A DNA stretch of 64,000 nt from Devosia rhizoryzae. GTDB lineage: Bacteria; Pseudomonadota; Alphaproteobacteria; Rhizobiales; Devosiaceae. The DNA is taken from the NCBI RefSeq assembly GCF_016698665.1, contig NZ_CP068046.1:434001-498000 (forward strand), read 5' to 3'. The position numbers and the translations under genes are program-made. Shown here piece after piece: positions 1 through 64,000 of the stretch (positions are counted from its first letter, which is position 1; each line of letters opens with the position of its first letter). The notes beneath the pieces are model-generated. The model was not told the DNA's origin. It was given only the letters and a program-made list of their open reading frames with translations, and ran no database searches.

Positions 1-539
1 CCGCCGGCGCGATGATCGGCTGCAATCGAAAGCGTCAGCGGGCGCGTGCCGGTTACAGGCCGGCCGCCGATGCTGGTGACGGTCCATAACTGATTGATCA
101 ACCCGTCCGGTGGGACGGCTCCAGTGTCGACGTCTGCCACGTCAGGTTCCGGATCGGGAGAAAAGCGGACCAGCACGGCAGTCGGGCTTTCCCCACCCAC
201 TTCCACCGGCACGGGGCGGGCCGTTCGGAACAGAACGCGACCGCCCACGGCAATGTCGGCGAGGATGCCGTAGCTGGCCCCATCAGTGGCGACACCGTCG
301 TGAAGGTTGAGCGTCCAGGCGATCGGCAGCTGTCCCTTGGCCGGGATAGCAGCGGCGGCGCCGGTTACAGCCTGGCCGCCTGGCAGGCGCACGAGGCTCA
401 CCTGCAGGAAGGCGCCACGCGGCAGCGCCATGCGTTCGTTATAGGTGACGGTTCCGGTCAACGTCGTGCTCTGGGCGAAAGCCGGCACAGCGAAGAGGCC
501 CAACGCGACGACAATGCCAATCAGTTTCGACCACAGCAT
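1..539 (-). CDS. Exported YbaY/META-domain protein (partial)
   Basis: The gene runs off the left edge, so only 179 codons and no stop are visible. The start ATG at 539 follows a purine-rich ribosome site (GGGGAGAGG). Residues 1-23 are a signal peptide ending Ala-Phe-Ala before Gln, with no lipobox cysteine, so a soluble periplasmic product is likely. Residues 25-120 look like the YbaY/YscW beta-barrel domain (repeated Leu/Val strands, RGAFLQVSLVRLPGG). From residue 147 (LINQLWTVTSIGGRPV) a META/HslJ-type domain begins and is cut by the window end. The family's role is envelope stress or unknown; no catalytic function is claimed. It lies downstream of allA on the same strand, but a functional link to ureide breakdown is not evident. 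Confidence 0.75.
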   Translation of the reverse strand, partial: MLWSKLIGIVVALGLFAVPAFAQSTTLTGTVTYNERMALPRGAFLQVSLVRLPGGQAVTGAAAAIPAKGQLPIAWTLNLHDGVATDGASYGILADIAVGGRVLFRTARPVPVEVGGESPTAVLVRFSPDPEPDVADVDTGAVPPDGLINQLWTVTSIGGRPVTGTRPLTLSIAADHRAG

Positions 540-605
540 CTGCCTCTCCCCGAAGGTTGGGAGGAAAATAGCGCAGCCATGCGAAGGTTGCGAGGCGAAG
601 TGCCG

Positions 606-1100
606 TTAAGCCTTAACGAGCCACGGCTCGGCAAAGTGGTGTTCTTCCAGATTAACTCCGTCGCCGCCGCGATCGACCACGAGGAAGCGCGCGGACCGCT
701 CGAGCACGGTCAAGACGCCGTGCCAGGTGTTCATGGCAATGTTGACGCCCTGGTCCGGCGCGGGTCGAAAAACGCGAAGCCCTGTGGGGGTGCCGTGATC
801 GTCCTCGGCCACGATTACCAGCCAGTTGGCATCGTCCAGCGGGTAGAATGCCTGGCTGCCGAGGGGGTGTCGCTCGACCAGCTTCAGCGAAAGCGGGAGC
901 GCATAGGGTTGGCCGTGGAAAATGGAGATCAGCGGACGGGCATGAACGCCGCCCAGTTCGACCCGCGCCAGGTCATGGTAGCGCTCTGTCATGCCATTGT
1001 TGATCGGGTAGTGATGCGCGCCAGCAGCGTCGATCACCTGGCCGAAGGAGGCGAAGGCCTCGGCGGTCAGTGGCTCGATGGCGAGGATGCGGTCGGTCAT
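606..1100 (-). CDS. allA: Ureidoglycolate lyase
   Basis: This 164-residue protein splits (S)-ureidoglycolate into glyoxylate and urea, the last step of allantoin breakdown, in the cytoplasm. The family signature ERHPLGSQAF is at residues 76-85 and an NNGMTERYHDL segment at 34-44; the length matches the usual 160-170 residues. An in-frame start 14 codons upstream (1142) would run into repeat A1 and would not match the family N-terminus, so the ATG at 1100 is chosen although its ribosome site is weak. The gene before it on this strand is allE, whose product makes the substrate, with repeat A1 in the spacer. The glyoxylate could feed malate synthase G (17629-19803). Confidence 0.92.
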   Translation of the reverse strand: MTDRILAIEPLTAEAFASFGQVIDAAGAHHYPINNGMTERYHDLARVELGGVHARPLISIFHGQPYALPLSLKLVERHPLGSQAFYPLDDANWLVIVAEDDHGTPTGLRVFRPAPDQGVNIAMNTWHGVLTVLERSARFLVVDRGGDGVNLEEHHFAEPWLVKA

Positions 1101-1133
1101 AATCGATGGGTTTCCAGGGTAAGATGCAACATC

Positions 1134-1225
1134 AGACCTCATCCTGAGCCTGTCGAAGGACGAGGTCGTGGCACAAAGCCTCCACTCGCCCGACCTCGTG
1201 GTTCGACAAGCTCACCATGAGGTCT
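1134..1225. repeat. Repeat family A, copy 1 (palindromic intergenic element)
   Basis: A 92-bp element bounded by AGACCTCATCCTGAGC on the left and GCTCACCATGAGGTCT on the right. Its arms are imperfect inverted copies of each other around a short variable loop. Copies at 2135, 6732, 30159 (truncated) and 40888 share the arms. This copy sits between allE and allA and points opposite to copy 2. Confidence 0.9.
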
Positions 1226-1250
1226 CTTCCCGCTTACACGACCGGCCTCA

Positions 1251-2063
1251 TCAGAACGGCAGCTTGGCGTGGCGGTTGACGTCTTTGTAGAGCAGATAGC
1301 GAAACCGTTCGGGTCCGGCGTAGCAGGCCTGTGGGCAGAAGGCGCGCAGCCACATGAAGTCGCCGGCCTCGACCTCAACCCAGTCGCGATTGAGGCGATA
1401 AACCGCCTTGCCTTCAAGCACATAAAGGCCGTGCTCCATGACATGGGTTTCCTCGAAGGGAATGACGGCGCCGGGCTCGAGCGTCACGATGTTGACATGC
1501 ATGTCGTGGCGCAGATCGCTGGGTTCGACGAAGCGCGTCGTGCCCCAGGTGTCCCTGGTGTCCGGCATCCAGCGGATGGGTTCGTCCTGGTCGCTCGACA
1601 CGAAGGCGGGCGGCAGGTCGATGCCGTCGACCTTTTCATAGCGTTTGCGGATCCAATGGAAGCGCGCCGGCTCGGTCGTCCTATTGGCGAGAGTCCAATG
1701 GCTGCCGGGCGGCAGGAAAGCATAGCCGCCTTCCCTGAGGTGATGCGGTTGGCCTTCAATGGTGACGGTCACCGAACCGGCAACCACGAAGAGCACGCCT
1801 TCGGCCTCGGGATTGAGCTCGGGCCGCTCGCTGCCACCCCCTGGCGCAACCTCGACCACATATTGCGAAAACGTCTCGGAAAACCCGCTTAGCGGGCGCG
1901 CGATGATCCAGACCCGGCTCTCACGCCAATGCGGCAGGTAGGAGGTGACGATGTCGCGCATGCATTCGCGCGGGATCACGGCATAGGCCTCGGTAAACAC
2001 GGCGCGGCCGGTATGGAGGGCCATCTGCGGCGGCAGGCCGGCGGAAGGGGAGGCGTAGGGCAT
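1251..2063 (-). CDS. allE: (S)-ureidoglycine aminohydrolase (bicupin)
   Basis: A 270-residue bicupin that releases ammonia from (S)-ureidoglycine to give (S)-ureidoglycolate, between allantoate hydrolysis and AllA. The N-terminal cupin covers about residues 60-130 and the C-terminal cupin 190-255. The C-terminal metal site is intact: Glu205, His207 and His211 in EETHVMEHG, and Gln245 in CPQAC, matching the Mn-binding Glu/His/His/Gln set known for this family. The length equals the family norm. Family A repeats lie on both sides of the gene in opposite orientation, an unusual bracketing. No allantoate amidohydrolase gene is next to it or elsewhere in the window. Confidence 0.93.
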   Translation of the reverse strand: MPYASPSAGLPPQMALHTGRAVFTEAYAVIPRECMRDIVTSYLPHWRESRVWIIARPLSGFSETFSQYVVEVAPGGGSERPELNPEAEGVLFVVAGSVTVTIEGQPHHLREGGYAFLPPGSHWTLANRTTEPARFHWIRKRYEKVDGIDLPPAFVSSDQDEPIRWMPDTRDTWGTTRFVEPSDLRHDMHVNIVTLEPGAVIPFEETHVMEHGLYVLEGKAVYRLNRDWVEVEAGDFMWLRAFCPQACYAGPERFRYLLYKDVNRHAKLPF

Positions 2064-2134
2064 AGAGGACCAAATTCGTTGTTTTGCCGAAGACTAAGCA
2101 TCGCAGCGGATGTTGTCACGTCGTGAACCTGCGA

Positions 2135-2222
2135 AGACCTCATGGTGAGCTTGTCGAACCACGAGGTCGGGCACACGGATATTGCCACGACCTCGTCCTT
2201 CGACAGGCTCAGGATGAGGTCT
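2135..2222. repeat. Repeat family A, copy 2
   Basis: An 88-bp element beginning AGACCTCATGGTGAGC and ending CTCAGGATGAGGTCT. It is in the reverse orientation relative to copy 1, and the two copies flank allE. The loop reads GGGCACACGGATATTGCC, which resembles the loop of the truncated copy at 30159. Confidence 0.9.
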
Positions 2223-2238
2223 ACTGAGAAGGACGGCG

Positions 2239-2571
2239 CTAAGACACCTCCGCCTCGACACCCTTCTTCAAACGGCTCAACATCGATGCCGCGTAAGCCG
2301 CATAGGGGCCGATCCAGCGTTCGTGGATGGCGTGGATGGGCAGGGCGTCGAGGTTGTTCCAGCGCTCGCGTCCCTGCTTTTCGGGAACGACTAGTCCAGC
2401 CTCTTCCAGCACGCCCAGATGCTGCATGACGGTACAGCGGTCGATTTCGGGGAAGAGTGCGCAGAGCGAGCCGGTGGTGTGCGGCTCGGCTTTCAGATGA
2501 TCGAGGATGCGCCGCCGCACGCGGTGGCCGAGAGCCTTGAAGATTAGGTCGTCTGCGTCGTCAGTTGACAT
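2239..2571 (-). CDS. ArsR-family winged-helix transcriptional regulator
   Basis: A 110-residue one-domain repressor. Residues 8-80 have the ArsR helix-turn-helix pattern: FKALGHRVRRRILDHL, then CTVMQHLGVLEEAGLVV as recognition helix and wing, then QGRERWNNLD. No Cys pair of the metal-sensing type is present, so it more likely belongs to the subgroup paired with AHSA1/SRPBCC proteins. It is divergent from exactly such a gene (2623-3135), a common arrangement in which the regulator controls both. A perfect 7-bp inverted repeat overlaps its own start codon. The sensed signal is unknown. Confidence 0.88.
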   Translation of the reverse strand: MSTDDADDLIFKALGHRVRRRILDHLKAEPHTTGSLCALFPEIDRCTVMQHLGVLEEAGLVVPEKQGRERWNNLDALPIHAIHERWIGPYAAYAASMLSRLKKGVEAEVS

Positions 2572-2589
2572 GTTATCAAACTATAACAT
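2570..2589. promoter_or_regulatory. Candidate operator in the arsR/SRPBCC divergent promoter
   Basis: The inverted repeat ATGTTAT (2570-2576) / ATAACAT (2583-2589) has a 6-bp spacer. It is AT-rich in a GC-rich setting and overlaps the regulator's ATG at 2571. Spacing and symmetry suit a dimeric winged-helix protein. Assignment to this ArsR protein is inferred from position only. Confidence 0.5.
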
Positions 2590-2622
2590 ATCGTCTGACC
2601 CGTCAAGTTGAGGGAGATCGAC

Positions 2623-3135
2623 ATGCGTGCAGTGACGTCCAAGGATAAGGACCTGAATCTGGCATTTCGGGTATCGGGAAGGATCAGCAAACCGGTGCAT
2701 GAAGTGTTCGAGGCGGTGGCCGATCCCAAGCATTTGTCGGGCTATTTCACCACCGGCGGGGCCGTGGGGCGGCTCGAAACCGGGGCAACGGTGACTTGGG
2801 ATTTCCACGATTTCCCCGGCGCCTTCCCGGTTGAAGTCGTGGAGGTCGTTCCGGACCAGAAGATCGTCCTCAGGTGGGATGCCAGCGAAGCGACGGAGCC
2901 CAGCACGACGGGAGAGGCGCCACAGCCGGTGGGCTACAAAACCACTGTCACCATGGAGTTCACCGGTCTTGAAGACGGGCGCACATTGGTGACCATTTCC
3001 GAGAGCGGCTGGCGTCAAACGCCGGGCGGGCTCAAGTCATCCTATGGCAATTGCGAAGGTTGGACCGGCATGTTGTGCGGCATGAAAGTTTATCTCGAAT
3101 ACGGCATCAATTTCCGGACCGGCTTCTACAAGTAA
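2623..3135 (+). CDS. SRPBCC (AHSA1/START-like) domain protein
   Basis: A 170-residue helix-grip protein. The start ATG at 2623 is preceded by GAGGGAG at good spacing, so it is preferred over the upstream TTG at 2608. Typical features are FRVSGRISKPVHEVFEAVADPKHLSGYFT-like opening strands at about residues 15-45, the VEVVPDQKIVLRW strand, and a final helix GWTGMLCGMKVYLEYG. Members bind hydrophobic ligands or act as Hsp90 co-activators; no reaction can be assigned here. It is divergent from an ArsR regulator with a shared 50-bp control region, which suggests repression by that regulator. Confidence 0.85.
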   Translation: MRAVTSKDKDLNLAFRVSGRISKPVHEVFEAVADPKHLSGYFTTGGAVGRLETGATVTWDFHDFPGAFPVEVVEVVPDQKIVLRWDASEATEPSTTGEAPQPVGYKTTVTMEFTGLEDGRTLVTISESGWRQTPGGLKSSYGNCEGWTGMLCGMKVYLEYGINFRTGFYK

Positions 3136-3170
3136 CCCCCAGTTAGGGTTACCAAATCTCAACTTTGCCG

Positions 3171-3213
3171 GCCGATACTCAGGATCATGAGTAGCTTGTT
3201 CATGAGTATCGGC
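3171..3213. other. Perfect 11-bp inverted repeat downstream of the SRPBCC gene
   Basis: The left arm is 3171-3181 (GCCGATACTCA) and the right arm 3203-3213 (TGAGTATCGGC), with a 21-nt loop. No T-run follows, so it is not a classical intrinsic terminator. It could be a Rho-linked 3' structure or a protein site. Confidence 0.5.
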
Positions 3214-3330
3214 GGGGCGGAGCCCCATTGGATGCAGCATCACATGCCATGGCTTGCGGTGCTGGCGCTGATGTTTGGCGTATGGCGCGACGAAGTTGAC
3301 GCCGGCGACGAGGCCGGCCTCAACGGCTAA
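3187..3330 (+). CDS. Possible 47-residue small protein
   Basis: An open frame with ATG at 3187 (AGG a few bases upstream) ends at 3330, overlapping the last bases of the convergent puuE gene by 4 bp. It contains one hydrophobic stretch (WLAVLALMFGVW, residues 22-33) followed by an acidic tail. The start lies within the 3171-3213 hairpin. I do not recognise it. It may be a real single-span membrane peptide or a chance frame in the 190-bp gap. Confidence 0.25.
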   Translation: MSSLFMSIGGAEPHWMQHHMPWLAVLALMFGVWRDEVDAGDEAGLNG

Positions 3331-4748
3331 GGTAATATAGCTTTGAGGCGCAGGAGCGCGATGCGCTCGACCTGCGCTGAGGCGGTGGCGAATTCGTCTT
3401 CGGCGGTGTTGGCGATCCGGCGCTCGAACGTTTCGAGGATCGACGCCTTGTCATGATCGCGGACGGCGATGATGAAGGGGAAGCCGAATTTTTCCACATA
3501 GGCCGTGTTGAGGCGCGTGAAGGTCTCGCGCTCGTCGTCAGTCAGGTGATCGAGGCCGGCCGAGGCCTGCTCGGCGGTGGACTCTGCCGTCAGTCGCTTG
3601 GCGGCGGCGAGTTTTCCCGCCAGGTCGGGATGCGCGCGCAGCACGGCAAGACGCTCTTCAGGCGTTGCCATGCGGAACTGCGTGCGCAGGGCGAAATGGA
3701 GCCCGATCGCGGTGTCATTGGCCGGCCCCATCTCGCCGTCCCAGGCGCGCTCGGCGATCCAGGGAGAATGCTCGAAGATCGAGCCGTAGCGGCGGACGAA
3801 CTCATCCTTGTCGAGCTGGCTCGGGAGAACTTCTTGTGCCCGATAGGGGTGTTCTGCCGCCCAGTGTTCGGCAATGGCGAGGCGGGTGGGGACCCAGACC
3901 TTGTCGAAACCCAGGATGTAGTCGACGAACTTCTTGAGACCCTGCAAGCGCCCCGGCTGGCCGACGAGGCGGCAGTGGAGGCCTAGCGACATCATCTTGG
4001 GCGCGCCGGCTTCGCCTTCGGCATACAGGCAGTCGAACGTGTCCTTGAGGAAGGTGAAATATTCCTCGCCATTGTCGAAGCCCGGCCCGGTGACGAAGCG
4101 CATGTCGTTGGTGGACAGCGAATAGGGAATGATGAGCTGCGGCTGCCCGGCGATCAGTTTCCAATAGGGCAGGTCGTCGTCATAGGTATCGGAAATATAG
4201 GCAAACCCGCCCGCTTCGGCGACGAGGTCGACGGTGTTGAGCGAGGACCGGCCGGTGTACCAGCCCCTGGGGCGCGCGCCGGTAGCAATGGTGTGGAGGC
4301 GGATGGCTTCGGCGATCTGCCCGCGTTCCTCGTCGGGTGGCATGTCCTTGTGCTGCACCCATTTTAGGCCATGCGACGCGATTTCCCAGCCGGCCTCCTG
4401 CATGGCGGCGAGTTGCGCCGGGGCGCGCATCAAGGCCGTCGCAACGCCATAGACGGTTACCGGCAGATTGGCTTCGGTAAACAGGCGATGCAGGCGCCAG
4501 AAGCCGGCGCGGGCGCCGTATTCATACATTGATTCGACATTGGCGTGGCGCTGGTTGGGCCAGGGCGCAGCGCCCAGCACGTCGACCAGAAACGCTTCGG
4601 AGGCAGCGTCGCCATGGAGGACATTATTCTCGCCGCCCTCTTCGTAATTGAGCACGAATTGCACGGCGATATTGGCGCCGCCGGGCCAATTGGCGTGGGG
4701 CGGGGTCTGGCCATAGCCGTGCATGTCGCGGGGGTAGCGGTTCATCAT
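3327..4748 (-). CDS. puuE: Fused PuuE-type allantoinase and OHCU decarboxylase
   Basis: A 473-residue two-domain enzyme. Residues 1-305 are the polysaccharide-deacetylase-like allantoinase PuuE (YGARAGFWRLHRLF, GWEIASHGLKW, GWYTGRSSLNTV, YISDTYDDDLPYW), which hydrolyses allantoin to allantoate. Residues 310-473 are 2-oxo-4-hydroxy-4-carboxy-5-ureidoimidazoline decarboxylase (UraD): EHSPW at 326-330, HPDL at 373-376, an EQASAGLD loop and the FGFPFI segment. The UraD half makes (S)-allantoin from OHCU and the PuuE half consumes it, so two consecutive steps sit on one chain. It is divergent from uraH, which makes OHCU. Each half matches its family's normal length. Confidence 0.93.
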   Translation of the reverse strand: MMNRYPRDMHGYGQTPPHANWPGGANIAVQFVLNYEEGGENNVLHGDAASEAFLVDVLGAAPWPNQRHANVESMYEYGARAGFWRLHRLFTEANLPVTVYGVATALMRAPAQLAAMQEAGWEIASHGLKWVQHKDMPPDEERGQIAEAIRLHTIATGARPRGWYTGRSSLNTVDLVAEAGGFAYISDTYDDDLPYWKLIAGQPQLIIPYSLSTNDMRFVTGPGFDNGEEYFTFLKDTFDCLYAEGEAGAPKMMSLGLHCRLVGQPGRLQGLKKFVDYILGFDKVWVPTRLAIAEHWAAEHPYRAQEVLPSQLDKDEFVRRYGSIFEHSPWIAERAWDGEMGPANDTAIGLHFALRTQFRMATPEERLAVLRAHPDLAGKLAAAKRLTAESTAEQASAGLDHLTDDERETFTRLNTAYVEKFGFPFIIAVRDHDKASILETFERRIANTAEDEFATASAQVERIALLRLKAILP

Positions 4749-4892
4749 TGCCTCGTCGGATCAGTGACGCGAAGTGTAGCCACAGCGCGCTCGATCACAA
4801 GATGGGCAAAAGTGGACCAGTTGGTAAAAATTGGGCATTGCGGCGCGCCGCTGTTACGCTAGTGTCGTGATTGTAGACGGAGGAGCAGCAGC
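4749..4892. promoter_or_regulatory. Divergent promoter region of puuE-uraD and uraH-xdh
   Basis: These 144 bp separate the two arms of the ureide pathway and must contain both promoters. An ACCAgtTGGT inverted motif at about 4828-4837 is followed by an A-rich tract. This could bind a GntR- or LysR-type regulator, but the half-sites are only 4 bp and the call is weak. Confidence 0.35.
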
Positions 4893-5243
4893 ATGGCGGG
4901 ACGCCTCACCACCCACGTGCTCGATACGATGCACGGCAAGCCGGCGCGCGGCATGCGGCTGGAACTGCACTATGTGCATGGCGACCACACCCACCACATT
5001 GCCGACAGCTATACCAATGCCGACGGCCGGGTCGACCAGCCGCTGCTCGAGGGCGAGCAGTTCCAAAAGGGCGAATTCGAGATCCGCTTTCACGTGGGCC
5101 AGTATTTCGAGCGCATCGGCATCGAGAACGAAACGCCGTTCCTCGATGTCGTGCCGATCCGCTTCACCATTGCCGAAGACAGCCACTATCACGTGCCGCT
5201 TCTGGTCAGCCCCTTTGCCTATTCCACCTATCGGGGCAGCTGA
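4893..5243 (+). CDS. uraH: 5-hydroxyisourate hydrolase (transthyretin-like)
   Basis: A 116-residue cytoplasmic enzyme that opens 5-hydroxyisourate, the product of urate hydroxylase, to OHCU. Family marks are the N-terminal LTTHVLDTMHGKPA with catalytic His8, the central RFHVGQYF strand, and the C-terminal tetrapeptide Tyr-Arg-Gly-Ser. The start is supported by GGAGGAG upstream. Its stop overlaps the start of xdhA (TGATG), which indicates translational coupling with the xanthine dehydrogenase genes. No export signal is present. Confidence 0.96.
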   Translation: MAGRLTTHVLDTMHGKPARGMRLELHYVHGDHTHHIADSYTNADGRVDQPLLEGEQFQKGEFEIRFHVGQYFERIGIENETPFLDVVPIRFTIAEDSHYHVPLLVSPFAYSTYRGS

Positions 5244-6709
5244 TGGTCGAGGTTGCCAACGCCATCCGCTTTCTGCTCAACGGGCAGGAAATTAGCCTGA
5301 CCGATGTCGCGCCGGACCTGACGCTGCTCGATTGGCTGCGGCTCGACCGCCGCCTGCGGGGCTCCAAGGAAGGATGTGCCGAGGGAGATTGCGGCGCCTG
5401 CACCGTGCTGGTCGGCCGGCTCATGGGCGACGAGATCATCTATGACGCGGTGACCGCCTGCATCCGCTTCGTCGCCAGCCTTCATGGTACCCATGTCGTC
5501 ACCATCGAGCATCTGCGCGGCGAGAATGGCCAGCTCCATCCGGTGCAGCAGGCCATGGTCGAGCATCATGGCTCCCAATGCGGTTTCTGCACGCCGGGCT
5601 TCGTCATGAGCCTTTATGGGCTCTGGATGCGCGATCCGAACCCGTCCCGACGAGCCGTGGAAAAAGCGCTGCAGGGCAATCTCTGCCGCTGCACCGGTTA
5701 TGCGCCGATCATCCGCGCGGCGCAGTCGATCTCCGAGCATGGCGCACCCGAAGCCGATCCGCTCTGGGCCGAGCGCATCGCGGTCAAGAGCAAGATCAAG
5801 GCGCTCAACGATGGGCGCCGGGTCGAGATCGGCTCGGGTGAAAACCAGATCATCATTCCCGCCAGCCTCGACGATTTCGCGCAGCTCTACGAACAGCACC
5901 CGGAAGCGCGGATCGTTGCCGGCTCGACCGATGTGGGGCTCTGGGTCACCAAGTTCATGCGCCGCATCGGTCCGGTGATCTTCATCAATCATCTGCAGGA
6001 ACTCAAGCGCATCGCCGACAACGACAGCGAAGTGCGCTTTTACGCCGGCGTCACCTATGCCGAAGCGCAGCCGGTGATCGAAGCCAATTTCCCGCAGCTC
6101 ACCGAGCAATGGCATCGTTTTGCCGGCGAGCAGGTCCGAAACATGGGCACGCTGGGCGGCAATATCGCCAATGGCTCGCCGATCGGCGACACCCCGCCGC
6201 CGTTTATCGCTCTCGGCGCCAAGCTCAGCCTCCGCCGGGGAGACCATCGCCGCGAGATCAAGCTCGAAGACTTCTTTCTCGCCTATGGCAAGCAGGATCG
6301 CCAGAAGGGCGAGTTCGTCGAAAGCGTCACCATTCCGCTGCTGCCGGCGGGCGAAAAGTTCGCCTCCTATAAGATATCCAAGCGCCGCGACGAGGACATT
6401 TCGGCGCTTTGCGGCGCCTTCCGCGTCTTCGTCAACGATGCCGGCATGGTCGGCATGGCGCGCATCGCCTTTGGCGGCATGGCGGCAACGCCCAAGCGCG
6501 CCAAGGCGGTAGAAGCGGCACTGATCGGCAAGCCCTGGACCATGGCAACGGTGGAGGCCGCGATCCCGGCCTTTGCCTCTGACTTTTCGCCGATCACGGA
6601 CATGCGCGCTTCGGCCGAGTACCGGCTGCTGGCCGCACAAAACCTCCTCAAGCGCTTCTTCCTCGAAACGCAGGGTCAGGGCGAACGCCTGAAGCGGGAG
6701 GTGGCATGA
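5243..6709 (+). CDS. xdhA: Xanthine dehydrogenase small subunit (2Fe-2S and FAD)
   Basis: A 488-residue subunit that carries electrons from the molybdenum site to NAD. The first 2Fe-2S cluster uses Cys45, Cys50, Cys53 and Cys73; the second uses Cys113, Cys116, Cys148 and Cys150 (QCGFC and CRC). Residues 200-370 are the FAD-binding domain (IVAGSTDVGLW, GTLGGNIANGSPIGD), followed by the CO-dehydrogenase flavoprotein C-terminal domain. The gene overlaps uraH by one base. Its 3' end (GGGAGGTGGCATGATG) is a strong ribosome site plus start codons that look made for a directly following gene, yet repeat A3 follows instead. Confidence 0.96.
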   Translation: MVEVANAIRFLLNGQEISLTDVAPDLTLLDWLRLDRRLRGSKEGCAEGDCGACTVLVGRLMGDEIIYDAVTACIRFVASLHGTHVVTIEHLRGENGQLHPVQQAMVEHHGSQCGFCTPGFVMSLYGLWMRDPNPSRRAVEKALQGNLCRCTGYAPIIRAAQSISEHGAPEADPLWAERIAVKSKIKALNDGRRVEIGSGENQIIIPASLDDFAQLYEQHPEARIVAGSTDVGLWVTKFMRRIGPVIFINHLQELKRIADNDSEVRFYAGVTYAEAQPVIEANFPQLTEQWHRFAGEQVRNMGTLGGNIANGSPIGDTPPPFIALGAKLSLRRGDHRREIKLEDFFLAYGKQDRQKGEFVESVTIPLLPAGEKFASYKISKRRDEDISALCGAFRVFVNDAGMVGMARIAFGGMAATPKRAKAVEAALIGKPWTMATVEAAIPAFASDFSPITDMRASAEYRLLAAQNLLKRFFLETQGQGERLKREVA

Positions 6710-6852
6710 TGATTTTTTGGGTCCCCTCAGTAGACCTCATCCTGAGCCTGTCGAAGGACGAGGTCGTGGCAGGATCAGGGTACCCGACCTCGTGGTTCGA
6801 CAGGCTCACCATGAGGTCTAGTGGGATATCGTGGCCGTGGATTGCCCCATGA
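6706..6852 (+). CDS. Read-through coupling ORF across repeat A3 (48 codons)
   Basis: ATG at 6706 overlaps the xdhA stop (ATGA) and sits behind GGGAGG. The frame crosses the whole of repeat A3 without a stop and ends at TGA 6850-6852, overlapping the ATG of xdhB at 6849 (ATGA). The encoded peptide is a translation of the repeat with no recognisable function. Its likely value is to keep ribosomes moving to xdhB, which lacks a convincing ribosome site of its own. This is an inference from stop-start geometry. Confidence 0.45.
   Translation: MMIFWVPSVDLILSLSKDEVVAGSGYPTSWFDRLTMRSSGISWPWIAP
6732..6819. repeat. Repeat family A, copy 3 (inside the xdh gene run)
   Basis: An 88-bp element in the same orientation as copy 1, starting AGACCTCATCCTGAGC and ending CACCATGAGGTCT. 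It occupies most of the 139-bp xdhA-xdhB spacer. Most other copies lie between separate transcription units; this one is between subunits of one enzyme. Confidence 0.9.
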
Positions 6853-9167
6853 ACCAGCCCATAAATCTCTCCGTGCTCCATACCGCCACCCGCCACGACA
6901 GCGGTCCCAAGCATGTGACCGGTACGGCCGAATATATCGACGACATGGCTGAGCCGGGCGGCACGATGCATGCCTATCTCGGCCTCTCGAGCCGCGCTCA
7001 TGCCGACATCGTCTCGATCGATTTTTCGGCCGTCAAGGCCGCCCCGGGCGTGATCGGCGTCCTGACCGCTGACGACATTCCTGGCGAAAACGACGTTTCT
7101 CCCAGCCACAAGCATGACGAGCCGATTTTTGCGCCGGGCAAGGTCGAGTTCTGGGGCCAGCCCATGTTCGCCGTGATCGCTGAAACGCGCGACCAGGCGC
7201 GGCGCGCGGCGCATTTGGCGGTGGTCGAATATCGCGATCTCGCCTGGCTTCCCGATGTGCGTTCGGCCCAGGCCGGCGAGCGCAAGCTCGTCACCGAACC
7301 GCTGAAGCTCGAGCGCGGCGATGTCGCGGCCGCCATGGCTGCGGCCCCACGCCGGGCCAAAGGCTCGGTCAGTGTTGGCGGCCAGGACCACTTCTATCTT
7401 GAAGGCCAAATTGCCTTCGCCATTCCGGGCGAAGACGAGGATGTGCTTGTCCATTCCTCGACCCAGCATCCGAGCGAAGTGCAGCTCATGGTCGCCCAGG
7501 TGCTCGGCGTGCGGCACAATGCGGTCACCATCCAGGTGCGGCGCATGGGTGGCGGCTTTGGCGGCAAGGAAACGCAGGGCAATCTCTTTGCCTGCGTCGC
7601 CGCGCTCGCCGCCAAGAAGTGGAACCGCGCCTGCAAGATCCGCCCCGATCGCGACGACGACATGCAGGCCACCGGCAAGCGCCACGACTTCGTCATCGAC
7701 TACGACGTGGGCTATGACGAGAGTGGCAAGATCCTTGCCGTTGAGGCCAACCTTGCGGCCCGCAGCGGCTTTTCTTCGGACCTCTCCGGTCCGGTGACTG
7801 ACCGCGCGCTGTTCCACGTCGACAATACCTATTGGTATCCGGCCGTTCGCGTGAAATCCGAGCCGCTCTACACCAACACGGTCTCCAACACCGCCTTTCG
7901 CGGTTTTGGCGGTCCTCAGGGGGTCATGGCGGCAGAGCGCTGGGTCGAGGACATCGGCTATGCGCTGGGCGTCGATCCGCTGGAGATCCGCAAGCGCAAC
8001 TTTTACGGCACCGACACTGACAATGTGACGCCCTATCACCAGGTGGTGAAGGACAATGTCATCGCCCGTATCGTCGACGAGCTCGAAGCCTCGTCCGACT
8101 ACCAAGCGCGGCGGCAGGCGATCATCGAGCACAACCGTTTCAACTCGATCCTCAAAAAAGGTATCGCACTGACGCCGGTCAAGTTCGGCATCAGCTTTAC
8201 CGCTACCTGGTACAACCAGGCCGGCGCGCTGGTGCATATCTACAAGGATGGCTCCATCCATCTCAATCACGGTGGCACGGAAATGGGGCAGGGGCTCCAT
8301 ACCAAGGTGGCCCAAGTCGTGGCCGATGCGTTCGGGGTCAACCTCGACAGTGTCAAGATCATGCCGACCTCGACCGGCAAGGTGCCCAACACTTCGGCGA
8401 CAGCCGCCTCCTCAGGTACAGACCTCAACGGCATGGCCGCGAAAACTGCCTGCGACCAGCTCAAGGAGCGGCTCGTCGCCCATGCCGCCGCGCTCTATCA
8501 GGCCCAGGAATCCGACTGCGTCTGGGTTCAGGGTGGCCTGCAGGTGCGGAGCGAATTTGTCGGTTTTGCCGAACTCGCCGCCTCCGCCTATCTCAACCGC
8601 GTGCAGCTTTCCGCCGCCGGCTTCTACAAGACCCCGGAAATCCACTGGGATCGTGCGACCGGCAAGGGCAACCCGTTCTATTACTATTCCTATGGCGCCT
8701 CGGTCAGCGAAGTCACCATCGATACGCTGACCGGCGAATATACGGTGGACCGCGTCGACATCCTCCACGATGTCGGCAAATCGCTGAACCCGGCTCTCGA
8801 TCTCGGGCAGATCGAAGGCGGTTTCATCCAGGGCATGGGCTGGCTCACCACCGAGGAGCTGGTCTGGGACGCCAAGGGTCAGCTGCGCACGCATGCGCCC
8901 TCGACCTACAAGATCCCGCTCGCCTCCGACGTGCCGCCGATCTTCAACGTCAAGCTGGTGGACTGGTCGGTCAACACCAAGCAGACCATCGGCCGCTCCA
9001 AGGCCGTGGGCGAGCCACCCTTTGTTCTCGCGATCAGCGTCGTCGAGGCCTTGGGCATGGCCGTCGCCAGCGTCGCCGACTACCGGCACGCGCCACAACT
9101 CGATACCCCGGTCACGCCCGAACGGGTGCTGATGGCGGTGGAGCGGATGCGGGGGGTGCGGGGGTGA
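6849..9167 (+). CDS. xdhB: Xanthine dehydrogenase large molybdopterin subunit
   Basis: A 772-residue catalytic subunit that oxidises hypoxanthine and xanthine to urate at a molybdenum cofactor. It has the aldehyde-oxidase a/b hammerhead (residues 25-130) and molybdopterin-binding domains with GGGFGGKE near residue 235, FRGFGGPQG near 350 and the C-terminal GEPPF motif holding the catalytic Glu. The ATG at 6849 is chosen because the stop of the small ORF crossing repeat A3 overlaps it; a GTG at 6831 is the alternative. Neither start has a clear ribosome site. The partner is XdhA; the cofactor is delivered by XdhC, and MoaD/MoaE are encoded at 58941-59640. Confidence 0.95.
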   Translation: MNQPINLSVLHTATRHDSGPKHVTGTAEYIDDMAEPGGTMHAYLGLSSRAHADIVSIDFSAVKAAPGVIGVLTADDIPGENDVSPSHKHDEPIFAPGKVEFWGQPMFAVIAETRDQARRAAHLAVVEYRDLAWLPDVRSAQAGERKLVTEPLKLERGDVAAAMAAAPRRAKGSVSVGGQDHFYLEGQIAFAIPGEDEDVLVHSSTQHPSEVQLMVAQVLGVRHNAVTIQVRRMGGGFGGKETQGNLFACVAALAAKKWNRACKIRPDRDDDMQATGKRHDFVIDYDVGYDESGKILAVEANLAARSGFSSDLSGPVTDRALFHVDNTYWYPAVRVKSEPLYTNTVSNTAFRGFGGPQGVMAAERWVEDIGYALGVDPLEIRKRNFYGTDTDNVTPYHQVVKDNVIARIVDELEASSDYQARRQAIIEHNRFNSILKKGIALTPVKFGISFTATWYNQAGALVHIYKDGSIHLNHGGTEMGQGLHTKVAQVVADAFGVNLDSVKIMPTSTGKVPNTSATAASSGTDLNGMAAKTACDQLKERLVAHAAALYQAQESDCVWVQGGLQVRSEFVGFAELAASAYLNRVQLSAAGFYKTPEIHWDRATGKGNPFYYYSYGASVSEVTIDTLTGEYTVDRVDILHDVGKSLNPALDLGQIEGGFIQGMGWLTTEELVWDAKGQLRTHAPSTYKIPLASDVPPIFNVKLVDWSVNTKQTIGRSKAVGEPPFVLAISVVEALGMAVASVADYRHAPQLDTPVTPERVLMAVERMRGVRG

Positions 9168-9189
9168 GCAAAGGCAGCGTGCCCATTCA

Positions 9190-9306
9190 ACCCCCACCCT
9201 ACCTCCCCTTTAAGGAGGGGGAGGAGTACGCCGGTGCAAGTCCCCAGAGCCAGGATCAACTCGATACGGCTCCTCCCCCGACTTACGGGGGAGGTTGGGT
9301 GGGGGC
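9190..9306. repeat. Repeat family B, copy 1
   Basis: A 117-bp palindromic element running from CCCCCACCCTACC to GGTTGGGTGGGGG, with inner hairpins CCTCCCC/GGGGGAGG. Related copies are at 19811, 31708 and (half) 46516. It fills the xdhB-xdhC spacer, and its G-rich end lies seven bases before the xdhC start. Confidence 0.9.
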
Positions 9307-9312
9307 TCTTCC

Positions 9313-10170
9313 ATGAACCCTCAAACCCTGGCCATCTTCTTCGCTGCCAATCCCGCAGCCATCGCTTGCGAACTGACTTCGGTGCGTGGTTCCTCTCCGC
9401 GCGAACAGGGGACGTTCATGGTCGTCGGTCCAACCCAGACATTGGGCACGATCGGCGGCGGGGCGCTCGAATATATGGTGATCGAGCATGCGCGGCGGCT
9501 GATTGCCGATGGGCGCGCCGAAGAGGCCATGGACGTGCCGCTCGGCCCCGAGATCGGTCAATGCTGCGGTGGCCGCGTGAACGTGGCCCTGCGCTTTGCC
9601 GATGAAGCGGTGCGTAGCGACCTTCTCGCCCGCGCCGCTGCCGAAGACGCCAGCCTGCCGCATGTCTACCTTTTCGGCGCCGGCCATGTCGGGCGCGTCT
9701 TGTCCGAAATCCTTTCCCTCATGCCTGTCAAGCTTGAGGTGATCGACACGAGGCAGGAAGAGCTCGATCTGCTGCCACCCACGATCGCGCGCAACCGCGT
9801 CGCCATGCCCGAAGCCATTGTCCGTGCCGCGCCTGCTGGCAGTTCCTTCGTGATCCTCACCCATGATCACGCGCTCGATTTCCTGATTGCCGGCGAGGCG
9901 CTGGCGCGAGACGATGCGCCCTATGTCGGCATGGTCGGGTCGGCGACCAAGCGGGCCAAGTTTTCGAGTTGGTATCTGGAGCAGGGCGGCTCACGCGCGG
10001 CGCTAACCCGGCTGATTTTACCGATTGGGGCGCAAGGGCTTGGGGATAAACGTCCCGCGGTTATTGCCGCACTAGCCGCCGCCGAGATTATGGTCCATGT
10101 TGGGAGCCGGGAAGCATCTGCCGGGCAAGTGTCCGCCTCCAGCAAAGTGGGGGTGACGAGTGGTATCTGA
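9313..10170 (+). CDS. xdhC: Xanthine dehydrogenase accessory protein XdhC
   Basis: A 285-residue chaperone that binds molybdopterin cofactor, promotes its sulfuration and inserts it into XdhB. Family marks are the N-terminal ELTSVRGSSPREQGTFM segment, GTIGGGALEY, the GQCCGG cysteine pair near residue 85, and the Rossmann FGAGHVGRVL near residue 120. ATG at 9313 matches the family N-terminus. The only G-rich ribosome-site candidate is the edge of repeat B1 (GGGTGGGGG). The 3' end overlaps or abuts the nucleoside transporter ATPase gene, which ties transport to xanthine oxidation. Confidence 0.94.
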   Translation: MNPQTLAIFFAANPAAIACELTSVRGSSPREQGTFMVVGPTQTLGTIGGGALEYMVIEHARRLIADGRAEEAMDVPLGPEIGQCCGGRVNVALRFADEAVRSDLLARAAAEDASLPHVYLFGAGHVGRVLSEILSLMPVKLEVIDTRQEELDLLPPTIARNRVAMPEAIVRAAPAGSSFVILTHDHALDFLIAGEALARDDAPYVGMVGSATKRAKFSSWYLEQGGSRAALTRLILPIGAQGLGDKRPAVIAALAAAEIMVHVGSREASAGQVSASSKVGVTSGI

Positions 10171-11686
10171 TATGCCCGATCGGCTCGAATTGAGCGGCAT
10201 CACCAAACGGTTTCCTGGCGTCCTCGCCAATGACAACGTGTCGTTCAGCGTCAAGCCCGGCGAAATTCACGCGCTGCTCGGCGAAAACGGTGCGGGCAAA
10301 TCCACCCTCGTCAAGATGATCTACGGCATCATGCAGCCCGATGCCGGCGAAATCCGTTGGAACGGCGCTCCGGTTGTCGTGCCTAACCCCAAGGCCGCGC
10401 GCAAGCTGGGCATCGGCATGGTGTTCCAACATTTTTCGCTGTTCGAGGCGCTGACGGTGCTCGAAAACATTGCGCTCGGCATGGACAGCAAGATCCCGTC
10501 GCGCGAGCTTGAGGCGCGCGTTTGCGCCGTGATGAACCAATACGGCTTGGCTCTCGATCCGCACCGCACCGTGGCAACGCTGTCGGTTGGTGAGCGGCAG
10601 CGCATCGAGATCGTGCGCGCGCTGCTGCTCGAGCCGCAGCTCCTGATCATGGACGAGCCGACTTCGGTGCTGACGCCGCAGGAAGTCGTGCAACTCTTTA
10701 CCGTTCTGCGCAAGCTCGCCGCCGAGGGCTGCTCGATCCTCTATATTTCCCACAAGCTCCACGAGATCAAAGCGCTCTGCGACACGGCGACCATCCTGCG
10801 CGGCGGCAAGCTGGTCGACACTTGCGATCCCAAGCAGGAAACATCGCGCTCCATGGCCGAGAAGATGATCGGCACGGGGCTCAAGGACATCGTCAAGGCT
10901 GAAGGCCGCGCGTTCGGCCCGCCCAAGCTCGTGGTCAGCCAGCTTTCGACGGTCAAGGCCGGGCATTTCGACGTGCCGGTCGATGGCGTGAGTTTCACCG
11001 TCAGAGCCGGTGAAATCCTCGGTATTGCCGGTGTTGCCGGCAATGGCCAGAACGCCTTGCTCGACGCCCTCTCCGGTGAAATCCGCGGCGACGATCGCGA
11101 AGCGATCACCATCGATGGGCTTGGCATCGGCATGATGGACACGACAGAACGCCGCCGCAACGGGCTCTGCGCCGTGCCCGAAGAGCGCAATGGCCATGCG
11201 GCCGTGGGCGAGTTTTCGCTGTCCGACAATTCGGTGCTCACCGCCCGCGACCGGCTCGGCATGGTGGTGATGGGCCTGATCAATTCGGGTGCCGCAAAAA
11301 CCTATACGGGCAAGGTCATCGCCGACTTTGCCGTCAAGGCCCTGGGGCCGGCTTCGATGGCAGGGTCGCTGTCGGGCGGCAATCTCCAGAAATACATCAT
11401 GGGCCGCGAAATCCTGCAAAAGCCTTCGGTCCTGGTGGTCAGCCAGCCGACCTGGGGCGTCGATGCCGGCGCCGCGGCCGCCATCCACCAGGCGCTGGTC
11501 GATCTTGCGGCCGCCGGCTCGGCCATCGTCGTCATCTCGCAGGACCTCGACGAATTGCGCGCTTTGAGCGACACGCTGGCGGTGATCAATATGGGCCGGT
11601 TGAGCCCGGCGCGGCCGGTCAAGGATGTGAGCGTGGAAGAAATCGGCCTGCTGATGGGCGGCGTGCATGGAGCGGAAGCGGCATGA
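10160..11686 (+). CDS. Nucleoside ABC transporter, duplicated ATPase subunit
   Basis: A 508-residue protein with two ABC domains, of the type that works with BMP-family binding proteins. Domain 1 has Walker A GENGAGKST (residues 41-49), signature LSVGERQR and Walker B LLIMDEPTS. Domain 2 is degenerate, as usual for this family: GVAGNGQNALL replaces Walker A and VVSQPTWGVD replaces Walker B, while the signature LSGGNLQK is kept. GTG at 10160 has GGGGGTGA just upstream; ATG at 10172 is an alternative giving 504 residues. The operon continues with two permeases and a binding protein, and the purine setting suggests nucleoside or purine uptake. Confidence 0.9.
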   Translation: MVSDMPDRLELSGITKRFPGVLANDNVSFSVKPGEIHALLGENGAGKSTLVKMIYGIMQPDAGEIRWNGAPVVVPNPKAARKLGIGMVFQHFSLFEALTVLENIALGMDSKIPSRELEARVCAVMNQYGLALDPHRTVATLSVGERQRIEIVRALLLEPQLLIMDEPTSVLTPQEVVQLFTVLRKLAAEGCSILYISHKLHEIKALCDTATILRGGKLVDTCDPKQETSRSMAEKMIGTGLKDIVKAEGRAFGPPKLVVSQLSTVKAGHFDVPVDGVSFTVRAGEILGIAGVAGNGQNALLDALSGEIRGDDREAITIDGLGIGMMDTTERRRNGLCAVPEERNGHAAVGEFSLSDNSVLTARDRLGMVVMGLINSGAAKTYTGKVIADFAVKALGPASMAGSLSGGNLQKYIMGREILQKPSVLVVSQPTWGVDAGAAAAIHQALVDLAAAGSAIVVISQDLDELRALSDTLAVINMGRLSPARPVKDVSVEEIGLLMGGVHGAEAA

Positions 11687-12768
11687 TGCAGTTCCGCCTC
11701 GAAAAGCGCCGCGAACCTTCGCAGTTGATGGTCTATGCCACGCCCGTCGCCGCGGTGCTCCTCACCATGGTGGTCGGCGCCATCATCTTTTCGCTGATCG
11801 GCTATAACGGCGTCGGCGCCGTGCGCGAAATCTTCCTGACCCCGCTGACCAATGCCTACAAGTGGCAGGATCTGGGCATCAAGGCCGCGCCGCTGATCAT
11901 CATCGGCGTCGGGCTCTCGATTGCCTACCGCGCCAATGTCTGGAACATCGGTGCCGAGGGGCAATATGTGATGGGTGGTCTGGCGGCCACCGGCGTCGCC
12001 CTTGCCACCTATGGCATGACCGGCTGGTGGATCCTGCCGCTGATGCTGATCGCGGGCGTCCTGGGCGGCGTTGCCTATGCCGCCATTCCGGCGCTGCTCA
12101 AGACGCGCCTCAACGTCAACGAAATCCTGACCTCGCTGATGCTGACCTATGCCTCGGTGCAGCTGATCTATTATCTGATCCGCGCGCCCTGGAAGGACCC
12201 GATGGGCATGGGTTTTCCGCAGACGCGACTGTTTTCCGAAGCGGCGCGGCTGCCCACCATTATTCCGGGCACCATCGTGCATCTGGGCGTGCCGATCGCC
12301 ATCCTGGTTGGGCTGGTTGCCTGGTTCGTCATGACCCGCACCATCTTCGGCTATCGCATGCGCGTTGTCGGTGCCGCGCCGCACGCCGCGCGCTACGGCG
12401 GGTTTTCGCAGAACAAGACCATATGGATGGCGATGCTGGTCAGCGGTGGCCTGGCGGGGCTCGCCGGCATGCTCGAAGTGGCCGGGCCGTTCCAGCGCAT
12501 GGTGCCGGGCTTTCCCACCAATTATGGTTTCACCGCCATCATCGTGGCCTTTCTCGGCCGCCTCAACCCGCTCGGCGTGATCTTTGCCGGCATCGTTTTG
12601 GCCATCACCTTTGTTGGCGGCGAGGTGGCGCAAACCACGATAGGCCTGCCCAATGCCGCGACCGGCATTTTCCAGGCAATGATGCTGTTCTTCCTGCTCG
12701 CGGGAGACATCCTCATCAATTACAGGCTGCGCCGCGTCGTGCCGCAGACTTCGGCGGGGGCTGCATAG
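11683..12768 (+). CDS. Nucleoside ABC transporter permease 1
   Basis: A 361-residue inner-membrane permease of the BPD_transp_2 (NupB/YufP) group with about nine to ten hydrophobic spans. Recognisable are the NVWNIGAEGQYVMGG segment near residue 85 and LNVNEILTSLML near 145, the cytoplasmic contact region. The start overlaps the ATPase stop (ATGA), so translation is probably coupled. It forms a heterodimer with the next permease. Substrate is inferred from neighbours rather than from this sequence. Confidence 0.93.
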   Translation: MMQFRLEKRREPSQLMVYATPVAAVLLTMVVGAIIFSLIGYNGVGAVREIFLTPLTNAYKWQDLGIKAAPLIIIGVGLSIAYRANVWNIGAEGQYVMGGLAATGVALATYGMTGWWILPLMLIAGVLGGVAYAAIPALLKTRLNVNEILTSLMLTYASVQLIYYLIRAPWKDPMGMGFPQTRLFSEAARLPTIIPGTIVHLGVPIAILVGLVAWFVMTRTIFGYRMRVVGAAPHAARYGGFSQNKTIWMAMLVSGGLAGLAGMLEVAGPFQRMVPGFPTNYGFTAIIVAFLGRLNPLGVIFAGIVLAITFVGGEVAQTTIGLPNAATGIFQAMMLFFLLAGDILINYRLRRVVPQTSAGAA

Positions 12769-13692
12769 ATGGACATCACCCTTGCCATTCTGGTGACCGT
12801 TGTCGGCGCCTCGACCCCGATCCTGATCGCTGCTCTGGGCGAGCTCGTGGTGGAGCGCTCCGGCGTCCTCAACCTCGGCGTCGAAGGCATGATGCTGATC
12901 GGCGCCATTGCCGGCTTCGTCGTGCAGTTTCACACCGGCAACCCGTACCTGGCGCTGCTCTGCGGCGCGCTGGCGGGCACCGCCGCGTCGCTGATCTTCG
13001 GGTTTCTTACGCTGTCGCTTTCGGCCAACCAGACGGCGACCGGACTTGCGCTCACCATCTTCGGAACCGGTTTTTCCGCGCTGGCGGGCTCGTCCTATTC
13101 GGCGCGGCCGATCACGCTGATGCAGCCTCTCTTTCCCGCCGAACTCGCCACTCACTCCATAGCCCGGGTGGTCTTTGGCTATTCCTTCCCGGTTTATTTC
13201 TCCTTCTTCATGGTCGCGGCGACCTGGTACTTCCTCCACCGCACCCGGTCCGGGCTGATCTTGCGGGCGGTAGGCGAGAACGACCAGTCGGCCCATTCCA
13301 TCGGCTATTCGGTGATCGGCGTGCGGTATCTCGCCGTGATGTTCGGCGGCGCCATGGCCGGCATTGCCGGGGCGTGCTTTCCATTGCTGCTCACCCCGCA
13401 ATGGGCCGAACGGATGACCGCGGGACGCGGCTGGATCGCCGTGGCGCTCGTGGTGTTCGCCTCGTGGAAGCCGCTGCGCCTGCTTGCCGGCGCCTATCTC
13501 TTCGGCCTCGTCATGACCATGGAGCTTTATGCCAAAGCCGGCGGCGGGCCGCTCAGCATCATCCCATCCGAGCTCTGGGCCGCCTTGCCCTACCTCGCCA
13601 CCATCGCCGTGCTCGTGCTGATTTCGATCCGGCGCGACGCGACCACCAATGCACCGGCCTGCCTCGGCAAGCCGTTCTTGCCCAGCAATTGA
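12769..13692 (+). CDS. Nucleoside ABC transporter permease 2
   Basis: A 307-residue inner-membrane permease of the NupC/YufQ type, beginning immediately after the previous stop codon. ERSGVLNLGVEGMMLIGA (residues 24-41) is the family signature, followed by hydrophobic spans and a SANQTATGLALTIFG loop. The pair of dissimilar permeases (361 and 307 residues) is typical of BMP-dependent nucleoside transporters. Confidence 0.93.
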   Translation: MDITLAILVTVVGASTPILIAALGELVVERSGVLNLGVEGMMLIGAIAGFVVQFHTGNPYLALLCGALAGTAASLIFGFLTLSLSANQTATGLALTIFGTGFSALAGSSYSARPITLMQPLFPAELATHSIARVVFGYSFPVYFSFFMVAATWYFLHRTRSGLILRAVGENDQSAHSIGYSVIGVRYLAVMFGGAMAGIAGACFPLLLTPQWAERMTAGRGWIAVALVVFASWKPLRLLAGAYLFGLVMTMELYAKAGGGPLSIIPSELWAALPYLATIAVLVLISIRRDATTNAPACLGKPFLPSN

Positions 13693-13746
13693 GGCGGCGC
13701 CCATGACCGTCTCAATCGAAAAGAAAAACTGTTCAGGAGAGAACAC

Positions 13747-14832
13747 ATGACTATTTCACGTCGTAATTTCGTCAGGGTCGGTGGGGCCGCCCTGGCTCTG
13801 CCGCTGCTCGGTAAGGGCGTTTTCGCGCAGGCGGAAAAGCTCAAGATCGGCTTCATCTATGTCGGCACGATCAACGACAACGGCTACAACTATGCCCACA
13901 ACCAGGGCCGCATTTTCGTTGAGGAAGCGCTCGGCGACGCCGTCGAGACCGTCTATGTCGAAAACGTTCCGGAAGGCCCGGACTGCGAACGCGTGCTGCG
14001 CGAACTGGCCCAGCAGGGCTGCAAGCTGATCTTTGCAACCAGCTTCGGCTTCGGCGACTCGGTGGTCAAGGTTGCCTCCCAGTTCCCCGACGTCGCCTTC
14101 GAACACGCCACCGGCTATATGAGCGGGCCCAATATCGGCCTTTACAACGCGCGCTTCTATGAAGGCCGCGCGGTCTGCGGCACCATTGCCGGCCATATGT
14201 CCCAGACCGGCAAGGCCGGCTACATCGGCTCGTTCCCGATCCCTGAAGTGATCATGGGCATCAATGCGCTGGCGCTGAGCGGCCGCCGCGTCAACCCCGA
14301 CTTCACCGTCAAGCCGGTCTATATCTCGACCTGGAACGACCCGGCCAAGGAAGCAGACGCTGCCCGCGCCATGATCGACCAGGGCATCGACATCGTTGCC
14401 CAGCACACCGACGGCCCCGCTGCGCTGCAGGTTGCAGCCGAGCGCGGCATCGTCGGCGGTTTCGGCCAGGGTGCCGACATGAGCGAGTTTGCTCCCGAAA
14501 CCCAGCTCACCGCCATCATCGACCACTGGGGTCCCCACTACCTGGCCTCGGCCCAGGCCGTGATCGACGGCACCTGGGAGCCGGGCAATACCTGGGAAGG
14601 CCTCAAGGAAGACGTTGTCCAGATGGGCCCCTACAATGATAAGGTCCCCGCCGATGTCGTCGCCGACGCCGAAAAGGTTCGCCTCGGCCAGATCGATGGC
14701 TCGTTCCACATCTTCACCGGCCCGATCAACGACAATACGGGCACCGAACGCGTCGCTGCCGGCGTGGTCATGACCGATGCCGAGCTCCTCGGCATGGACT
14801 GGTATGTCGAAGGCGTCGAACAGCCGGCTTGA
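13747..14832 (+). CDS. BMP-family substrate-binding protein (nucleoside transport)
   Basis: A 361-residue periplasmic binding protein of the Bmp/Med (PnrA-like) family. The N-terminus SRRNFVRVGGAALALPLL has twin arginines and a hydrophobic core with a cleavage site near Val-Phe-Ala-Gln, suggesting Tat export. The mature part begins KLKIGFIYVGTINDNGYNY, a strong family signature; later come ATSFGFGDSV and AQHTDGPAALQ. The ribosome site CAGGAGAG is clear. As the last and often most abundant component it is followed by an intrinsic terminator at 14856. Substrate likely purine nucleosides or bases, by context. Confidence 0.93.
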   Translation: MTISRRNFVRVGGAALALPLLGKGVFAQAEKLKIGFIYVGTINDNGYNYAHNQGRIFVEEALGDAVETVYVENVPEGPDCERVLRELAQQGCKLIFATSFGFGDSVVKVASQFPDVAFEHATGYMSGPNIGLYNARFYEGRAVCGTIAGHMSQTGKAGYIGSFPIPEVIMGINALALSGRRVNPDFTVKPVYISTWNDPAKEADAARAMIDQGIDIVAQHTDGPAALQVAAERGIVGGFGQGADMSEFAPETQLTAIIDHWGPHYLASAQAVIDGTWEPGNTWEGLKEDVVQMGPYNDKVPADVVADAEKVRLGQIDGSFHIFTGPINDNTGTERVAAGVVMTDAELLGMDWYVEGVEQPA

Positions 14833-14855
14833 TGCTGGTTGAATGAACCAATGAG

Positions 14856-14883
14856 GGGGCGGGTGTAGGCCCGCCCCTTTTCT
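14856..14883 (+). terminator. Intrinsic terminator of the transporter operon
   Basis: GGGGCGGG (14856-14863) pairs with CCCGCCCC (14870-14877) over a 6-nt loop, followed by TTTTCT. It lies 24 bp after the binding-protein stop. Confidence 0.9.
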
Positions 14884-14923
14884 GTGAGGTTTCGGCAATC
14901 GCGAAATCTCACACACGCTCGGT

Positions 14924-14994
14924 GTCATCCCCGCGCAGGCGGGGATCCATCTTCAGATCTCAGGATGGGCCCCCGGCCTTCGCCGGGGTGACAA
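14924..14994. repeat. Repeat family D, copy 1
   Basis: GTCATCCCCGCGCAGGCGGG at the left and GGCCTTCGCCGGGGTGACAA at the right form inverted ends of a 71-bp element with a central ATCTCAGGATGGG. Copy 2 is at 46405. It lies between the transporter terminator and puuD. Confidence 0.85.
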
Positions 14995-15048
14995 TCGAGT
15001 TTGGGAATGGTCCAGTGGTTGCGATATTGCTAGAAGTAGGGGGACACT

Positions 15049-16275
15049 ATGGGCGATCTGGCAATCTTCTACGAATGGGCGATGTTTGCCGTGCGCTGGC
15101 TGCACGTGGTGACCGCCATTGCCTGGATCGGCTCGTCCTTTTATTTCATCGCGCTCGACCTTGGCCTGCGCAAGACACCGAGCTTGCCGCCTTTGGCGCA
15201 TGGCGAAGAGTGGCAGGTGCATGGCGGCGGCTTTTACCACATCCAGAAATATCTGGTGGCGCCCGAATTTCTGCCCGAGCATCTGACCTGGTTCAAATGG
15301 GAAAGCTACTGGACCTGGCTTTCCGGCTTCATGCTGATGGTGCTGATCTATTATGTCGGCGCCGACATCTACCTCATCGACCGCAATGTGCTGGACGTGC
15401 CCAATTGGGCCGCGATCCTGATCTCGATGGGCTCGATCGTCCTTGGTTTCGTCGTCTACAACCGTCTTTGCAAGTCGCCGCTGGGCAATTCGCAGAACGG
15501 GCTGATGGTTGTCCTGTTCGTGATCCTTACCGCAATGGCCTGGGGCTATACGCAGCTCTTCACCGGCCGCGCGGCGATGCTCCATATGGGCGCCTTCACC
15601 GCCTCGATCATGGCTGCCAATGTCGCCATGATCATCATCCCCAACCAGAAGATCGTCGTCGCCGACCTCAAGGCCGGGCGGGTGCCGGACGCCAAATATG
15701 GCAAGATCGCCAAGCAGCGCTCGCTCCACAACAACTACCTGACGCTGCCCGTCATCTTCTTCATGCTTTCGTCGCACTATCCGCTGGCCTTCGCCACGCA
15801 GTGGAACTGGATCATTGCGTCGCTGATCTTCCTGGTCGGCGTCGTCATCCGCCACTATTTCAACACCCGCCACGCGCGGAAGGGCAATCCGCATTGGACC
15901 TGGGCCGCTGCTGCCGTCATCATGCTGGTGATCGCCTGGCTTTCGACTTCGCCCAAACTGCCCGGCGCAGACACGCCCGACCTGGCCAGTGCCACCGGCG
16001 AGCGCTTCATGGCCGCAACCCATTTTGCCGAGGCGAGCCTCACGGTGCAGACGCGCTGCGCCATGTGCCACACGGCCGAACCGGTTTGGGATGGCGTCTA
16101 CCAGGCGCCCAAGAATGTCATCCTCGACAATGACGTAGCGATCGCCAACCATGCTCCGCAGATCGCCATGCAGGCCGGGTGGAGCCATGCCATGCCCCCC
16201 GGCAATGTCACCGAGATGACCGATGCGGAACGGGCGCTTTTGGTTGAGTGGTATCGCGAAGGCTCGGCTTTATGA
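15049..16275 (+). CDS. puuD: Membrane urate hydroxylase with cytochrome c domain
   Basis: A 408-residue enzyme that oxidises urate to 5-hydroxyisourate in the cytoplasmic membrane, passing electrons to its own heme rather than making peroxide. Residues 1-300 hold about eight membrane spans (AMFAVRWLHVVTAIAWIGSS at the start). The C-terminal part is a cytochrome c domain with CAMCH at 337-341 and a probable Met ligand in MPPGN near 382. The start follows AGGGGGACACT. The stop overlaps guaD by ATGA. It provides the missing link between xanthine dehydrogenase and UraH. Confidence 0.95.
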   Translation: MGDLAIFYEWAMFAVRWLHVVTAIAWIGSSFYFIALDLGLRKTPSLPPLAHGEEWQVHGGGFYHIQKYLVAPEFLPEHLTWFKWESYWTWLSGFMLMVLIYYVGADIYLIDRNVLDVPNWAAILISMGSIVLGFVVYNRLCKSPLGNSQNGLMVVLFVILTAMAWGYTQLFTGRAAMLHMGAFTASIMAANVAMIIIPNQKIVVADLKAGRVPDAKYGKIAKQRSLHNNYLTLPVIFFMLSSHYPLAFATQWNWIIASLIFLVGVVIRHYFNTRHARKGNPHWTWAAAAVIMLVIAWLSTSPKLPGADTPDLASATGERFMAATHFAEASLTVQTRCAMCHTAEPVWDGVYQAPKNVILDNDVAIANHAPQIAMQAGWSHAMPPGNVTEMTDAERALLVEWYREGSAL

Positions 16276-17573
16276 GCCGGACGATCCTGCGCGGCCGGGT
16301 GCTGAGCTTTCACCGCGCGCCCGAAGGCCTCGAAGACGCAGCCAGTTACCTTTATCTCGAAGACGGAGCGGTCAGCATCGAGGATGGCAAGGTCGTGGCG
16401 GTCGGCGACTTTGCCGCCGCCGAGCGTCAGGGCGCCGAGATTATCGACCACAGGCCGCACCTGATCCTGCCGGGTTTCATCGATCTCCACGTGCACTATG
16501 TGCAGTCGCAGATGATGGCCGCCTATGCCGGTTCGCTGCTCGAATGGCTCAACACCTATACCTTCATCGAAGAGCAGAAGTTTTCCCAGCAGGGCCATGC
16601 CGATGCGGTCGCTGTCGACTTCTACGATGCGCTGATCCGCCATGGCACGACCACGGCGGTCGCCTATTGCTCGAGCCATCCGCGCTCGGTCGACGCCTTC
16701 TTTGCCGAAGCGCAGCGGCGCAACATGCTGATGATCGGCGGCAAGGTGATGATGGATCGCAATGCGCCCGAAGGGCTCTGCGATACCGCGCAATCGAGCT
16801 ACGATGACAGCAAGGCGCTGCTGGGAAAATGGCACGGCGTCGGCCGCGGGCTTTACGCGATCTCGCCCCGCTTCGCCATCACCTCCACCCCCGCGCAGAT
16901 GGAAGCGGCGCAGGCTCTGGTGGCCGAGCATAAGCAAGCCTATGTGCAGACACACCTCAGCGAAAACGACGCCGAGATCTCCTATTCCATGGAGCTTTAC
17001 CCCGGCTCCGCCGACTATACCGGCATCTACGAGGATTTTGGCCTGCTCGGCCCCAAGACATTGCTGGGGCACTGCATTCACCTCAATCACCGCGAGACCG
17101 GCGTTCTGGCCGACACCGGCGCTGTCGCCGTTTTCTGCCCGACCTCCAATCTCTTCTTGGGCTCGGGCCTTTTTGACCGCGAGCGGCTGATCAAGCATGG
17201 CGTCCGCACCGGCATTGCCACCGATATCGGGGGCGGCACCAGCGTTTCCATGCTGCGCACGCTCGACGAGGGCTACAAGGTGCTGCAGTTGCGGGGCCAG
17301 CGGCTCAATCCTTTCGCGTCCTTCCACATGGCGACGCGCGGCAATGCCCAGGCGCTCGGGCTCCAAGAGACCATCGGTTCGATCGCTCCGGGATGCGCCG
17401 CCGATCTCATCGTCCTCGATGCTTATGCGACACCCACCATGCGCATGCGGCAGCCGACGGTATCGAGCCTTGCCGAAGAGCTGTTCGTGCTGCAAACGCT
17501 GGGCGACGACCGCTCCGTTGTCGAAGTCTATGTGGCTGGCGCAAGGGCGAAGTCCACTTTAGGCGGGTTGTGA
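16272..17573 (+). CDS. guaD: Guanine deaminase
   Basis: A 433-residue amidohydrolase that converts guanine to xanthine with release of ammonia. Zinc ligands are seen in PGFIDLHVHYVQS, QTHLSEN, LGHCIHLNH and ATDIGGGTS. The ATG at 16272 overlaps the puuD stop, so an upstream in-frame start at 16248 inside puuD is not needed. Product xanthine goes to XdhAB. The C-terminal region (NPFASFHMATRGNAQALG) matches guanine rather than cytosine or chlorohydrolase relatives. Confidence 0.93.
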   Translation: MSRTILRGRVLSFHRAPEGLEDAASYLYLEDGAVSIEDGKVVAVGDFAAAERQGAEIIDHRPHLILPGFIDLHVHYVQSQMMAAYAGSLLEWLNTYTFIEEQKFSQQGHADAVAVDFYDALIRHGTTTAVAYCSSHPRSVDAFFAEAQRRNMLMIGGKVMMDRNAPEGLCDTAQSSYDDSKALLGKWHGVGRGLYAISPRFAITSTPAQMEAAQALVAEHKQAYVQTHLSENDAEISYSMELYPGSADYTGIYEDFGLLGPKTLLGHCIHLNHRETGVLADTGAVAVFCPTSNLFLGSGLFDRERLIKHGVRTGIATDIGGGTSVSMLRTLDEGYKVLQLRGQRLNPFASFHMATRGNAQALGLQETIGSIAPGCAADLIVLDAYATPTMRMRQPTVSSLAEELFVLQTLGDDRSVVEVYVAGARAKSTLGGL

Positions 17574-17628
17574 CAAACCGCCACAATGGCCTAAAGCTTG
17601 AGCAGCAGTTCGCATATTGAGGCAATCC

Positions 17629-19803
17629 ATGACCAGCTACGTGACGAAATCCGGCCTTTCCGTGCACCCGATGCTGGTGGATTTTGTCGAACGCGAAGCG
17701 CTGCCGGGCCTCAAGATCACCGCTGAGCAGTTCTGGTCTGGCTTTGCCGCCATGCTGGCCGAACACGTCCCGACCAATGCCCGTCTCCTGGCGAAGCGCG
17801 ACGAGCTTCAGGGCAAGATCGACGACTGGCACCGCCGCTATGGTCCGGTCAGCAGCAATCCGCAGGGCTACGAATTCTTCCTGCGCGACATCGGCTACCT
17901 GGTCAACGAACCGGCTGATTTCACGATCGAGACGCTTGGCCTCGATCCCGAAATCTCGAGCCTTTGCGGTCCGCAGCTGGTCGTGCCGGTCAGCAATGCC
18001 CGCTATGCCCTCAACGCTGCGAATGCGCGCTGGGGTTCGCTTTACGACGCACACTACGGCACTGATGTGATCAGCCGCGACGGCGATCTGGCGCCGGGGC
18101 AGGGCTATAATGCCGCCCGCGGCGCAGCGGTTGTCGCCCGCGCTGCCCAGTTCCTCGACGAGGCCTTTCCGCTCGCCGCCGGCAGCCACAAGGACGTCAC
18201 CGGCTATCACGTGGTCAAGAACGGCGAGACGCGCATGCTCGCCGTCGACACGCAAGCAGGCCGCACCGGTCTCCGCGACCCGTCGGCCTTTGTCGGCTAT
18301 GGCGGGACCGAAGAGAATGGCGAGATCGTCCTTCGCCACAATGGCCTTCACGCCATTCTCGTCATTGCACCCAAAACACCGATCGGGGCGGCACATGCTG
18401 CGGGCCTTTCCGACGTGATCGTCGAGGCGGCGCTGACCACGATCCAGGATTGCGAGGACTCGGTCGCGGCCGTCGATGCCGAGGACAAGGTCGGCGTTTA
18501 TCGCAACTGGCTGGGCCTCATGAATGGCTCGCTCCAAGACACGTTCGAAAAGGGGGGCAAGAGCGTCACCCGCACGCTCAAGGATGATCGCAGCTATAAG
18601 GATGTCGACGGCGAGCCGCTGACGCTCAAGGGCCGCTCACTGCTCCTTGTGCGCAATGTGGGGCACCTGATGACCACTGACGCCGTGCTGCTTGATGGCA
18701 AGCCGGTCGGCGAAGGGCTGATGGACGCGGCGCTCACCGCCCTCTGCGCCCTCCACGACAAGGGCAACAATTCGCGCACGGGCGCCATCTATGTGGTCAA
18801 GCCCAAGATGCATGGGCCGGAAGAAGTCGCCTTCGCCTGCGCCATCTTCAGCTCGGTCGAAAAAATCCTCGATCTTGCGCCCAACACCATCAAGATCGGC
18901 ATCATGGACGAGGAGCGCCGCACCTCGGCTAACCTCAAGGCCGCGATCTACGAGGCGCGCGCCCGCGTTTTCTTTATCAATACCGGCTTTCTCGACCGCA
19001 CCGGCGACGAAATCCATACCTCTATGGAAGCCGGCGCCGTGCTGCGCAAGGACGAGATCAAGGGCGAACGCTGGATCAGCTCCTACGAAGATCGCAACGT
19101 CCTGATCGGCCTACAATGCGGCTTTTCCGGCAAGGCGCAGATCGGCAAGGGCATGTGGGCACGGCCCGACGATATGGCGGCGATGATGGACGCCAAGATC
19201 GGCCATCCCAATTCCGGCGCCAACACCGCCTGGGTGCCATCACCGACCGCCGCGACGCTCCATGCTTTGCACTACCATCAGGTCGACGTCTTCGAAGCGC
19301 AAAAGCGCCGCCACAACCAGCCGCTGCCGCCGCTTTCCGACCTCTTCTCCATGCCCGTGCAGGTGCCCTATTCGCTCAGCCGCGAGGAGATCACGCGCGA
19401 GCTTGAGAATAATGCACAGGGCATTCTGGGCTATGTGGTGCGCTGGGTGCAGCAGGGCGTCGGCTGTTCCAAGGTGCCGGACATCAACAATGTCGGCCTG
19501 ATGGAAGACCGCGCCACCTGCCGCATTTCCTCGCAGGCGGTCGCCAACTGGCTGCGCCATGGCCTCGTCAGCCGCGACGAGGTGACCTCGGTCTTCGAGC
19601 GCATGGCCGCCGTGGTCGACGACCAGAATGCAAGCGATCCGATCTACCGTCCGATGGCCGAAAACTACCAGTCGGTTGCTTTCCAGGCCGCACTCGACCT
19701 CGCCCTCCACGGCGCCGACCAGCCCAGCGGCTACACCGAACCGCTGCTGCATGCCGCCCGGCGTAAGGTCAAGGCAAGGGAAGCGGGAAAGCTGGCGCAA
19801 TAG
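17629..19803 (+). CDS. glcB: Malate synthase G
   Basis: A 724-residue single-chain enzyme condensing glyoxylate with acetyl-CoA to malate. Length and sequence match the G isoform (about 720-730 residues): DVISRDGDLAPGQGYNAARG, DCEDSVAAVDAEDKV, GIMDEERRTSANLKAAI, and NSGANTAWVPSPTAATLHA near the C-terminal third. ATG at 17629 has GAGG nine bases upstream. Its place directly after guaD and among ureide genes suggests that it takes the glyoxylate released by AllA, although it also serves glycolate use in general. Confidence 0.97.
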   Translation: MTSYVTKSGLSVHPMLVDFVEREALPGLKITAEQFWSGFAAMLAEHVPTNARLLAKRDELQGKIDDWHRRYGPVSSNPQGYEFFLRDIGYLVNEPADFTIETLGLDPEISSLCGPQLVVPVSNARYALNAANARWGSLYDAHYGTDVISRDGDLAPGQGYNAARGAAVVARAAQFLDEAFPLAAGSHKDVTGYHVVKNGETRMLAVDTQAGRTGLRDPSAFVGYGGTEENGEIVLRHNGLHAILVIAPKTPIGAAHAAGLSDVIVEAALTTIQDCEDSVAAVDAEDKVGVYRNWLGLMNGSLQDTFEKGGKSVTRTLKDDRSYKDVDGEPLTLKGRSLLLVRNVGHLMTTDAVLLDGKPVGEGLMDAALTALCALHDKGNNSRTGAIYVVKPKMHGPEEVAFACAIFSSVEKILDLAPNTIKIGIMDEERRTSANLKAAIYEARARVFFINTGFLDRTGDEIHTSMEAGAVLRKDEIKGERWISSYEDRNVLIGLQCGFSGKAQIGKGMWARPDDMAAMMDAKIGHPNSGANTAWVPSPTAATLHALHYHQVDVFEAQKRRHNQPLPPLSDLFSMPVQVPYSLSREEITRELENNAQGILGYVVRWVQQGVGCSKVPDINNVGLMEDRATCRISSQAVANWLRHGLVSRDEVTSVFERMAAVVDDQNASDPIYRPMAENYQSVAFQAALDLALHGADQPSGYTEPLLHAARRKVKAREAGKLAQ

Positions 19804-19810
19804 CGGGCAC

Positions 19811-19928
19811 ACCCCCACCCCGCCTCCCCCTGCAGAAGGGGGAGGAGTCGGCCGGTGGACAAACAGAGATGTCTGTCTAAGCCCGATGGTGCTCCTCCCC
19901 CGCCTTACGGGGGAGGTTGGGTGGGGGC
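19811..19928. repeat. Repeat family B, copy 2
   Basis: A 118-bp element between the convergent glcB and hydrolase genes, from CCCCCACCCCGCC to GGGGGAGGTTGGGTGGGGG. Its right end abuts the stop codon of the minus-strand hydrolase exactly. The inner hairpins could serve as a bidirectional transcription block. Confidence 0.88.
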
Positions 19929-21556
19929 TAATCCAGCCGATACGTTGGCAGCACCAGCTCCAGCCCCTCGTGCAAAACCTCGACCTCATTAGCCACCATC
20001 GCCGTTGCCGTATTGATCGGCTCGTCGGTGCCGAGATTGCGCGCGTAGCGTGGATGCGCGCCGGAGGCGATCAGCAGGCGTAGGCGGTGGCCGGGAAGGA
20101 AACTGTGCGCCATGGCGTGAAGAGGCAGGTTCACGGTCCAGCAGCCGCCGGCATCGACCGGCGTTTCCGGCGTCAAGCGAACAAAGCCATCGCAGATATT
20201 TCGCGATATGCCGTCCGCCCCAACATCCGAGAGCCGCACAAAGAAATCGGCATGCGGCAATGCGGCCCTAGCCCGCAGGGTGACCTTGGCCTGACCGATC
20301 ATGGTTACTTCTTCCGTCAGCACGGAACTGCTGAAGGTCACCACATCCTTGCGCGCTTCGAGCGGCGCATTGTCGACCGCCCCGGCGCCGGTAAAGGCAA
20401 AGATGGCGCCGCCCAGGTTGGGCGTCGGGTCCCCGGGGTCATAGCGATACCGGTCGCTGCCGGCGCTGACGTCATCCCCCTTAGTCAACGCCCGATCCGG
20501 GCCGATGCGCCAGCTTTGCGCCTTGCCGCCTCCAGGCGGGTAGCGGTCGAATTCATGCCACTCATTGCGCCCGGAAACATGGAGCCGCACCGGCTTTTCG
20601 CGCAGGCCGCTCTCGTCGCCCATCAGCTTGGCACGCATCCAGACAATGGTTTCGAGCAGATTGTCCCGCTGCAGCTCCTCGGCGATGTGGAACCAGGTGC
20701 CGATGGTGAGATAGGGCCGGTGGCCGAGCTCGACCAGGCGCTGGTAGTCGGCCAGAAGCGGATCGACCATGAAGTCGTACCAGCCGGAGATGAAATGCAC
20801 CGGCGGGGTCGTTGGGTTAAGCCGATGGCGGTGGTCGAGCTCCGTCCAGAACGTATCGCTGCCGATGGCATTGCCGAACCAGTGCCGCCAGAACGGTACC
20901 TTGTGCCCGGCCACCACCTTGTCCGCTTCGAGCAGCGGCAGTGTTTTCGCCGCGCGTTCGGTGCGCCGCTCGATATCGCCGGAAAACATGCGGGCGGCCG
21001 TTGCCAGTGGACGGTTGCGCAGGCCATCGATGACCTGCAGCCACGACAGCCAAAGATTGAGGTGAAAGGCGCCGGAGGGAAAGACCACCGGCCGGAAATC
21101 GGCGGTTGTGACCTTTACCGCCAGCGCCGACACCGGGGGAAGGGCATCCGAAATTGCCCATTGCGCATAGCCGAGATAGCTCGGGCCGGTGAGACCGATG
21201 CGGCCATCGAACCAGGGCTGCGCCTTGATCCAGTCCAGTGTCGCCAGCCCATCCGCACGCTCGTTGGCAAAGGGGTCGAATTCACCGCCAGAACGCTCGG
21301 TGCCACGGCAGGCCTGGATGATGACGTGAAAACCGCGTTCGGCATAGGCTTCGGCGATCGGACCGAAACCGCGCCGTCCATAGGGCAGACGCATCAGGAT
21401 GGTCGGATGCGGCCCCGCGACCTTAGGCGCATAATGGTCGGTTTTCAGCACCACGCCGTCGGCCATGGCAAGGCTTATGCCGCGCGTCTTGCGCACCCTA
21501 TTGAGCCGCGGCGGGAGGTCTTCGAGCCAGGCGAGATAGAGCGAGGAAAGGCTCAT
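19928..21556 (-). CDS. CocE/NonD-family alpha/beta hydrolase
   Basis: A 542-residue serine hydrolase of the X-Pro dipeptidyl-peptidase-like group (cocaine esterase family). Residues 30-300 form the alpha/beta fold, with the nucleophile Ser in [10 protein letters not shown] near residue 145 and the oxyanion segment [14 protein letters not shown] near 105. The C-terminal third is the jelly-roll domain (about 330-540). No export signal is seen. The gene is translationally coupled to adenine deaminase (ATGA overlap), so it may act on a purine-related ester or amide, but the substrate is unknown. Confidence 0.85.
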
Positions 21557-23259
21557 ACGAAGTCGAACTTGTCGACGTCGAAGAGCCCTCGATCCGTCAT
21601 CTTGAGATGTGGGATGACGGGCAGGGCGAGGAACGCCACCTGCAAGAACGGCTCCGGCAGGACGCAGCCAAGTGCCTTGGCGGCGTCGCGGAGGTGGTGG
21701 AGGTCGTGCGCCACCTCTTCAAAGCTTTTGAGGCTCATGAGACCCGCGATCGGCAGAGCCAGTTCAGCGGTGACGGCGCCGCCATCGGCTACGGCAAAGC
21801 CACCGCCAAGTTCGATCAGCCGATTGACCGCCAGCGCCATGTCGGCGTCATCGGTGCCCACCACCGTGATGTTGTGGCTGTCGTGGCCCACCGACGACGC
21901 GATGGCGCCGCGCTTGAGACCGAAGCCGGTGACGAAGGAGCGGCCGATATTGCCGTTGATGCCGTGCCGCTCGATAACGGCGACCTTGATGACGTCGGCT
22001 TGGAGGTCCGGCTGCAAGCTTTTTTCGTTCGAGGCGAGCGCTGCTTCTTCCCGGAAGGTCAAGATCAGGCCAGGCTTGACGCCGATCACCGGCACACGGT
22101 TTTGTCCGGCCTTGGCTTCGGTGACGAAGACATCCGCGTTGACCGGCATGGCTTTCATCGAGGTCAGCCCGACCGGTGCAACGTCCTCCCGCGCCTTGAA
22201 CAGTTCGGGCGTCACCAGCCGGCCGGCAGCGATGACGTCAGAGACGCGGCAATTCTCGAGACTGTCGAGCAGGGCGATATCGGCGCGCCAGCCGGGCGCC
22301 AGCAGCCCGCGATCCTTGAGCCCGAAGATGCGCGCGGCCGAGTGGCTGGCGGCACGATAGACATGGTGCAGCGGGCGGCCCATGGCGATGAGCCGGCGGA
22401 TCGACGAGTCGAGATGCCCTTCCTCGGCGATGTCGAGCGGATTGCGATCGTCGGTGCAGAGCGCCACGAAGCTCGAGGTGTTTTCGTCTAGAATTTCGCC
22501 AAGGGCTTCGAGGTCCTTCGAGACTGAGCCCTCGCGGATCAGGATCGCCATGCCCTTGCCGAGCTTTTCGCGCGCCTCCGCTGCGCTCGTCGCCTCGTGG
22601 TCGGTGCGAATGCCGGCGGCAAGATATCCGTTAAGCGCCGTGCCGAGCAGCAGCGGCGCATGACCGTCGACGTGGCCGTCCTGAAAGGCAAGCAGCTTGG
22701 CCATGATGCCCGGATCGGCATTGAGCACGCCGGGAAAGTTCATCATCTCGGCGAGGCCGACCACCTTGGGATGCGCACGGAAGGGCAGAAGATCGTCGAT
22801 TTCGAGCCGCGCTCCGGCGGTCTCGAACGGCGTCGCCGGCACGCAGGAGGAGAGGTTGACCCGCACATCCATGACCGTGCGTTCGGCGCAATCTAAGAAA
22901 TAGCGGATGCCTTCGGCGCCCAGCACATTGGCAATCTCGTGGGGATCGCAAAGCACCGTTGTCACGCCATGCGGCAGCACGCAGCGGTCGAACTCGAGCG
23001 GCGTTACCAGCGAGGATTCGATATGCAGATGCGTGTCGATAAAGCCCGGCACGGCGAACCGGCCGGTGCCGTCGATAGTGGTCGCGCCGTCGTAATGCGC
23101 ATGCGTGCCGACGATGCGATCGCCGACCACCGCGATGTCGGTAGTGGTCACTGTGCCGGTAATAACATCGAGCAGCCCAACATTGTGGATGACCAGATCG
23201 GCCGGCACTTTGCCTTGGCCAGCCATGATCATCTTCGTCAACTGCTCGGAACGCATCAT
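21553..23259 (-). CDS. ade: Adenine deaminase
   Basis: A 568-residue amidohydrolase that converts adenine to hypoxanthine, supplying xanthine dehydrogenase. Metal-site motifs are [13 protein letters not shown] near residue 65, [20 protein letters not shown] and [10 protein letters not shown]. The C-terminal [12 protein letters not shown] region is specific to Ade. Start ATGs at 23259 and 23256 are both possible; the first is listed. The gene is upstream of, and overlaps, the CocE hydrolase. A divergent small membrane protein shares the promoter region. Confidence 0.95.
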
Positions 23260-23381
23260 GGCACCACTCTTGAAAGGACAGGTCCGAGACTCGGCTGTGC
23301 CACGGGCCGCGTCAAGTGGCGGCACGGAACCGCGGCAATCGGCGCACGTTCCCCTTTCCGATATTTACCCGGAGCGTCACA

Positions 23382-23540
23382 ATGGAAACCTACGATCCCA
23401 ACAAGAACACGACCGAAGTGCGACAGGCCAGTCCGCGCAAGATGAACCTGCGCGTGCTGATCTTCTCGCTGGTCGGCGTGGTGGTGCTCTTTGCCATCAT
23501 CTTCATGATCTATACCTCGATGCAGCCCAACCCCAGCTAG
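23382..23540 (+). CDS. Small single-span membrane protein
   Basis: A 52-residue protein starting METYDPNKNTTEVRQ, with a hydrophilic N-terminal half and one strong transmembrane helix (VLIFSLVGVVVLFAIIFMIY, residues 27-46). A CGGAGCG ribosome site supports the ATG at 23382. Positive residues (PRKMNLR) before the helix suggest N-in topology. Function unknown. It precedes the mgtC-like gene by 68 bp on the same strand. Confidence 0.7.
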   Translation: METYDPNKNTTEVRQASPRKMNLRVLIFSLVGVVVLFAIIFMIYTSMQPNPS

Positions 23541-23563
23541 GCCAAATCCCGGAACTATGGATC

Positions 23564-23604
23564 GCAATCCGGGTTGTGACCAAAGCGTCATAAACCCGGA
23601 TTGC
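23564..23604. promoter_or_regulatory. Perfect 12-bp inverted repeat at the mgtC start
   Basis: GCAATCCGGGTT (23564-23575) and AACCCGGATTGC (23593-23604) pair perfectly over a 17-nt loop. The right arm ends four bases before the ATG at 23609 and covers where a ribosome site should be. It may control mgtC translation or be a regulator site. Confidence 0.5.
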
Positions 23605-23608
23605 AGCC

Positions 23609-24133
23609 ATGGATGTGGGCAACGGCTTCGGCTTGGTAGAGACCTATCTTCCCACGCACATCATTCTGATCAGGCTGGTAATCGCCGCCTTGCTGGGTGG
23701 CATCATCGGTTTTGAGCGCGAGATCAACACCGCTGAAGCAGGCCTTCGCACGCATATCCTGATCGCGGTTGCTGCGGCACTCTTCACGATTCTTGGCTTC
23801 GAAATCTTCCACACCATCGACACTGGGAATGGCTCCCAGGCCGATCCGATCCGTGCCGTAGAGGCAGTGACGGCGGGCATTGCTTTCCTCGGCGCAGGAG
23901 CGATTTTTCGCGACCGTGGCGGGGTGCAGGGGCTGACGACTGGCGCCGGCATGTGGCTGGCGGGAGCAGTGGGCCTTGCCACGGCGCTTGGTCATTACGT
24001 GATTGCAGGAGCGACTGCGCTTCTGGCCGTTGTGGTGCTTGCTGCCCTGCGCGTCTTTTCCCATGGCATCCTGCACAAGCGTCGCAGCGCCGACGATGGC
24101 GCTCCGGCGAGCCGCGGGGAGAAGCAAGTTTAG
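23609..24133 (+). CDS. MgtC/SapB-family membrane protein
   Basis: A 174-residue inner-membrane protein with four to five spans. Family marks are LLGGIIGFEREINTAEAGLRTHILIAVAAALFT (residues 28-60, with the conserved Glu and Arg) and ITAGIAFLGAGAIFRD-like sequence at 92-107 followed by GLTTGAGMWLAGAVG. Related proteins are linked to Mg limitation and virulence in other bacteria. The short basic C-tail lacks the ACT-like domain of true MgtC, so it is nearer the general SapB/YhiD group. A perfect hairpin occludes its start region. Confidence 0.88.
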   Translation: MDVGNGFGLVETYLPTHIILIRLVIAALLGGIIGFEREINTAEAGLRTHILIAVAAALFTILGFEIFHTIDTGNGSQADPIRAVEAVTAGIAFLGAGAIFRDRGGVQGLTTGAGMWLAGAVGLATALGHYVIAGATALLAVVVLAALRVFSHGILHKRRSADDGAPASRGEKQV

Positions 24134-24139
24134 TCGCGT

Positions 24140-24542
24140 AGGCTGCGCAGAGGGACATCACGCAGCCTCGGTGTGCTTCTCCCCCCGTACGACTGCGACC
24201 GGGAGGAGTCGCTGCCGTGCTCTCCAGCGCGGGCCAGGAGGGAGCCCGCACCATAGCCGGCGTTGGTGCAAAACGCCGGTTATTCAGTGGCGGAGAGAGA
24301 CACTTGGGAATGCAGAGGGTTCGAAAACCCTTGCAGCGTCACTCTCCACCGAAGGCATGCAACCTGTGGACGCAGGCGCATGCCAAGTGTGGGGCGCACA
24401 AGTCGCCCATCAGGTCGAACCGGCTCTGATGGCCGTGCCAACTGGTCTTTCCCCGGTAAAGGCAGACCCGTTCGCCGCGGGCAATCCGGCGCGCGTTCGA
24501 AAATCTTGTTCAGGTAAGGATCGCGCTGGGCCTAACAGCGCG
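24140..24542. ncRNA. Hairpin-dense noncoding segment, candidate structured RNA
   Basis: The 550-bp gap after mgtC has no convincing gene. Successive inverted repeats occur at 24140-24168 (AGGCTGCG arms), 24195-24212, 24229-24249, 24257-24279 (CCGGCGTT arms), 24289-24350 (13-nt arms with two mismatches enclosing AGGGTT-CGAA-AACCCT), 24354-24384 (GGCATGC arms with inner CCTG/CAGG), 24392-24408, 24407-24432 (CCATCAG arms), 24444-24468, 24473-24491 and 24522-24542 (CGCGCTG arms). None matches RNase P, tmRNA, SRP, 6S or the riboswitches I know. Strand is unknown. It may instead be a pile-up of palindromic repeats. Confidence 0.35.
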
Positions 24543-24638
24543 GTTGTGACGATCGCAACATCGACGTGGCCGATATGAAGGCGGGCGGACGTGATTGGAA
24601 GGCAAGCATGGGTAACGCCATGTAACCCGCGCTTGCGT

Positions 24639-24650
24639 TTTACATGTAAA
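24639..24650. promoter_or_regulatory. Palindrome TTTACATGTAAA upstream of the TolB/TPR gene
   Basis: A perfect 12-bp AT-rich palindrome lies 33 bp before the GTG start at 24683. A related CATGTAA is at about 24619. It could be an operator or part of a promoter. Confidence 0.4.
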
Positions 24651-24682
24651 TTGCGCGTAATGGACCGGCACGGAGGGGTGTT

Positions 24683-26383
24683 GTGTCCGATGGCGAACCG
24701 ACAGATTCGGAGATTGCAGAGGCGCTGAGCCGGATACTCGCCTATCCTGAGATGGCGCGCTCTGCGCAGCTCGGACGGTTCCTCCAATATATCGTGGAGC
24801 GGCGGCAGCGGGGCGACGTGCAAGCCATAAAGGCTTATTCCATTGCGGTCGATGTGTTCGGCAGACCCCAGAATTTTGACCCGCAAACCGATCCGATCGT
24901 GCGCGTGCAGGCGCGGCGGCTTCGCGCCTTGCTGGAGCAATATTATGCTGGGCCCGGTTCTGGCGAGGCAATCCGGATCGAGTTGCCCACCGGGCGCTAT
25001 GTCCCCGAGTTTGTCCGGCTCGAGCCAGCGCCGGCTCTTCCTCAGTCCGCCCAACCTCCTCCCGCCGCGCAGAGTTGGGATTTTCGCACGTCCTGGATTG
25101 CTCTTGCCGTCATGACGGCAGTGCTTGCCACGGCAGCACTTGCAACATCATTTTTTCTGCAGCGGCAGGCCAACATTGCGTCAAATCGCAATCCTGTACC
25201 GCCTCCTGTGGTTTCCATTATGGAGCTGCAAAGTCTGACAGGGGCAGTGGCGGATGTGGGCGTTATTGCAGGGCTCGCTGTCGAGCTGGTCACCGATCTA
25301 GAGCAATTCGAGTCGCTGCGGGTGGTCTATGGCGAGCGACGCGCGGACGTAAAAGCAGACTATGTGCTAAGCGGCATCGTCCGGCGAGAGGCGGGTGGGC
25401 TGCAGTTCAGCGCAATCCTGACCGAAGCGGCCAGTGATGTCGTGGTCTGGAACAAGGCTGTTGCCGTTGGTCCAGAGCGCCTTGCCGATCCTGAGCTGCT
25501 CAACAGCGTCTCGGGCACTTTGAGCCGCACCTTGGGCAGTCCTCGTGGACCTCTGCATCGGCGCGCCCGGGCGCTGCTCACGGAAGAAAATGCGATCGAT
25601 GGTCGTGAGAGCCTTTATCTCTGCCGGGTTCTTTTTGACCTTTATCGCGAGCGCGCATATGCCAGTTCCGCTGACAAGGCGCAGCGGTGTTACGCCGCTT
25701 TGCCGGACGTGGATCAGCAAGCCGCCCAGGCGCTCGCGGCGACAGCAAGCCTCGAGGTTGAAGGCTTGATCGAGCCGACGCTCGAGACTGGCGAAAGCGA
25801 GCGCCTTGTCCTTGCCGGCGAAGCGCTGGCGGAGGCTGTCGCTTTGTCGCCCGTTTCGGGCTTTGTGTGGGAGCAGCGAGCGCGCTATCTCGAGCATATC
25901 GGCGACCATGCGGGCGCCGAAGCCGCCTATAGTTCTGCGCTCCAACTCAATCCCGCCAATTCCGATACGCTGGCAGCACGGGCCCGTCACCTCGCCCTGA
26001 TCGGTAAGCTCGGTGACGCGGAGCCGCTTGCAAGCCTCGCGATCAACAGCGCACCCAATCCGCCATCGTGGTATCTCATCGTGCCGGCGCTTAAGGCCCT
26101 GCGCGACGGCAAGTTCAGTGTCGCCTCGATCTATGCGCGCGGCTATGCCGAAGCCGATCGTGAGCTTGGACCAATTCTTACCGTCATGGCGGCTCAGGGC
26201 ATCGGCGACCAGGAGCTCGTTACAAGCTATCTGCCGCGGGTGCTGGAAGTACCCAGCTTTCGGGCCAATGGCGTTTTGACCCAGTTGCGCAAGCGCATCA
26301 CGGATGAAGGCCTGATCCGCGATATCCGCACGGCGCTGCTCGGGGCGGGCATGCCACCCGCCGTGCTCAACAGCGCCTTCTAG
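24683..26383 (+). CDS. Membrane-anchored TolB-like/TPR signalling protein
   Basis: A 566-residue protein. Residues 1-105 hold an N-terminal domain known from bacterial adenylate-cyclase-like and TPR proteins (FLQYIVERRQRGD, IKAYSIAVDVFGR, FDPQTDPIVRVQARRLR). A proline-rich linker precedes a membrane helix at about 137-157. Residues 175-300 resemble the TolB amino-terminal fold (VELVTDLEQFESLRVV), and 370-530 contain TPR-like helices (AEAAYSSALQLNPANSDTLAARARHL). The GTG start at 24683 has a near-perfect GGAGGGG site. No cyclase catalytic domain is present. It probably senses or scaffolds at the membrane; the function is unknown. Confidence 0.75.
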   Translation: MSDGEPTDSEIAEALSRILAYPEMARSAQLGRFLQYIVERRQRGDVQAIKAYSIAVDVFGRPQNFDPQTDPIVRVQARRLRALLEQYYAGPGSGEAIRIELPTGRYVPEFVRLEPAPALPQSAQPPPAAQSWDFRTSWIALAVMTAVLATAALATSFFLQRQANIASNRNPVPPPVVSIMELQSLTGAVADVGVIAGLAVELVTDLEQFESLRVVYGERRADVKADYVLSGIVRREAGGLQFSAILTEAASDVVVWNKAVAVGPERLADPELLNSVSGTLSRTLGSPRGPLHRRARALLTEENAIDGRESLYLCRVLFDLYRERAYASSADKAQRCYAALPDVDQQAAQALAATASLEVEGLIEPTLETGESERLVLAGEALAEAVALSPVSGFVWEQRARYLEHIGDHAGAEAAYSSALQLNPANSDTLAARARHLALIGKLGDAEPLASLAINSAPNPPSWYLIVPALKALRDGKFSVASIYARGYAEADRELGPILTVMAAQGIGDQELVTSYLPRVLEVPSFRANGVLTQLRKRITDEGLIRDIRTALLGAGMPPAVLNSAF

Positions 26384-27669
26384 CTGAAAAGCTCTTTGCA
26401 ACGCTGGACGAACAGCGCGCCGCGCTCCTCGAAATTCTTGAACTGGTTGTAGGACGGCGCACCCGGCGACAGAATGATCGTGTCGAAGCGCGAACGGCGC
26501 TGCGCTAGCTGTGTCAGCGCAGCATCAAGATCGGGGGCTTCGATGATCTCGATGTCCGGCGCCACCTCGCGGCAGGCCGCAGCCAGCCGGGCGCCGGTTA
26601 CCGGCAAGGTCGCCAATGTCGTCACGCCGCGTTGCGCCAGAAGCGTTGCCAGCTCGGCATAGTCCTGCTGCCGTTCGTGGCCACCCGCGATCAGTGCGAT
26701 GCGACGGGCAGGGTAGGCCGCCAGCGCCGCCTTGGTGGCTTCCGGCGTCGTCGAGATCGAGTCGTTGACCACTGTCATCGTGCCGAAGACATGTTCTTCC
26801 AGCCGATGCGGTAGCGGCCGGAAGGCGGCAATGCCCTGCAAAATGCCATCGAGCGTCGCGCCAGCACCCAGCGCGATCTGCGCGGCAAGCCGGGCATTGT
26901 CGAGATTGTGCGCGCCGCGCAAACGAGAGTGACTGGCGGCATGTTCGATCGCGCGCTCTTCTTCCGGAGTGAGGTCGCGCAGCAGCCGGCGATGGTCGCG
27001 CACGGCATGGGCCACCAGCGCATTGCCGCGTGCGGCAGCGCCTAGCGCCACGGCAAAACTGCCGTCGCGATCGACGAGGTGGAGCTTGTCGGCGTAGTAG
27101 CGCTCGACGCTGCCGTGCCAGTCCACATGCTCGGGATAAAGGTTGGTGAGCGCTGCGATATCGGGCAGAAAGTTCATGTCGGCGGTCTGGTAGCTCGAGA
27201 GCTCGAACACCACGACGGCATGCTTGTCGGCGATATCGAGCGGCGCCAGCCCCACATTGCCGGCGAGGCCCGTATCGATGCCCGAACGTGCCAGTATCAG
27301 GTGGGTCAGCGTTGCGGTGGTCGACTTGCCCTTGGTGCCGGTGATAGCGATCACGGTACGGCCGTGCCGATAGGTGGCGCCCCAAAGGTTGAGGTTGGAG
27401 GTGATCGCGACGCCGGCATTGCGCGCGGTTTCAAATACCGGCTTATAAAGCGAAACCCCCGGGCTCTTGACGATCGTGCCGAAGCGGCGCTCGGCAATGG
27501 CAGAAGGAAGCTCGGCAGGCGCGATCTGTTCGGCATCGGCAATGTCCGCCGTGCCGCTGTCGACGGTCACGAAAACCTTGAGTTCCGGCTGCGTTGCTTT
27601 AAGAAAAGCGCGGGTGGACGCAGCTTCGCGCCCGGCGCCGTATAGAAGGACCGGCGCGTCAAACCGCAT
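26380..27669 (-). CDS. murD2: MurD2-type Mur ligase (UDP-MurNAc-L-Ala:L-Glu ligase)
   Basis: A 429-residue Mur ligase. The ATP site GTKGKSTTATLTH is at about residues 111-123, with SSYQTADM, TNLYPEHVDWHGS and later HNLDNARLA and SISTTPEATKAAL motifs. It is MurD-like but shorter than the main MurD and paired with a MurL epimerase gene with an 11-bp overlap. In Xanthomonas this pair adds L-Glu to UDP-MurNAc-L-Ala and then inverts it to D-Glu. By analogy it makes the peptidoglycan precursor without glutamate racemase. Specificity for L-Glu is inferred from context. Confidence 0.82.
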   Translation of the reverse strand: MRFDAPVLLYGAGREAASTRAFLKATQPELKVFVTVDSGTADIADAEQIAPAELPSAIAERRFGTIVKSPGVSLYKPVFETARNAGVAITSNLNLWGATYRHGRTVIAITGTKGKSTTATLTHLILARSGIDTGLAGNVGLAPLDIADKHAVVVFELSSYQTADMNFLPDIAALTNLYPEHVDWHGSVERYYADKLHLVDRDGSFAVALGAAARGNALVAHAVRDHRRLLRDLTPEEERAIEHAASHSRLRGAHNLDNARLAAQIALGAGATLDGILQGIAAFRPLPHRLEEHVFGTMTVVNDSISTTPEATKAALAAYPARRIALIAGGHERQQDYAELATLLAQRGVTTLATLPVTGARLAAACREVAPDIEIIEAPDLDAALTQLAQRRSRFDTIILSPGAPSYNQFKNFEERGALFVQRCKELFS

Positions 27670-29017
27670 AGGCGGACACCTTGGCAGCGAGGGCCGGCGG
27701 AATGTGATGATCGTGGCTGTCGGTCAGGCATTCGGCCATGGCCAGCTGCAGCTTTTCCTCGCCGTATTGCGCGAAAAGGTCGGCCTTCACCGCCTTCACC
27801 ACCGCATCCTCATGCCAATCGGCATGGCGGCTGAGCGTATAAAAGCATGCCGCGGCTTCAAGGATCTCGCCCACGCATTCCCAGGGCTTCTGACCGGTAA
27901 GCCCCGCCAGTTCGCGGAACGAATGCTCGTTTTTGGGCTCGTCCAGGAGGTTCTTGCCGAAGATGCGCAGGAGCCGATCCTTGGCCATGAAGGGCGCAAA
28001 GATCAGGAAGACGAAATGGCATTTAGGGCAAACGCCACACCAAAGCGCACCATCATGCCCCGTCAGCCGGAAATTGCGGTTGCAGCTTGAAAAGACGCTG
28101 TCGAACTTGCGCTCCTTGGTGAAAAGCGAGGCGATGCGCGCTTCCGAATAGGGTCGCAGCAGCGAAAAATACTTGAGCGCGCCGCCGGTTGCATTGCTCA
28201 GCGTATCGCCGATCAGGAGTTCAAAACCGAGCGACTTGGAATATTGGTGATTGGTCTCGCGGCCGTCGAAGACCACATTGCCCTCGCTGGCAGACCGCTC
28301 GTTGGAAAGGACGATCTGGTCGTAGCCGAACAGCAGGGCACAAAGCGACGCGATCATGGAGTTGATCGCCGTCGACGGAACATGGCCGTTATAGAAGCCC
28401 GGCTCCTTGCCGAGACGGATCATTTCGGGATCGAGCGTGCGGGTGACATAAACCGGGTCGGTGCCGATAGCCTCGACCGAGGACAGGATCGGGCCCTTGG
28501 GATTGACCGCAAAAGGCGTGAACGGCACGCCGGTATGGGTCAGGAGATCGACGCTCACCAGCGAATCCTTGCCGCCACCGATCGGCAACAGGGTTCGTTC
28601 CGGCAGGTCGATCGCGTCCTTGCGCGGCTGCGCATCATCGGGCGCCGAAAGCGTCAACTTGCCGAACCGCGCCAGCTCGTTGCGGGCATAGAATTCGCCG
28701 AGGCCGTTCTCGTAGACGTCGATCACAAAGGCACGTTCCGCCTCCGTCAGCGGGATATCCGGCGCCTCGATGCTGAGCGGCGCGCGCAGCTTGAAGTAGC
28801 TCACGCCGAGCACCAGCGCGGTCAGGCCCAGCAGTTTTTCAAAGGCAGCGCTCTCCGATGCCGCAAGGTCCGGGACCGTCGGAAAGGTCAGGACTTCGGT
28901 AAAGCTCAGATCGTTGAGGCTATAGAAAAAGCGCGCCTCGCTAGCGGCGGGGTCGAAATAAGGACGCTCGATGCGGAAGAATTCGGTCACGGGGCACTCG
29001 CTGGCTGTGCCACCCAT
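27659..29017 (-). CDS. murL: MurL, UDP-MurNAc-L-Ala-L-Glu epimerase
   Basis: A 452-residue ATP-dependent epimerase that converts the terminal L-Glu of UDP-MurNAc-L-Ala-L-Glu to D-Glu. An ATP-pyrophosphatase loop GGGKDS is at residues 147-152; other marks are NGHVPSTAINSMIASLCALL, ERSASEGN, and a WCGVCPKCHFVF cysteine motif near residue 335. The start at 29017 is the longest option; a GTG nine codons further in is possible. It is upstream of and overlaps murD2, which makes its substrate. Confidence 0.85.
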   Translation of the reverse strand: MGGTASECPVTEFFRIERPYFDPAASEARFFYSLNDLSFTEVLTFPTVPDLAASESAAFEKLLGLTALVLGVSYFKLRAPLSIEAPDIPLTEAERAFVIDVYENGLGEFYARNELARFGKLTLSAPDDAQPRKDAIDLPERTLLPIGGGKDSLVSVDLLTHTGVPFTPFAVNPKGPILSSVEAIGTDPVYVTRTLDPEMIRLGKEPGFYNGHVPSTAINSMIASLCALLFGYDQIVLSNERSASEGNVVFDGRETNHQYSKSLGFELLIGDTLSNATGGALKYFSLLRPYSEARIASLFTKERKFDSVFSSCNRNFRLTGHDGALWCGVCPKCHFVFLIFAPFMAKDRLLRIFGKNLLDEPKNEHSFRELAGLTGQKPWECVGEILEAAACFYTLSRHADWHEDAVVKAVKADLFAQYGEEKLQLAMAECLTDSHDHHIPPALAAKVSAYAV

Positions 29018-29053
29018 ATAGGTGATTTGCCCGCACGGTGGGAGTGGGTGCCG

Positions 29054-29422
29054 CTAAGCCTCCACCGGCGCCCGCAGGATCTTGGACATCGGCCGCGTCT
29101 TGTTGAGCTCTTCGATGAGCTTATCGAGATAGCGGACCTCGCGCATGAACGGGTCCTCGATCTCCTCGATCCGCACGCCACAGACCACGCCGGTGATCAA
29201 GGAGCGTGCCGGATTGAGGCGCGGGGCCTGAGCGAAGAAGTCATCGAACGTGATCTTCTCGGCCAGCACCCGTTCCAGCTGCTGCTGGTTATACCCGGTT
29301 AGCCATCCGATGATCTCGTCGACCTCCGCCTTGGTCCTGCCCCGGCGCTCGGCCTTGGCGACATAGTGGACATAGATGCTGGCGACGCTGGTCTTGCGGA
29401 TGCGTTCACTGGCATTGTTCAT
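29054..29422 (-). CDS. DUF2200 family protein
   Basis: A 122-residue cytoplasmic protein of the DUF2200 (COG4898) family: [30 protein letters not shown], then [15 protein letters not shown] and [18 protein letters not shown], ending in [12 protein letters not shown]. The ATG at 29422 follows GGAGGCC and is preferred to two upstream ATGs. Function is not known; the helical make-up suggests a small nucleic-acid or protein binder, but this is a guess. It is divergent from a glutathione transferase gene with a 53-bp spacer. Confidence 0.85.
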
Positions 29423-29475
29423 GGTGGCCTCCATGTCTGATCCACCCATTATCCTTCGTCTTCAGGAAGACGACA

Positions 29476-30147
29476 ATGGAGACGATGATGACACCCAAGA
29501 TCACCGCATTCAAATGGTCGCCCGATGGCGGCAAGGGCATGGCGCGGGACACGCGCGTGCGCTGGGCACTCGAAGAGGTCGGCCAGAATTACGAGGTCGA
29601 CCTCGTTTCGTTCAAGCAGATGAAGCAGGCGGAGCATCGCGTCAGACACCCCTTCGGGCAGATCCCCACCTACGAGGAGGACGGGCTGACGCTTTTTGAG
29701 TCCGGCTCCATCATCCTTCACATCGCCGAGCGTCACCCCGGTCTGCTGCCAACCAACCCTGATGCTCGTGCCCGCGCCATCACCTGGATGTTCGCGGCGC
29801 TGAGCACCGTCGAACCGCCGATCGTCGAACGCGAGCAAGCCGACTTTACCGATCCGGGACAGCCCTGGCACAGTCCGGCGCACTTTGGTTTCCTTGAGGA
29901 CCGGATCCGTGTGCGTCTCAAGGAACTGGCGGACTATCTTGGCAACCGCGACTGGCTGGAAAGCGAATTTACCGCCGGCGACCTGATGATGGTGATGGTC
30001 TTACGGCGCGCCGACACCTGGCTGCTTGCCGAATTCCCAACCCTTGCAGCCTATGTCGCCCGCGCCGAAGCCCGCCCTGCCTATCAACGTGCCTATGCGG
30101 CGCAGGCCGAACTGTATTCGGGGGAACCAACGGACACGTTCGACTAA
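29476..30147 (+). CDS. Glutathione S-transferase family protein
   Basis: A 223-residue protein with an N-terminal thioredoxin-like domain (residues 1-85: ITAFKWSPDGGKGMARDTRVRWAL, HPFGQIPTYEEDGLTLFESGSIILHIAE, the last part binding the gamma-glutamyl moiety) and a helical C-terminal domain (WLESEFTAGDLMMVMVLRRAD). No CxxC is present at the start; a Ser or Thr would be the catalytic residue. Starts at 29476 and 29488 are both possible. Substrate unknown, probably detoxification. Confidence 0.85.
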   Translation: METMMTPKITAFKWSPDGGKGMARDTRVRWALEEVGQNYEVDLVSFKQMKQAEHRVRHPFGQIPTYEEDGLTLFESGSIILHIAERHPGLLPTNPDARARAITWMFAALSTVEPPIVEREQADFTDPGQPWHSPAHFGFLEDRIRVRLKELADYLGNRDWLESEFTAGDLMMVMVLRRADTWLLAEFPTLAAYVARAEARPAYQRAYAAQAELYSGEPTDTFD

Positions 30148-30158
30148 GTTCAGCTTTT

Positions 30159-30213
30159 CGTGGCAATATTAGTGAGCCCGACCTCGTGGTTAGACAGGCT
30201 CACCATGAGGTCT
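30159..30213. repeat. Repeat family A, truncated copy 4
   Basis: Only one arm (CCCGACCTCGTGG to CACCATGAGGTCT) and the loop with TGGCAATATT remain; the left arm is missing. It sits between the convergent glutathione transferase and phosphoesterase genes. Confidence 0.8.
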
Positions 30214-30226
30214 AAAGCAAGTTTGG

Positions 30227-31117
30227 TCAGTAAATCCGCATTTGCATGCGCATGACGATATCGGCGCCGAGCCGCTGGAAGCCAAATTCGCGCATCGTGC
30301 ATTCCCAGCCTTCGCCCGCCTTTTCGATGCGGAATAGGTTGTAGCGCGCCGGATCGTCGAGCGTCCCGCCCTGCGCAGCACTGGCCGCCGCCACGCCGAT
30401 CACGGGGACTTCGTGCCCCTTGCCCGGGATGTGGTGGATCGAGGAGCGATGCGTATGGCCATGAAGGATCAGCTCCGCGCCTTCGGTCGCGATTACCTGA
30501 CGGAAGATGCGATGACCGCGCAGGCCAAAGGACGGGTGCTGTAGCTCGGCATTGGGCGGATGATGGATGAGGACGACTCGAAAGTATCCGGCATCACCCA
30601 AAAGCTTCAGCATCCGTGCCAGCCGGCTCGCCTGCTTTTCCTCGAACCGCCCCGCCGCGATGAAGGGCGGCATGGGCACGGCGCTGGAGCAGGAGACGAT
30701 GGCCAGTTCGCCGACGCGGCGCACAAAGGGAAAAGCTTCCCCTTCCAGCGTCTCGCCCTTCATGTAATCGCCCCAGGATTCCTGGGCCTGTTCGAGCGCT
30801 CCAATGGCATAGGCGTCGTGATTACCCGGGCAGATGGCGACGCGTTCGCTGTCGCCTAGGTCTTCGAGCCACTTGCCGGCGCGAACCACTTCGCTCTTGA
30901 GCGCCAGGTTGGTCATGTCGCCGGTGACGGCGGTGAAGTCGGCCTTCTGCTCCTGCATATGCGCAACGAGCCGGGCCAGGGTCTCGACATTCATCTCGCC
31001 GTGGCGCTTGAGCTTCCAGTTGAGATAGCCGGTGAGGCGCTTGCCGACCAGATCGCCGACGCGGATCTGGGGCAGGGGCGAAAGATGGATGTCTGAAATA
31101 TGGGCGAGAGTAATCAT
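30227..31117 (-). CDS. Metallophosphoesterase (calcineurin-like)
   Basis: A 296-residue phosphoesterase with the di-metal motifs in order: LAHISDIHLS (residues 4-13), TGDMTNLA near 66, CPGNHDAY near 96, VLIHHPP near 183 and ILHGHTHRSS near 217. No signal peptide or membrane span is seen, so it is cytoplasmic. The family includes nucleotide and lipid phosphatases; substrate cannot be assigned. It is divergent from the Nudix gene at 31231. Confidence 0.9.
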   Translation of the reverse strand: MITLAHISDIHLSPLPQIRVGDLVGKRLTGYLNWKLKRHGEMNVETLARLVAHMQEQKADFTAVTGDMTNLALKSEVVRAGKWLEDLGDSERVAICPGNHDAYAIGALEQAQESWGDYMKGETLEGEAFPFVRRVGELAIVSCSSAVPMPPFIAAGRFEEKQASRLARMLKLLGDAGYFRVVLIHHPPNAELQHPSFGLRGHRIFRQVIATEGAELILHGHTHRSSIHHIPGKGHEVPVIGVAAASAAQGGTLDDPARYNLFRIEKAGEGWECTMREFGFQRLGADIVMRMQMRIY

Positions 31118-31230
31118 TGCCGCGGTTTTGCCAGAAGGATTAGATCAAGAAAACGGTCAATCGTGCGCGTGGCCGATTTTGTCGGGCGCCAAGCTCTGAT
31201 AGCGGTGAGGCTGAACACGGAGCCCGGCCC

Positions 31231-31704
31231 ATGATGAATCGCTTCCAGCGCGTGCGCGCCAAGGTGTTTTTGACGCTCAAGGGCGTTTGGCTGCGCATGA
31301 CCGTTGGCGCCCGCGTCATGGCGGTAGACGGCGACAAGGTCTTGCTGATCCGCCATCGCCACATTCCGGGCTGGCAGTTTCCCGGCGGCGGCGTTGGCCC
31401 GGGCGAAACCTTCGAGGAAGCCGGCGCGCGCGAAATGGAAGAAGAAACGGGCTTCAAACCCGTTGGGGCGATGCAGCTCTTCGGGCTTTATCACAATTCC
31501 AGTTCCGTCACCAATCGCGACCACGTCGCCTTCTTTGTCTGCACGGCCTTCGAACAAGCCTTCGAGCACAAGGGCAATTTCGAGATCGCCGAAGTCGGCT
31601 GGTTCGACCGCCGCGCCTTGCCGGAGGGATTAACGCCCGCGACGAGCCAAAGGATCGATGAATATTTCGACGGCGTGGAAAAGCGGAAGGTCTGGGGGTA
31701 CTGA
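31231..31704 (+). CDS. Nudix hydrolase
   Basis: A 157-residue protein with a complete Nudix box at about residues 54-76 (GGGVGPGETFEEAGAREMEE followed by ETGF). The N-terminal MNRFQRVRAKVFLTLKGVWLRMTVGA is basic and partly hydrophobic, as in relatives annotated as ADP-ribose or nucleoside-diphosphate pyrophosphatases. Substrate is unknown. It is convergent with the glutathionyl-hydroquinone reductase gene, separated by repeat B3. Confidence 0.88.
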   Translation: MMNRFQRVRAKVFLTLKGVWLRMTVGARVMAVDGDKVLLIRHRHIPGWQFPGGGVGPGETFEEAGAREMEEETGFKPVGAMQLFGLYHNSSSVTNRDHVAFFVCTAFEQAFEHKGNFEIAEVGWFDRRALPEGLTPATSQRIDEYFDGVEKRKVWGY

Positions 31705-31707
31705 GCG

Positions 31708-31811
31708 ACCCCCACCCCACCTCCCCCGTAAGGCGGGGGAGGCGCACCATCGAGCCAAGACCACCAGCGCTGCTCCTCCCCCTCCTAAAGGGGGAGGCCG
31801 GGTGGGGGTCT
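31708..31811. repeat. Repeat family B, copy 3
   Basis: A 104-bp element from CCCCCACCCCACC to GGGTGGGGGTC with inner CCTCCCCC/GGGGGAGG arms. As with copy 2, its right edge touches the stop codon of the minus-strand gene next to it. Confidence 0.88.
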
Positions 31812-32770
31812 TACCCCACAAACTCCAGCTCCGGCCCGATCGGGATGATCCGGTGCGGATTGATGGTTGGGTGGCTCCAGTAATAGTGCGTGCGGATATG
31901 GTCGAGATCGACCGTTTCCTTGACCCCCGGAACCTCGTAAAGCGCCTTGAGGTAATGGCTGAGGTTCGGATAGTCCGCGATCCGGCGCAGGTTGCACTTG
32001 AAGTGCCCCACATAGACTGCATCGAACCGCACCAGCGTCGTGAACAGCCGCCAATCCGCCTCGGTGATGCTGTCGCCGGTGAGATAGGCATTGTCGCCGA
32101 GAAGCCCCTCGACCCAGTCGAGCGCGGCAAAAAGCTTGGTCACCGCTTCGGAATAGGCTTCCTGCGACGTCGCAAAGCCGGCCTTGTAGACACCATTGTT
32201 GATGTCGTCATAAACGCGGGCGTTGATCTCGTCGATGCGGGGGCGCAGCGCTTCGGGATAATAGTCGTCCGTGTTCCCGGTCAGCTCGTCGAAGGCCGAG
32301 TTGAACATGCGGATGATTTCCGAGGACTCGTTGGAAACGATGGTCTTTTTCTGCTTGTCCCACAGCACCGGCACCGTGACGCGGCCTGAATATTCCGGCT
32401 CGGCTTCGGTATAGACCTGCCAGAGCAGATCCTTGCCGAGCAGCAGGTCGCCCGTCGAGCCTTCGTCCTTCTTGAAGCTCCAGCCTGTTTCGTCCGGCAT
32501 TTTCGGCGACACGATCGAGACGTCGATCAGCCCTTCGAGGTTCTTGAGCTTGCGGAAGATCAGGGTGCGATGCGCCCAGGGGCAGGCGAGCGACACATAA
32601 AGATGGTAGCGCCCGGCTTCGGCCTTGAAGCCGCCTTCGCCGGATGGGCCGGCCGACCCGTCAGCGGTCACCCAGTTGCGGAAACCGGCCTGCGAGCGAA
32701 CGAATTTGCCGCCGGTATTCTTGGTGTCGTACCACTGGCTCGACCATTTTCCGTCGATCAATTGTCCCAT
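31811..32770 (-). CDS. Glutathionyl-hydroquinone reductase (YqjG/ECM4 type)
   Basis: A 319-residue Xi-class glutathione transferase that reduces glutathionyl-hydroquinones. The catalytic CPWAHRTLI motif is near residue 63; SNESSEIIRMFNSAF is near 157 and EADWRLFTTLVRFDAVYVGHFKCN is split over about 240-263. The length matches the family (310-330). ATG at 32770 with AAAGG upstream is chosen over a longer reading from 32815. The stop codon lies at the edge of repeat B3. Confidence 0.9.
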   Translation of the reverse strand: MGQLIDGKWSSQWYDTKNTGGKFVRSQAGFRNWVTADGSAGPSGEGGFKAEAGRYHLYVSLACPWAHRTLIFRKLKNLEGLIDVSIVSPKMPDETGWSFKKDEGSTGDLLLGKDLLWQVYTEAEPEYSGRVTVPVLWDKQKKTIVSNESSEIIRMFNSAFDELTGNTDDYYPEALRPRIDEINARVYDDINNGVYKAGFATSQEAYSEAVTKLFAALDWVEGLLGDNAYLTGDSITEADWRLFTTLVRFDAVYVGHFKCNLRRIADYPNLSHYLKALYEVPGVKETVDLDHIRTHYYWSHPTINPHRIIPIGPELEFVG

Positions 32771-33100
32771 CTTGGGGCCTTTCTCGTCATCTTGCTGTCG
32801 GCATTGCGGGGTCAACCTTCCCGGCGCGCCGAAGTTGCCATGCCCAAGAGCTAGGCGTCCCGAGCCCAGAGGAAAAGCGCGCAGAAAAGCAACAATCCGT
32901 TGCGCAAATGGAGCACAGAAGCCATGCAGTTCGCATTCCTGTTTACGCGTGCCCGCGCTGGTGCTAATGCGGATTCAGACGTGGAGGCGTCCAGGATGGT
33001 GAAGGTTTTGCAAGCGAACCGACGACCCTAGTTGGTCGTTAGATGCGGAAGCCAAAAGGCGGCCGCGAATGCTCCTGCACACCTTTTCTGGATTTGCCCA
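32771..33100. other. 330-bp divergent intergenic region
   Basis: No gene is convincing here. An ACGACC/GGTCGT inverted repeat occurs at about 33023-33042, and the region must carry promoters for both flanking genes. Nothing else stands out. Confidence 0.5.
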
Positions 33101-33649
33101 ATGACCATTTCCGGTGCGGCCGAGGCCGCTGCTGCCCCTCTGTCCGGTCAACCCTATGTGCGGCTCGCAACGCCCGCCGACGATGCCTTTGTCGAGGACC
33201 TGCAGGCCATTGCCTTTGGGCCGGGCCGCTTTGCCCGCACCGCTTTCCGGGTGCGGGAGCGCTTTCCGATCGACCCGTCGCTCAGCCTGATTTCGGAAGT
33301 CGACGGCACCCCGTCCGGCTCGGTCTGGATGACCCCGATCAGCGTCGGCGGCATCAAGGGCTATATGCTCGGCCCGCTCGCCACCCACCCCAATTTCCGC
33401 AAGCGCGGCGCCGGCAAGCTCCTCGCCCGCGAAGTCAGCAAGCGCGCTTTGGCCCGCGGCGAAGGCAAGTTCGTCCTCCTGGTCGGTGACCAGGACTATT
33501 ACTGCCCGCTCGGCTGGGAAATCACCACGCCCGGCAACATCCAGTTCCCCGGTCCGGTCGACACCAGCCGCGTCCTCTTGCTTTCGGACGACAAGGACCT
33601 CGCCAAAACCCTCAAGGGCCCGATCGCAGCGTTCGAGGCAGGCGCGTAG
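33101..33649 (+). CDS. GNAT-family N-acetyltransferase
   Basis: A 182-residue acetyltransferase of the YhbS-like group. The acetyl-CoA site is LGPLATHPNFRKRGAGKLL at about residues 89-107, followed by a helix and FVLLVGDQDYYCPLGWE, typical of the group. The ATG at 33101 is preferred; its ribosome site is weak. Acceptor unknown. A 41-bp spacer separates it from the Nudix and CCA genes on the same strand, so an operon is possible. Confidence 0.87.
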   Translation: MTISGAAEAAAAPLSGQPYVRLATPADDAFVEDLQAIAFGPGRFARTAFRVRERFPIDPSLSLISEVDGTPSGSVWMTPISVGGIKGYMLGPLATHPNFRKRGAGKLLAREVSKRALARGEGKFVLLVGDQDYYCPLGWEITTPGNIQFPGPVDTSRVLLLSDDKDLAKTLKGPIAAFEAGA

Positions 33650-33690
33650 CCGACTTGCGCCGGTTGTAGGCTCAACTACATTTGGGCCAC

Positions 33691-34308
33691 ATGCCAGATC
33701 AAACCGACATTCTCGAAAATCTTGCCCAGCGGCTTCTTCGGAAGCCGCCGGAACATGTCGGCACACTCGTGCCCGACTGGATCCCCGAGACCCCATTCTC
33801 TCGGCCGCCCGTACCCGCCGCCGTGCTGATCGCGCTTGTCCGCCGCCCCGAAGGCCACACCGTGCTCTACACCGAGCGCTCACCGGACCTGCGCGCCCAT
33901 TCCGGGCAAGTCGCTTTTCCAGGCGGCAAGGTCGATCGCGACGATGCCGATGCGGCCGCCGCCGCCCTGCGCGAGGCCAATGAAGAAGTCGGCATGCTGG
34001 CCGAAGAAGCGCGCGTGCTCGGCTTCATGCCGACCTATTATACCGGCACCAATTACCTGATCACGCCCGTCGTCGCCGAAGTCTTCCCCAGCGGTCCCTT
34101 CGTGCCCAATCCGGGCGAAGTCCACTCCGTCTTCGAAGTGCCGCTGAGCCGCATTCTCGATTCTGCCGCCTATGGGCGCTTCAGTGTCAGCCGCAATGGC
34201 AAGGCGCATTCGACCTGGCAGATCGACCATGACGGCCATCGCATCTGGGGCATTACCGCCAATCTCACGCGCCAGTTCCGCGACCTGACGCTGGGCCTTG
34301 CCGCATGA
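33691..34308 (+). CDS. Nudix hydrolase, coenzyme A pyrophosphatase type (NudL-like)
   Basis: A 205-residue protein with the extended signature LRAHSGQVAFPGGKVD (about residues 69-84) leading into the Nudix box ALREANEEVGM. The AHSGQVAFPGG lead-in is diagnostic of CoA diphosphatase relatives, which cleave CoA and its thioesters. It overlaps the next gene (ATGA), giving a Nudix-cca pair common in alphaproteobacteria. Confidence 0.88.
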   Translation: MPDQTDILENLAQRLLRKPPEHVGTLVPDWIPETPFSRPPVPAAVLIALVRRPEGHTVLYTERSPDLRAHSGQVAFPGGKVDRDDADAAAAALREANEEVGMLAEEARVLGFMPTYYTGTNYLITPVVAEVFPSGPFVPNPGEVHSVFEVPLSRILDSAAYGRFSVSRNGKAHSTWQIDHDGHRIWGITANLTRQFRDLTLGLAA

Positions 34309-35474
34309 TCCCCGATCGGCTCACCGATGCCGAATGGCTCCATCGCCCGGCGGTGCAGGCGATTTTTGCCGCTCTCGACGGCGACCAGGGCCGCACGCGA
34401 GCCGTCGGCGGCGTGGTGCGCGATAGCCTGATCGGCCGCACCCGCGAACATTCCGATATCGACATGGCCACCGAGCTCCTGCCGGTCGCCGTCATGCAAC
34501 GGGCCAAGGCCGCCGGCATCGCTGCCTATCCAACCGGCATCGAGCATGGCACGGTGACCCTGCGGCTCGATGACACCGTGGTCGAAGTCACCACCCTCCG
34601 CCGCGATGTCGCAACCGATGGCCGCCACGCCGAAGTCGCCTTCGGCACCGATTGGTTCGTTGATGCCGAGCGGCGCGACTTTACCCTCAACGCTCTCTAT
34701 TGCCTTGCCGATGGCACCCTGTTCGACCCGCTGGGCGGGGCAGGGGACCTGCTCAACGGCCGCGTGCGCTTTATCGGCGATGCCGAAAAGCGCATCGAGG
34801 AAGATGGCTTGCGCGTTTATCGCTTCTTCCGCTTTTCCGCGAGCCATGGCGGCGAGCTCTTCGACGCCGAGGGTCTGACTGCCTGCCGCGCTGCGGTCGG
34901 CTGGCTCAGTCATCTCTCGCGCGAGCGTGTCGGCAGCGAGATGATCCGCATGCTGGCGCTGCCGCACGTTGCCCGCACCCTGGCGGTCATGGCCGAAATC
35001 GGGCTGATTGCGGCCGATGAAGCCGCCCTCCGCGCCCTCGTCCAATACGAAAGCCTGGGCGGAAAACGCCTCGAAACGCGTCTTGCCCTTCTTGCCGGTG
35101 ACAGCATCGAGACTCTTCGCGAAGACTGGCGGCTGTCCAACGCGCTGGTCGACACAGCCACAAGCATTGCCCGAGCCGCCGACCTCTTTGCAGAGGGCAA
35201 AACCGGCTGGGCTGCTTATCGCTATGGCGAAGATGCCGTGGAAGGCCTGGCTTTAGCGGCCGCCCGCGAGATCTGGCCACGCGAGCGGCTGATGGAAGCG
35301 GCACGCGAACTCGGCCGTCTTCCCGTTTCGCCATTGCCGGTCAGCGGCAAGGATCTCCTGGCGCAGGGCATGCAGCCCGGTCCGGCCCTTGGCGCGACCC
35401 TCGAAAAGCTGGAGCGCATCTGGGTCGATAGCGGGTTTTCGTTGACCACCGAAGAACTGCTCGCAAAAATTTAG
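34305..35474 (+). CDS. cca: CCA tRNA nucleotidyltransferase / poly(A) polymerase family
   Basis: A 389-residue class II nucleotidyltransferase that adds or repairs the CCA end of tRNA. The head domain has AVGGVVRDSLIGR (residues 33-45) and the metal-binding HSDIDMATELLP; next come VTLRRD and RRDFTLNALYC, then the RNA-binding head EDGLRVYRFFRFSASHG. It is translationally coupled to the Nudix gene. An intrinsic terminator overlaps its stop. Poly(A) polymerase activity cannot be excluded from sequence alone. Confidence 0.92.
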   Translation: MIPDRLTDAEWLHRPAVQAIFAALDGDQGRTRAVGGVVRDSLIGRTREHSDIDMATELLPVAVMQRAKAAGIAAYPTGIEHGTVTLRLDDTVVEVTTLRRDVATDGRHAEVAFGTDWFVDAERRDFTLNALYCLADGTLFDPLGGAGDLLNGRVRFIGDAEKRIEEDGLRVYRFFRFSASHGGELFDAEGLTACRAAVGWLSHLSRERVGSEMIRMLALPHVARTLAVMAEIGLIAADEAALRALVQYESLGGKRLETRLALLAGDSIETLREDWRLSNALVDTATSIARAADLFAEGKTGWAAYRYGEDAVEGLALAAAREIWPRERLMEAARELGRLPVSPLPVSGKDLLAQGMQPGPALGATLEKLERIWVDSGFSLTTEELLAKI

Positions 35475-35496
35475 GGCGCCCCGCGGGACGCCCTTT
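35474..35496 (+). terminator. Intrinsic terminator after cca
   Basis: GGGCG (35474-35478) pairs with CGCCC (35489-35493), followed by TTTC. The hairpin begins in the last base of the cca stop codon. Confidence 0.7.
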
Positions 35497-35502
35497 CATC
35501 AC

Positions 35503-35697
35503 TCAGTGCTTGGTTGCACCGTCATCGACATCGACGATGCGCTCCTTGATGCGCTCGACCATTTCCGGCCGGACTTCGGTTTCGCCATGATAATTCTTGA
35601 GGTTCTCGACCGCACGGCGAACAACTTCGGCCACGGATTCGGCCTCGGCGCGCCAGGTGGAACCAGGGATCAGGGTGCCGGAATCAAATCGTTTCAT
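35503..35697 (-). CDS. DUF1059-like small protein lacking the family cysteines
   Basis: A 64-residue protein with the DUF1059 layout: a short beta start, then AEVVRRAVENLKNYHGETEV and a C-terminal helix PEMVERIKERIVDV. Family members usually have two cysteines in the first 15 residues (near CGDL and PGC); here both positions read Ser (FDSGTLIPGSTW). Metal or thiol chemistry is therefore unlikely in this copy. It lies between cca and hemF, on the same strand as hemF. Function unknown. Confidence 0.75.
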   Translation of the reverse strand: MKRFDSGTLIPGSTWRAEAESVAEVVRRAVENLKNYHGETEVRPEMVERIKERIVDVDDGATKH

Positions 35698-35755
35698 CTC
35701 AGACCTCCTTCTTGGGCTGTCTAAGGAAACGGCTCGGCAGCGAGCGCGGTTCCCC

Positions 35756-36625
35756 TCAGGGCCACTTCACCGCTGGCGGCAATGACGAGAGAATCGAATT
35801 GACGTTGCCGCCGGTCTTGAGCCCAAACGTCGTGCCGCGATCGTAAAGCAGGTTGAACTCGACATAGCGGCCGCGCCGCACCAGCTGCTCGTCACGCTCG
35901 GCTTCGCTCCAGCTTTTCTCGAAATTGCGCCGCACCAGACGCGGGTAAACATCGAGGAATGCTTCGCCGACCGCGCGTGTGAAGGCAAAGTCGGCGTCCC
36001 AATCGCCGGTATTGAAGTGGTCGTAGAAAATGCCGCCGATGCCGCGATGCTCATTGCGATGCGGAAGAAAGAAATACTCGTCGCACCATGCCTTGAGCCG
36101 ACCGTAATCGACGCCCGGCCGGTTGCAAGCCGCCTGCATCGCCGCATGAAAATCCACCGTATCGGGATCGTCCTGCGTCCGCCGCGCATCGAGCACCGGC
36201 GTGAGATCGGCGCCGCCGCCCCACCATTGCTTACCGGTGACGATCATCCGCGTGTTCATGTGAACTGCCGGAACATGGGGGTTCCACGGGTGGATGATCA
36301 GCGAAATGCCAGAGCTCCAGAAGCTCGTTCCGGCCTCGGTGCCGGGCATCTGCTTGGCAAAATCTTCCGAAAAATTGCCATGCACCGTCGAGATATGAAC
36401 GCCGGCCTTTTCGAATACGCGGCCACCCAGCATCGACATCTCGCCGCCGCCACCTGCCGCGCGGTCCCAAGGCGAGCGCTCGAAAGTGCCGGGCAGCATC
36501 TGGGCATGCGGTCCGGTGACCTCGCGCTCGATGGCTTCCAGTTCGGCGCAGATGCGGTCGCGCAACGTGCGGAACCAGGCGCTGGCCGCAATTTTCTTGT
36601 CTTCGATGTCGTGGGGCAGGGTCAT
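35756..36625 (-). CDS. hemF: Oxygen-dependent coproporphyrinogen III oxidase
   Basis: A 289-residue heme-biosynthesis enzyme that converts coproporphyrinogen III to protoporphyrinogen IX with oxygen. Signatures include [61 protein letters not shown] and the C-terminal [12 protein letters not shown]. The length is typical. It is 18 bp downstream of trmL on the same strand, so the two may be co-transcribed. Heme demand by the neighbouring cytochrome bc1 operon gives a plausible context. Confidence 0.96.
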
Positions 36626-36643
36626 GGCGGGGGGAATGGACCT

Positions 36644-37126
36644 TCAGGAAAGCTGTGTAAAGCGGCCAATCTGTCTCATGGCCTCGCCCAATATCATGCT
36701 GCCCGCCACGGCCACATTGATCGAGCGCAAACCGGGCTGCATCGGGATCCGCACCCGCAGATCGGCAATCGCCGCGACCTCGTCCGGTACGCCGGCGCTT
36801 TCGCGACCAAGCATCAGGATGTCGCCGTCGCGGTAGTCGCATCCATAGGCCGAGTGGCTTCCCTTGGTGGTGAGCAAGACCAGCCGCCGCCCGCTACGCC
36901 ACTCCTCGAAAGCCGCAAAACTAGCATGCTCGATGAGGTTGGCGTGGTCCAGATAATCCATGCCGGACCGCGCCAGGTTTGCCCTCGTTATCGCAAAGCC
37001 TGCCGGATGGATCACGTGGACGGGCACGCCGAGGCACGCGCCCAGCCGCAGCAATGTTCCGGTATTTGCCGCAATGTCGGGCTGGTAGAGGGCAAGGTCG
37101 AGGGACAAGCAGGTTTTCCAGAGCAA
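36644..37126 (-). CDS. trmL: tRNA (cytidine/uridine-34 2'-O)-methyltransferase TrmL
   Basis: A 160-residue SPOUT methyltransferase that modifies the wobble ribose of leucine tRNAs. The knot motifs are LYQPDIAANTGTLLRLGA (residues 13-30), LMLGRESAGVP near 105 and IPMQPGLRSINVAVAG near 127-142. The first six to eight residues exceed the usual start, so a TTG at 37111 could be the true start. The gene is divergent from petA with about 200 bp between. Confidence 0.92.
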   Translation of the reverse strand: MLWKTCLSLDLALYQPDIAANTGTLLRLGACLGVPVHVIHPAGFAITRANLARSGMDYLDHANLIEHASFAAFEEWRSGRRLVLLTTKGSHSAYGCDYRDGDILMLGRESAGVPDEVAAIADLRVRIPMQPGLRSINVAVAGSMILGEAMRQIGRFTQLS

Positions 37127-37329
37127 AGCGCCCGGTTTCCGGGCCGTGCACGGGTATAGTGTCGCAGTTGATCGCTGTCACGGCCCGCGCACTGGACAAG
37201 TCTCTGTGACAGTGCAAAAAGGTGGGCCAACTGACGGACCGCTTGAGGGCGGCCGCGGTCGATTCCGCCCGCGCGGACGACCTTTGGGGCGCCGGCTCCG
37301 TCAAGTGTAGATCGACGGGGATACGGACC

Positions 37330-37857
37330 TTGGCCACGCACACCGAACATTCATCCACCAACCGGCGGGACTTTCTTTATATCGCCACAGGCGCCGTCGG
37401 TGCCGTCGGCGCCGCCGCAGTGGTCTGGCCGCTGATCAACCAGCTTAATCCCGACGCCTCGACCCTAGCGCTCGCCACCATCGAATTCGATGTCGGCGCC
37501 ATTGAAGAAGGCCAGTCGGTGACCATCACCTGGCGCGGTCTGCCGGTTTTCGTGCGTCACCGCACCGCCGCCGAAATCGAGGAAGCCAAGGCCGTGCCGC
37601 TGGCCGACCTCAAGGACCCCGAAACCGACGAGCAGCGCACCAAGCCAGACCACGAACAGTGGCTGGTGATGATCGCCAGCTGCACCCATCTCGGTTGCGT
37701 CCCGGTCGGTGAATCGGGCGATTTCGATGGCTGGTTCTGCCCGTGCCACGGCTCGCACTACGACACCGCCGGCCGTGTCCGCCGCGGTCCCGCACCCAAG
37801 AACCTTGTGGTGCCGCCCTATAATTTCGTCAGCGATACGCTGGTCCAGATCGGTTAG
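37330..37857 (+). CDS. petA: Ubiquinol-cytochrome c reductase Rieske iron-sulfur subunit
   Basis: A 175-residue Rieske protein of the bc1 complex. NRRDFLYIATGAVGAVGAA (residues 12-30) gives a twin-arginine signal-anchor helix. The 2Fe-2S ligands are Cys118, His120 (CTHLGC), Cys137 and His140 (CPCHGS), with the disulfide pair Cys123 and Cys139. The start is taken as TTG 37330 because no ATG or GTG lies in frame between the far upstream GTG 37222 and the Tat motif, and GGGGAT precedes it. The operon continues with petB and petC. Confidence 0.92.
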   Translation: MATHTEHSSTNRRDFLYIATGAVGAVGAAAVVWPLINQLNPDASTLALATIEFDVGAIEEGQSVTITWRGLPVFVRHRTAAEIEEAKAVPLADLKDPETDEQRTKPDHEQWLVMIASCTHLGCVPVGESGDFDGWFCPCHGSHYDTAGRVRRGPAPKNLVVPPYNFVSDTLVQIG

Positions 37858-37871
37858 TGGGGGAATATCCG

Positions 37872-39122
37872 ATGTCCGAACATTCGACCTACACGCCGAA
37901 TAATCCCGTCGAGAAGTGGTTCGACGATCGCCTGCCGGTGGTCCGTTTCGCCAAAGAACACTTGATGGACTTCCCGACGCCCAAGAACCTCAACTACTTC
38001 TGGACGTTCGGCGCCATTCTCGTGATGTGTCTGGGTATCCAGATCGTCACCGGCATCATCCTGGCCATGCACTATACGCCCAACGTGGCGATGGCCTTTG
38101 ACTCCGTCGAGCACATCCGCCGTGACGTCAATGGCGGCCGCATGATCCAGGCCTTCCACGCCGTGGGCGCCTCGATGTTCTTCGTCGCCCTCTACATTCA
38201 CATCTTCCGCGGCATGTATTACGGCTCCTACAAGGCGCCCCGCGAGATCCTGTGGATCCTGGGCGTTTTGATCTTCCTCCTCACCATGGCGACTGCCTTC
38301 ATGGGCTACGTTCTGCCCTGGGGCCAGATGTCCGGTTGGGCCGCGCAGGTCATCACCAACATCTTCTCCTATATCCCGATCGTCGGCACGCCGCTCCTTG
38401 AGCTGCTGCGCGGCGGTTTCACCGTCGGCAACCCGACGCTCAACCGCTTCTTCTCGCTGCACTACCTGCTGCCCTTCGTGATCGCAGCCGTCGTCGCCCT
38501 CCACATCTGGGCGCTCCACGTGCCGGGCAACAACAACCCGGTTGGCGTCGACGTCAAGTCGAGCCGCGACACGGTGCCGTTCCACCCGTACTACACGATG
38601 AAGGACCTCTTCGGCATGGTCCTGTTCCTGATCCCGTTCGTCTGGTTCGCGTTCTTCGCGCCGGACATCCTGGGTCACCCGGACAACTACGTTATGTACA
38701 ACTCGCAGGTGACCCCGTCGCACATCGTGCCCGAATGGTACTTCCTGCCGTTCTACGCGATCCTGCGGGCCATCGACTTCAACTTCCTCTTCATCAACTC
38801 GGGCCTGCTCGGCGTCATCTTCTTCGGCGCTTCGATCCTGATCCTGTTCTTCCTGCCCTGGCTGGATACGTCCAAGGTTCGTTCGGGCAACTTCCGTCCG
38901 ATGTTCAAGTGGTTCTTCCTGATCTTCCTGGTGAACTTCATTGCCCTCACCTATCTCGGCGCCGCTCCGGCCGAGGGCATTTACGTGATCCTCGCCAAGA
39001 TCTGCACCGCCTACTACTTCATCCACTTCCTGGTGATCCTTCCGGTCCTGTCGCGGATCGAAACACCGGCGCCGCTGCCGACCAGCATTTCCGAGAGCGT
39101 TCTCGGCAAGGCACACGCGTGA
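37872..39122 (+). CDS. petB: Cytochrome b of the bc1 complex
   Basis: A 416-residue membrane subunit with eight or nine spans binding both b hemes and the quinol and quinone sites. Marks are GIILAMHYTPNVAMAF, the HAVGASMFFVALYIHIFRG histidine helix, GYVLPWGQMSGWAA, and the PEWY quinol-site loop (PEWYFLPFYAILR). The ATG at 37872 follows GTGGGGGAA; a GTG at 37857 is less likely. It is 14 bp after petA. Codon use is strongly biased, as in highly expressed genes. Confidence 0.97.
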   Translation: MSEHSTYTPNNPVEKWFDDRLPVVRFAKEHLMDFPTPKNLNYFWTFGAILVMCLGIQIVTGIILAMHYTPNVAMAFDSVEHIRRDVNGGRMIQAFHAVGASMFFVALYIHIFRGMYYGSYKAPREILWILGVLIFLLTMATAFMGYVLPWGQMSGWAAQVITNIFSYIPIVGTPLLELLRGGFTVGNPTLNRFFSLHYLLPFVIAAVVALHIWALHVPGNNNPVGVDVKSSRDTVPFHPYYTMKDLFGMVLFLIPFVWFAFFAPDILGHPDNYVMYNSQVTPSHIVPEWYFLPFYAILRAIDFNFLFINSGLLGVIFFGASILILFFLPWLDTSKVRSGNFRPMFKWFFLIFLVNFIALTYLGAAPAEGIYVILAKICTAYYFIHFLVILPVLSRIETPAPLPTSISESVLGKAHA

Positions 39123-39136
39123 TCGAGGCCAAATCC

Positions 39137-39994
39137 ATGTTCAAGACCAAGATCATCATCGCAACCGTCGCCGCCCTGATCGGCCTCGGCTCCGTCGCCC
39201 AAGCGCAGGACCACAATTCGACGCCCCATATCGAGCGTCAGCCCTGGAGCTTCGCCGGCATATTCGGCACCTATGACGAGCATCAGCTGCAGCGCGGCTT
39301 CCAGGTGTTCCGCGAAGTCTGCGCCAGCTGCCACAGCGCACGCCTGCTCGCCTTCCGCAATCTCAACGAAGAGGGCGGTCCGGGCTTCTCGGAAGAGCAG
39401 GTCAAGGCGCTCGCCGCTGAATACGAAGTGGCCGATGCGACTGCCGTCGACGGCGTTCGTCCTGCCGTGCCAGCCGATCGCTGGCCATCGCCCTTCGCCA
39501 ATGACCAGGAAGCGCGCGACGCCAATGGCGGTGCCCTGCCGCCGGACTTCTCGGTCCTTGCCAAGGCTCGCGGCGTGTCCGACCCGTTCCCGACCTGGGT
39601 GTTCAACTACTTCACCGGTTATCAGGAAGGCGGCCCGGACTATATCCATGCGCTGCTGAACGGCTACCACGAGGAAGTGCCGGAAACGGCTCCCGAAGGC
39701 TTCGAACTGCCGGATGGGAAGTATTACAACGACTACTTCCCCGGCCACGCCATCGGCATGGCGCCACCGATTGCCGATGGTTCGGTAACCTATGAGCCAG
39801 GCGAAGACGGCCAGACCGTTCCAGAAACGCTGGAACAGTATTCGACCGACGTCGCTGCCTTTATGATGTGGACGGCCGAGCCGCACCTGGCCGGACGCAA
39901 GCAGACCGGCTTCGTCGTCTTGCTGTTCCTCGTCGGTTTTGCTGCCCTGATGTGGGCCACCAAGCGCAAGATCTGGGCCGGCATCGAGCACTAA
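39137..39994 (+). CDS. petC: Cytochrome c1 of the bc1 complex
   Basis: A 285-residue protein. Residues 1-24 are a Sec signal peptide (KIIIATVAALIGLGSVAQA). The heme-binding CASCH is at 62-66, the Met-ligand region lies near the MAPPIADG segment, and a C-terminal anchor helix (FVVLLFLVGFAALMWATKRK) ends the protein. The ATG at 39137 has GAGGCC upstream. It closes the petABC operon and is followed by an intrinsic terminator. Confidence 0.96.
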   Translation: MFKTKIIIATVAALIGLGSVAQAQDHNSTPHIERQPWSFAGIFGTYDEHQLQRGFQVFREVCASCHSARLLAFRNLNEEGGPGFSEEQVKALAAEYEVADATAVDGVRPAVPADRWPSPFANDQEARDANGGALPPDFSVLAKARGVSDPFPTWVFNYFTGYQEGGPDYIHALLNGYHEEVPETAPEGFELPDGKYYNDYFPGHAIGMAPPIADGSVTYEPGEDGQTVPETLEQYSTDVAAFMMWTAEPHLAGRKQTGFVVLLFLVGFAALMWATKRKIWAGIEH

Positions 39995-40015
39995 GTGCTC
40001 GGGTGGGAAAATTTG

Positions 40016-40044
40016 AAGGGGCCCTGCGGGGCCCCTTTGCTTTT
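40016..40044 (+). terminator. Intrinsic terminator of petABC
   Basis: AAGGGGCC (40016-40023) pairs perfectly with GGCCCCTT (40030-40037) over a 6-nt loop, followed by TGCTTTT. It lies 21 bp after the petC stop. Confidence 0.88.
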
Positions 40045-40122
40045 GCGCCCACAAGGGCGCGAGGCCCTTGCCAAGGCCGCCCCCAGCAACGATATTCGGC
40101 GCAATTGTTCGAGGAGATTGCG

Positions 40123-40317
40123 ATGTCCGCTGTTCGCCTGGCCGTAGCCGTTGTCAGCACTGCCCTCACGATCAGCCGCCATCCCGTGGTGCGCGCCGGC
40201 GTCGCCGCTGTGGTCAGCAATCCAAAGGCCCGCGAAACCGCGATCACCACCACGCGCAGTGTCGCCTACAATGCCGGCGTCATCGCCCGGCATGTGCTTG
40301 GCCGTAATAAGTCCTAG
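40123..40317 (+). CDS. Small protein of 64 residues, unknown
   Basis: ATG at 40123 has a good GAGGAG site. The protein begins MSAVRLAVAVVSTALTISRHP and contains two mildly hydrophobic stretches (residues 5-17 and 23-33) with a basic tail RHVLGRNKS. It looks like a small membrane-associated or amphipathic helix protein. It lies between the petABC terminator and apt, 22 bp before apt, so it may share apt's transcript. I do not recognise a family. Confidence 0.6.
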   Translation: MSAVRLAVAVVSTALTISRHPVVRAGVAAVVSNPKARETAITTTRSVAYNAGVIARHVLGRNKS

Positions 40318-40339
40318 TTCTCTATCCTCAAGGCCATCG

Positions 40340-40873
40340 ATGTCGCTCGACCTGAAGTCGCTCGTCCGCACGATCCCCGATTATCCCAAAAAGGGCATCC
40401 TGTTCCGGGATATCACCACGCTGATCGAGCATCCCGCAGGCTTCAAGGAAAGCGTCGAGCGCATCGCCGCCCAGTATCGCGGCCAGGGCGTAACCCATGT
40501 CGCGGGCATCGAAGCGCGCGGGTTCATCTTCGGCGCGGGCGTCGCCATCGCCCTGGGCACAGGTTTTGTGCCAATCCGCAAGAAAGGCAAGTTGCCGGGC
40601 GAAACCATCGGCCAGAACTACGCGCTCGAATACGGCGTCGACACGATCGAGATCCACGCCGACGTGGTCGGGCAGGGGGACACGGTGCTCCTCGTCGATG
40701 ACCTCATCGCTACCGGCGGCACCGCCATCGCCGCCGTCGGCCTCTTGCGTCGCACCGGCGCCACGGTCAAGGACGCCGCCTTCGTGATCGACCTCCCCGA
40801 CCTCGGCGGCGCCAAAAAACTCGCCGCAGAGGGGGTTGCGGTTAACGCCCTGATGGGCTTCGAGGGCCATTAG
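40340..40873 (+). CDS. apt: Adenine phosphoribosyltransferase
   Basis: A 177-residue type I phosphoribosyltransferase that makes AMP from adenine and PRPP. The PRPP loop VLLVDDLIATGGTA is at about residues 116-129; the family opening IPDYPKKGILFRDITTL is at 11-27 and GIEARGFIFG at 55-64. ATG at 40340 follows AAGG. It competes with adenine deaminase for adenine, so the window encodes both salvage and breakdown of the base. Repeat A5 follows the gene. Confidence 0.96.
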   Translation: MSLDLKSLVRTIPDYPKKGILFRDITTLIEHPAGFKESVERIAAQYRGQGVTHVAGIEARGFIFGAGVAIALGTGFVPIRKKGKLPGETIGQNYALEYGVDTIEIHADVVGQGDTVLLVDDLIATGGTAIAAVGLLRRTGATVKDAAFVIDLPDLGGAKKLAAEGVAVNALMGFEGH

Positions 40874-40887
40874 TCCCACATTCCGTG

Positions 40888-40976
40888 AGACCTCATGGTG
40901 AGCCTGTCGAACCGCGAGGTCGGGCACAACGATACGTGCCACGACCTCGTCCTTCGACAAGCTCAGGATGAGGTCT
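40888..40976. repeat. Repeat family A, copy 5
   Basis: An 89-bp complete copy in the same orientation as copy 2, between the convergent apt and GFA genes. Its loop is CACAACGATACGTG. Confidence 0.9.
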
Positions 40977-40990
40977 GCTGATAACTTTGC

Positions 40991-41383
40991 CTACCAGGCG
41001 TTGCGCCCATCTAGCTGCTCGATCTCGATCTTCGACCAGTCCAGGTCGTCGATGAGGTTGAGGTTGACCTGATATTGCCGCTCGGTAGGCATGGCGTTGG
41101 GCTCGCCCTTGGGCGTGCCGTCGGCATTATAGACCGAGCCCCAATCCGGGCTGTCGCCCCAGGTATGCATGCCGCAGGTGCCGCAAAAATGGTGGTGGCC
41201 CATGTTCGGCGCATAATCGCATTCGCCGTCGCGCGACAGGAACTTGAGCTCGCCCGGCTTGTAATAGGCCCAGACGGCGCCGGTGCGCGCGCAAAAGCTG
41301 CAATTGCAGCGCGTGCCCTTGGTCGGCGTTTCAGGCAGTTCGATCCGGGTCGCGCCGCAGTGGCAGGTCGCAATGGTGGCCAT
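40991..41383 (-). CDS. GFA-family (CENP-V type) zinc protein
   Basis: A 130-residue protein with the zinc-binding cysteine set of glutathione-dependent formaldehyde-activating enzymes: CHCG (residues 7-10), CNCSFCARTG (27-36) and FCGTCGMHTW (67-76). Such proteins bind zinc and sometimes glutathione; the precise role is uncertain because the family is broad. A GGAGATG site precedes the ATG. Confidence 0.87.
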   Translation of the reverse strand: MATIATCHCGATRIELPETPTKGTRCNCSFCARTGAVWAYYKPGELKFLSRDGECDYAPNMGHHHFCGTCGMHTWGDSPDWGSVYNADGTPKGEPNAMPTERQYQVNLNLIDDLDWSKIEIEQLDGRNAW

Positions 41384-41442
41384 GGCTCATCTCCTTGATG
41401 TGCCACGATCCTAGCACCGACACTGTCACAGCATGTCAGCAG

Positions 41443-41844
41443 TTATGCGGCGACGCGTGCTGCTTCGGCTGGACGATCGTAAAGGCAGAACTGATTGCCT
41501 TCGGGGTCGCGCATCACCGTATAGGTCGGCAGCACGCGGTCGAGGCTGGCACCGGCTTCCTTGAGGCGTTCGACGGTGGACGCGCGATCGGTCACCTGCA
41601 CATCGAAATGCACCCGGTTGTTGTCCGGACGCTGGCCATCGACGTTCTGAAACGAAATCGAGGGCCCATTGCCATCGATGACAACGATGGCCGGTTCCTC
41701 GATCTCAAGACCAAGAGCTGCGCTGATGGCGTCGCCAGCGACCGGGGCAGGGCGCACCTGATAGCCATCGAGAAGCTCTGCCCAGAAGGCGGCGAGCTCA
41801 GCCGGCTTGTCACAGTCAAAGACGATTTCGTGGATGGCACCCAT
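41443..41844 (-). CDS. VOC-superfamily (glyoxalase-like) protein
   Basis: A 133-residue protein with two beta-alpha-beta-beta-beta modules. IHEIVFDCDKPAELAAFWAELLDGY opens the first, and VHFDVQVTD with MRDPEGNQFCLYD closes the second. It resembles glyoxalase-like domain proteins rather than true glyoxalase I. His, Glu and Asp positions could bind a metal, but no reaction can be named. It is divergent from a secreted protein gene at 42004. Confidence 0.83.
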   Translation of the reverse strand: MGAIHEIVFDCDKPAELAAFWAELLDGYQVRPAPVAGDAISAALGLEIEEPAIVVIDGNGPSISFQNVDGQRPDNNRVHFDVQVTDRASTVERLKEAGASLDRVLPTYTVMRDPEGNQFCLYDRPAEAARVAA

Positions 41845-42003
41845 GCCGATCTCCTGTGTCGTTTAACCTTGGCTAAACGGCAATTGCGGCGAAACGTCGG
41901 GGAAATTGGTGGCACAAGCCTATTGCCCACGGACAAGTCATCATCCCGTTGCAATCGGCACGCCAAGTTCTAGGCTGCGGCGGTGCTTGTGAGGGGACAT
42001 ACC

Positions 42004-42423
42004 ATGCGCATTTCATCTCGATTTCTCGTCGCTTCCATTGCCACACTCGCAATGGCATCCGCAGTCAATGCCCAGGGCTCGATCCGCTCGGGTGGCGGTG
42101 CTTACCTGCTCGACAGCTATGTCGCCTATATCAGCGAGGACGATCTTTATAATTCCAACGGCGAGCGCCTGCGCGAGCCGTGGCAGATCATCCGGCAGGA
42201 CCGCGCCAACGTTCATCGCTTCGGTATTGTCGATGCGGACGACACGTTCGACAGCTTCTTCGACAGCCAGGCCAATCGCAACCAGCTCGAAAAGATGCTG
42301 CGCAATGGCTCGATCGAGCGTCAGGCCGCCCGCGATATCGTTCGTGGCGGCGCAAGCGTCCTGGTCGAGATCTATGGTCGCGGCGATACCGGAACGGCGG
42401 TCTACGTCTCGGTCTACCGTTAA
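42004..42423 (+). CDS. Secreted protein of unknown function
   Basis: A 139-residue protein. A Sec signal peptide covers residues 1-24 (FLVASIATLAMASAVNA before Gln-Gly). The mature part is polar and acidic (YISEDDLYNSNGERL, DADDTFDSFFDSQANRNQLEKML) and ends in a VLVEIYGRGDTGTAVYVSVYR strand. ATG at 42004 has a strong GAGGGG site. I do not recognise a domain. A strong terminator follows. Confidence 0.7.
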   Translation: MRISSRFLVASIATLAMASAVNAQGSIRSGGGAYLLDSYVAYISEDDLYNSNGERLREPWQIIRQDRANVHRFGIVDADDTFDSFFDSQANRNQLEKMLRNGSIERQAARDIVRGGASVLVEIYGRGDTGTAVYVSVYR

Positions 42424-42427
42424 AGAA

Positions 42428-42460
42428 AAGGGCCGGTGTTTCCACCGGCCCTTGGTTTTT
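42428..42460. terminator. Bidirectional intrinsic terminator
   Basis: An 11-bp perfect stem AAGGGCCGGTG (42428-42438) / CACCGGCCCTT (42443-42453), followed by GGTTTTT on the plus strand and by TTTTCTTTA on the minus strand. It separates two convergent genes. Confidence 0.92.
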
Positions 42461-42462
42461 CG

Positions 42463-43482
42463 TTACGGCTCGAGCTGTCCGGTTTCCGGATGGTCGACGG
42501 CGCTGATATTGGGCTCGTTGCGCGTCTTCCACAGCGAGAACAGGATACCGCCCGCTAGGATCGAGAGCGTCACGACGAGGCTCAGAAGCGTATCGATGTG
42601 GATGTGGAGCGGCACAAGGAAGATCTTGATACCGACCAGAACCAGGATGATCGCCAGCGACACCTGCAGGTAGCGGAAGCGGTTCATCATCGCTGCGAGC
42701 GCGAAGTAGAGCGAGCGCAGGCCAAGGATGGCGAAGATGTTGGACGTGTAGACGATAAACGTGTCCTGCGTCACCGCGAATACGGCGGGCACGGAGTCGA
42801 CCGCAAACACGAGGTCGACCACTTCCACCATGATCAGCGCCACGGCAAGCGGCGTCAGCCAGGTGACGATCTTGCCGGTCTTGGGGTCGGGCTGCTTGAC
42901 CGTAAAGGCACGGCCATGCAGCTCCTTGGTCACCCGGAAGCGCTTGGTGATGAACTGGAAGGTCTTGTTGTCATCCAGGTTCGGCTCTTCGTCCTTGTGA
43001 CTGAACATCCGGATGCCGGTGAACACAAGGAAAGCACCGAAACCGAAGAGTACCCAGTTATACTGGTTGACCACGGCTGCGCCGAGACCGATCAGGACGG
43101 CGCGGAACAGGATCACTCCCAGAATGCCCCAGAACAGCACGCGGTGCTGGTAGATGCGGGGGATGGCCAAAAAGCCAAAGATCGTGGCGATAACGAACAT
43201 GTTGTCCATCGCCAGGCTCTGTTCGAGCAGATAGCCGGTATAGAATTCCAGCCCTGCCTCGGCGCCGCGCTGCCACCAGACCCAGCCGCCGAAGGCCAGG
43301 GCAATAAGCACGTAGAAACCATAGAGCAGCAAGCTCTCCTTGGCTTCGATCTCGTGCTCGTCCTTGTGGAGGATGCCGAGGTCAAAGACCAGAAGAGCGA
43401 TAACGATCGCGATGAACGCGACCCAGAAATAAACGGGAGTACCTAGAAAATCGCCCGAAAGGGCGGCAAAAAGCGATTCCAT
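42463..43482 (-). CDS. TerC-family integral membrane protein
   Basis: A 339-residue membrane protein with about nine spans. TerC marks are FDLGILHKDEHEIEAKESLL, LLEQSLAMDNMFVIATIFGFLAIP and VEVVDLVFAVDSVPAVFAVTQDTFIVYTSN (within residues 230-265), with acidic residues in the membrane (LAMDN, FAVDS). Relatives (Alx, TerC) act in manganese export or loading of exported metalloproteins. The ATG at 43482 behind GAGAAGG is preferred over an ATG 14 codons upstream. A short CGTAGC/GCTACG hairpin lies in the leader, but no Mn riboswitch core is visible. Confidence 0.9.
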   Translation of the reverse strand: MESLFAALSGDFLGTPVYFWVAFIAIVIALLVFDLGILHKDEHEIEAKESLLLYGFYVLIALAFGGWVWWQRGAEAGLEFYTGYLLEQSLAMDNMFVIATIFGFLAIPRIYQHRVLFWGILGVILFRAVLIGLGAAVVNQYNWVLFGFGAFLVFTGIRMFSHKDEEPNLDDNKTFQFITKRFRVTKELHGRAFTVKQPDPKTGKIVTWLTPLAVALIMVEVVDLVFAVDSVPAVFAVTQDTFIVYTSNIFAILGLRSLYFALAAMMNRFRYLQVSLAIILVLVGIKIFLVPLHIHIDTLLSLVVTLSILAGGILFSLWKTRNEPNISAVDHPETGQLEP

Positions 43483-43622
43483 CGCCGGACCTTCTCCATG
43501 AGAGTAGTGGAGCAATTCCGACATCGCCGTAGCAGAGCGCTACGACCAGAGGGGCCCGGCATTGCCTCTCTAGAATGCCTATCTGGCGGAAAAGTTCAAG
43601 CGGTCGCGCTGTCGCAGCTGTT

Positions 43623-43967
43623 TCAGCGCGGATTGCACATCATGACGATGGCTTCGGCGGTCTCGAGCTGTAGCGCAAAGCCATAGGTCGGGTCGTTGAT
43701 GATGCGCCCGGCCTGGATGTTGCCATTGCCGCGCAGATTGCCATCATTGAAGCCCACGCCGTCCTCGTAGGCGGTGATGGTGCCGGTGCCAGAAGCAGGA
43801 TCGCTCATCGCGCGGGCGGCCCAGCCATAGACCTCGCCATAGATGGTGAGAATGCCGACGCGATTTGTGGACGCGTCGCGGCAGCTCCAATTGCCTGAAA
43901 AAGCCTGCGCGAAGGCAGGGGCGGCGGAGAGAGCGGTGAGGGCGAGAACAAGGGCGAATCGGCGCAT
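43623..43967 (-). CDS. Small secreted protein, unknown
   Basis: A 114-residue protein. The signal peptide MRRFALVLALTALSAAPAFA ends before Gln. The mature part (FSGNWSCRDASTNRVGILTIYGEVYGWA) is beta-rich with two cysteines (CRD and the C-terminal MMCNPR) that could form a disulfide. The pattern resembles lipocalin-like or copper-resistance-type small periplasmic proteins, but no family is certain. It lies between the MaoC genes and TerC on the same strand. Confidence 0.65.
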   Translation of the reverse strand: MRRFALVLALTALSAAPAFAQAFSGNWSCRDASTNRVGILTIYGEVYGWAARAMSDPASGTGTITAYEDGVGFNDGNLRGNGNIQAGRIINDPTYGFALQLETAEAIVMMCNPR

Positions 43968-43998
43968 GGCTCGACAGTGCCGAGCCGCCCCCCATTGA

Positions 43999-44556
43999 TC
44001 AAGAGCCGCTCTTGATCAGCTTTCCGAGAACAGGAACGTTGGTGAGCGCCAGCAACAGTTTGAGCTTGGCCGGCATGCGATAGTCGCGCAGCTTGGAAAA
44101 GCCGACGAGATCGGCGCGATAGACGAGCTCGCCCCGCTGGTTGATCGCGGAGATGCGGTTAAACAGCAGCCCCCAGCCAGGAATCGAGTTGGACCGGCGC
44201 TTGTCGGTCACCACCAGCTCATAGGTAACGGTATCGCCCGGGCGCACCGGCGCCTTGAATTCCATCGAGTTGACGCCCGGGGAGGGGCCGGAAACGCCCG
44301 GGCTCTTGCCCAAACCCTTGAGCCGCGCCTCTTCGGCCTCCAGCGCATCCACCATCTTGCGATGCCCGACGCTCACCGTATGCCAGCCCGAAGCGATCAA
44401 CCCACCGAAGTGGCTGTGCTTGGCCCCTTCGGGATCGACATGGAAATATTGCGGATCGTACAGCGTCGCAAAGCGGATGATTTCGTCTTCGGTAAAGGTG
44501 TGGCTGCCGAGCGGAAAGGCTTCGTCGATGATGATATCTTCGAACCAGCGCGTCAT
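43999..44556 (-). CDS. MaoC-like (R)-hydratase family protein, second copy
   Basis: A 185-residue hot-dog protein. ITRF-type start MTRWFEDIIIDEAFPLGSHT is followed by RFATLYDPQYFHVDPEGAKHSHFGGLIASGWHT, which holds the Asp/His hydratase dyad (D...H) and the conserved GLIASGWHT. The start overlaps the stop of the upstream MaoC gene (ATGA), so the two are translated together and may form a heterodimer. The C-terminal helix KLKLLLALTNVPVLGKLIK is an extension. Substrate likely an acyl-CoA enoyl/3-hydroxyacyl intermediate. Confidence 0.87.
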   Translation of the reverse strand: MTRWFEDIIIDEAFPLGSHTFTEDEIIRFATLYDPQYFHVDPEGAKHSHFGGLIASGWHTVSVGHRKMVDALEAEEARLKGLGKSPGVSGPSPGVNSMEFKAPVRPGDTVTYELVVTDKRRSNSIPGWGLLFNRISAINQRGELVYRADLVGFSKLRDYRMPAKLKLLLALTNVPVLGKLIKSGS

Positions 44557-45026
44557 GCCGCAACCTCGCGGCATTCGACCAGATTGGTCAGCCGCATCGT
44601 CAGCACTGGCTTGTCCTTTTGATTGCGAACATCGAAATCCATGGTGACAATGCCCCATTGCGGGTGGCTGGCCGAGCGGCGCAGCTCGGCAACGGTCACC
44701 CTGCCGCCGATCGTGTCGCCGACCATGACCGGCGTCTTCCATTTGAGGTCCTTGAACCCAAGCCCGCCTGCCGAAGCGATCTTGCCCAGGAATGCATCCA
44801 CCAGCATGCGCAGGCTGAGGCCCCCCGTCTGCCAGCCGCTCGAGGCCAGCCCGCCAAGCAGGCTCTTTTTGGCGGCTTCCTCGTCGAGATGAAACGGAAA
44901 CGGATCGAACTCCCGCGCAAAGGTGATGATCATCTCTTTGCTGACACCTGTGTGTCCCAGCTCGATGACTTCGCCCAGTGCGAGATCCTCGAAGTGGCGC
45001 CGGTTTGCGGTGACAGGATTGGTCAT
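44553..45026 (-). CDS. MaoC-like (R)-hydratase family protein, first copy
   Basis: A 157-residue hot-dog protein with REFDPFPFHLDEEAAKKSLLGGLASSGWQT at residues 39-68; the Asp and His of the hydratase motif are in FDPFPFH. The following GFKDLKWKTPVMVGDTI strand is normal for the family. This tandem of two short MaoC genes is commonly seen beside ychF and pth in Rhizobiales. Here ychF faces the other way. Confidence 0.88.
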   Translation of the reverse strand: MTNPVTANRRHFEDLALGEVIELGHTGVSKEMIITFAREFDPFPFHLDEEAAKKSLLGGLASSGWQTGGLSLRMLVDAFLGKIASAGGLGFKDLKWKTPVMVGDTIGGRVTVAELRRSASHPQWGIVTMDFDVRNQKDKPVLTMRLTNLVECREVAA

Positions 45027-45084
45027 GGGCTTGCCCTATACGTCAACAGTGGTTTTGGCATGGGTTGGGGTCCGGGGCAAGGTA

Positions 45085-45200
45085 CCCCTCACCCGTCTCG
45101 GCCTTCGGCCGATCCACCCACTCCCGCAAGGGGAGAGGGTTAAGCCGGCTTCCCCTTCTCCCCTTGCGGGAGAAGGTGCCCGAAGGGCGGATGAGGGGTA
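45085..45200. repeat. Repeat family C, copy 1
   Basis: A 116-bp element from CCCCTCACCCGTCTCGG to GGCGGATGAGGGG with inner CTCCCGCAAGGGGAGAGGG and CTCCCCTTGCGGGAGAAGG arms. Copy 2 is at 60243. It fills most of the MaoC-ychF divergent spacer. Confidence 0.88.
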
Positions 45201-45270
45201 TCTACCCACAATCATTGACATCCCGCCCATTCCGACCCAAGTGGAGCGCAACGATTTCCCGGAGATACCC

Positions 45271-46368
45271 ATGGGCTTCAAGATGGGCATTGTCGGCCTG
45301 CCGAATGTCGGCAAGTCGACGCTTTTCAATGCGCTGACCCGCACCGCCGCAGCGCAGGCTGCCAATTTCCCCTTCTGCACCATCGAGCCCAATGTAGGCG
45401 AAGTGTCGGTGCCCGATCACCGGCTCGAAAAGCTCGCGACCATCGGCAAGTCGGCGCAGATCCTGCCCGCCCGCATGAGCTTTGTCGACATTGCCGGCCT
45501 CGTCAAAGGCGCCTCGCAGGGCGAAGGCCTGGGCAACCAGTTCCTCGCCAATATCCGCGAAACCGATGCCATCGCCTATGTGCTGCGCTGCTTCGAAGAC
45601 CCTAACGTCATCCACGTCTCTAACCGCGTCGACCCGATCGCCGATGCCGAAGTTGTCGAGACCGAGCTGATGCTGGCCGATCTTGAGAGCCTCGAAAAGC
45701 GCCGCGCCGGTGTCGAGAAAAAAGCCAAGGGCAATGACAAGGACGCCAAGCTCACGCTTGAGCTGATCGACCGTTCGCTCGCCGTCCTGCGCGAAGGCCG
45801 CTCCGCCCGCTTCGTCAAGCGCGATGCCGAGGAAGAAAAGGCCTTCCAGGAGCTGCAGCTCCTCACCAGCAAGCCCGCGCTTTACGTCTGCAATGTCGAC
45901 GAAGGCTCTGCTGCGACCGGCAACGCTCTGTCCAAGAAGGTCGAAGACTATGCCAGGGCCAACGATGCCGGCGTCGTCGTGATATCGGCCGAGATCGAGT
46001 CGCAGCTGGCGCAATTGCCCGACGAGGAACAGGCCGAATACCTCTCCTCGCTCGGCCTCGACCAGGCCGGCCTCGATCGCCTGATCCGCGCCGCCTATGA
46101 CCTTCTTGGTTTGCAGACCTATTTTACCGTCGGCCCCAAGGAAACCCGCGCCTGGACCATTCACAAGGGCGACCGTGCCCCCCAGGCTGCCGGCGTCATC
46201 CACTCCGATTTCGAACGCGGCTTCATCCGTGCCCAAACCATCGGCTTCGATGATTTCGTGACCCTTGGCGGCGAAGTCGCCGCCAAGGAAGCCGGCAAGG
46301 CGCGCGATGAAGGCAAGGAATATGTCGTCAAGGACGGCGACGTGATGCTGTTCAAGTTCAACACGTAA
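45271..46368 (+). CDS. ychF: Redox-regulated ATPase YchF
   Basis: A 365-residue Obg-family P-loop protein that prefers ATP. G1 is [14 protein letters not shown] (residues 8-21), with switch sequence [14 protein letters not shown]3 [14 protein letters not shown] (Leu in place of Gln or His, usual here), and CNVDEGS in the G4 position; the C-terminal TGS-like domain has [17 protein letters not shown] sequence near 300. ATG at 45271 follows GGAG. It binds ribosomes and takes part in oxidative-stress control. In related genomes it usually follows pth on the same strand; here it is reversed. Confidence 0.97.
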
Positions 46369-46404
46369 GCTCCAGTCTTCCGCTGAGGCTCCCCCACACT
46401 GGAT

Positions 46405-46475
46405 TGTCACCCCGGGCCTGACCCGGGGCCTATCCTGATATCTCAAGATGGGCCCCGGCCTTCGCCGGGGTGACA
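46405..46475. repeat. Repeat family D, copy 2
   Basis: TTGTCACCCCGGGCCTGACC at the left and CGGCCTTCGCCGGGGTGACA at the right, with central ATCTCAAGATGGG: the same plan as copy 1 at 14924. It follows ychF. Confidence 0.85.
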
Positions 46476-46515
46476 GCCGGTGCTTGACTGAAGACCGTGC
46501 CGCACACCGGATGTG

Positions 46516-46554
46516 GCTCCTCCCCCTCCTTAAGGGGGAGGCCGGGTGGGGGTC
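46516..46554. repeat. Repeat family B, half copy 4
   Basis: CTCCTCCCCCTCCTTAAGGG followed by GGAGGCCGGGTGGGGGTC is the right half of a family B element. It lies 41 bp after repeat D2, between ychF and the GH4 gene. Confidence 0.8.
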
Positions 46555-46655
46555 TTCTTACCAACCCACCACCCGACCTTCCCGCAGCGATTGCGTGGCA
46601 CTCCCACTGCGCTACCATGACCTCCAAAACGCGGCGCACTGCCGCTGGAGGTCCC

Positions 46656-48023
46656 ATGTCCAGTCCTACCATCACCTTTATCGGTGCCGGCTCCTCGGTG
46701 TTCATGAAGAACATCGTCGGCGATATCCTGCAGCGACCCGCCTTGAGCGGCGCCGCGATCCGGCTGATGGACATCGACCCCTTTCGCCTCGAAGAAAGCG
46801 CCGTCATTGCGCGCAAGCTCATCGCCACGCTTGGCGTCAAGGCCACGGTGGAGACCTTTGCCGACCAGCGCCGTGCACTCGAACGGACGAATTTTGTAGT
46901 CGTTTGCTTTCAGATCGGCGGCTACCAACCCTCGACCGTCATCGATTTCGAGGTGCCCAAGAAATACAAGCTGCGTCAGACCATTGCCGACACGCTGGGC
47001 GTCGGCGGGATCATGCGCGGGTTGCGCACCGTGCCACATCTATGGAGCATCTGCGAGGATTTGCTGGCCGTCGCCCCCGACGCCATCATGCTCCAGTATG
47101 TGAACCCGATGGCGATCAACACCTGGGCCATAGCAGAAAAGTATCCCACGATCCGGCAGGTCGGCCTCTGCCACTCCGTGCAGGGCACGGCACACGAATT
47201 GGCTCTTGATCTCGGCATCCCCTACGAGGACATCCGCTACCGCTCGGCCGGCATCAACCACATGGCTTTTTTCCTCCAGTTCGAGCATCGCCAGCCCGAC
47301 GGCAGCTACAAGGACCTTTATCCCGAGCTCCATCGCGCCTATCGCGAGGGCCGTGCACCCAAGCCGGGCTGGAATCCGCGTTGCCCCAACAAGGTGCGGT
47401 ACGAAATGATGACCCGGCTGGGCTATTTCGTCACCGAAAGCTCGGAGCACTTCGCCGAATACACGCCCTACTTCATCAAGGACGGACGCGACGATCTGAT
47501 CGACAAATACGGTATTCCGCTCGACGAATATCCAAAACGCTGCATCGAACAGAGCGCTGCCTGGAAGAAGACTTCAGAGGCCTACAAGAAAGCGGACAAG
47601 ATCGAGGTCAAGCAATCCAAGGAATATGCCTCCTCCATCGTCAATTCGGTCTGGACGGGCGAACCCTCCGTCATCTACGGAAATCTTCGCAACAACGGCG
47701 CCATCACCTCGCTGCCCCCCAATGCCGCGGTGGAGGTACCGTGCCTTGTCGATGACAACGGCATCCAGCCCACCCAAATCGGCGACCTGCCGCCCCAGCT
47801 CACTGCGCTGATGCGCACCAATATCAACGTCCAGGAACTGACCGTCCGCGCGCTGATCGACGAGAACCGCGAGCATATCTACCACGCCGCCATGATGGAC
47901 CCGCACACGGCAGCCGAGCTCGACCTGGACCAGATCTGGAACCTCGTCGACGACCTGATCGCCGCCCACGGCGACTGGCTGCCGAAATGGGCGCGGGGGG
48001 CCCGTAACGCCGCGGTGGCGTAA
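46656..48023 (+). CDS. Glycoside hydrolase family 4 (alpha-galactosidase MelA-like)
   Basis: A 455-residue NAD- and Mn-dependent glycosidase. The NAD site is ITFIGAGSSVF (residues 6-16). Metal-binding Cys and His are in GLCHSVQGTAHEL near 173 and GINHMAFF near 203; NPMAINTW is the substrate loop. It is closer to alpha-galactosidases or alpha-glucosidases of this family than to phospho-glycosidases, but sugar specificity cannot be fixed. GGAGG precedes the ATG. No transporter for oligosaccharides is adjacent, so it looks like an isolated insertion between ychF and pth, bordered by repeats D2/B4 and E. Confidence 0.88.
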   Translation: MSSPTITFIGAGSSVFMKNIVGDILQRPALSGAAIRLMDIDPFRLEESAVIARKLIATLGVKATVETFADQRRALERTNFVVVCFQIGGYQPSTVIDFEVPKKYKLRQTIADTLGVGGIMRGLRTVPHLWSICEDLLAVAPDAIMLQYVNPMAINTWAIAEKYPTIRQVGLCHSVQGTAHELALDLGIPYEDIRYRSAGINHMAFFLQFEHRQPDGSYKDLYPELHRAYREGRAPKPGWNPRCPNKVRYEMMTRLGYFVTESSEHFAEYTPYFIKDGRDDLIDKYGIPLDEYPKRCIEQSAAWKKTSEAYKKADKIEVKQSKEYASSIVNSVWTGEPSVIYGNLRNNGAITSLPPNAAVEVPCLVDDNGIQPTQIGDLPPQLTALMRTNINVQELTVRALIDENREHIYHAAMMDPHTAAELDLDQIWNLVDDLIAAHGDWLPKWARGARNAAVA

Positions 48024-48059
48024 GTCACCCCCTTCCGAGCGCTGCTAGGCTCGTCCCTC

Positions 48060-48175
48060 GCCAAGCTCTGCTTGCCTTCCCCTCTGAGGGGGAAGGTAGG
48101 CATCGAGTACTTTGAACGCTGCCTAACCACTGCCTTCACCTTCCCCCTTGAGGGGAAGGCAAGCGAAGCTTAGGC
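48060..48175. repeat. Repeat family E
   Basis: Perfect 15-bp inverted arms GCTTGCCTTCCCCTC (48070-48084) and GAGGGGAAGGCAAGC (48150-48164) each sit beside a smaller CCTTCCCC/GGGGAAGG hairpin. A further AGGCGC-gac-GCGCCT hairpin follows at about 48172-48186. Confidence 0.8.
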
Positions 48176-48488
48176 GCGACGCGCCTTAGCGTAGCTCGGA
48201 AGGGGTTGTCGGCCTCGCCTCAGCCCTGATCTATCCCCCTTATCCCCACCCCCGACACCCTGTGCCATTCTCCCCCCCATCCCCGCCACACACGCGGTGC
48301 CGACGAAGCATCGGGCGGGGAGACGGGTCGCTCGGGGTCGCCTGGGCGAGTGCGTGGATGCCGACACCGGCCAGGTAAGCGTTCGGGCGTCAAGGAGATG
48401 GGAACTCGCGCACCTGCCTTGAGGCTGAACAATCGCCGTCACCAATGGGTGGGCTGCTCGAGGCGTGCGTAAGAAATCCCGATCGTGC

Positions 48489-48540
48489 GAAGCGGCTTTC
48501 GCCTCTTCACTAAACCTTACTTCGGGGCGAAAGCCGCTTC
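48489..48540. repeat. Perfect 15-bp inverted repeat
   Basis: GAAGCGGCTTTCGCC (48489-48503) and GGCGAAAGCCGCTTC (48526-48540) flank a 22-nt loop. No T-run follows. It lies 50 bp beyond the pth stop and could be the 3' structure of the pth transcript or the edge of a small mobile element. Confidence 0.65.
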
Positions 48541-48589
48541 TCACCGTGCAACCGCGACGCCCAAGGGGCCGGGCGGCGCTTGCCTGCGC

Positions 48590-49288
48590 CTAGTTCTTGT
48601 TGCCGAACATCTTGCTCAGCATGTCGGCGAGTGGACCCGTCTTCGGCACCTCGGCCTGGGGTTTGGCCGGACGTGCCTGGCGCACATGGCTCTGTGCTGG
48701 CTTTTCTGCCTTCTTTTCCCCTTCGCCCTGCACAGCCAGGGACAGCTTGTTCATAAAACCGGCATCGTCGCCCTTGATCAGCAGCCCGACCTGGCGCGCA
48801 AGTTCATCCAGCAAGGGTTCGAGCCAGGCTTTATCGGCCTTGGCGAAATCGCCCAACACATGAGGCGTCACGAATTCCTTGCCCGGATGGCCGATGCCGA
48901 GGCGGACGCGCTTGTAGTCGAGCCCGATCTGCGGATCGATCGAACGGAGCCCGTTATGGCCGCCATTGCCGCCACCGACCTTGACCCGGACCTTGCCGGG
49001 CGCAAGATCGAGTTCGTCGTAGAAGACCACGATGTCCGTGTTGTCGATCTTGAAGAAGCGCGCCACCTGTTGAACGCTGTCGCCGGATTTGTTCATGAAT
49101 GTCTGCGGCTTGAGCAGCATCACCCGCCCGCCGCCGATCACGCCTTCGGCGATCTGGCCAGCGTGCTTGCTCTTCCACGGTCCGATGCCATGGGCACGGG
49201 CAATGGCGTCGATCGCCATGAAGCCGATATTGTGGCGGTTGCCTTCATACTGGCTGCCCGGATTGCCGAGGCCGACAAGGAGTTTCAT
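48590..49288 (-). CDS. pth: Peptidyl-tRNA hydrolase
   Basis: A 232-residue enzyme that frees tRNA from stalled peptidyl-tRNA. The catalytic core is residues 1-190: GLGNPGSQYEGNRHNIGFMA with the active His, KPQTFMNKSG, and GGGNGGHNGLRSID. The C-terminal 40 residues (KKAEKPAQSHVRQARPAKPQ...) are a Lys/Ala/Pro-rich tail common in Rhizobiales and probably disordered. It is 66 bp downstream of rplY on the same strand, so the two are likely co-transcribed. Confidence 0.96.
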   Translation of the reverse strand: MKLLVGLGNPGSQYEGNRHNIGFMAIDAIARAHGIGPWKSKHAGQIAEGVIGGGRVMLLKPQTFMNKSGDSVQQVARFFKIDNTDIVVFYDELDLAPGKVRVKVGGGNGGHNGLRSIDPQIGLDYKRVRLGIGHPGKEFVTPHVLGDFAKADKAWLEPLLDELARQVGLLIKGDDAGFMNKLSLAVQGEGEKKAEKPAQSHVRQARPAKPQAEVPKTGPLADMLSKMFGNKN

Positions 49289-49354
49289 GGGGGAGCTCCA
49301 AACAAAAAGGGCGACCCGGAGGCCGCCCCAAGACTTAGCAGAAACGAGGCGCGA

Positions 49355-49981
49355 TTACTCGGCCGAAGCAGGAGCTTCAGCAGCGTCGTCGCCTTCATCG
49401 CCAGCCGATTTGAGGGCCGACGGAGCAACCACGGTCGCGATGGTAAAGTCACGGTCGGTGATCGCAGCAGTCACGCCAGCCGGAAGGGTCACGGCCGAAA
49501 TGTGGATCGAGTCGCCGATATCGGAACCGGAGAGGTCAACGGTGACTTCTTCGGGGATCGAGGTTGCCGGAGCGATCAGTTCGACGGTGTGACGCACAAC
49601 GTTGAGCGTGCCGCCGCGCTTGAGGCCGGGGCTCTTTTCTTCGTTGATGAAGTTCACATGCACTTCGACGTGGATCGTGGCATTGCCCGAAACGCGCAGA
49701 AAGTCGATGTGCATCGGCTGGTCCTTGACCACGTCGAGCTGGTAGTCGCGCGGGATCACCTGGTGGACGGTGCCGTCGACATCGAGATCGAGAACGTGGG
49801 ACTTGAAACCGCCGGCATAGATCGCCTTGTGGGCGTCCTTGTAAGCGACCGAGATGGTGACGGGGGGCTTCTTGTCACCGTAGATAACAGCGGGAACCAG
49901 TCCCTGACGACGCGCTTCACGAGCGGCCCCCTTGCCCACTCCGTCACGCGCCTGTGCCTTGAGCACTTTATTGGCAGCCAT
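49355..49981 (-). CDS. rplY: 50S ribosomal protein L25 (Ctc form)
   Basis: A 208-residue bL25 protein that binds 5S rRNA. The N-terminal L25 domain (residues 1-95) begins [25 protein letters not shown] and has the GLVPAVIYG strand; the C-terminal TL5/Ctc domain (96-185) has [18 protein letters not shown]. An acidic Glu/Ala/Asp tail ends the protein. ATG 49981 is chosen; 49990 is three codons longer and equally possible. Strong codon bias suits a ribosomal protein. The usual partner prs lies upstream, but a BrnTA pair intervenes. Confidence 0.95.
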
Positions 49982-50155
49982 GGAATTCATCCATTCTGGT
50001 TGGTGTATGCGGTCAAAACAACAGCATACGCGCCCGTCCTCCAGGGGTGACGAGCGCTTCATGGCGCGGGATATAGAGGAAAGGTGGGGTAGGGGCAAGG
50101 GCGCTTGAAGCTAGACTCAAGTAGCCATAATTTAGGACTAGCCAGGAGAGCTCTT

Positions 50156-50413
50156 GTGGAGTGGGACGAAAGCAAATCCGAAGAAAATCGCCTCAAACGC
50201 GGTTTTGGCTTCGAGATTGCGTTGCACTTCGATTGGGACACCGCGGTTTACCAGCCAGATGTGCGTTGGGACTATGGTGAAGACCGCATTGTGGCTTTTG
50301 GTTGGGCTGCAGCAGTTCGTTATGCCATCGTCTTTACTCACGGTAACGGGACCCGACGTATAATAAGCATCCGCCGCATGCACGATAAGGAGGCCAGGAA
50401 GTATGGCATCTGA
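50156..50413 (+). CDS. brnT: BrnT-family type II toxin
   Basis: An 85-residue RelE-fold ribonuclease. The family pattern is clear: VEWDESKSEENRLKRGFGFEIA (residues 1-22), DVRWDYGEDRIVAFG, and the C-terminal [17 protein letters not shown] with the usual basic residues. A GTG start at 50156 follows AGGAG. It overlaps brnA by 11 bp in the normal toxin-first order. The coding sequence is less GC-rich than its neighbours, which hints at recent transfer. It lies between the divergent rplY and convergent prs genes. Confidence 0.9.
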   Translation: MEWDESKSEENRLKRGFGFEIALHFDWDTAVYQPDVRWDYGEDRIVAFGWAAAVRYAIVFTHGNGTRRIISIRRMHDKEARKYGI

Positions 50414-50678
50414 AACACCGAAGCCCGATCCCTACCTCATCGACGAGGACAACCGTCCGTTGACCGACGAGGAAATCGCTGGCCTGGTTTCCGCCGACGA
50501 GTTTTTTGCCAAGTTTGGGCGCTTCAAGGATGCGCCTGCTTCCGCAGGTCAATCCCAAGTCACGCTGCGGATCGACAACGACGTGCTGGCGTATTTCGAG
50601 ACGCAGAGTGAAGACTGGCCAGCGCGGATAAACGAGGAACTGGCCTCGCTTGTCCGGGAGCGCAAGAAGGCTTCCTAG
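50403..50678 (+). CDS. brnA: BrnA-family antitoxin
   Basis: A 91-residue antitoxin. The N-terminal half is acidic and proline-rich (toxin-binding), and the C-terminal half is a ribbon-helix-helix DNA-binding domain ([29 protein letters not shown], residues 52-80). It neutralises BrnT and normally represses the operon. Its start lies inside brnT, and its last codon overlaps the convergent prs stop by 4 bp. Confidence 0.88.
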
Positions 50679-51607
50679 TCGAAAAGGCTCGAAACGCTTT
50701 GTTCGCTGGCGGTGCGGGCGATGGCTTCGCCCATCAGCGGCGCGATCGACATGCGACGGATGTTGGCCGCAGCCTTGACCGCTTCGGTCTCGAGGATCGA
50801 GTCGGTGATCACCAGCTCCTTGAGCTTGCTCGCCGAAATGCGCTCTGCTGCCCCCTGCGACAGCACGCCATGCGTGATATAAGCCGCCACGTCCTTGGCA
50901 CCGGCTTTGAGCAGGGCGTCGGCCGCATTGACCAGCGTGCCGCCGCTATCGACGATATCGTCGATCAGGATGCAGCTTTGGCCCGATACGTCACCGATGA
51001 TGTTCATGACTTCCGAGACGCCGGCCTTGGGGCGGCGCTTGTCGACGATGGCAAGATCGGTTCCCAGCCGCTGCGCCACGGCGCGGGCACGAGCCACGCC
51101 GCCGACGTCGGGCGAAACGATCATGGTGTTGTCCAGCTTATAATTGTCGAGAATGTCGCGGGTGATGATCGGCGCGGCATAAAGATTGTCGGTCGGGATA
51201 TCGAAAAAGCCCTGGATCTGCGCGGCATGAAGATCGAGCGTGATGACGCGGTTGACGCCGGCTTCGGCAATCAGGTTGGCGACGAGCTTAGCCGAGATCG
51301 GCGTGCGGCCGGTGGCGCGGCGATCCTGGCGGGCATAGCCGAAATAGGGCAGGACGGCGGTGATGCGGCGGGCCGAGGAGCGGCGCAGCGCATCGGTTAG
51401 GATCAGCAGCTCCATCAGGTTGTCGTTGGCCGGATAGCTCGTCGACTGAATAATGAAGGCGTCTTCGCCGCGGACATTTTCATGCACTTCGACAAACACT
51501 TCCTTGTCGTTGAAGCGCTTGACGGTGCAGTCGGAGAGCGGCAGTTCGAGGTAGCTGGCGACAGCCTGTGCGAGCGGACGGTTGGAGTTACCGGTCACCA
51601 GCTTCAT
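50675..51607 (-). CDS. prs: Ribose-phosphate pyrophosphokinase
   Basis: A 310-residue enzyme making PRPP from ribose 5-phosphate and ATP, needed for purine, pyrimidine, histidine and tryptophan synthesis and for Apt. Marks are the ATP-flap [40 protein letters not shown], and the PRPP loop [14 protein letters not shown]. The length is typical of the class I enzyme. The 3' end overlaps brnA on the opposite strand. Confidence 0.97.
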
Positions 51608-51721
51608 CGGCGCAATCCTTGATCAACTGGTCCTGAGGGGAGGGACCTACCAGTTTCGCGGCACCATTAGCGGGTCGGTTCAGAGGGCGCAACGACACTT
51701 TAGCCGCAGCGGTAAATAAAG

Positions 51722-52480
51722 CTATGCGAGGCCGATCACCGATATCTGCCGCCCCGTGCGCGTCTTCTGGTGTGTGGCATAGCGATGCGAAAAGTAGCGG
51801 TCCGGGTGAGCATAGGTGCTCGAGCCGACCCGCTCCACGGCTGCAAGACCTGCCGCGCGCAGCTGCTCTTCCACAAAGCCGGGCAGGTCGAAATGCGGCT
51901 GCCCGCCTGACGGCGTCGAGAAATGGGCGGCACCCGAAGGATCGATGGCGAGAAAATCTGCCATGAACTTGTCCCCCACCTCGTAATCGGGTCCATAAAT
52001 CGTCGGACCGGTGGCGGCACGGATACGGGAAAGGTCAGCACCGATTGCCACCATCGCATCGAGGGTTTTTGGCAAAATCCCTTCTGCCGCCCCCCGCCAG
52101 CCGGCATGGGCCGCGCCGATGACCCCGGCTTCCTTGTCGGCAAACAGCACGGGCGTGCAGTCGGCGGTAAGGATGGACAGCGCCAGGCCTGGCGTCGCGG
52201 TCACCATGGCATCGCCTTCGAGGCTCGACGGATCTACGGGTCCACTAACGGTCACGACCTGCGTCGAATGCGTCTGCCGCAGGATGACCAGCGGACCAAT
52301 GCCGATCGCGTCCCGCACCAGTTCGCGATTTTGATCGACGATCTGGGGATCATCGCCCACCGCCCAAGAGACATTGAGCCCTTCGAACTCGCCGCCGGAA
52401 ACGCCACCGGCCCGGCCGAAAAAGCCGTGGCGAATGCCCGAAAGCTCGGACAGCGTTTCTGCAGTCTGGAACGGCGTCAT
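51722..52480 (-). CDS. pgeF: Purine nucleoside phosphorylase/deaminase PgeF (YfiH/LACC1 type)
   Basis: A 252-residue protein once called polyphenol oxidase. Zinc-site and core motifs are HGFFGRAGGVSGG, RQTHSTQVV, LSILTADCTPVLFAD and GAAHAGWRGAAEGI near residue 120. Relatives phosphorolyse and deaminate adenosine, fitting the purine theme of the window, and also edit peptidoglycan precursors. It overlaps the upstream methyltransferase gene by ATGA, and the pair is followed upstream by lgt. Confidence 0.92.
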   Translation of the reverse strand: MTPFQTAETLSELSGIRHGFFGRAGGVSGGEFEGLNVSWAVGDDPQIVDQNRELVRDAIGIGPLVILRQTHSTQVVTVSGPVDPSSLEGDAMVTATPGLALSILTADCTPVLFADKEAGVIGAAHAGWRGAAEGILPKTLDAMVAIGADLSRIRAATGPTIYGPDYEVGDKFMADFLAIDPSGAAHFSTPSGGQPHFDLPGFVEEQLRAAGLAAVERVGSSTYAHPDRYFSHRYATHQKTRTGRQISVIGLA

Positions 52481-53556
52481 GGCACGAAGCCTGCCGGTGC
52501 CAGTCCGGGACTATGCGCACAGAAGACCTTGAACAGTTCGCCCATGCCGTCCTTGCCGATCAGCCGGTTTTGCGCCGCCTGCACGTCGTCGGCAGAACCG
52601 GGATTGGCCCGCGACAAGGCAGACGCGCGTTCGCCAATGCCAAGCCGGGTCAAAAACTCGCCCTGCGTCGCCAGCGGTTCGGCAGCGAGCCCAGCACCCC
52701 GGGAAACATTGGCCAGTGCGCCAAAATCGACATGAGCGGAAAGGTCGGTTTCGCCCGGTGCGTCGAGCACGTCGGCAAATTGATGCCGCCGCACGCCCTG
52801 AAGCGTTTCTCCGGTCCGGGTCTGCGCATAGCCATAGTCGATCGCAAGGATCGCGCCGCCCTGTTGCGCCACGACCTTGGCCAGCCGCGTCATCACCTCA
52901 GCGCCGGCGAAATTGACTTCCAGCAGCGTGTCCTCGGCAGCACTGGCCAAAGCGTCCGGCATGGCCGAAGCGGGGATCGGTGTCGGCGACAGGCCAAAGG
53001 CGCGCCTGCCATCCAGCAGCCCAACCTGCCGCTCGTGCCAGCCGTCAGCCTTGCGCACGAATTGGCGGATCGGCAGCGCATCGAAGAACTCGTTGGCAAC
53101 AACGAGCACTGGACCCTCGTCGAAGGCATCGAAGTTCTGCAGCCATTTGGGGTCATAAACCTCAAGCCGCGCATTCTGCTCCGCCATCAGCGCCGGATTG
53201 GTCTCGAACAAACGCAGTTGCAGGCCATCGCGAAAGCCCGGTGCCCGGCAGGCGACGCGCAAAATGTCGGCCATCAGGGTGCCGCGCCCGGGGCCAAGCT
53301 CGAGAAGCGTAAAAGCCTTGGGCTCGTTCATCTGCTGCCAGAGATTGACCAGCCAGAAGCCGATCAGCTCGCCGAACATCTGCGAGATTTCCGGGGCGGT
53401 GATGAAGTCGCCCTGGGCGCCAAGCGGGTCGGCGCCCTTGTAGTAGCCCTTGGTTGGGTGGGTGAGGCAGAGCCCCATATAGGTCGCGACCGACATCGGC
53501 CCAGCAGTGCGGATCTGGAGGTCGATCTGCTCTTCAAGGCTGAGGCTTTGGCTCAT
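52477..53556 (-). CDS. SAM-dependent methyltransferase, MidA/NDUFAF7 family
   Basis: A 359-residue class I methyltransferase. Marks are GPMSVATYMGLCLTHPTKGYY, GDFITAPEISQMFGELIGFW and LLELGPGRGTLMADILR, the SAM site at about residues 91-107, followed by VANEFFDALPIRQF. The mitochondrial relative methylates an arginine of a complex I subunit; a similar role is possible here but unproven. It lies between lgt and pgeF, a conserved alphaproteobacterial order. Confidence 0.9.
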   Translation of the reverse strand: MSQSLSLEEQIDLQIRTAGPMSVATYMGLCLTHPTKGYYKGADPLGAQGDFITAPEISQMFGELIGFWLVNLWQQMNEPKAFTLLELGPGRGTLMADILRVACRAPGFRDGLQLRLFETNPALMAEQNARLEVYDPKWLQNFDAFDEGPVLVVANEFFDALPIRQFVRKADGWHERQVGLLDGRRAFGLSPTPIPASAMPDALASAAEDTLLEVNFAGAEVMTRLAKVVAQQGGAILAIDYGYAQTRTGETLQGVRRHQFADVLDAPGETDLSAHVDFGALANVSRGAGLAAEPLATQGEFLTRLGIGERASALSRANPGSADDVQAAQNRLIGKDGMGELFKVFCAHSPGLAPAGFVP

Positions 53557-53565
53557 CTCACGCTC

Positions 53566-54390
53566 CTATGGCCGCAGCGGATTTTCGCGGCGCGTCGCAG
53601 CGTAGGCGACGAGAATGATGCCGCCCAAAAGGATCGGCAGGCTCAGCAGCTGGCCCTGGGTCAGCCAGCCGCCGTACAGGTAGCCGATATGCGCATCGGG
53701 CAAGCGAACGAATTCGACAAGAATTCTGGCCAGCGAATAGCCGATGGCAAAGATGCCGGCGACGAGACCTGGCTTGCGCAGTGCATAAAAGACATGGGTT
53801 GCGATGCGGATGACTAGGAAAAGCAGCAGGCCTTCGAGAGCCGCCTCGTAAAGCTGGCTCGGATGACGCGGTACCTGCATCGGATCGGTGGGGAAGATCA
53901 CGGCCCATGGCACGCTTGCCGGGGCTCCATAAAGCTCGCCATTGATGAAGTTGGCGATGCGCCCGAGAAAGATGCCGATCGTTGCGACCGAAGCGATGAG
54001 GTCGAGCGAGGACAGCCAATTACCGCCCTTAGAGCGGCTGAAGAGGATTGCGGCCAACGCCAGGCCCAGCATGCCACCATGAAACGACATGCCGCCATCG
54101 AGCGTGTTGATGATCTCGATGGGGTTCTGGAGATAATAGGGCAGGTTGTAGAACAGCACATAGCCGAGCCGCCCGCCGATGACGATGGCCAGCATGGTCC
54201 AGAAAGCGAAGTCCCAGATGTCCTTGGCCGGGAAGGGCGGATGGCCGCGATGCCACAGATGCTGCTTGCTCAGCATCCGATAGCCGTAAGCGGCGCCCAA
54301 GAGCGTTCCGACGAGGTAGGCCAGCGCATACCAGCGGATGGCAATCGGGCCGATGGCAAAGGCGATGGGATCAATATTGGGGAAGGGCAC
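53566..54390 (-). CDS. lgt: Prolipoprotein diacylglyceryl transferase
   Basis: A 274-residue inner-membrane enzyme that attaches diacylglycerol to the lipobox cysteine of prolipoproteins. Essential segments are HGGMLGLALA near residue 102, the signature GRIANFINGELYG near 143, and HPSQLYEA near 173. GTG at 54390 gives the usual start MPFPNIDPIAFAIGP and has AAGGA upstream; an ATG at 54420 is a longer alternative. About seven membrane spans. Confidence 0.94.
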   Translation of the reverse strand: MPFPNIDPIAFAIGPIAIRWYALAYLVGTLLGAAYGYRMLSKQHLWHRGHPPFPAKDIWDFAFWTMLAIVIGGRLGYVLFYNLPYYLQNPIEIINTLDGGMSFHGGMLGLALAAILFSRSKGGNWLSSLDLIASVATIGIFLGRIANFINGELYGAPASVPWAVIFPTDPMQVPRHPSQLYEAALEGLLLFLVIRIATHVFYALRKPGLVAGIFAIGYSLARILVEFVRLPDAHIGYLYGGWLTQGQLLSLPILLGGIILVAYAATRRENPLRP

Positions 54391-54501
54391 GGGACAATCC
54401 TTGACGCTGGCGCGGACCATTGCCGCTTCGCCCGCTCTGGTCAAGGCGGGACCTCTGCCCTACATATCGGTGCAAGAGCACATTCACGGAAGAGACGACA
54501 G

Positions 54502-54759
54502 ATGAACCAGAACAACCGCATTTTCGACGGCCTTGGTCGGGTCATGAACGAAGCCGCCGGTGTTGCCGATGGCGTGCGGCGCGAAGTCGAGACGGTGGTC
54601 AAGAGCCAGGCCCAGCGCATCGTCAACGACATGGAACTCGTCAAGCGCGAAGATTTCGACGCCTTGCGTGAACTGGTGCAGGTGCAGGGCGAAGAGATCG
54701 ATGCGCTGCGCAAGGAAATCGCGGCGCTGCGCAGCCCCGCTGCCCCGCTCGATCTCTAG
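54502..54759 (+). CDS. ubiK: Accessory factor UbiK-like (BMFP) protein
   Basis: An 85-residue coiled-coil protein that assists ubiquinone synthesis in gammaproteobacteria. Family features are an amphipathic N-terminal part (RIFDGLGRVMNEAAGVADGVRREVE), the MELVKREDFDALRELV segment, and a C-terminal coiled coil (EIDALRKEIAALR). GGAAGAG precedes the ATG. It is divergent from lgt and followed by an intrinsic terminator. Confidence 0.88.
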   Translation: MNQNNRIFDGLGRVMNEAAGVADGVRREVETVVKSQAQRIVNDMELVKREDFDALRELVQVQGEEIDALRKEIAALRSPAAPLDL

Positions 54760-54781
54760 TCGAACAAAGTTTGTAAAAGAG

Positions 54782-54813
54782 CCCCGTTTCGGTACAGCCG
54801 GAGCGGGGTTTTT
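54782..54813 (+). terminator. Intrinsic terminator after ubiK
   Basis: CCCCG (54782-54786) pairs with CGGGG (54804-54808), with further TCGG/CCGGA pairing inside, followed by TTTTT. Confidence 0.88.
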
Positions 54814-55025
54814 AATTTGGCGTTAATCTTTAAGTCGCACCATCATCCACAGGAGATTGTCCTCTCCCTGCCGCACCTTGTCCCCTGAATCAGTGACCTT
54901 GTGTAGGTTGATCGAAGGAGGACGATTCGTAAGCCGTTGTTGCGGCAAGCTAGTTCTCTTGCGTACCCCCGTTTGCCGGCCGCTGGCCCGCAAGGTTTGC
55001 AACGCTTCCGAGGACGAACGAGCGG
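54814..55025. other. 212-bp intergenic region before the YbjN gene
   Basis: It contains a GAAGGAGGACG ribosome-site-like sequence near 54917 not followed by a useful frame, and a long-range CTTGCG/CGCAAG inverted repeat. No gene is supported; it must hold the promoter for the YbjN-proC pair. Confidence 0.4.
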
Positions 55026-55526
55026 ATGTCCCTGATTGAATTCGAGCCCGACCGGGTTTCTCATCCGGTGGACCTGGTGGAGCACATTGCTTCCATCAAC
55101 GACTGGACCTTCGAGCGTCAGGACGCCGACGAAATTTCGATTTCGGTACGCGGCGGCTGGTCTGACTACCACGTGTCGTTCAACTGGATGGAAGATCTCG
55201 AGTCGCTCCACATCGCCTGCGCCTTCGACCTTAAGGTCCCCGATGCGCGGCGCAACGAGATCAAGCAGCTTATCAGCCTCATCAACGAGCAGCTGTGGAT
55301 CGGTCACTTCGATATCTGGAACAAGGAAGGCGTGGTCTTGTTCCGCAATTCGCACCTTCTTACAGGCGGCGCCGATGTGTCGCCGCAGCAGTGCGAGGCC
55401 CTTTTGCGCTCGGCGACCGATAGCTGCGACCTTTATTACCAAGCCTTCCAGTTCGTCGTCTGGGCCGGCAAGTCCGCTGCCGATGCCCTTAGCCACGTGA
55501 TGTTCGAAACGGTGGGCGAAGCCTGA
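55026..55526 (+). CDS. YbjN-domain protein
   Basis: A 166-residue protein with one YbjN domain (a type III secretion chaperone-like fold): HPVDLVEHIASINDWTFERQDADEISI, then WSDYHVSFNWMEDLESLHIACAFDLKV. The long central region (ISLINEQLWIGHFDIWNKEGVVLFRN) is typical of alphaproteobacterial members beside proC. No signal peptide. Its stop overlaps the proC start by one base, so the two are coupled. The molecular role is unknown; the E. coli relative affects motility and stress response. Confidence 0.9.
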   Translation: MSLIEFEPDRVSHPVDLVEHIASINDWTFERQDADEISISVRGGWSDYHVSFNWMEDLESLHIACAFDLKVPDARRNEIKQLISLINEQLWIGHFDIWNKEGVVLFRNSHLLTGGADVSPQQCEALLRSATDSCDLYYQAFQFVVWAGKSAADALSHVMFETVGEA

Positions 55527-56347
55527 TGACCTCCTTGCGCAATATCGGCCCGGTCATGCTGATCGGCGCCGGGAAGATGGGCCTGGCCCTGGCGCAGGGC
55601 TGGCTCGACGGCGGCCTGCCGGCATCCAATCTGGTGCTGGTTGACCCGTCGCCCAGCGACGCGGCCAAGGACTTAGCCGAAGATTACGGTCTCGTTCTTT
55701 ACTCTGAGGCTGCGGGCCTCCAGCCCAATGTCCTGGTGCTGGCCGTCAAGCCGCAGGTTATCGGGCGAGTCATGGAAAGCCTGATCGGCGTCGTAGGGCC
55801 GCAGACACTGGTTCTGTCCATCATGGCCGGCATATCGATCGACCGGCTTGCCGATGGCTTGCGTACCGGGCGGGTCGTGCGCTCCATGCCCAACACGCCG
55901 GCACAGATCGGCAAGGGCGTTTCGGGCGCGGTTGCCGGTGCCGCGGTTTCTGCCAACGAGCGCGATGCTGCCGAGGCTTTGCTGGCAGCGGCAGGACGGG
56001 TCGTCTGGTTCGAGGCCGAAAGCGATCTCGACGCAGTGACCGCGGTTTCCGGGTCAGGTCCGGCCTATGTGTTCAATCTTGTGGAAGCTCTTGCGGCTGC
56101 GGCGGTGGAGCAGGGGCTCGAGCCCGGTGTCGCCATGATCCTTGCGCGGCAGACAGTGATCGGCGCGGCAGCGCTGATGGAAATCGACCAGGCTCCCGCC
56201 AGCACCTTGCGCCAGAACGTGACCTCGCCCAACGGCACGACAGCCGCGGCACTCCAGGTGCTGATGGCGGAGGATGGGCTGACACCGCTGATTGGCCGTG
56301 CCGTCGATGCTGCGCGAAAGCGCAGCGAAGAACTGGGTCGCGGCTAG
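55526..56347 (+). CDS. proC: Pyrroline-5-carboxylate reductase
   Basis: A 273-residue enzyme for the last step of proline synthesis. The Rossmann NADPH site is MLIGAGKMGLALAQGW (residues 11-26); VLAVKPQVIG and MPNTPAQIGKGVSG follow, with the C-terminal helical domain marked by VSGSGPAYVFNLVEAL and VTSPNGTTAAAL. The length is typical. It is coupled to the YbjN gene and convergent with the MarR regulator. Confidence 0.96.
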   Translation: MTSLRNIGPVMLIGAGKMGLALAQGWLDGGLPASNLVLVDPSPSDAAKDLAEDYGLVLYSEAAGLQPNVLVLAVKPQVIGRVMESLIGVVGPQTLVLSIMAGISIDRLADGLRTGRVVRSMPNTPAQIGKGVSGAVAGAAVSANERDAAEALLAAAGRVVWFEAESDLDAVTAVSGSGPAYVFNLVEALAAAAVEQGLEPGVAMILARQTVIGAAALMEIDQAPASTLRQNVTSPNGTTAAALQVLMAEDGLTPLIGRAVDAARKRSEELGRG

Positions 56348-56373
56348 ATTTATCCCCGCCTGCTTGATCCGGC

Positions 56374-56892
56374 TTATATCTTGCCCGTCAGGTTCAGCCG
56401 GTCGAGCACGTTCCTGTCGGAGGGGTCCACCATCCCAACCAGAAACAGCCGCACCATGCGCGCAGCTTCCGGGGACAAGGCGTCGATCGAGGCGTCTATG
56501 CGGCTTGCCTGGCTTTCTGAAAGCCGTGCAAAGAACTGACGGCCCTTTTCGGTCGCATGCAGCAGGCGTTGCCGCCGGTCGGCATCGCCGGTGCGCTGTT
56601 CGACATAGCCATTGTCGATCAGTTGCCGCAAAACCCGCGCCAGGCTTTGCTTGGTGATCTTTAGAATATCGAGCAGGTCGGCGACCGGCATGCCCGGCCG
56701 CAGATTGACGAAGTAAAGCACGCGGTGGTGCGCCCGCCCGAAGCCTTGCCGTTCCAGAAGGGCATCGGCGTCGCCGGTAAAGTCGCGATAGGCGAAAAAG
56801 AACAGGCCCATGATGTCGAGCGGCAGGTCGGCCCAATCGGCGGGTGCGGAATTTATGTCAGCCTTGTTGACATTCTTTTGGTCCGGTGCCAT
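56374..56892 (-). CDS. MarR-family transcriptional regulator
   Basis: A 172-residue regulator with the MarR winged helix at about residues 60-125: RVLYFVNLRPGMPVADLLDILKITKQSLARVLRQL, then the wing RTGDADRRQRLLHATEKG. N- and C-terminal helices form the dimer interface. It is divergent from ilvE with 124 bp between, so control of ilvE or self-regulation is possible. Ligand unknown. Confidence 0.9.
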   Translation of the reverse strand: MAPDQKNVNKADINSAPADWADLPLDIMGLFFFAYRDFTGDADALLERQGFGRAHHRVLYFVNLRPGMPVADLLDILKITKQSLARVLRQLIDNGYVEQRTGDADRRQRLLHATEKGRQFFARLSESQASRIDASIDALSPEAARMVRLFLVGMVDPSDRNVLDRLNLTGKI

Positions 56893-56981
56893 CGTGTCCC
56901 CATAGCCGCACTAAAGGTCTTATCCCAAAGCCGTTCCGGTTTGCCAAGGGTCGGCCCGAAGTGCATGATCGACTGACACAA

Positions 56982-57005
56982 GCGCCGCAAGGGCGCATTC
57001 TTTTT
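56982..57005 (+). terminator. Terminator-like hairpin in the ilvE leader
   Basis: GCGCC (56982-56986) pairs with GGCGC (56992-56996) over GCAAG, followed by ATTCTTTTT to 57005. The T-run ends one base before the GGAGGGG ribosome site of ilvE. It may block read-through or control ilvE by attenuation; no leader peptide rich in branched-chain residues is seen. Confidence 0.45.
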
Positions 57006-57016
57006 CGGAGGGGACT

Positions 57017-57907
57017 ATGGCCGGCGTGCCGATGGACCAGCGCGAAGGCTGGATCTGGTTCGATGGTGAACTCAAACCCTGGCAGGATGCCAAGATCCAC
57101 GTGCTGACGCATGGCCTGCATTATGCAAGCTCGGTGTTTGAAGGCGAACGTGCCTATGGCGGCGAGATCTTCAAATCCCGCGAACATACCGAGCGCCTGA
57201 TCCGCTCCGCGGCAACGCTCGACATGCCTTTCCCCTATTCGGTCGACGAGATCGAGGCTGCCAAGCGTCTGGTGCTCGACAAGAATGGCCTGGTCGACGC
57301 CTATGTGCGCCCGGTTGCCTGGCGCGGTTCGGAAGAGCTGTCCGTGCCGGCCCGCAACAACAAAGTCCATGTCGCCATCGCTGCCTGGGTCTGGCCGAGC
57401 TATTTTTCGGTCGAGGAAAAGCTCAAGGGCATTCGCCTCGAATGGAGCAAGTGGAAGCGTCCGTCGCCGGAGACCATTCCATCTTCGGCCAAGGCTGCCG
57501 GTCTTTACATGATCTGCACCTTGTCCAAGGATCACGCTATGGCCAACGGCTTTGCCGATGCGCTGATGCTGGATTATCGCGGCTATGTGGCGGAAGCCAC
57601 CGGTGCCAACGTGTTCTTCATCAAGGGCAAGGACATCACGACGCCGACGCCCGATTGCTTCCTCAACGGCATCACGCGGCAGACGTTGATCGCGCTGGCC
57701 AAGGAAAACGGCTTCACCGTTACGGAACGCCACATCATGCCAGAGGAACTGTCGCAGTTCGACGAGTGCTTCCTCACCGGCACCGCAGCGGAGGTTACCC
57801 CCGTGTCGCTGATCGGCGATTATAAGTTCACGCCGGGCGAAGGCTGCCGCACCTTGATCGATGCGTATGCCTCGACCGTGCAGCCAAAGCGCGCTGCGGC
57901 CGAGTAG
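57017..57907 (+). CDS. ilvE: Branched-chain amino acid aminotransferase
   Basis: A 296-residue fold-type IV PLP enzyme of the IlvE group. Marks are HVLTHGLHYASSVFEGERAYGG (residues 31-52), SKWKRPSPETIPSSAKAAGLY with the active Lys in SSAKAAG, EATGANVFFIKGK, and TGTAAEVTPVSLIGDY. It transfers amino groups between leucine, isoleucine or valine and 2-oxoglutarate. The ribosome site GGAGGGG is strong. D-amino-acid transaminase activity is a less likely alternative. Confidence 0.93.
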   Translation: MAGVPMDQREGWIWFDGELKPWQDAKIHVLTHGLHYASSVFEGERAYGGEIFKSREHTERLIRSAATLDMPFPYSVDEIEAAKRLVLDKNGLVDAYVRPVAWRGSEELSVPARNNKVHVAIAAWVWPSYFSVEEKLKGIRLEWSKWKRPSPETIPSSAKAAGLYMICTLSKDHAMANGFADALMLDYRGYVAEATGANVFFIKGKDITTPTPDCFLNGITRQTLIALAKENGFTVTERHIMPEELSQFDECFLTGTAAEVTPVSLIGDYKFTPGEGCRTLIDAYASTVQPKRAAAE

Positions 57908-57930
57908 GTCTTATTGTCTTCCTGAGCCTG

Positions 57931-57959
57931 AAAATGCCCGCCTATTCGGCGGGCATTTT
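57931..57959. terminator. Bidirectional intrinsic terminator between ilvE and the desaturase
   Basis: A perfect 12-bp stem AAAATGCCCGCC (57931-57942) / GGCGGGCATTTT (57948-57959) with a TATTC loop. T-runs occur on both strands. The desaturase stop codon (57942-57944) is inside the stem-loop. Confidence 0.93.
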
Positions 57960-58895
57960 GCTTTGTCCCTGCCATCCCGGCTCCGCGCCGAACAGGGTCT
58001 CGCGCACCAGCCCGGTCGTATAGCCACGCGTGTTGTGTGCGTTGAGCGCGTAGTCCGGGTTCTCCATCAACACCGCATGCAGCTGAGGCAGGTTGTAGAA
58101 GGGCACGCTCGGATAAAGGTGGTGCTCGAGGTGATGATTGACGTTGTGCGGCGCAAAGAACACCCGCTCCCAAAGGTGCGGAAGTACGCTGCGGGTCCCG
58201 CCGAGCTCATGGCTGTAATCCATATTGCCGAAATGCTCGGCAACGCTGCGCACATGCATGAACAGGAAGAAGGCCGTCAGGTAAGGCACGAACCAGTAGA
58301 GCAGCACATCCGTCCAGATGCCGAGCACCGTGAACCAAGCCGCCATGGCGACATAAAAACCAAGCCGCGCAAGGCGATAGGATAGCGGCGACTTATCGAG
58401 GAGGCGAAGGCGGCCCATGATGTTGAAGATATCGATGATCGAGCTCACGACCAGGACATAACCAACGAGATCGAGCACGCCTTCCTGCCAATGCTTGGGA
58501 AAGGTGAACTTGCGGTTGCCCAGCTTGAACACCCAATCGGGGTCCTGATCGGTATTGGTGTAGCGGTGATGGGCCAGATGGTTGGTGCGGTAGCTCGCAA
58601 CCGTGGTCAGGATCGACCAAGCGAGAAGCAGGTCGCAGACCCAGTCGCTCAACTCCTTGCGGCCGTTGATGAAGCGGTGGTGCGCGAATTCATGCAGTAG
58701 AATGGCAAAGCCATGCATGCGGCCGCCGATGACGGCAACGGCTACCGCATAGACCAGCGGGTTCTGCGCCCACTGCGAAACAGCGATCGCCGCCGCGATC
58801 AGCCCCCAATCGAAGGCGATGGCCAGGGCCGTGCGCCAGGGACGAAGCACCGACAGGCTCTTGAGCGTGGCGGGATGAACATAGGATTTGGCCAT
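57942..58895 (-). CDS. Membrane fatty acid desaturase
   Basis: A 317-residue di-iron membrane enzyme. The three histidine boxes are HEFAHH (residues 68-73), HLAHH (106-110) and HNVNHHLEHH (250-259), with four hydrophobic spans between. It introduces a double bond into a lipid acyl chain or carotenoid-like substrate; regiospecificity cannot be read from the sequence. No fused cytochrome b5 or ferredoxin domain is present, so separate electron donors are needed. Confidence 0.92.
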   Translation of the reverse strand: MAKSYVHPATLKSLSVLRPWRTALAIAFDWGLIAAAIAVSQWAQNPLVYAVAVAVIGGRMHGFAILLHEFAHHRFINGRKELSDWVCDLLLAWSILTTVASYRTNHLAHHRYTNTDQDPDWVFKLGNRKFTFPKHWQEGVLDLVGYVLVVSSIIDIFNIMGRLRLLDKSPLSYRLARLGFYVAMAAWFTVLGIWTDVLLYWFVPYLTAFFLFMHVRSVAEHFGNMDYSHELGGTRSVLPHLWERVFFAPHNVNHHLEHHLYPSVPFYNLPQLHAVLMENPDYALNAHNTRGYTTGLVRETLFGAEPGWQGQSKMPAE

Positions 58896-58940
58896 TGCGT
58901 CACTCCTCCCGCCAAATGCGGCGATGGTGTTAACGCATTA

Positions 58941-59387
58941 TTAACTGATCCAGCGCGATCGCGCATCCTTGTCTTTTGGCATGGTTACTACCCACCGGGC
59001 GCCGGTCGCCGTTTCTTCCTGCTTCCAGAACGGCGCATCGGTCTTAAGGTAGTCCATCAGGAACTGCGCGCCTTCGAAAGCCGCCTGGCGGTGGGGCGCA
59101 AGGGTCATCACCATCATGATGGTTTCGCCGGGCACGAGCCGTCCATGGCGGTGGATGATGGCGGCGTCGGTCAGTCCGAAGCGGCTGATCGCCTGCTCGC
59201 GCAGTGCCGCCAATTCGTTGGTCGCGAGCTCTTCATAGCATTCGAGAACCAGCGCCAGGATCGGATCGTCGGGCAGTGAGCGGACAAGACCCGTAAAGGT
59301 CACCATGGCGCCCACGTCGGTATGGGACGCGGCAAAGCGGTTGGCCTCTGCGCCCGCGTCGAAACTGTTAGCGGTGACGCGGATCAC
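58941..59387 (-). CDS. moaE: Molybdopterin synthase catalytic subunit
   Basis: A 148-residue large subunit of molybdopterin synthase. Family marks are GAMVTFTGLVR (residues 26-36), LVLECYEELA, IIHRHGRLVPGE, and the catalytic Lys region DYLKTDAPFWKQEE. With MoaD it inserts dithiolene sulfurs into precursor Z. It starts two bases after the moaD stop. Xanthine dehydrogenase encoded at 5243-9167 is a probable user of the cofactor. Confidence 0.95.
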   Translation of the reverse strand: MIRVTANSFDAGAEANRFAASHTDVGAMVTFTGLVRSLPDDPILALVLECYEELATNELAALREQAISRFGLTDAAIIHRHGRLVPGETIMMVMTLAPHRQAAFEGAQFLMDYLKTDAPFWKQEETATGARWVVTMPKDKDARSRWIS

Positions 59388-59388
59388 C

Positions 59389-59640
59389 TTAGCCGCCCGT
59401 CATCGGCGGCAGGATAGCGACGGTCTGCGCGCCATCGAGCGGCGTATCCCAGGGCACGATGCGAGCATCGCGGCTGAGCTTGAAAATCGAAGGATCGGCC
59501 ATGGCATAGTCGAGCGCTTCGTCTCGCGATCGCAGCCAACTCACGAGATCGGCCAGGGTCTTTACCTCTTCGGGGGGCGAAACCTCGTCGCTGGCGCGGT
59601 TGAGACGTTCACGCAACCAGGCGAAATAGAGAACCTTCAT
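59389..59640 (-). CDS. moaD: Molybdopterin synthase sulfur carrier subunit
   Basis: An 83-residue ubiquitin-like sulfur carrier beginning MKVLYFAWLRERL and ending PPMTGG; the C-terminal Gly-Gly is thiocarboxylated by MoeB-type enzymes. The ATG at 59640 overlaps the pgsA stop, matching the conserved uvrC-pgsA-moaD-moaE order of Rhizobiales. The central part (TLADLVSWLRSRDE) is the usual helix. Confidence 0.95.
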   Translation of the reverse strand: MKVLYFAWLRERLNRASDEVSPPEEVKTLADLVSWLRSRDEALDYAMADPSIFKLSRDARIVPWDTPLDGAQTVAILPPMTGG

Positions 59641-60203
59641 CTGCCGATCCCGGAGAGATGCGGCCAGGAGGCGCGTAGATAGTTCCAGCCCGTGATCAGC
59701 GTGATGATGCCGGCAGCCCAAAGCAGGATGTCGGACAAAAGACCGACAGCTGGCACAACGCCTTCAAGAAGGATGACTGCTAGGGCGACAAGCTGGACCG
59801 TGGTCTTCCATTTGGCCAGCTGGCTGACCGGCAAGACGACAGTCTTGTTGCCGAGGAACTCGCGCAGACCCGAAATAAAGAATTCGCGGAAATAGATGGC
59901 GGTCACGGGGATCATGTCCCAAGCCGATAGCGAGCCATCCCAGGCGAGGGCCGCTATCAAAATGCCGACAAGCAGTTTGTCGGCGATCGGATCGAGCATG
60001 CGCCCGAGGTCGGAATACTGGTCCCAGGCCCGCGCCAGATAGCCATCGAGATAGTCGCTCACAGCCGCCAGAACATAGAGAACCAGCGCCACGATGCGCA
60101 GGGTCGGGTCCCCGCTCATGACCATGGCGACGATCGGAATGATCGCCAGGATGCGGGCGATGGTGATGATATTGGGAACGAGAAGCAGCGGATTGCGGTT
60201 CAT
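59637..60203 (-). CDS. pgsA: CDP-diacylglycerol-glycerol-3-phosphate 3-phosphatidyltransferase
   Basis: A 188-residue inner-membrane enzyme making phosphatidylglycerol phosphate. The CDP-alcohol phosphotransferase motif is split as DYLDGYLAR and GRMLDPIAD (about residues 48-74). There are about four to five spans. ATG at 60203 (MNRNPLLLVPNIITIARIL) is the normal family start. moaD overlaps by ATGA. Repeat C2 lies upstream. Confidence 0.95.
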   Translation of the reverse strand: MNRNPLLLVPNIITIARILAIIPIVAMVMSGDPTLRIVALVLYVLAAVSDYLDGYLARAWDQYSDLGRMLDPIADKLLVGILIAALAWDGSLSAWDMIPVTAIYFREFFISGLREFLGNKTVVLPVSQLAKWKTTVQLVALAVILLEGVVPAVGLLSDILLWAAGIITLITGWNYLRASWPHLSGIGR

Positions 60204-60242
60204 GGGGGGAGAGAACAGGAAGGGCAGCGGGGGGTCAAGCGT

Positions 60243-60361
60243 CTTCCCTCTCCCCTCGCGGGAGAGGGTGCCCGAAGGGCAGGTGAGGGGTGCCAACATT
60301 AGCAAGATCCCTAATCCGTCTCGCTGCGCGAGCCACCTTCTCCCGCGAGGGGAGAAGGGAA
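60243..60361. repeat. Repeat family C, copy 2
   Basis: CTCTCCCCTCGCGGGAGAGG with GTGCCCGAAGGGCAGGTGAG at the left and CACCTTCTCCCGCGAGGGGA at the right. It fills the gap between pgsA and the DAHP synthase gene, a junction that is not the usual one for pgsA. Confidence 0.85.
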
Positions 60362-60377
60362 GCTGCGGCTGAAGCGA

Positions 60378-61451
60378 TTAAGCAACGGCCTGGGTGGTCA
60401 CGGCCCGCCGCTTCTCGACCGCATCGGCAAGGGCGTTAAGGGCGGTGACCGTCGTGTCCCAATCAATGCAGCCATCGGTGATGGACTGGCCGTAGACCAG
60501 TTCCTTGCCGGCCACCAGGTCCTGGCAGCCCGCGACGAGGTTGGACTCGATCATGACGCCGATGATACGCCGATCGCCCGCCGCCATCTGGTGGCCGATG
60601 TCGGCAAGGACCTTGGGCTGGTTCTCCGGATCTTTGGACGAATTGGCGTGGCTGGCGTCGATCATGATGGCGGGGTTTAAGCCAGCCTTGGTCGCCGCCT
60701 GGGCCGCGGCCTCGACGCTGGCGGCATCGTAGTTCGTGGTTTTGCCACCGCGCAGAATGATGTGGCAGTCCTCATTGCCGGTGGTCGCGGCAATAGCGGA
60801 GCGGCCGTCCTTGGTGACGGCGAGGAAATGGTGGGGGTGAGAGGCGGAGAGCACCGCGTCTAGAGCGATCTTGACGTTGCCATCGGTGCCGTTCTTGAAG
60901 CCGACTGGGCAGGAAAGTCCCGAGGCCAGTTCACGGTGGATCTGCGATTCGGTGGTGCGTGCGCCGATAGCTGCCCAGGAAACGAGGTCGGCAATGTATT
61001 GTGGCGTCGTCATATCGAGGAATTCGCAGGCCGCCGGCAGCCCGAGATTGTTGACGTCGAGCAGCATCGTGCGGGCCACGTTGAGGCCCTCGGCAATGTT
61101 GAAGCTGCCATCGAGATCGGGATCGTTGATCAGGCCCTTCCAGCCGACCGTCGTGCGGGGCTTTTCGAAGTAGACGCGCATGATGATTTCGAGCCGGTCG
61201 CCGAGCTGTTCGCGCAGCACGACGAGGCGCCGGGCATAGTCCATCGCTGCCTTGGGATCGTGGATGGAGCAGGGGCCAACGACTACGGCGAGCCGGTCGT
61301 CCTGGCCGGTCAGGATATTGTGGAAGGCGTGACGAGCAGCGATGACGGTGCGGGTCGCAGCATCGGTGCGCGGATGCTGGCGTATCACGTCGATCGGCGT
61401 CGGCAGCGGTTTTATTTCGGTGATGCGCAGGTCGTCGGTGGATTTGAGCAT
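60378..61451 (-). CDS. aroG: 3-deoxy-7-phosphoheptulonate synthase (type I)
   Basis: A 357-residue DAHP synthase that joins phosphoenolpyruvate and erythrose 4-phosphate, the first step of aromatic synthesis. Type I marks are VVVGPCSIHDPKAAMDYARRL near residue 57, RVYFEKPRTTVGWKGLINDP near 92, and DASHANSSKDPENQP near 265. The isozyme class (AroF, G or H) cannot be decided from sequence by eye. Alphaproteobacteria often rely on a type II enzyme, so this one may be a second, separately controlled copy. A full attenuator precedes it. Confidence 0.92.
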   Translation of the reverse strand: MLKSTDDLRITEIKPLPTPIDVIRQHPRTDAATRTVIAARHAFHNILTGQDDRLAVVVGPCSIHDPKAAMDYARRLVVLREQLGDRLEIIMRVYFEKPRTTVGWKGLINDPDLDGSFNIAEGLNVARTMLLDVNNLGLPAACEFLDMTTPQYIADLVSWAAIGARTTESQIHRELASGLSCPVGFKNGTDGNVKIALDAVLSASHPHHFLAVTKDGRSAIAATTGNEDCHIILRGGKTTNYDAASVEAAAQAATKAGLNPAIMIDASHANSSKDPENQPKVLADIGHQMAAGDRRIIGVMIESNLVAGCQDLVAGKELVYGQSITDGCIDWDTTVTALNALADAVEKRRAVTTQAVA

Positions 61452-61486
61452 GTCGTGGTCCTCGGTGTTTTAGATCGAGGGGCCAC

Positions 61487-61515
61487 AAAAAAGCCGCCTC
61501 GGAAGTCGGGCGGCT
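61487..61515 (-). terminator. Attenuator terminator before the DAHP synthase gene
   Basis: On the minus strand AGCCGCC (61515-61509) pairs with GGCGGCT (61498-61492), followed by a six-T run (61492-61487). It lies 31 bp after the leader-peptide stop and 36 bp before the aroG start. AGCC-A-GCCGCC (61519-61509) can instead pair with GGCGGAGGCT inside the leader (61573-61564), forming an antiterminator. Confidence 0.82.
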
Positions 61516-61545
61516 GGCTTGCGATTTGGTCTGGTCTTGTCGGGA

Positions 61546-61620
61546 TCAGGACGCGCGCGCAAAAGCCTCCGCCGGGAGCGGATAGCTAAAGTACCAATAA
61601 AAGGTGGCGGCGTTGATCAT
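61546..61620 (-). CDS. Aromatic leader peptide of the aroG attenuator (24 residues)
   Basis: ATG at 61620 opens a 24-codon frame ending at TGA 61548-61546. Codons 7 to 13 read Phe-Tyr-Trp-Tyr-Phe-Ser-Tyr, and Phe returns at 20. Six aromatic codons in seven, followed by a terminator with a competing antiterminator, is the classical design for attenuation by charged aromatic tRNAs. No ribosome site is seen; a promoter candidate places the transcript start at or next to the ATG, so a leaderless start is likely, as known for trpL in Sinorhizobium. Confidence 0.82.
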   Translation of the reverse strand: MINAATFYWYFSYPLPAEAFARAS

Positions 61621-61627
61621 GGCGGCA

Positions 61628-61656
61628 AGCTAGCGCGACAGCCGGGACTTTGTCGA
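61628..61656 (-). promoter_or_regulatory. Candidate promoter for the aroG leader
   Basis: On the minus strand TCGACA (61656-61651) resembles a -35 box, and 17 bp later CTAGCT (61633-61628) resembles the alphaproteobacterial -10 (CTATAT). The predicted start is at about 61621, one base from the leader ATG. The -35 also lies in the loop of a GTCGGGACT/AGTCCCGGC hairpin (61640-61663), probably the end of the YCII transcript. Confidence 0.45.
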
Positions 61657-61678
61657 GTCCCGACTTTGGTAGGGGATC

Positions 61679-62038
61679 TTAGCCCGCCATGGCCATGTTG
61701 AAGGCATCGAGCCGCAGGATGGTGACCTCGCCATCCCAGATCGGCCATAGCTTCCTATGGAGATCGACGAAGCGTTCGGTCCAGTGTACGATTTCGGCTT
61801 CGGTTGGCAGATCGTAGATGGCGTAGCCGCCCAGCATCTCCTTGGCCTCGGCATAGGGGCCATCGGTGACCATCTGGCCCTTGTGCGTCGTGACGGTGCC
61901 GGCCAGCGCCATGCCACCGGTTTCCGTCATGCGGATGCCGGCTTCCATGCCGAGCTGGACGATGGCTTGCATCAGTTCGCCGGGCGGATTGCTGGCGACC
62001 TCTGGATTGAGCGTCTTGACCATGGTGAGGAACTTCAT
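61679..62038 (-). CDS. YCII-related (DGPF) domain protein
   Basis: A 119-residue protein of the YCII/DGPF family. DGPYAEAKEMLGGYAIYDL (residues 59-77) contains the family DGP motif, followed by the amphipathic end EAEIVHWTERFVDLH. GGAG precedes the ATG. Some relatives are dehydrochlorinase-like or sigma-factor-linked, but the function is not known here. It lies between uvrC and the aroG leader. Confidence 0.88.
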   Translation of the reverse strand: MKFLTMVKTLNPEVASNPPGELMQAIVQLGMEAGIRMTETGGMALAGTVTTHKGQMVTDGPYAEAKEMLGGYAIYDLPTEAEIVHWTERFVDLHRKLWPIWDGEVTILRLDAFNMAMAG

Positions 62039-62101
62039 CGGTATTCTCCGGACAGTGTTTCATCACAGCGACGAGCGGGCCCGGCCGGCTTCGACAATTT
62101 T

Positions 62102-63988
62102 TCAGCTGCGATTGAAGTAATCGTAGACCAGCTGGGCCATGGCTCGGGAGATGGTGGGCACGGACTGCAGATCGATCAGCGACGCGCGGCTCACGGCCTT
62201 GGCCGAGCCGAAGTGATTGAGCAGAGCCCGCTTGCGGGTGGGCCCGATGCCCTCGATTTCGTCGAGCGGGTTCTTGATCTGGTCTTTCTTGCGCTTGGCG
62301 CGATGGGTGCCGATGGCAAAACGGTGCGCCTCGTCGCGCAGACGCTGGACATAATAGAGCACCGGATCGCGGTGCGGCAGCATGAAGGCGTCCTTGCCCT
62401 CCATGAAGAATTTTTCGCGACCTGCATCGCGCTCCTCGCCCTTGGCGATGCCGATGAAGGTCACCTCTTTGGGCAGGTTGAGCTGGGCAATGACTTCGCG
62501 CACGGCATTAAGCTGACCGGCGCCGCCGTCGATGAAGACGACGTCCGGCCAGTCCGGCATGCCGCTATCCTCGACCTCGTCGGCTTCGGCATCGCTTTCA
62601 TTGGCGAGGCGGGTAAAGCGACGGGTCAGCACTTCGCGCATCATCCCGAAGTCATCGCCGGCGGTGATCTCGGACTTGATGTTGAAGGTCCGGTAGTGCT
62701 TTTTGGAAAAGCCCTCTTCCCCCGCCACGATCATGGCGCCCACCATGTTGGTGCCGGAAATGTGGGAGTTGTCATAGACTTCGATGCGGCGTGGCGGTTC
62801 GTCGAGGCCAAAGCAATTGGCGACGCCTTCAAGCAGGGTGCGGTTGGAAGCGCCTTCCGCGAGCTGTCGGCCAAGAGCTTCGCGGGCATTGTTGAGCGCG
62901 TGATTGACCAGATCGCGCTTTTCGCCACGCTGCGGCTGCTCGATGTAAACGCGGCGACCGGCGCGGCTGGTCAGTGCCTCTTCCATCAAGCCGTGTTCCG
63001 ATAGTTCGTGGCTGACCAGCACCAAACGGGCAGGGGTGCGGTTCTCGTAGAACTGGGCAATGAAGGCTTCAAGAACTTCGGCGTCGGAGAGCGATGCATC
63101 GGCGCGTGGGCGGTAGGGATAGTTGCCCCAGTTCTGGTAGGCACGGAAGAAGAAGACCTGGACGCAGAACTGTCCGCCCTCGTGGTGGATGGCAAAGACG
63201 TCGGCTTCCTCGACCGACTTTGCCGTGGCGTCGCCCTGCGACTGTACCAGCGCCAGAGCCCCAAGGCGGTCTCGGATCAATGCGGCGCGTTCGAAGTCCA
63301 TGTCCTCGGCCGCCTTGCTCATATCGGCCTGGAGGTGTTTACGGACCGCGTCGGACTTGCCGGACAGAAACTGGCGCGCATCTTCGACCAACTCGCCGTA
63401 GGCCTCGAGGCTGATCTCGCGAGTGCAGGGCCCGGCGCAGCGCTTAATCTGGTACTGAAGGCAGGGCCGCGTGCGCGCGGCGTAGAAACTGTCGGAGCAG
63501 TTGCGCAGAAGGAACGCCTTCTGCAGGCTGGCAATGGTGCGACCTACCGCGGTTGCTGAAGCGAAGGGGCCGAAATAATGGCCAGGACGGCGACGAGTGC
63601 CGCGATGCTTGGTCAGCTCCGGCGCTTCGTGGTCCGTCGCGATGTGGATATAGGGGAAGCTCTTATCGTCGCGCAGCAATACGTTGAAGCGTGGCTTCAA
63701 CCGCTTGATCATATTCGCTTCAAGCAGCAGCGCCTCAGACTCGGTTTCGGTCCGCACGAACTCCATGCTGACGGTCGCAGCGATCATGCGCTGGAGGCGC
63801 AGCTCCAGTCCGTCGGGGCGGGTATAGTTGGTGACGCGCGCCTTGAGGTTGCGGGCCTTGCCCACATACATGACCTCGCCCCCGGCATCGAGCATGCGAT
63901 AAACGCCAGGTGCATTGGGGAGAGTGCGAACGAAGGCCCGGATGACGTCCGGGCCGGATGGAGGCGGCAGGGCAGTTGTGTCGGTCAT
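62102..63988 (-). CDS. uvrC: Excinuclease ABC subunit C
   Basis: A 628-residue nucleotide-excision-repair nuclease. The GIY-YIG domain is residues 20-105 ([22 protein letters not shown]), the UVR motif for UvrB contact is near 215 ([17 protein letters not shown]), the RNase H-like domain spans about 390-540 ([23 protein letters not shown]), and the C-terminal helix-hairpin-helix pair is near 575 ([19 protein letters not shown]). The length is normal. In relatives pgsA usually follows directly; here YCII, aroG and repeat C2 intervene. Confidence 0.97.
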
Positions 63989-64000
63989 AGGCGCGGGGTT

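Follow-up and report, generated by a model that had tools for sequence, protein, structure and literature searches.

Organization of the aroG upstream region

The analysed stretch of DNA, here called the window, covers 64,000 nucleotides of the Devosia rhizoryzae genome. Its minus strand carries aroG (60378..61451), which encodes a type I DAHP synthase (3-deoxy-7-phosphoheptulonate synthase) of 357 amino acids, the enzyme with which aromatic amino acid synthesis begins. This assignment had been proposed in a preliminary description of the locus and was borne out by the family models: the product scored 529 bits with TIGR00034 (aroFGH; cut-off 173) and was also above the cut-off for PF00793. 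Direct reading of the sequence confirmed that a leader with aromatic codons and the layout of an attenuator lies 5' of the gene on the same strand, to which all coordinates of the leader refer.

The leader peptide frame MINAATFYWYFSYPLPAEAFARAS spans 61546..61620 and consists of 24 codons and a stop, with the ATG at 61620 and a TGA ending at 61546. Codons 7-13 (61582..61602) read Phe-Tyr-Trp-Tyr-Phe-Ser-Tyr, exactly as described beforehand. The stop is followed after 30 nt, rather than the 31 given previously, by an intrinsic terminator (AGCCGCC / GGCGGCT, 61487..61515) with a hairpin energy of about -15 kcal/mol. Its reported 7-bp stem and six Ts are present at 61515-61487, with the left arm at 61515-61509, the right arm at 61498-61492 and the T tract at 61492-61487, the first T being paired. 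The distance from the terminator to aroG is 35 nt. A candidate antiterminator could form between segment 2 GGCGGAGGCT, its 5' side, which lies within the leader frame (61564..61573), and segment 3 AGCCAGCCGCC, its 3' side (61509..61519), the last 7 nt of which double as the left terminator arm. The proposed pairing of GGCGGAGGCT with AGCC-AG-CCGCC over 5+4 bp stood, and folding added a third short helix, TGCG/CGCA, that had gone unlisted.

The promoter-like pair TCGACA-N17-CTAGCT is likewise in place upstream of the frame. The -35-like hexamer TCGACA (61651..61656) was assigned from its sequence and from the column composition upstream of 96 leaders, and the -10-like hexamer CTAGCT (61628..61633) leaves 7 nt to the ATG. 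From such a promoter the transcript would be predicted to begin on the A of the ATG (61620) or on an adjacent base and hence to be leaderless.

Searches against family databases gave no assignment for the leader: the peptide matched no NCBIfam family, and a scan of the leader region found no Rfam family at or above its cut-off. The Phe_leader family of Rfam (RF01859) was not listed in the window, and its best score among 14 relatives was 32.6 vs 55 bits (L014). A weak Rfam match to the rhizobial RcsR1 RNA (15 bits vs a cut-off of 60) was considered as a possible identity of the element and dropped, since the Rhizobium-type leaders L064, L078 and L079 were not matched by RcsR1 at E <= 0.5. Elsewhere in the window, a terC RNA (Rfam RF03067) was found on the minus strand at 43509-43567, with 53.6 bits vs a cut-off of 39.9.

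Conservation of the leader and linkage to aroG

Among 80 database relatives of AroG, fetched by the protein alone, 78 had an aromatic-rich frame 5' of the gene; of the two exceptions, L058 was truncated by a contig end and L071 was without a frame. A GGCGG or GGCGC arm together with a run of at least four Ts was present in 77 of the 78 frame-bearing relatives, the remaining one (L019) having three Ts. The alignment proposed in the preliminary description revealed that the aromatic run, the terminator, the competing segment, the promoter register and the missing ribosome site all recur, and the aromatic codons and stems were found to be conserved among the relatives. As judged from these alignments, the relatives from the alpha-, beta- and gammaproteobacteria have the frame, its spacing, the terminator and the promoter register in common.

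The aromatic frame before aroG is not a product of chance. A comparable frame arose in 0.175% of 4000 mononucleotide-shuffled upstream regions and was never combined with a terminator, whereas by the same test, with its crude and strict rules, 49 of the 80 real upstream regions had both the frame and the terminator, 23 the frame only and 8 neither. No comparable frame was seen in 1210 segments of 300 nt taken from both strands of the rest of the 64-kb window. The idea of an untranslated frame, followed by a hairpin that is no more than an ordinary terminator or a chance structure, could draw on a generic consensus scan, which at its thresholds detected neither the leader promoter nor the terminator at this locus, but the shuffle controls and the shared frame, spacing, terminator and promoter register of the three proteobacterial classes make it scarcely credible.

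The leader alignment was built from 100 sources, three of which (L108, L194 and L195) gave no match, leaving 97 aligned rows. Because L099/L197 and L106/L196 each represent one locus retrieved twice and L011 does not differ from L163, 94 of these rows are distinct. We excluded L181 from the counts of leader codons and pairing energies and from the stall folding (n=96); the promoter counts also comprise 96 leaders, one leader having too little upstream DNA. Forty-seven leaders served to build the covariance model R1, in which the terminator pairs were the only pairs specified.

Within 136 Devosiaceae genomes, R1 found the leader in 105 (E <= 1e-6) and AroG was found in 104 (E <= 1e-60), all 104 of which had both. 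At 104 of the 105 AroG places the leader was on the same strand, 28-92 nt upstream (median 38); the other place is a partial match (residues 126-257) with the leader farther upstream. One genome (G405) contains two aroG copies, on C10 and C16, each preceded by a leader of its own. The only Devosiaceae genome with a leader and no AroG match at E <= 1e-60 was G379, where the leader (L204, C99:2433-2568 and on) is without an ATG and its terminator is still able to pair, with one G-U. This leader adjoins what is left of a broken aroG (residues 1-124, spread over two frames), followed by pgsA, the gene that is also located 3' of aroG in the window. G379 is a genome of 2.0 Mb from the same genus as the window.

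Linkage was also evident in 299 genomes sampled across the phylum, where all 39 R1 matches at E <= 3e-8 were located directly 5' of an AroG match, as read by eye from the lists. AroG itself was matched (E <= 1e-60) in 169 of the 299 genomes, with an adjoining leader in at least 43 among the matches listed, so that many genes of the AroG family appear to be without the leader. Two such cases, G262 (AroG identity 66%) and G296 (62%), had no aromatic frame near AroG. At the class level, R1 identified the leader in only 14 of 385 genomes (E <= 1e-6), in a search that used the leader model and not AroG.

Control codons

Both Phe and Tyr codons occurred within the first 17 codons in 96 of 96 leaders, and Trp codons in 74. 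The Phe codons of the leader frames were predominantly TTT (170 of 207 at 78 loci), vs 29 of 447 within the first 340 codons of aroG at the same loci; across the long reading frames of the window, obtained by simple frame picking, TTT accounted for 143 of 518 Phe codons. The preference for the rarer Phe codon in the leaders could possibly reflect slower decoding through wobble pairing or a low degree of RNA structure.

The codons suggest that all three aromatic amino acids may be sensed. A real attenuator that responds to Phe and Tyr alone, or to just one of the two, with the single Trp codon being incidental, is a possible though somewhat doubtful alternative. It would fit the 22 of 96 leaders in which Trp is missing from the control region and the Corynebacterium aroF leader, which has Phe-Tyr-Phe and responds to Phe and not to Tyr according to a summary in a review (PMC11802643). 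The retention of Trp in the other 74 leaders, among them those of the Devosiaceae, the Bradyrhizobium type and some gammaproteobacteria (Stenotrophomonas L066, Dyella L076), argues in the opposite direction, towards sensing of all three.

We also considered that three-amino-acid sensing might be explained by aroG encoding the sole DAHP synthase of each genome. This was rejected because a type II enzyme is present as well, in 57 of 79 genomes searched (of roughly 97 leader-bearing genomes), including that of the window, where the gene is located at G000:C1:1767903-1769216. Leaders without Trp were found both with and without a type II DAHP synthase. The type II gene of the window genome had no aromatic leader, its candidates with three aromatics in eight codons being the tail ends of upstream genes.

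A probable leaderless start

The predicted promoter register and the absence of a ribosome site both recur in the relatives. The best -10-like hexamer ended 5-9 nt 5' of the ATG in 70 of 96 leaders, vs 18% in mononucleotide shuffles, and position -1 was a C in 84 of 96. A Shine-Dalgarno core within -20 to -4 was seen in 2 of 96 leaders; restricting the counts to distinct leaders (n=93) gave 69 for the -10 hexamer and 2 for the Shine-Dalgarno core. Using a limit of 25 nt upstream, the core was present at 76 of 80 aroG starts, in contrast to 3 of 77 leader frames. Common forms in the relatives were CTATAT, CTATAG and CTAGAG for the -10 hexamer and often a GTGACA-like -35 hexamer in the same register. 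Divided by taxonomy, a hexamer ending 4-9 nt before the ATG was present in 18 of 19 leaders from Devosiaceae, 37 of 41 from other alphaproteobacteria and 21 of 32 from beta- and gammaproteobacteria. This grouping covers 92 of the 96 leaders and was taken from record titles and kinship tables; the class name was verified only in the case of Devosia, Achromobacter and Stenotrophomonas. Taken from the promoter position and the missing Shine-Dalgarno sequence, the transcript probably starts at or within 1-2 nt of the leader AUG.

The motif AAAGTCGGGACTCGACA at 61651-61667 of the window (minus strand) overlaps the -35 hexamer. It occurs once in the genome when up to 2 mismatches are allowed, has almost the same sequence in a number of closely related Devosia, and is possibly an extended promoter or an operator.

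Alternative structures of the leader RNA

Compensatory changes, which the preliminary description had suggested looking for in both pairings, were clear for the terminator and weak for the antiterminator. The terminator pairs covary, with 45 cells changed on both sides and none of 500 shuffles as high, in an alignment that was itself fitted to the terminator. For the antiterminator, which is outside the model, the covariation score was 0.075 vs 0.059 in shuffled alignments, with 1 of 500 shuffles as high. Both-side changes (49 of 500 shuffles as high) and further pair types (397 of 500) were ordinary, and 82.2% of the cells could pair vs 79.8% in the shuffles. The antiterminator core is nearly invariant across the leaders. 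In four distinct Rhizobium-type leaders, one antiterminator pair is changed from G-C to A-U, with a U-G pair in the terminator at the same base; this change may represent a single event.

We simulated stalled ribosomes by folding, with the leading edge of the ribosome assumed to lie 12 nt downstream of the first nucleotide in the A site. In 91 of 96 leaders, at least one stall at an aromatic codon gave the antiterminator core a predicted P >= 0.5 as long as the right arm of the terminator had yet to be made. Conversely, the terminator was predicted with P >= 0.9 in 92 of 96 leaders when the ribosome was placed at the stop codon. In the window, every stall at codons 7-11 leaves GGCGGAGGCT free in the model. 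Once the right arm is present, the antiterminator is the preferred form at equilibrium in no more than 20 of the 96, and the window is not among them (P ~0): its terminator is preferred at equilibrium even with GGCGGAGGCT free. Since the terminator wins at equilibrium in this genome, the switch would have to be kinetic and depend on the order of folding, which is plausible. For the untranslated leader RNA, folding predicted a 5' structure and a formed terminator.

In 94 of 96 leaders the pairing between the leader and the terminator arm was stronger than the mean of its shuffles, but it reached p <= 0.05 in only 47 when compared to dinucleotide shuffles; that of the window itself was unexceptional (p ~0.16). 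Consensus folds for individual clades contained the core helix in Devosiaceae and the core plus a second helix of 3 bp in the beta-/gammaproteobacterial set, whereas the fold for the Bradyrhizobium type, where the alignment is shifted, had inner helices and no core. The search pattern, which found 38/49, 37/37 and 15/18 loci in the three clade sets, demanded GGCGG and CCGCC, so that the appearance of the core was to some extent predetermined.

A very improbable alternative is that the translated leader senses a free amino acid through its nascent peptide, in the manner of TnaC, with no stalling at codons. The C-terminal half of the peptide is indeed alike across classes (for example LAEEGTRSI and LAAGGSRSI). 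Yet this part of the frame shares sequence with the antiterminator segment. There, 77 of the 97 aligned leaders use GCG for Ala and 16 have a different frame, which points to a constraint on the RNA. The aromatic run varies in order and composition among the leaders.

A model for the control of aroG

From the observed anatomy we infer, with a probability of about 0.88, that aroG is controlled by a ribosome-dependent transcription attenuator. RNA polymerase would start at or near the leader ATG and a ribosome would begin on the 5'-terminal AUG. With charged Phe, Tyr and Trp tRNAs in plentiful supply, the ribosome would reach the stop codon and cover GGCGGAGGCT, which would allow the terminator to form and the transcript to end near 61487. 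A shortage of any of these tRNAs would instead cause the ribosome to stall at codons 7-11. In the predicted pairing, GGCGGAGGCT would then bind AGCCAGCCGCC before the right arm is synthesized, a step that presumes a favourable order of folding, and aroG would be transcribed. If the leader is left untranslated, the predicted 5' structure and terminator would be expected to lead to termination.

The element shares with the general attenuator class a short frame before a biosynthetic gene, with many codons for the amino acids that the pathway makes, and an intrinsic terminator between the two. The Corynebacterium aroF attenuator, on which Neshat et al. reportedly worked in 2014 as mentioned in citing papers, is one of the nearest known cases. 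As outlined in open-licence texts, the aroR-aroF system of C. glutamicum is a DAHP synthase attenuator in which ribosome stalling raises transcription (PMC11802643, PMC4046766). By these descriptions, on which the likeness is based, it shares with the present leader an aromatic-codon peptide (Phe-Tyr-Phe) before a DAHP synthase gene, but it is actinobacterial, has no Trp codons reported and responds to Phe rather than Tyr. The trpL leader of Sinorhizobium meliloti (rnTrpL/peTrpL) resembles it in being an alphaproteobacterial attenuator with a leaderless frame, the RNA beginning at the leader AUG in the accounts given in PMC7298713 and PMC10117765; in these accounts it differs in controlling trpE(G), in having Trp codons and a peptide of 14 residues, and in its reported trans functions. 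Leaderless leader frames are also mentioned for Streptomyces in PMC8079986. The DAHP synthase genes of E. coli are under the control of repressors, as summarized in PMC11802643, and a term search of open-licence papers, among them PMC4842269, PMC5082802, PMC4833913, PMC2965389, PMC2873474, PMC4603805 and PMC9320726, turned up no description of a proteobacterial aroG leader, although one may have been mentioned earlier elsewhere.

The aroG leader is best filed as a new and widespread ribosome-dependent attenuator, probably leaderless, with codons for all three aromatic amino acids. An attenuator of aroG conserved in alpha-, beta- and gammaproteobacteria would provide a simple, testable rule for the flow of carbon into the pathway. 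The scanned loci had no Rfam match at the cut-off. Such an attenuator would also offer many natural candidates for leaderless translation in regulation. By analogy with rnTrpL/peTrpL, the terminated RNA of 134 nt, which would start with AUG, might serve as a small mRNA or sRNA, with the RNA or the aromatic peptide acting in trans, and the leaders might form a proteobacteria-wide leaderless family that reads Phe, Tyr and Trp with one peptide; we regard this extension of the model as unlikely.

Related leaders of pheS and pheA

The next three R1 matches in the phylum-wide sample, at about 41-43 bits, were not beside AroG. Inspection of two of these, in G154 and G212, identified short aromatic frames before genes named pheS and pheA by NCBIfam, each leader having an aromatic run and a terminator with a U-tract; the leader of pheA is MKLFPFFFAFFFTFP. 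We take the leaders in G212 and G154 to be of the enteric pheL and pheM types, respectively. Leaders of pheA (pheL) and pheST (pheM) differ from the aroG leader in their target gene, and the two inspected here have no Trp codon. Attenuation of pheA and pheST is established in E. coli, as stated in the review cited above (PMC11802643). That a model trained on aroG leaders recovers those of pheS and pheA supports a shared way of working.
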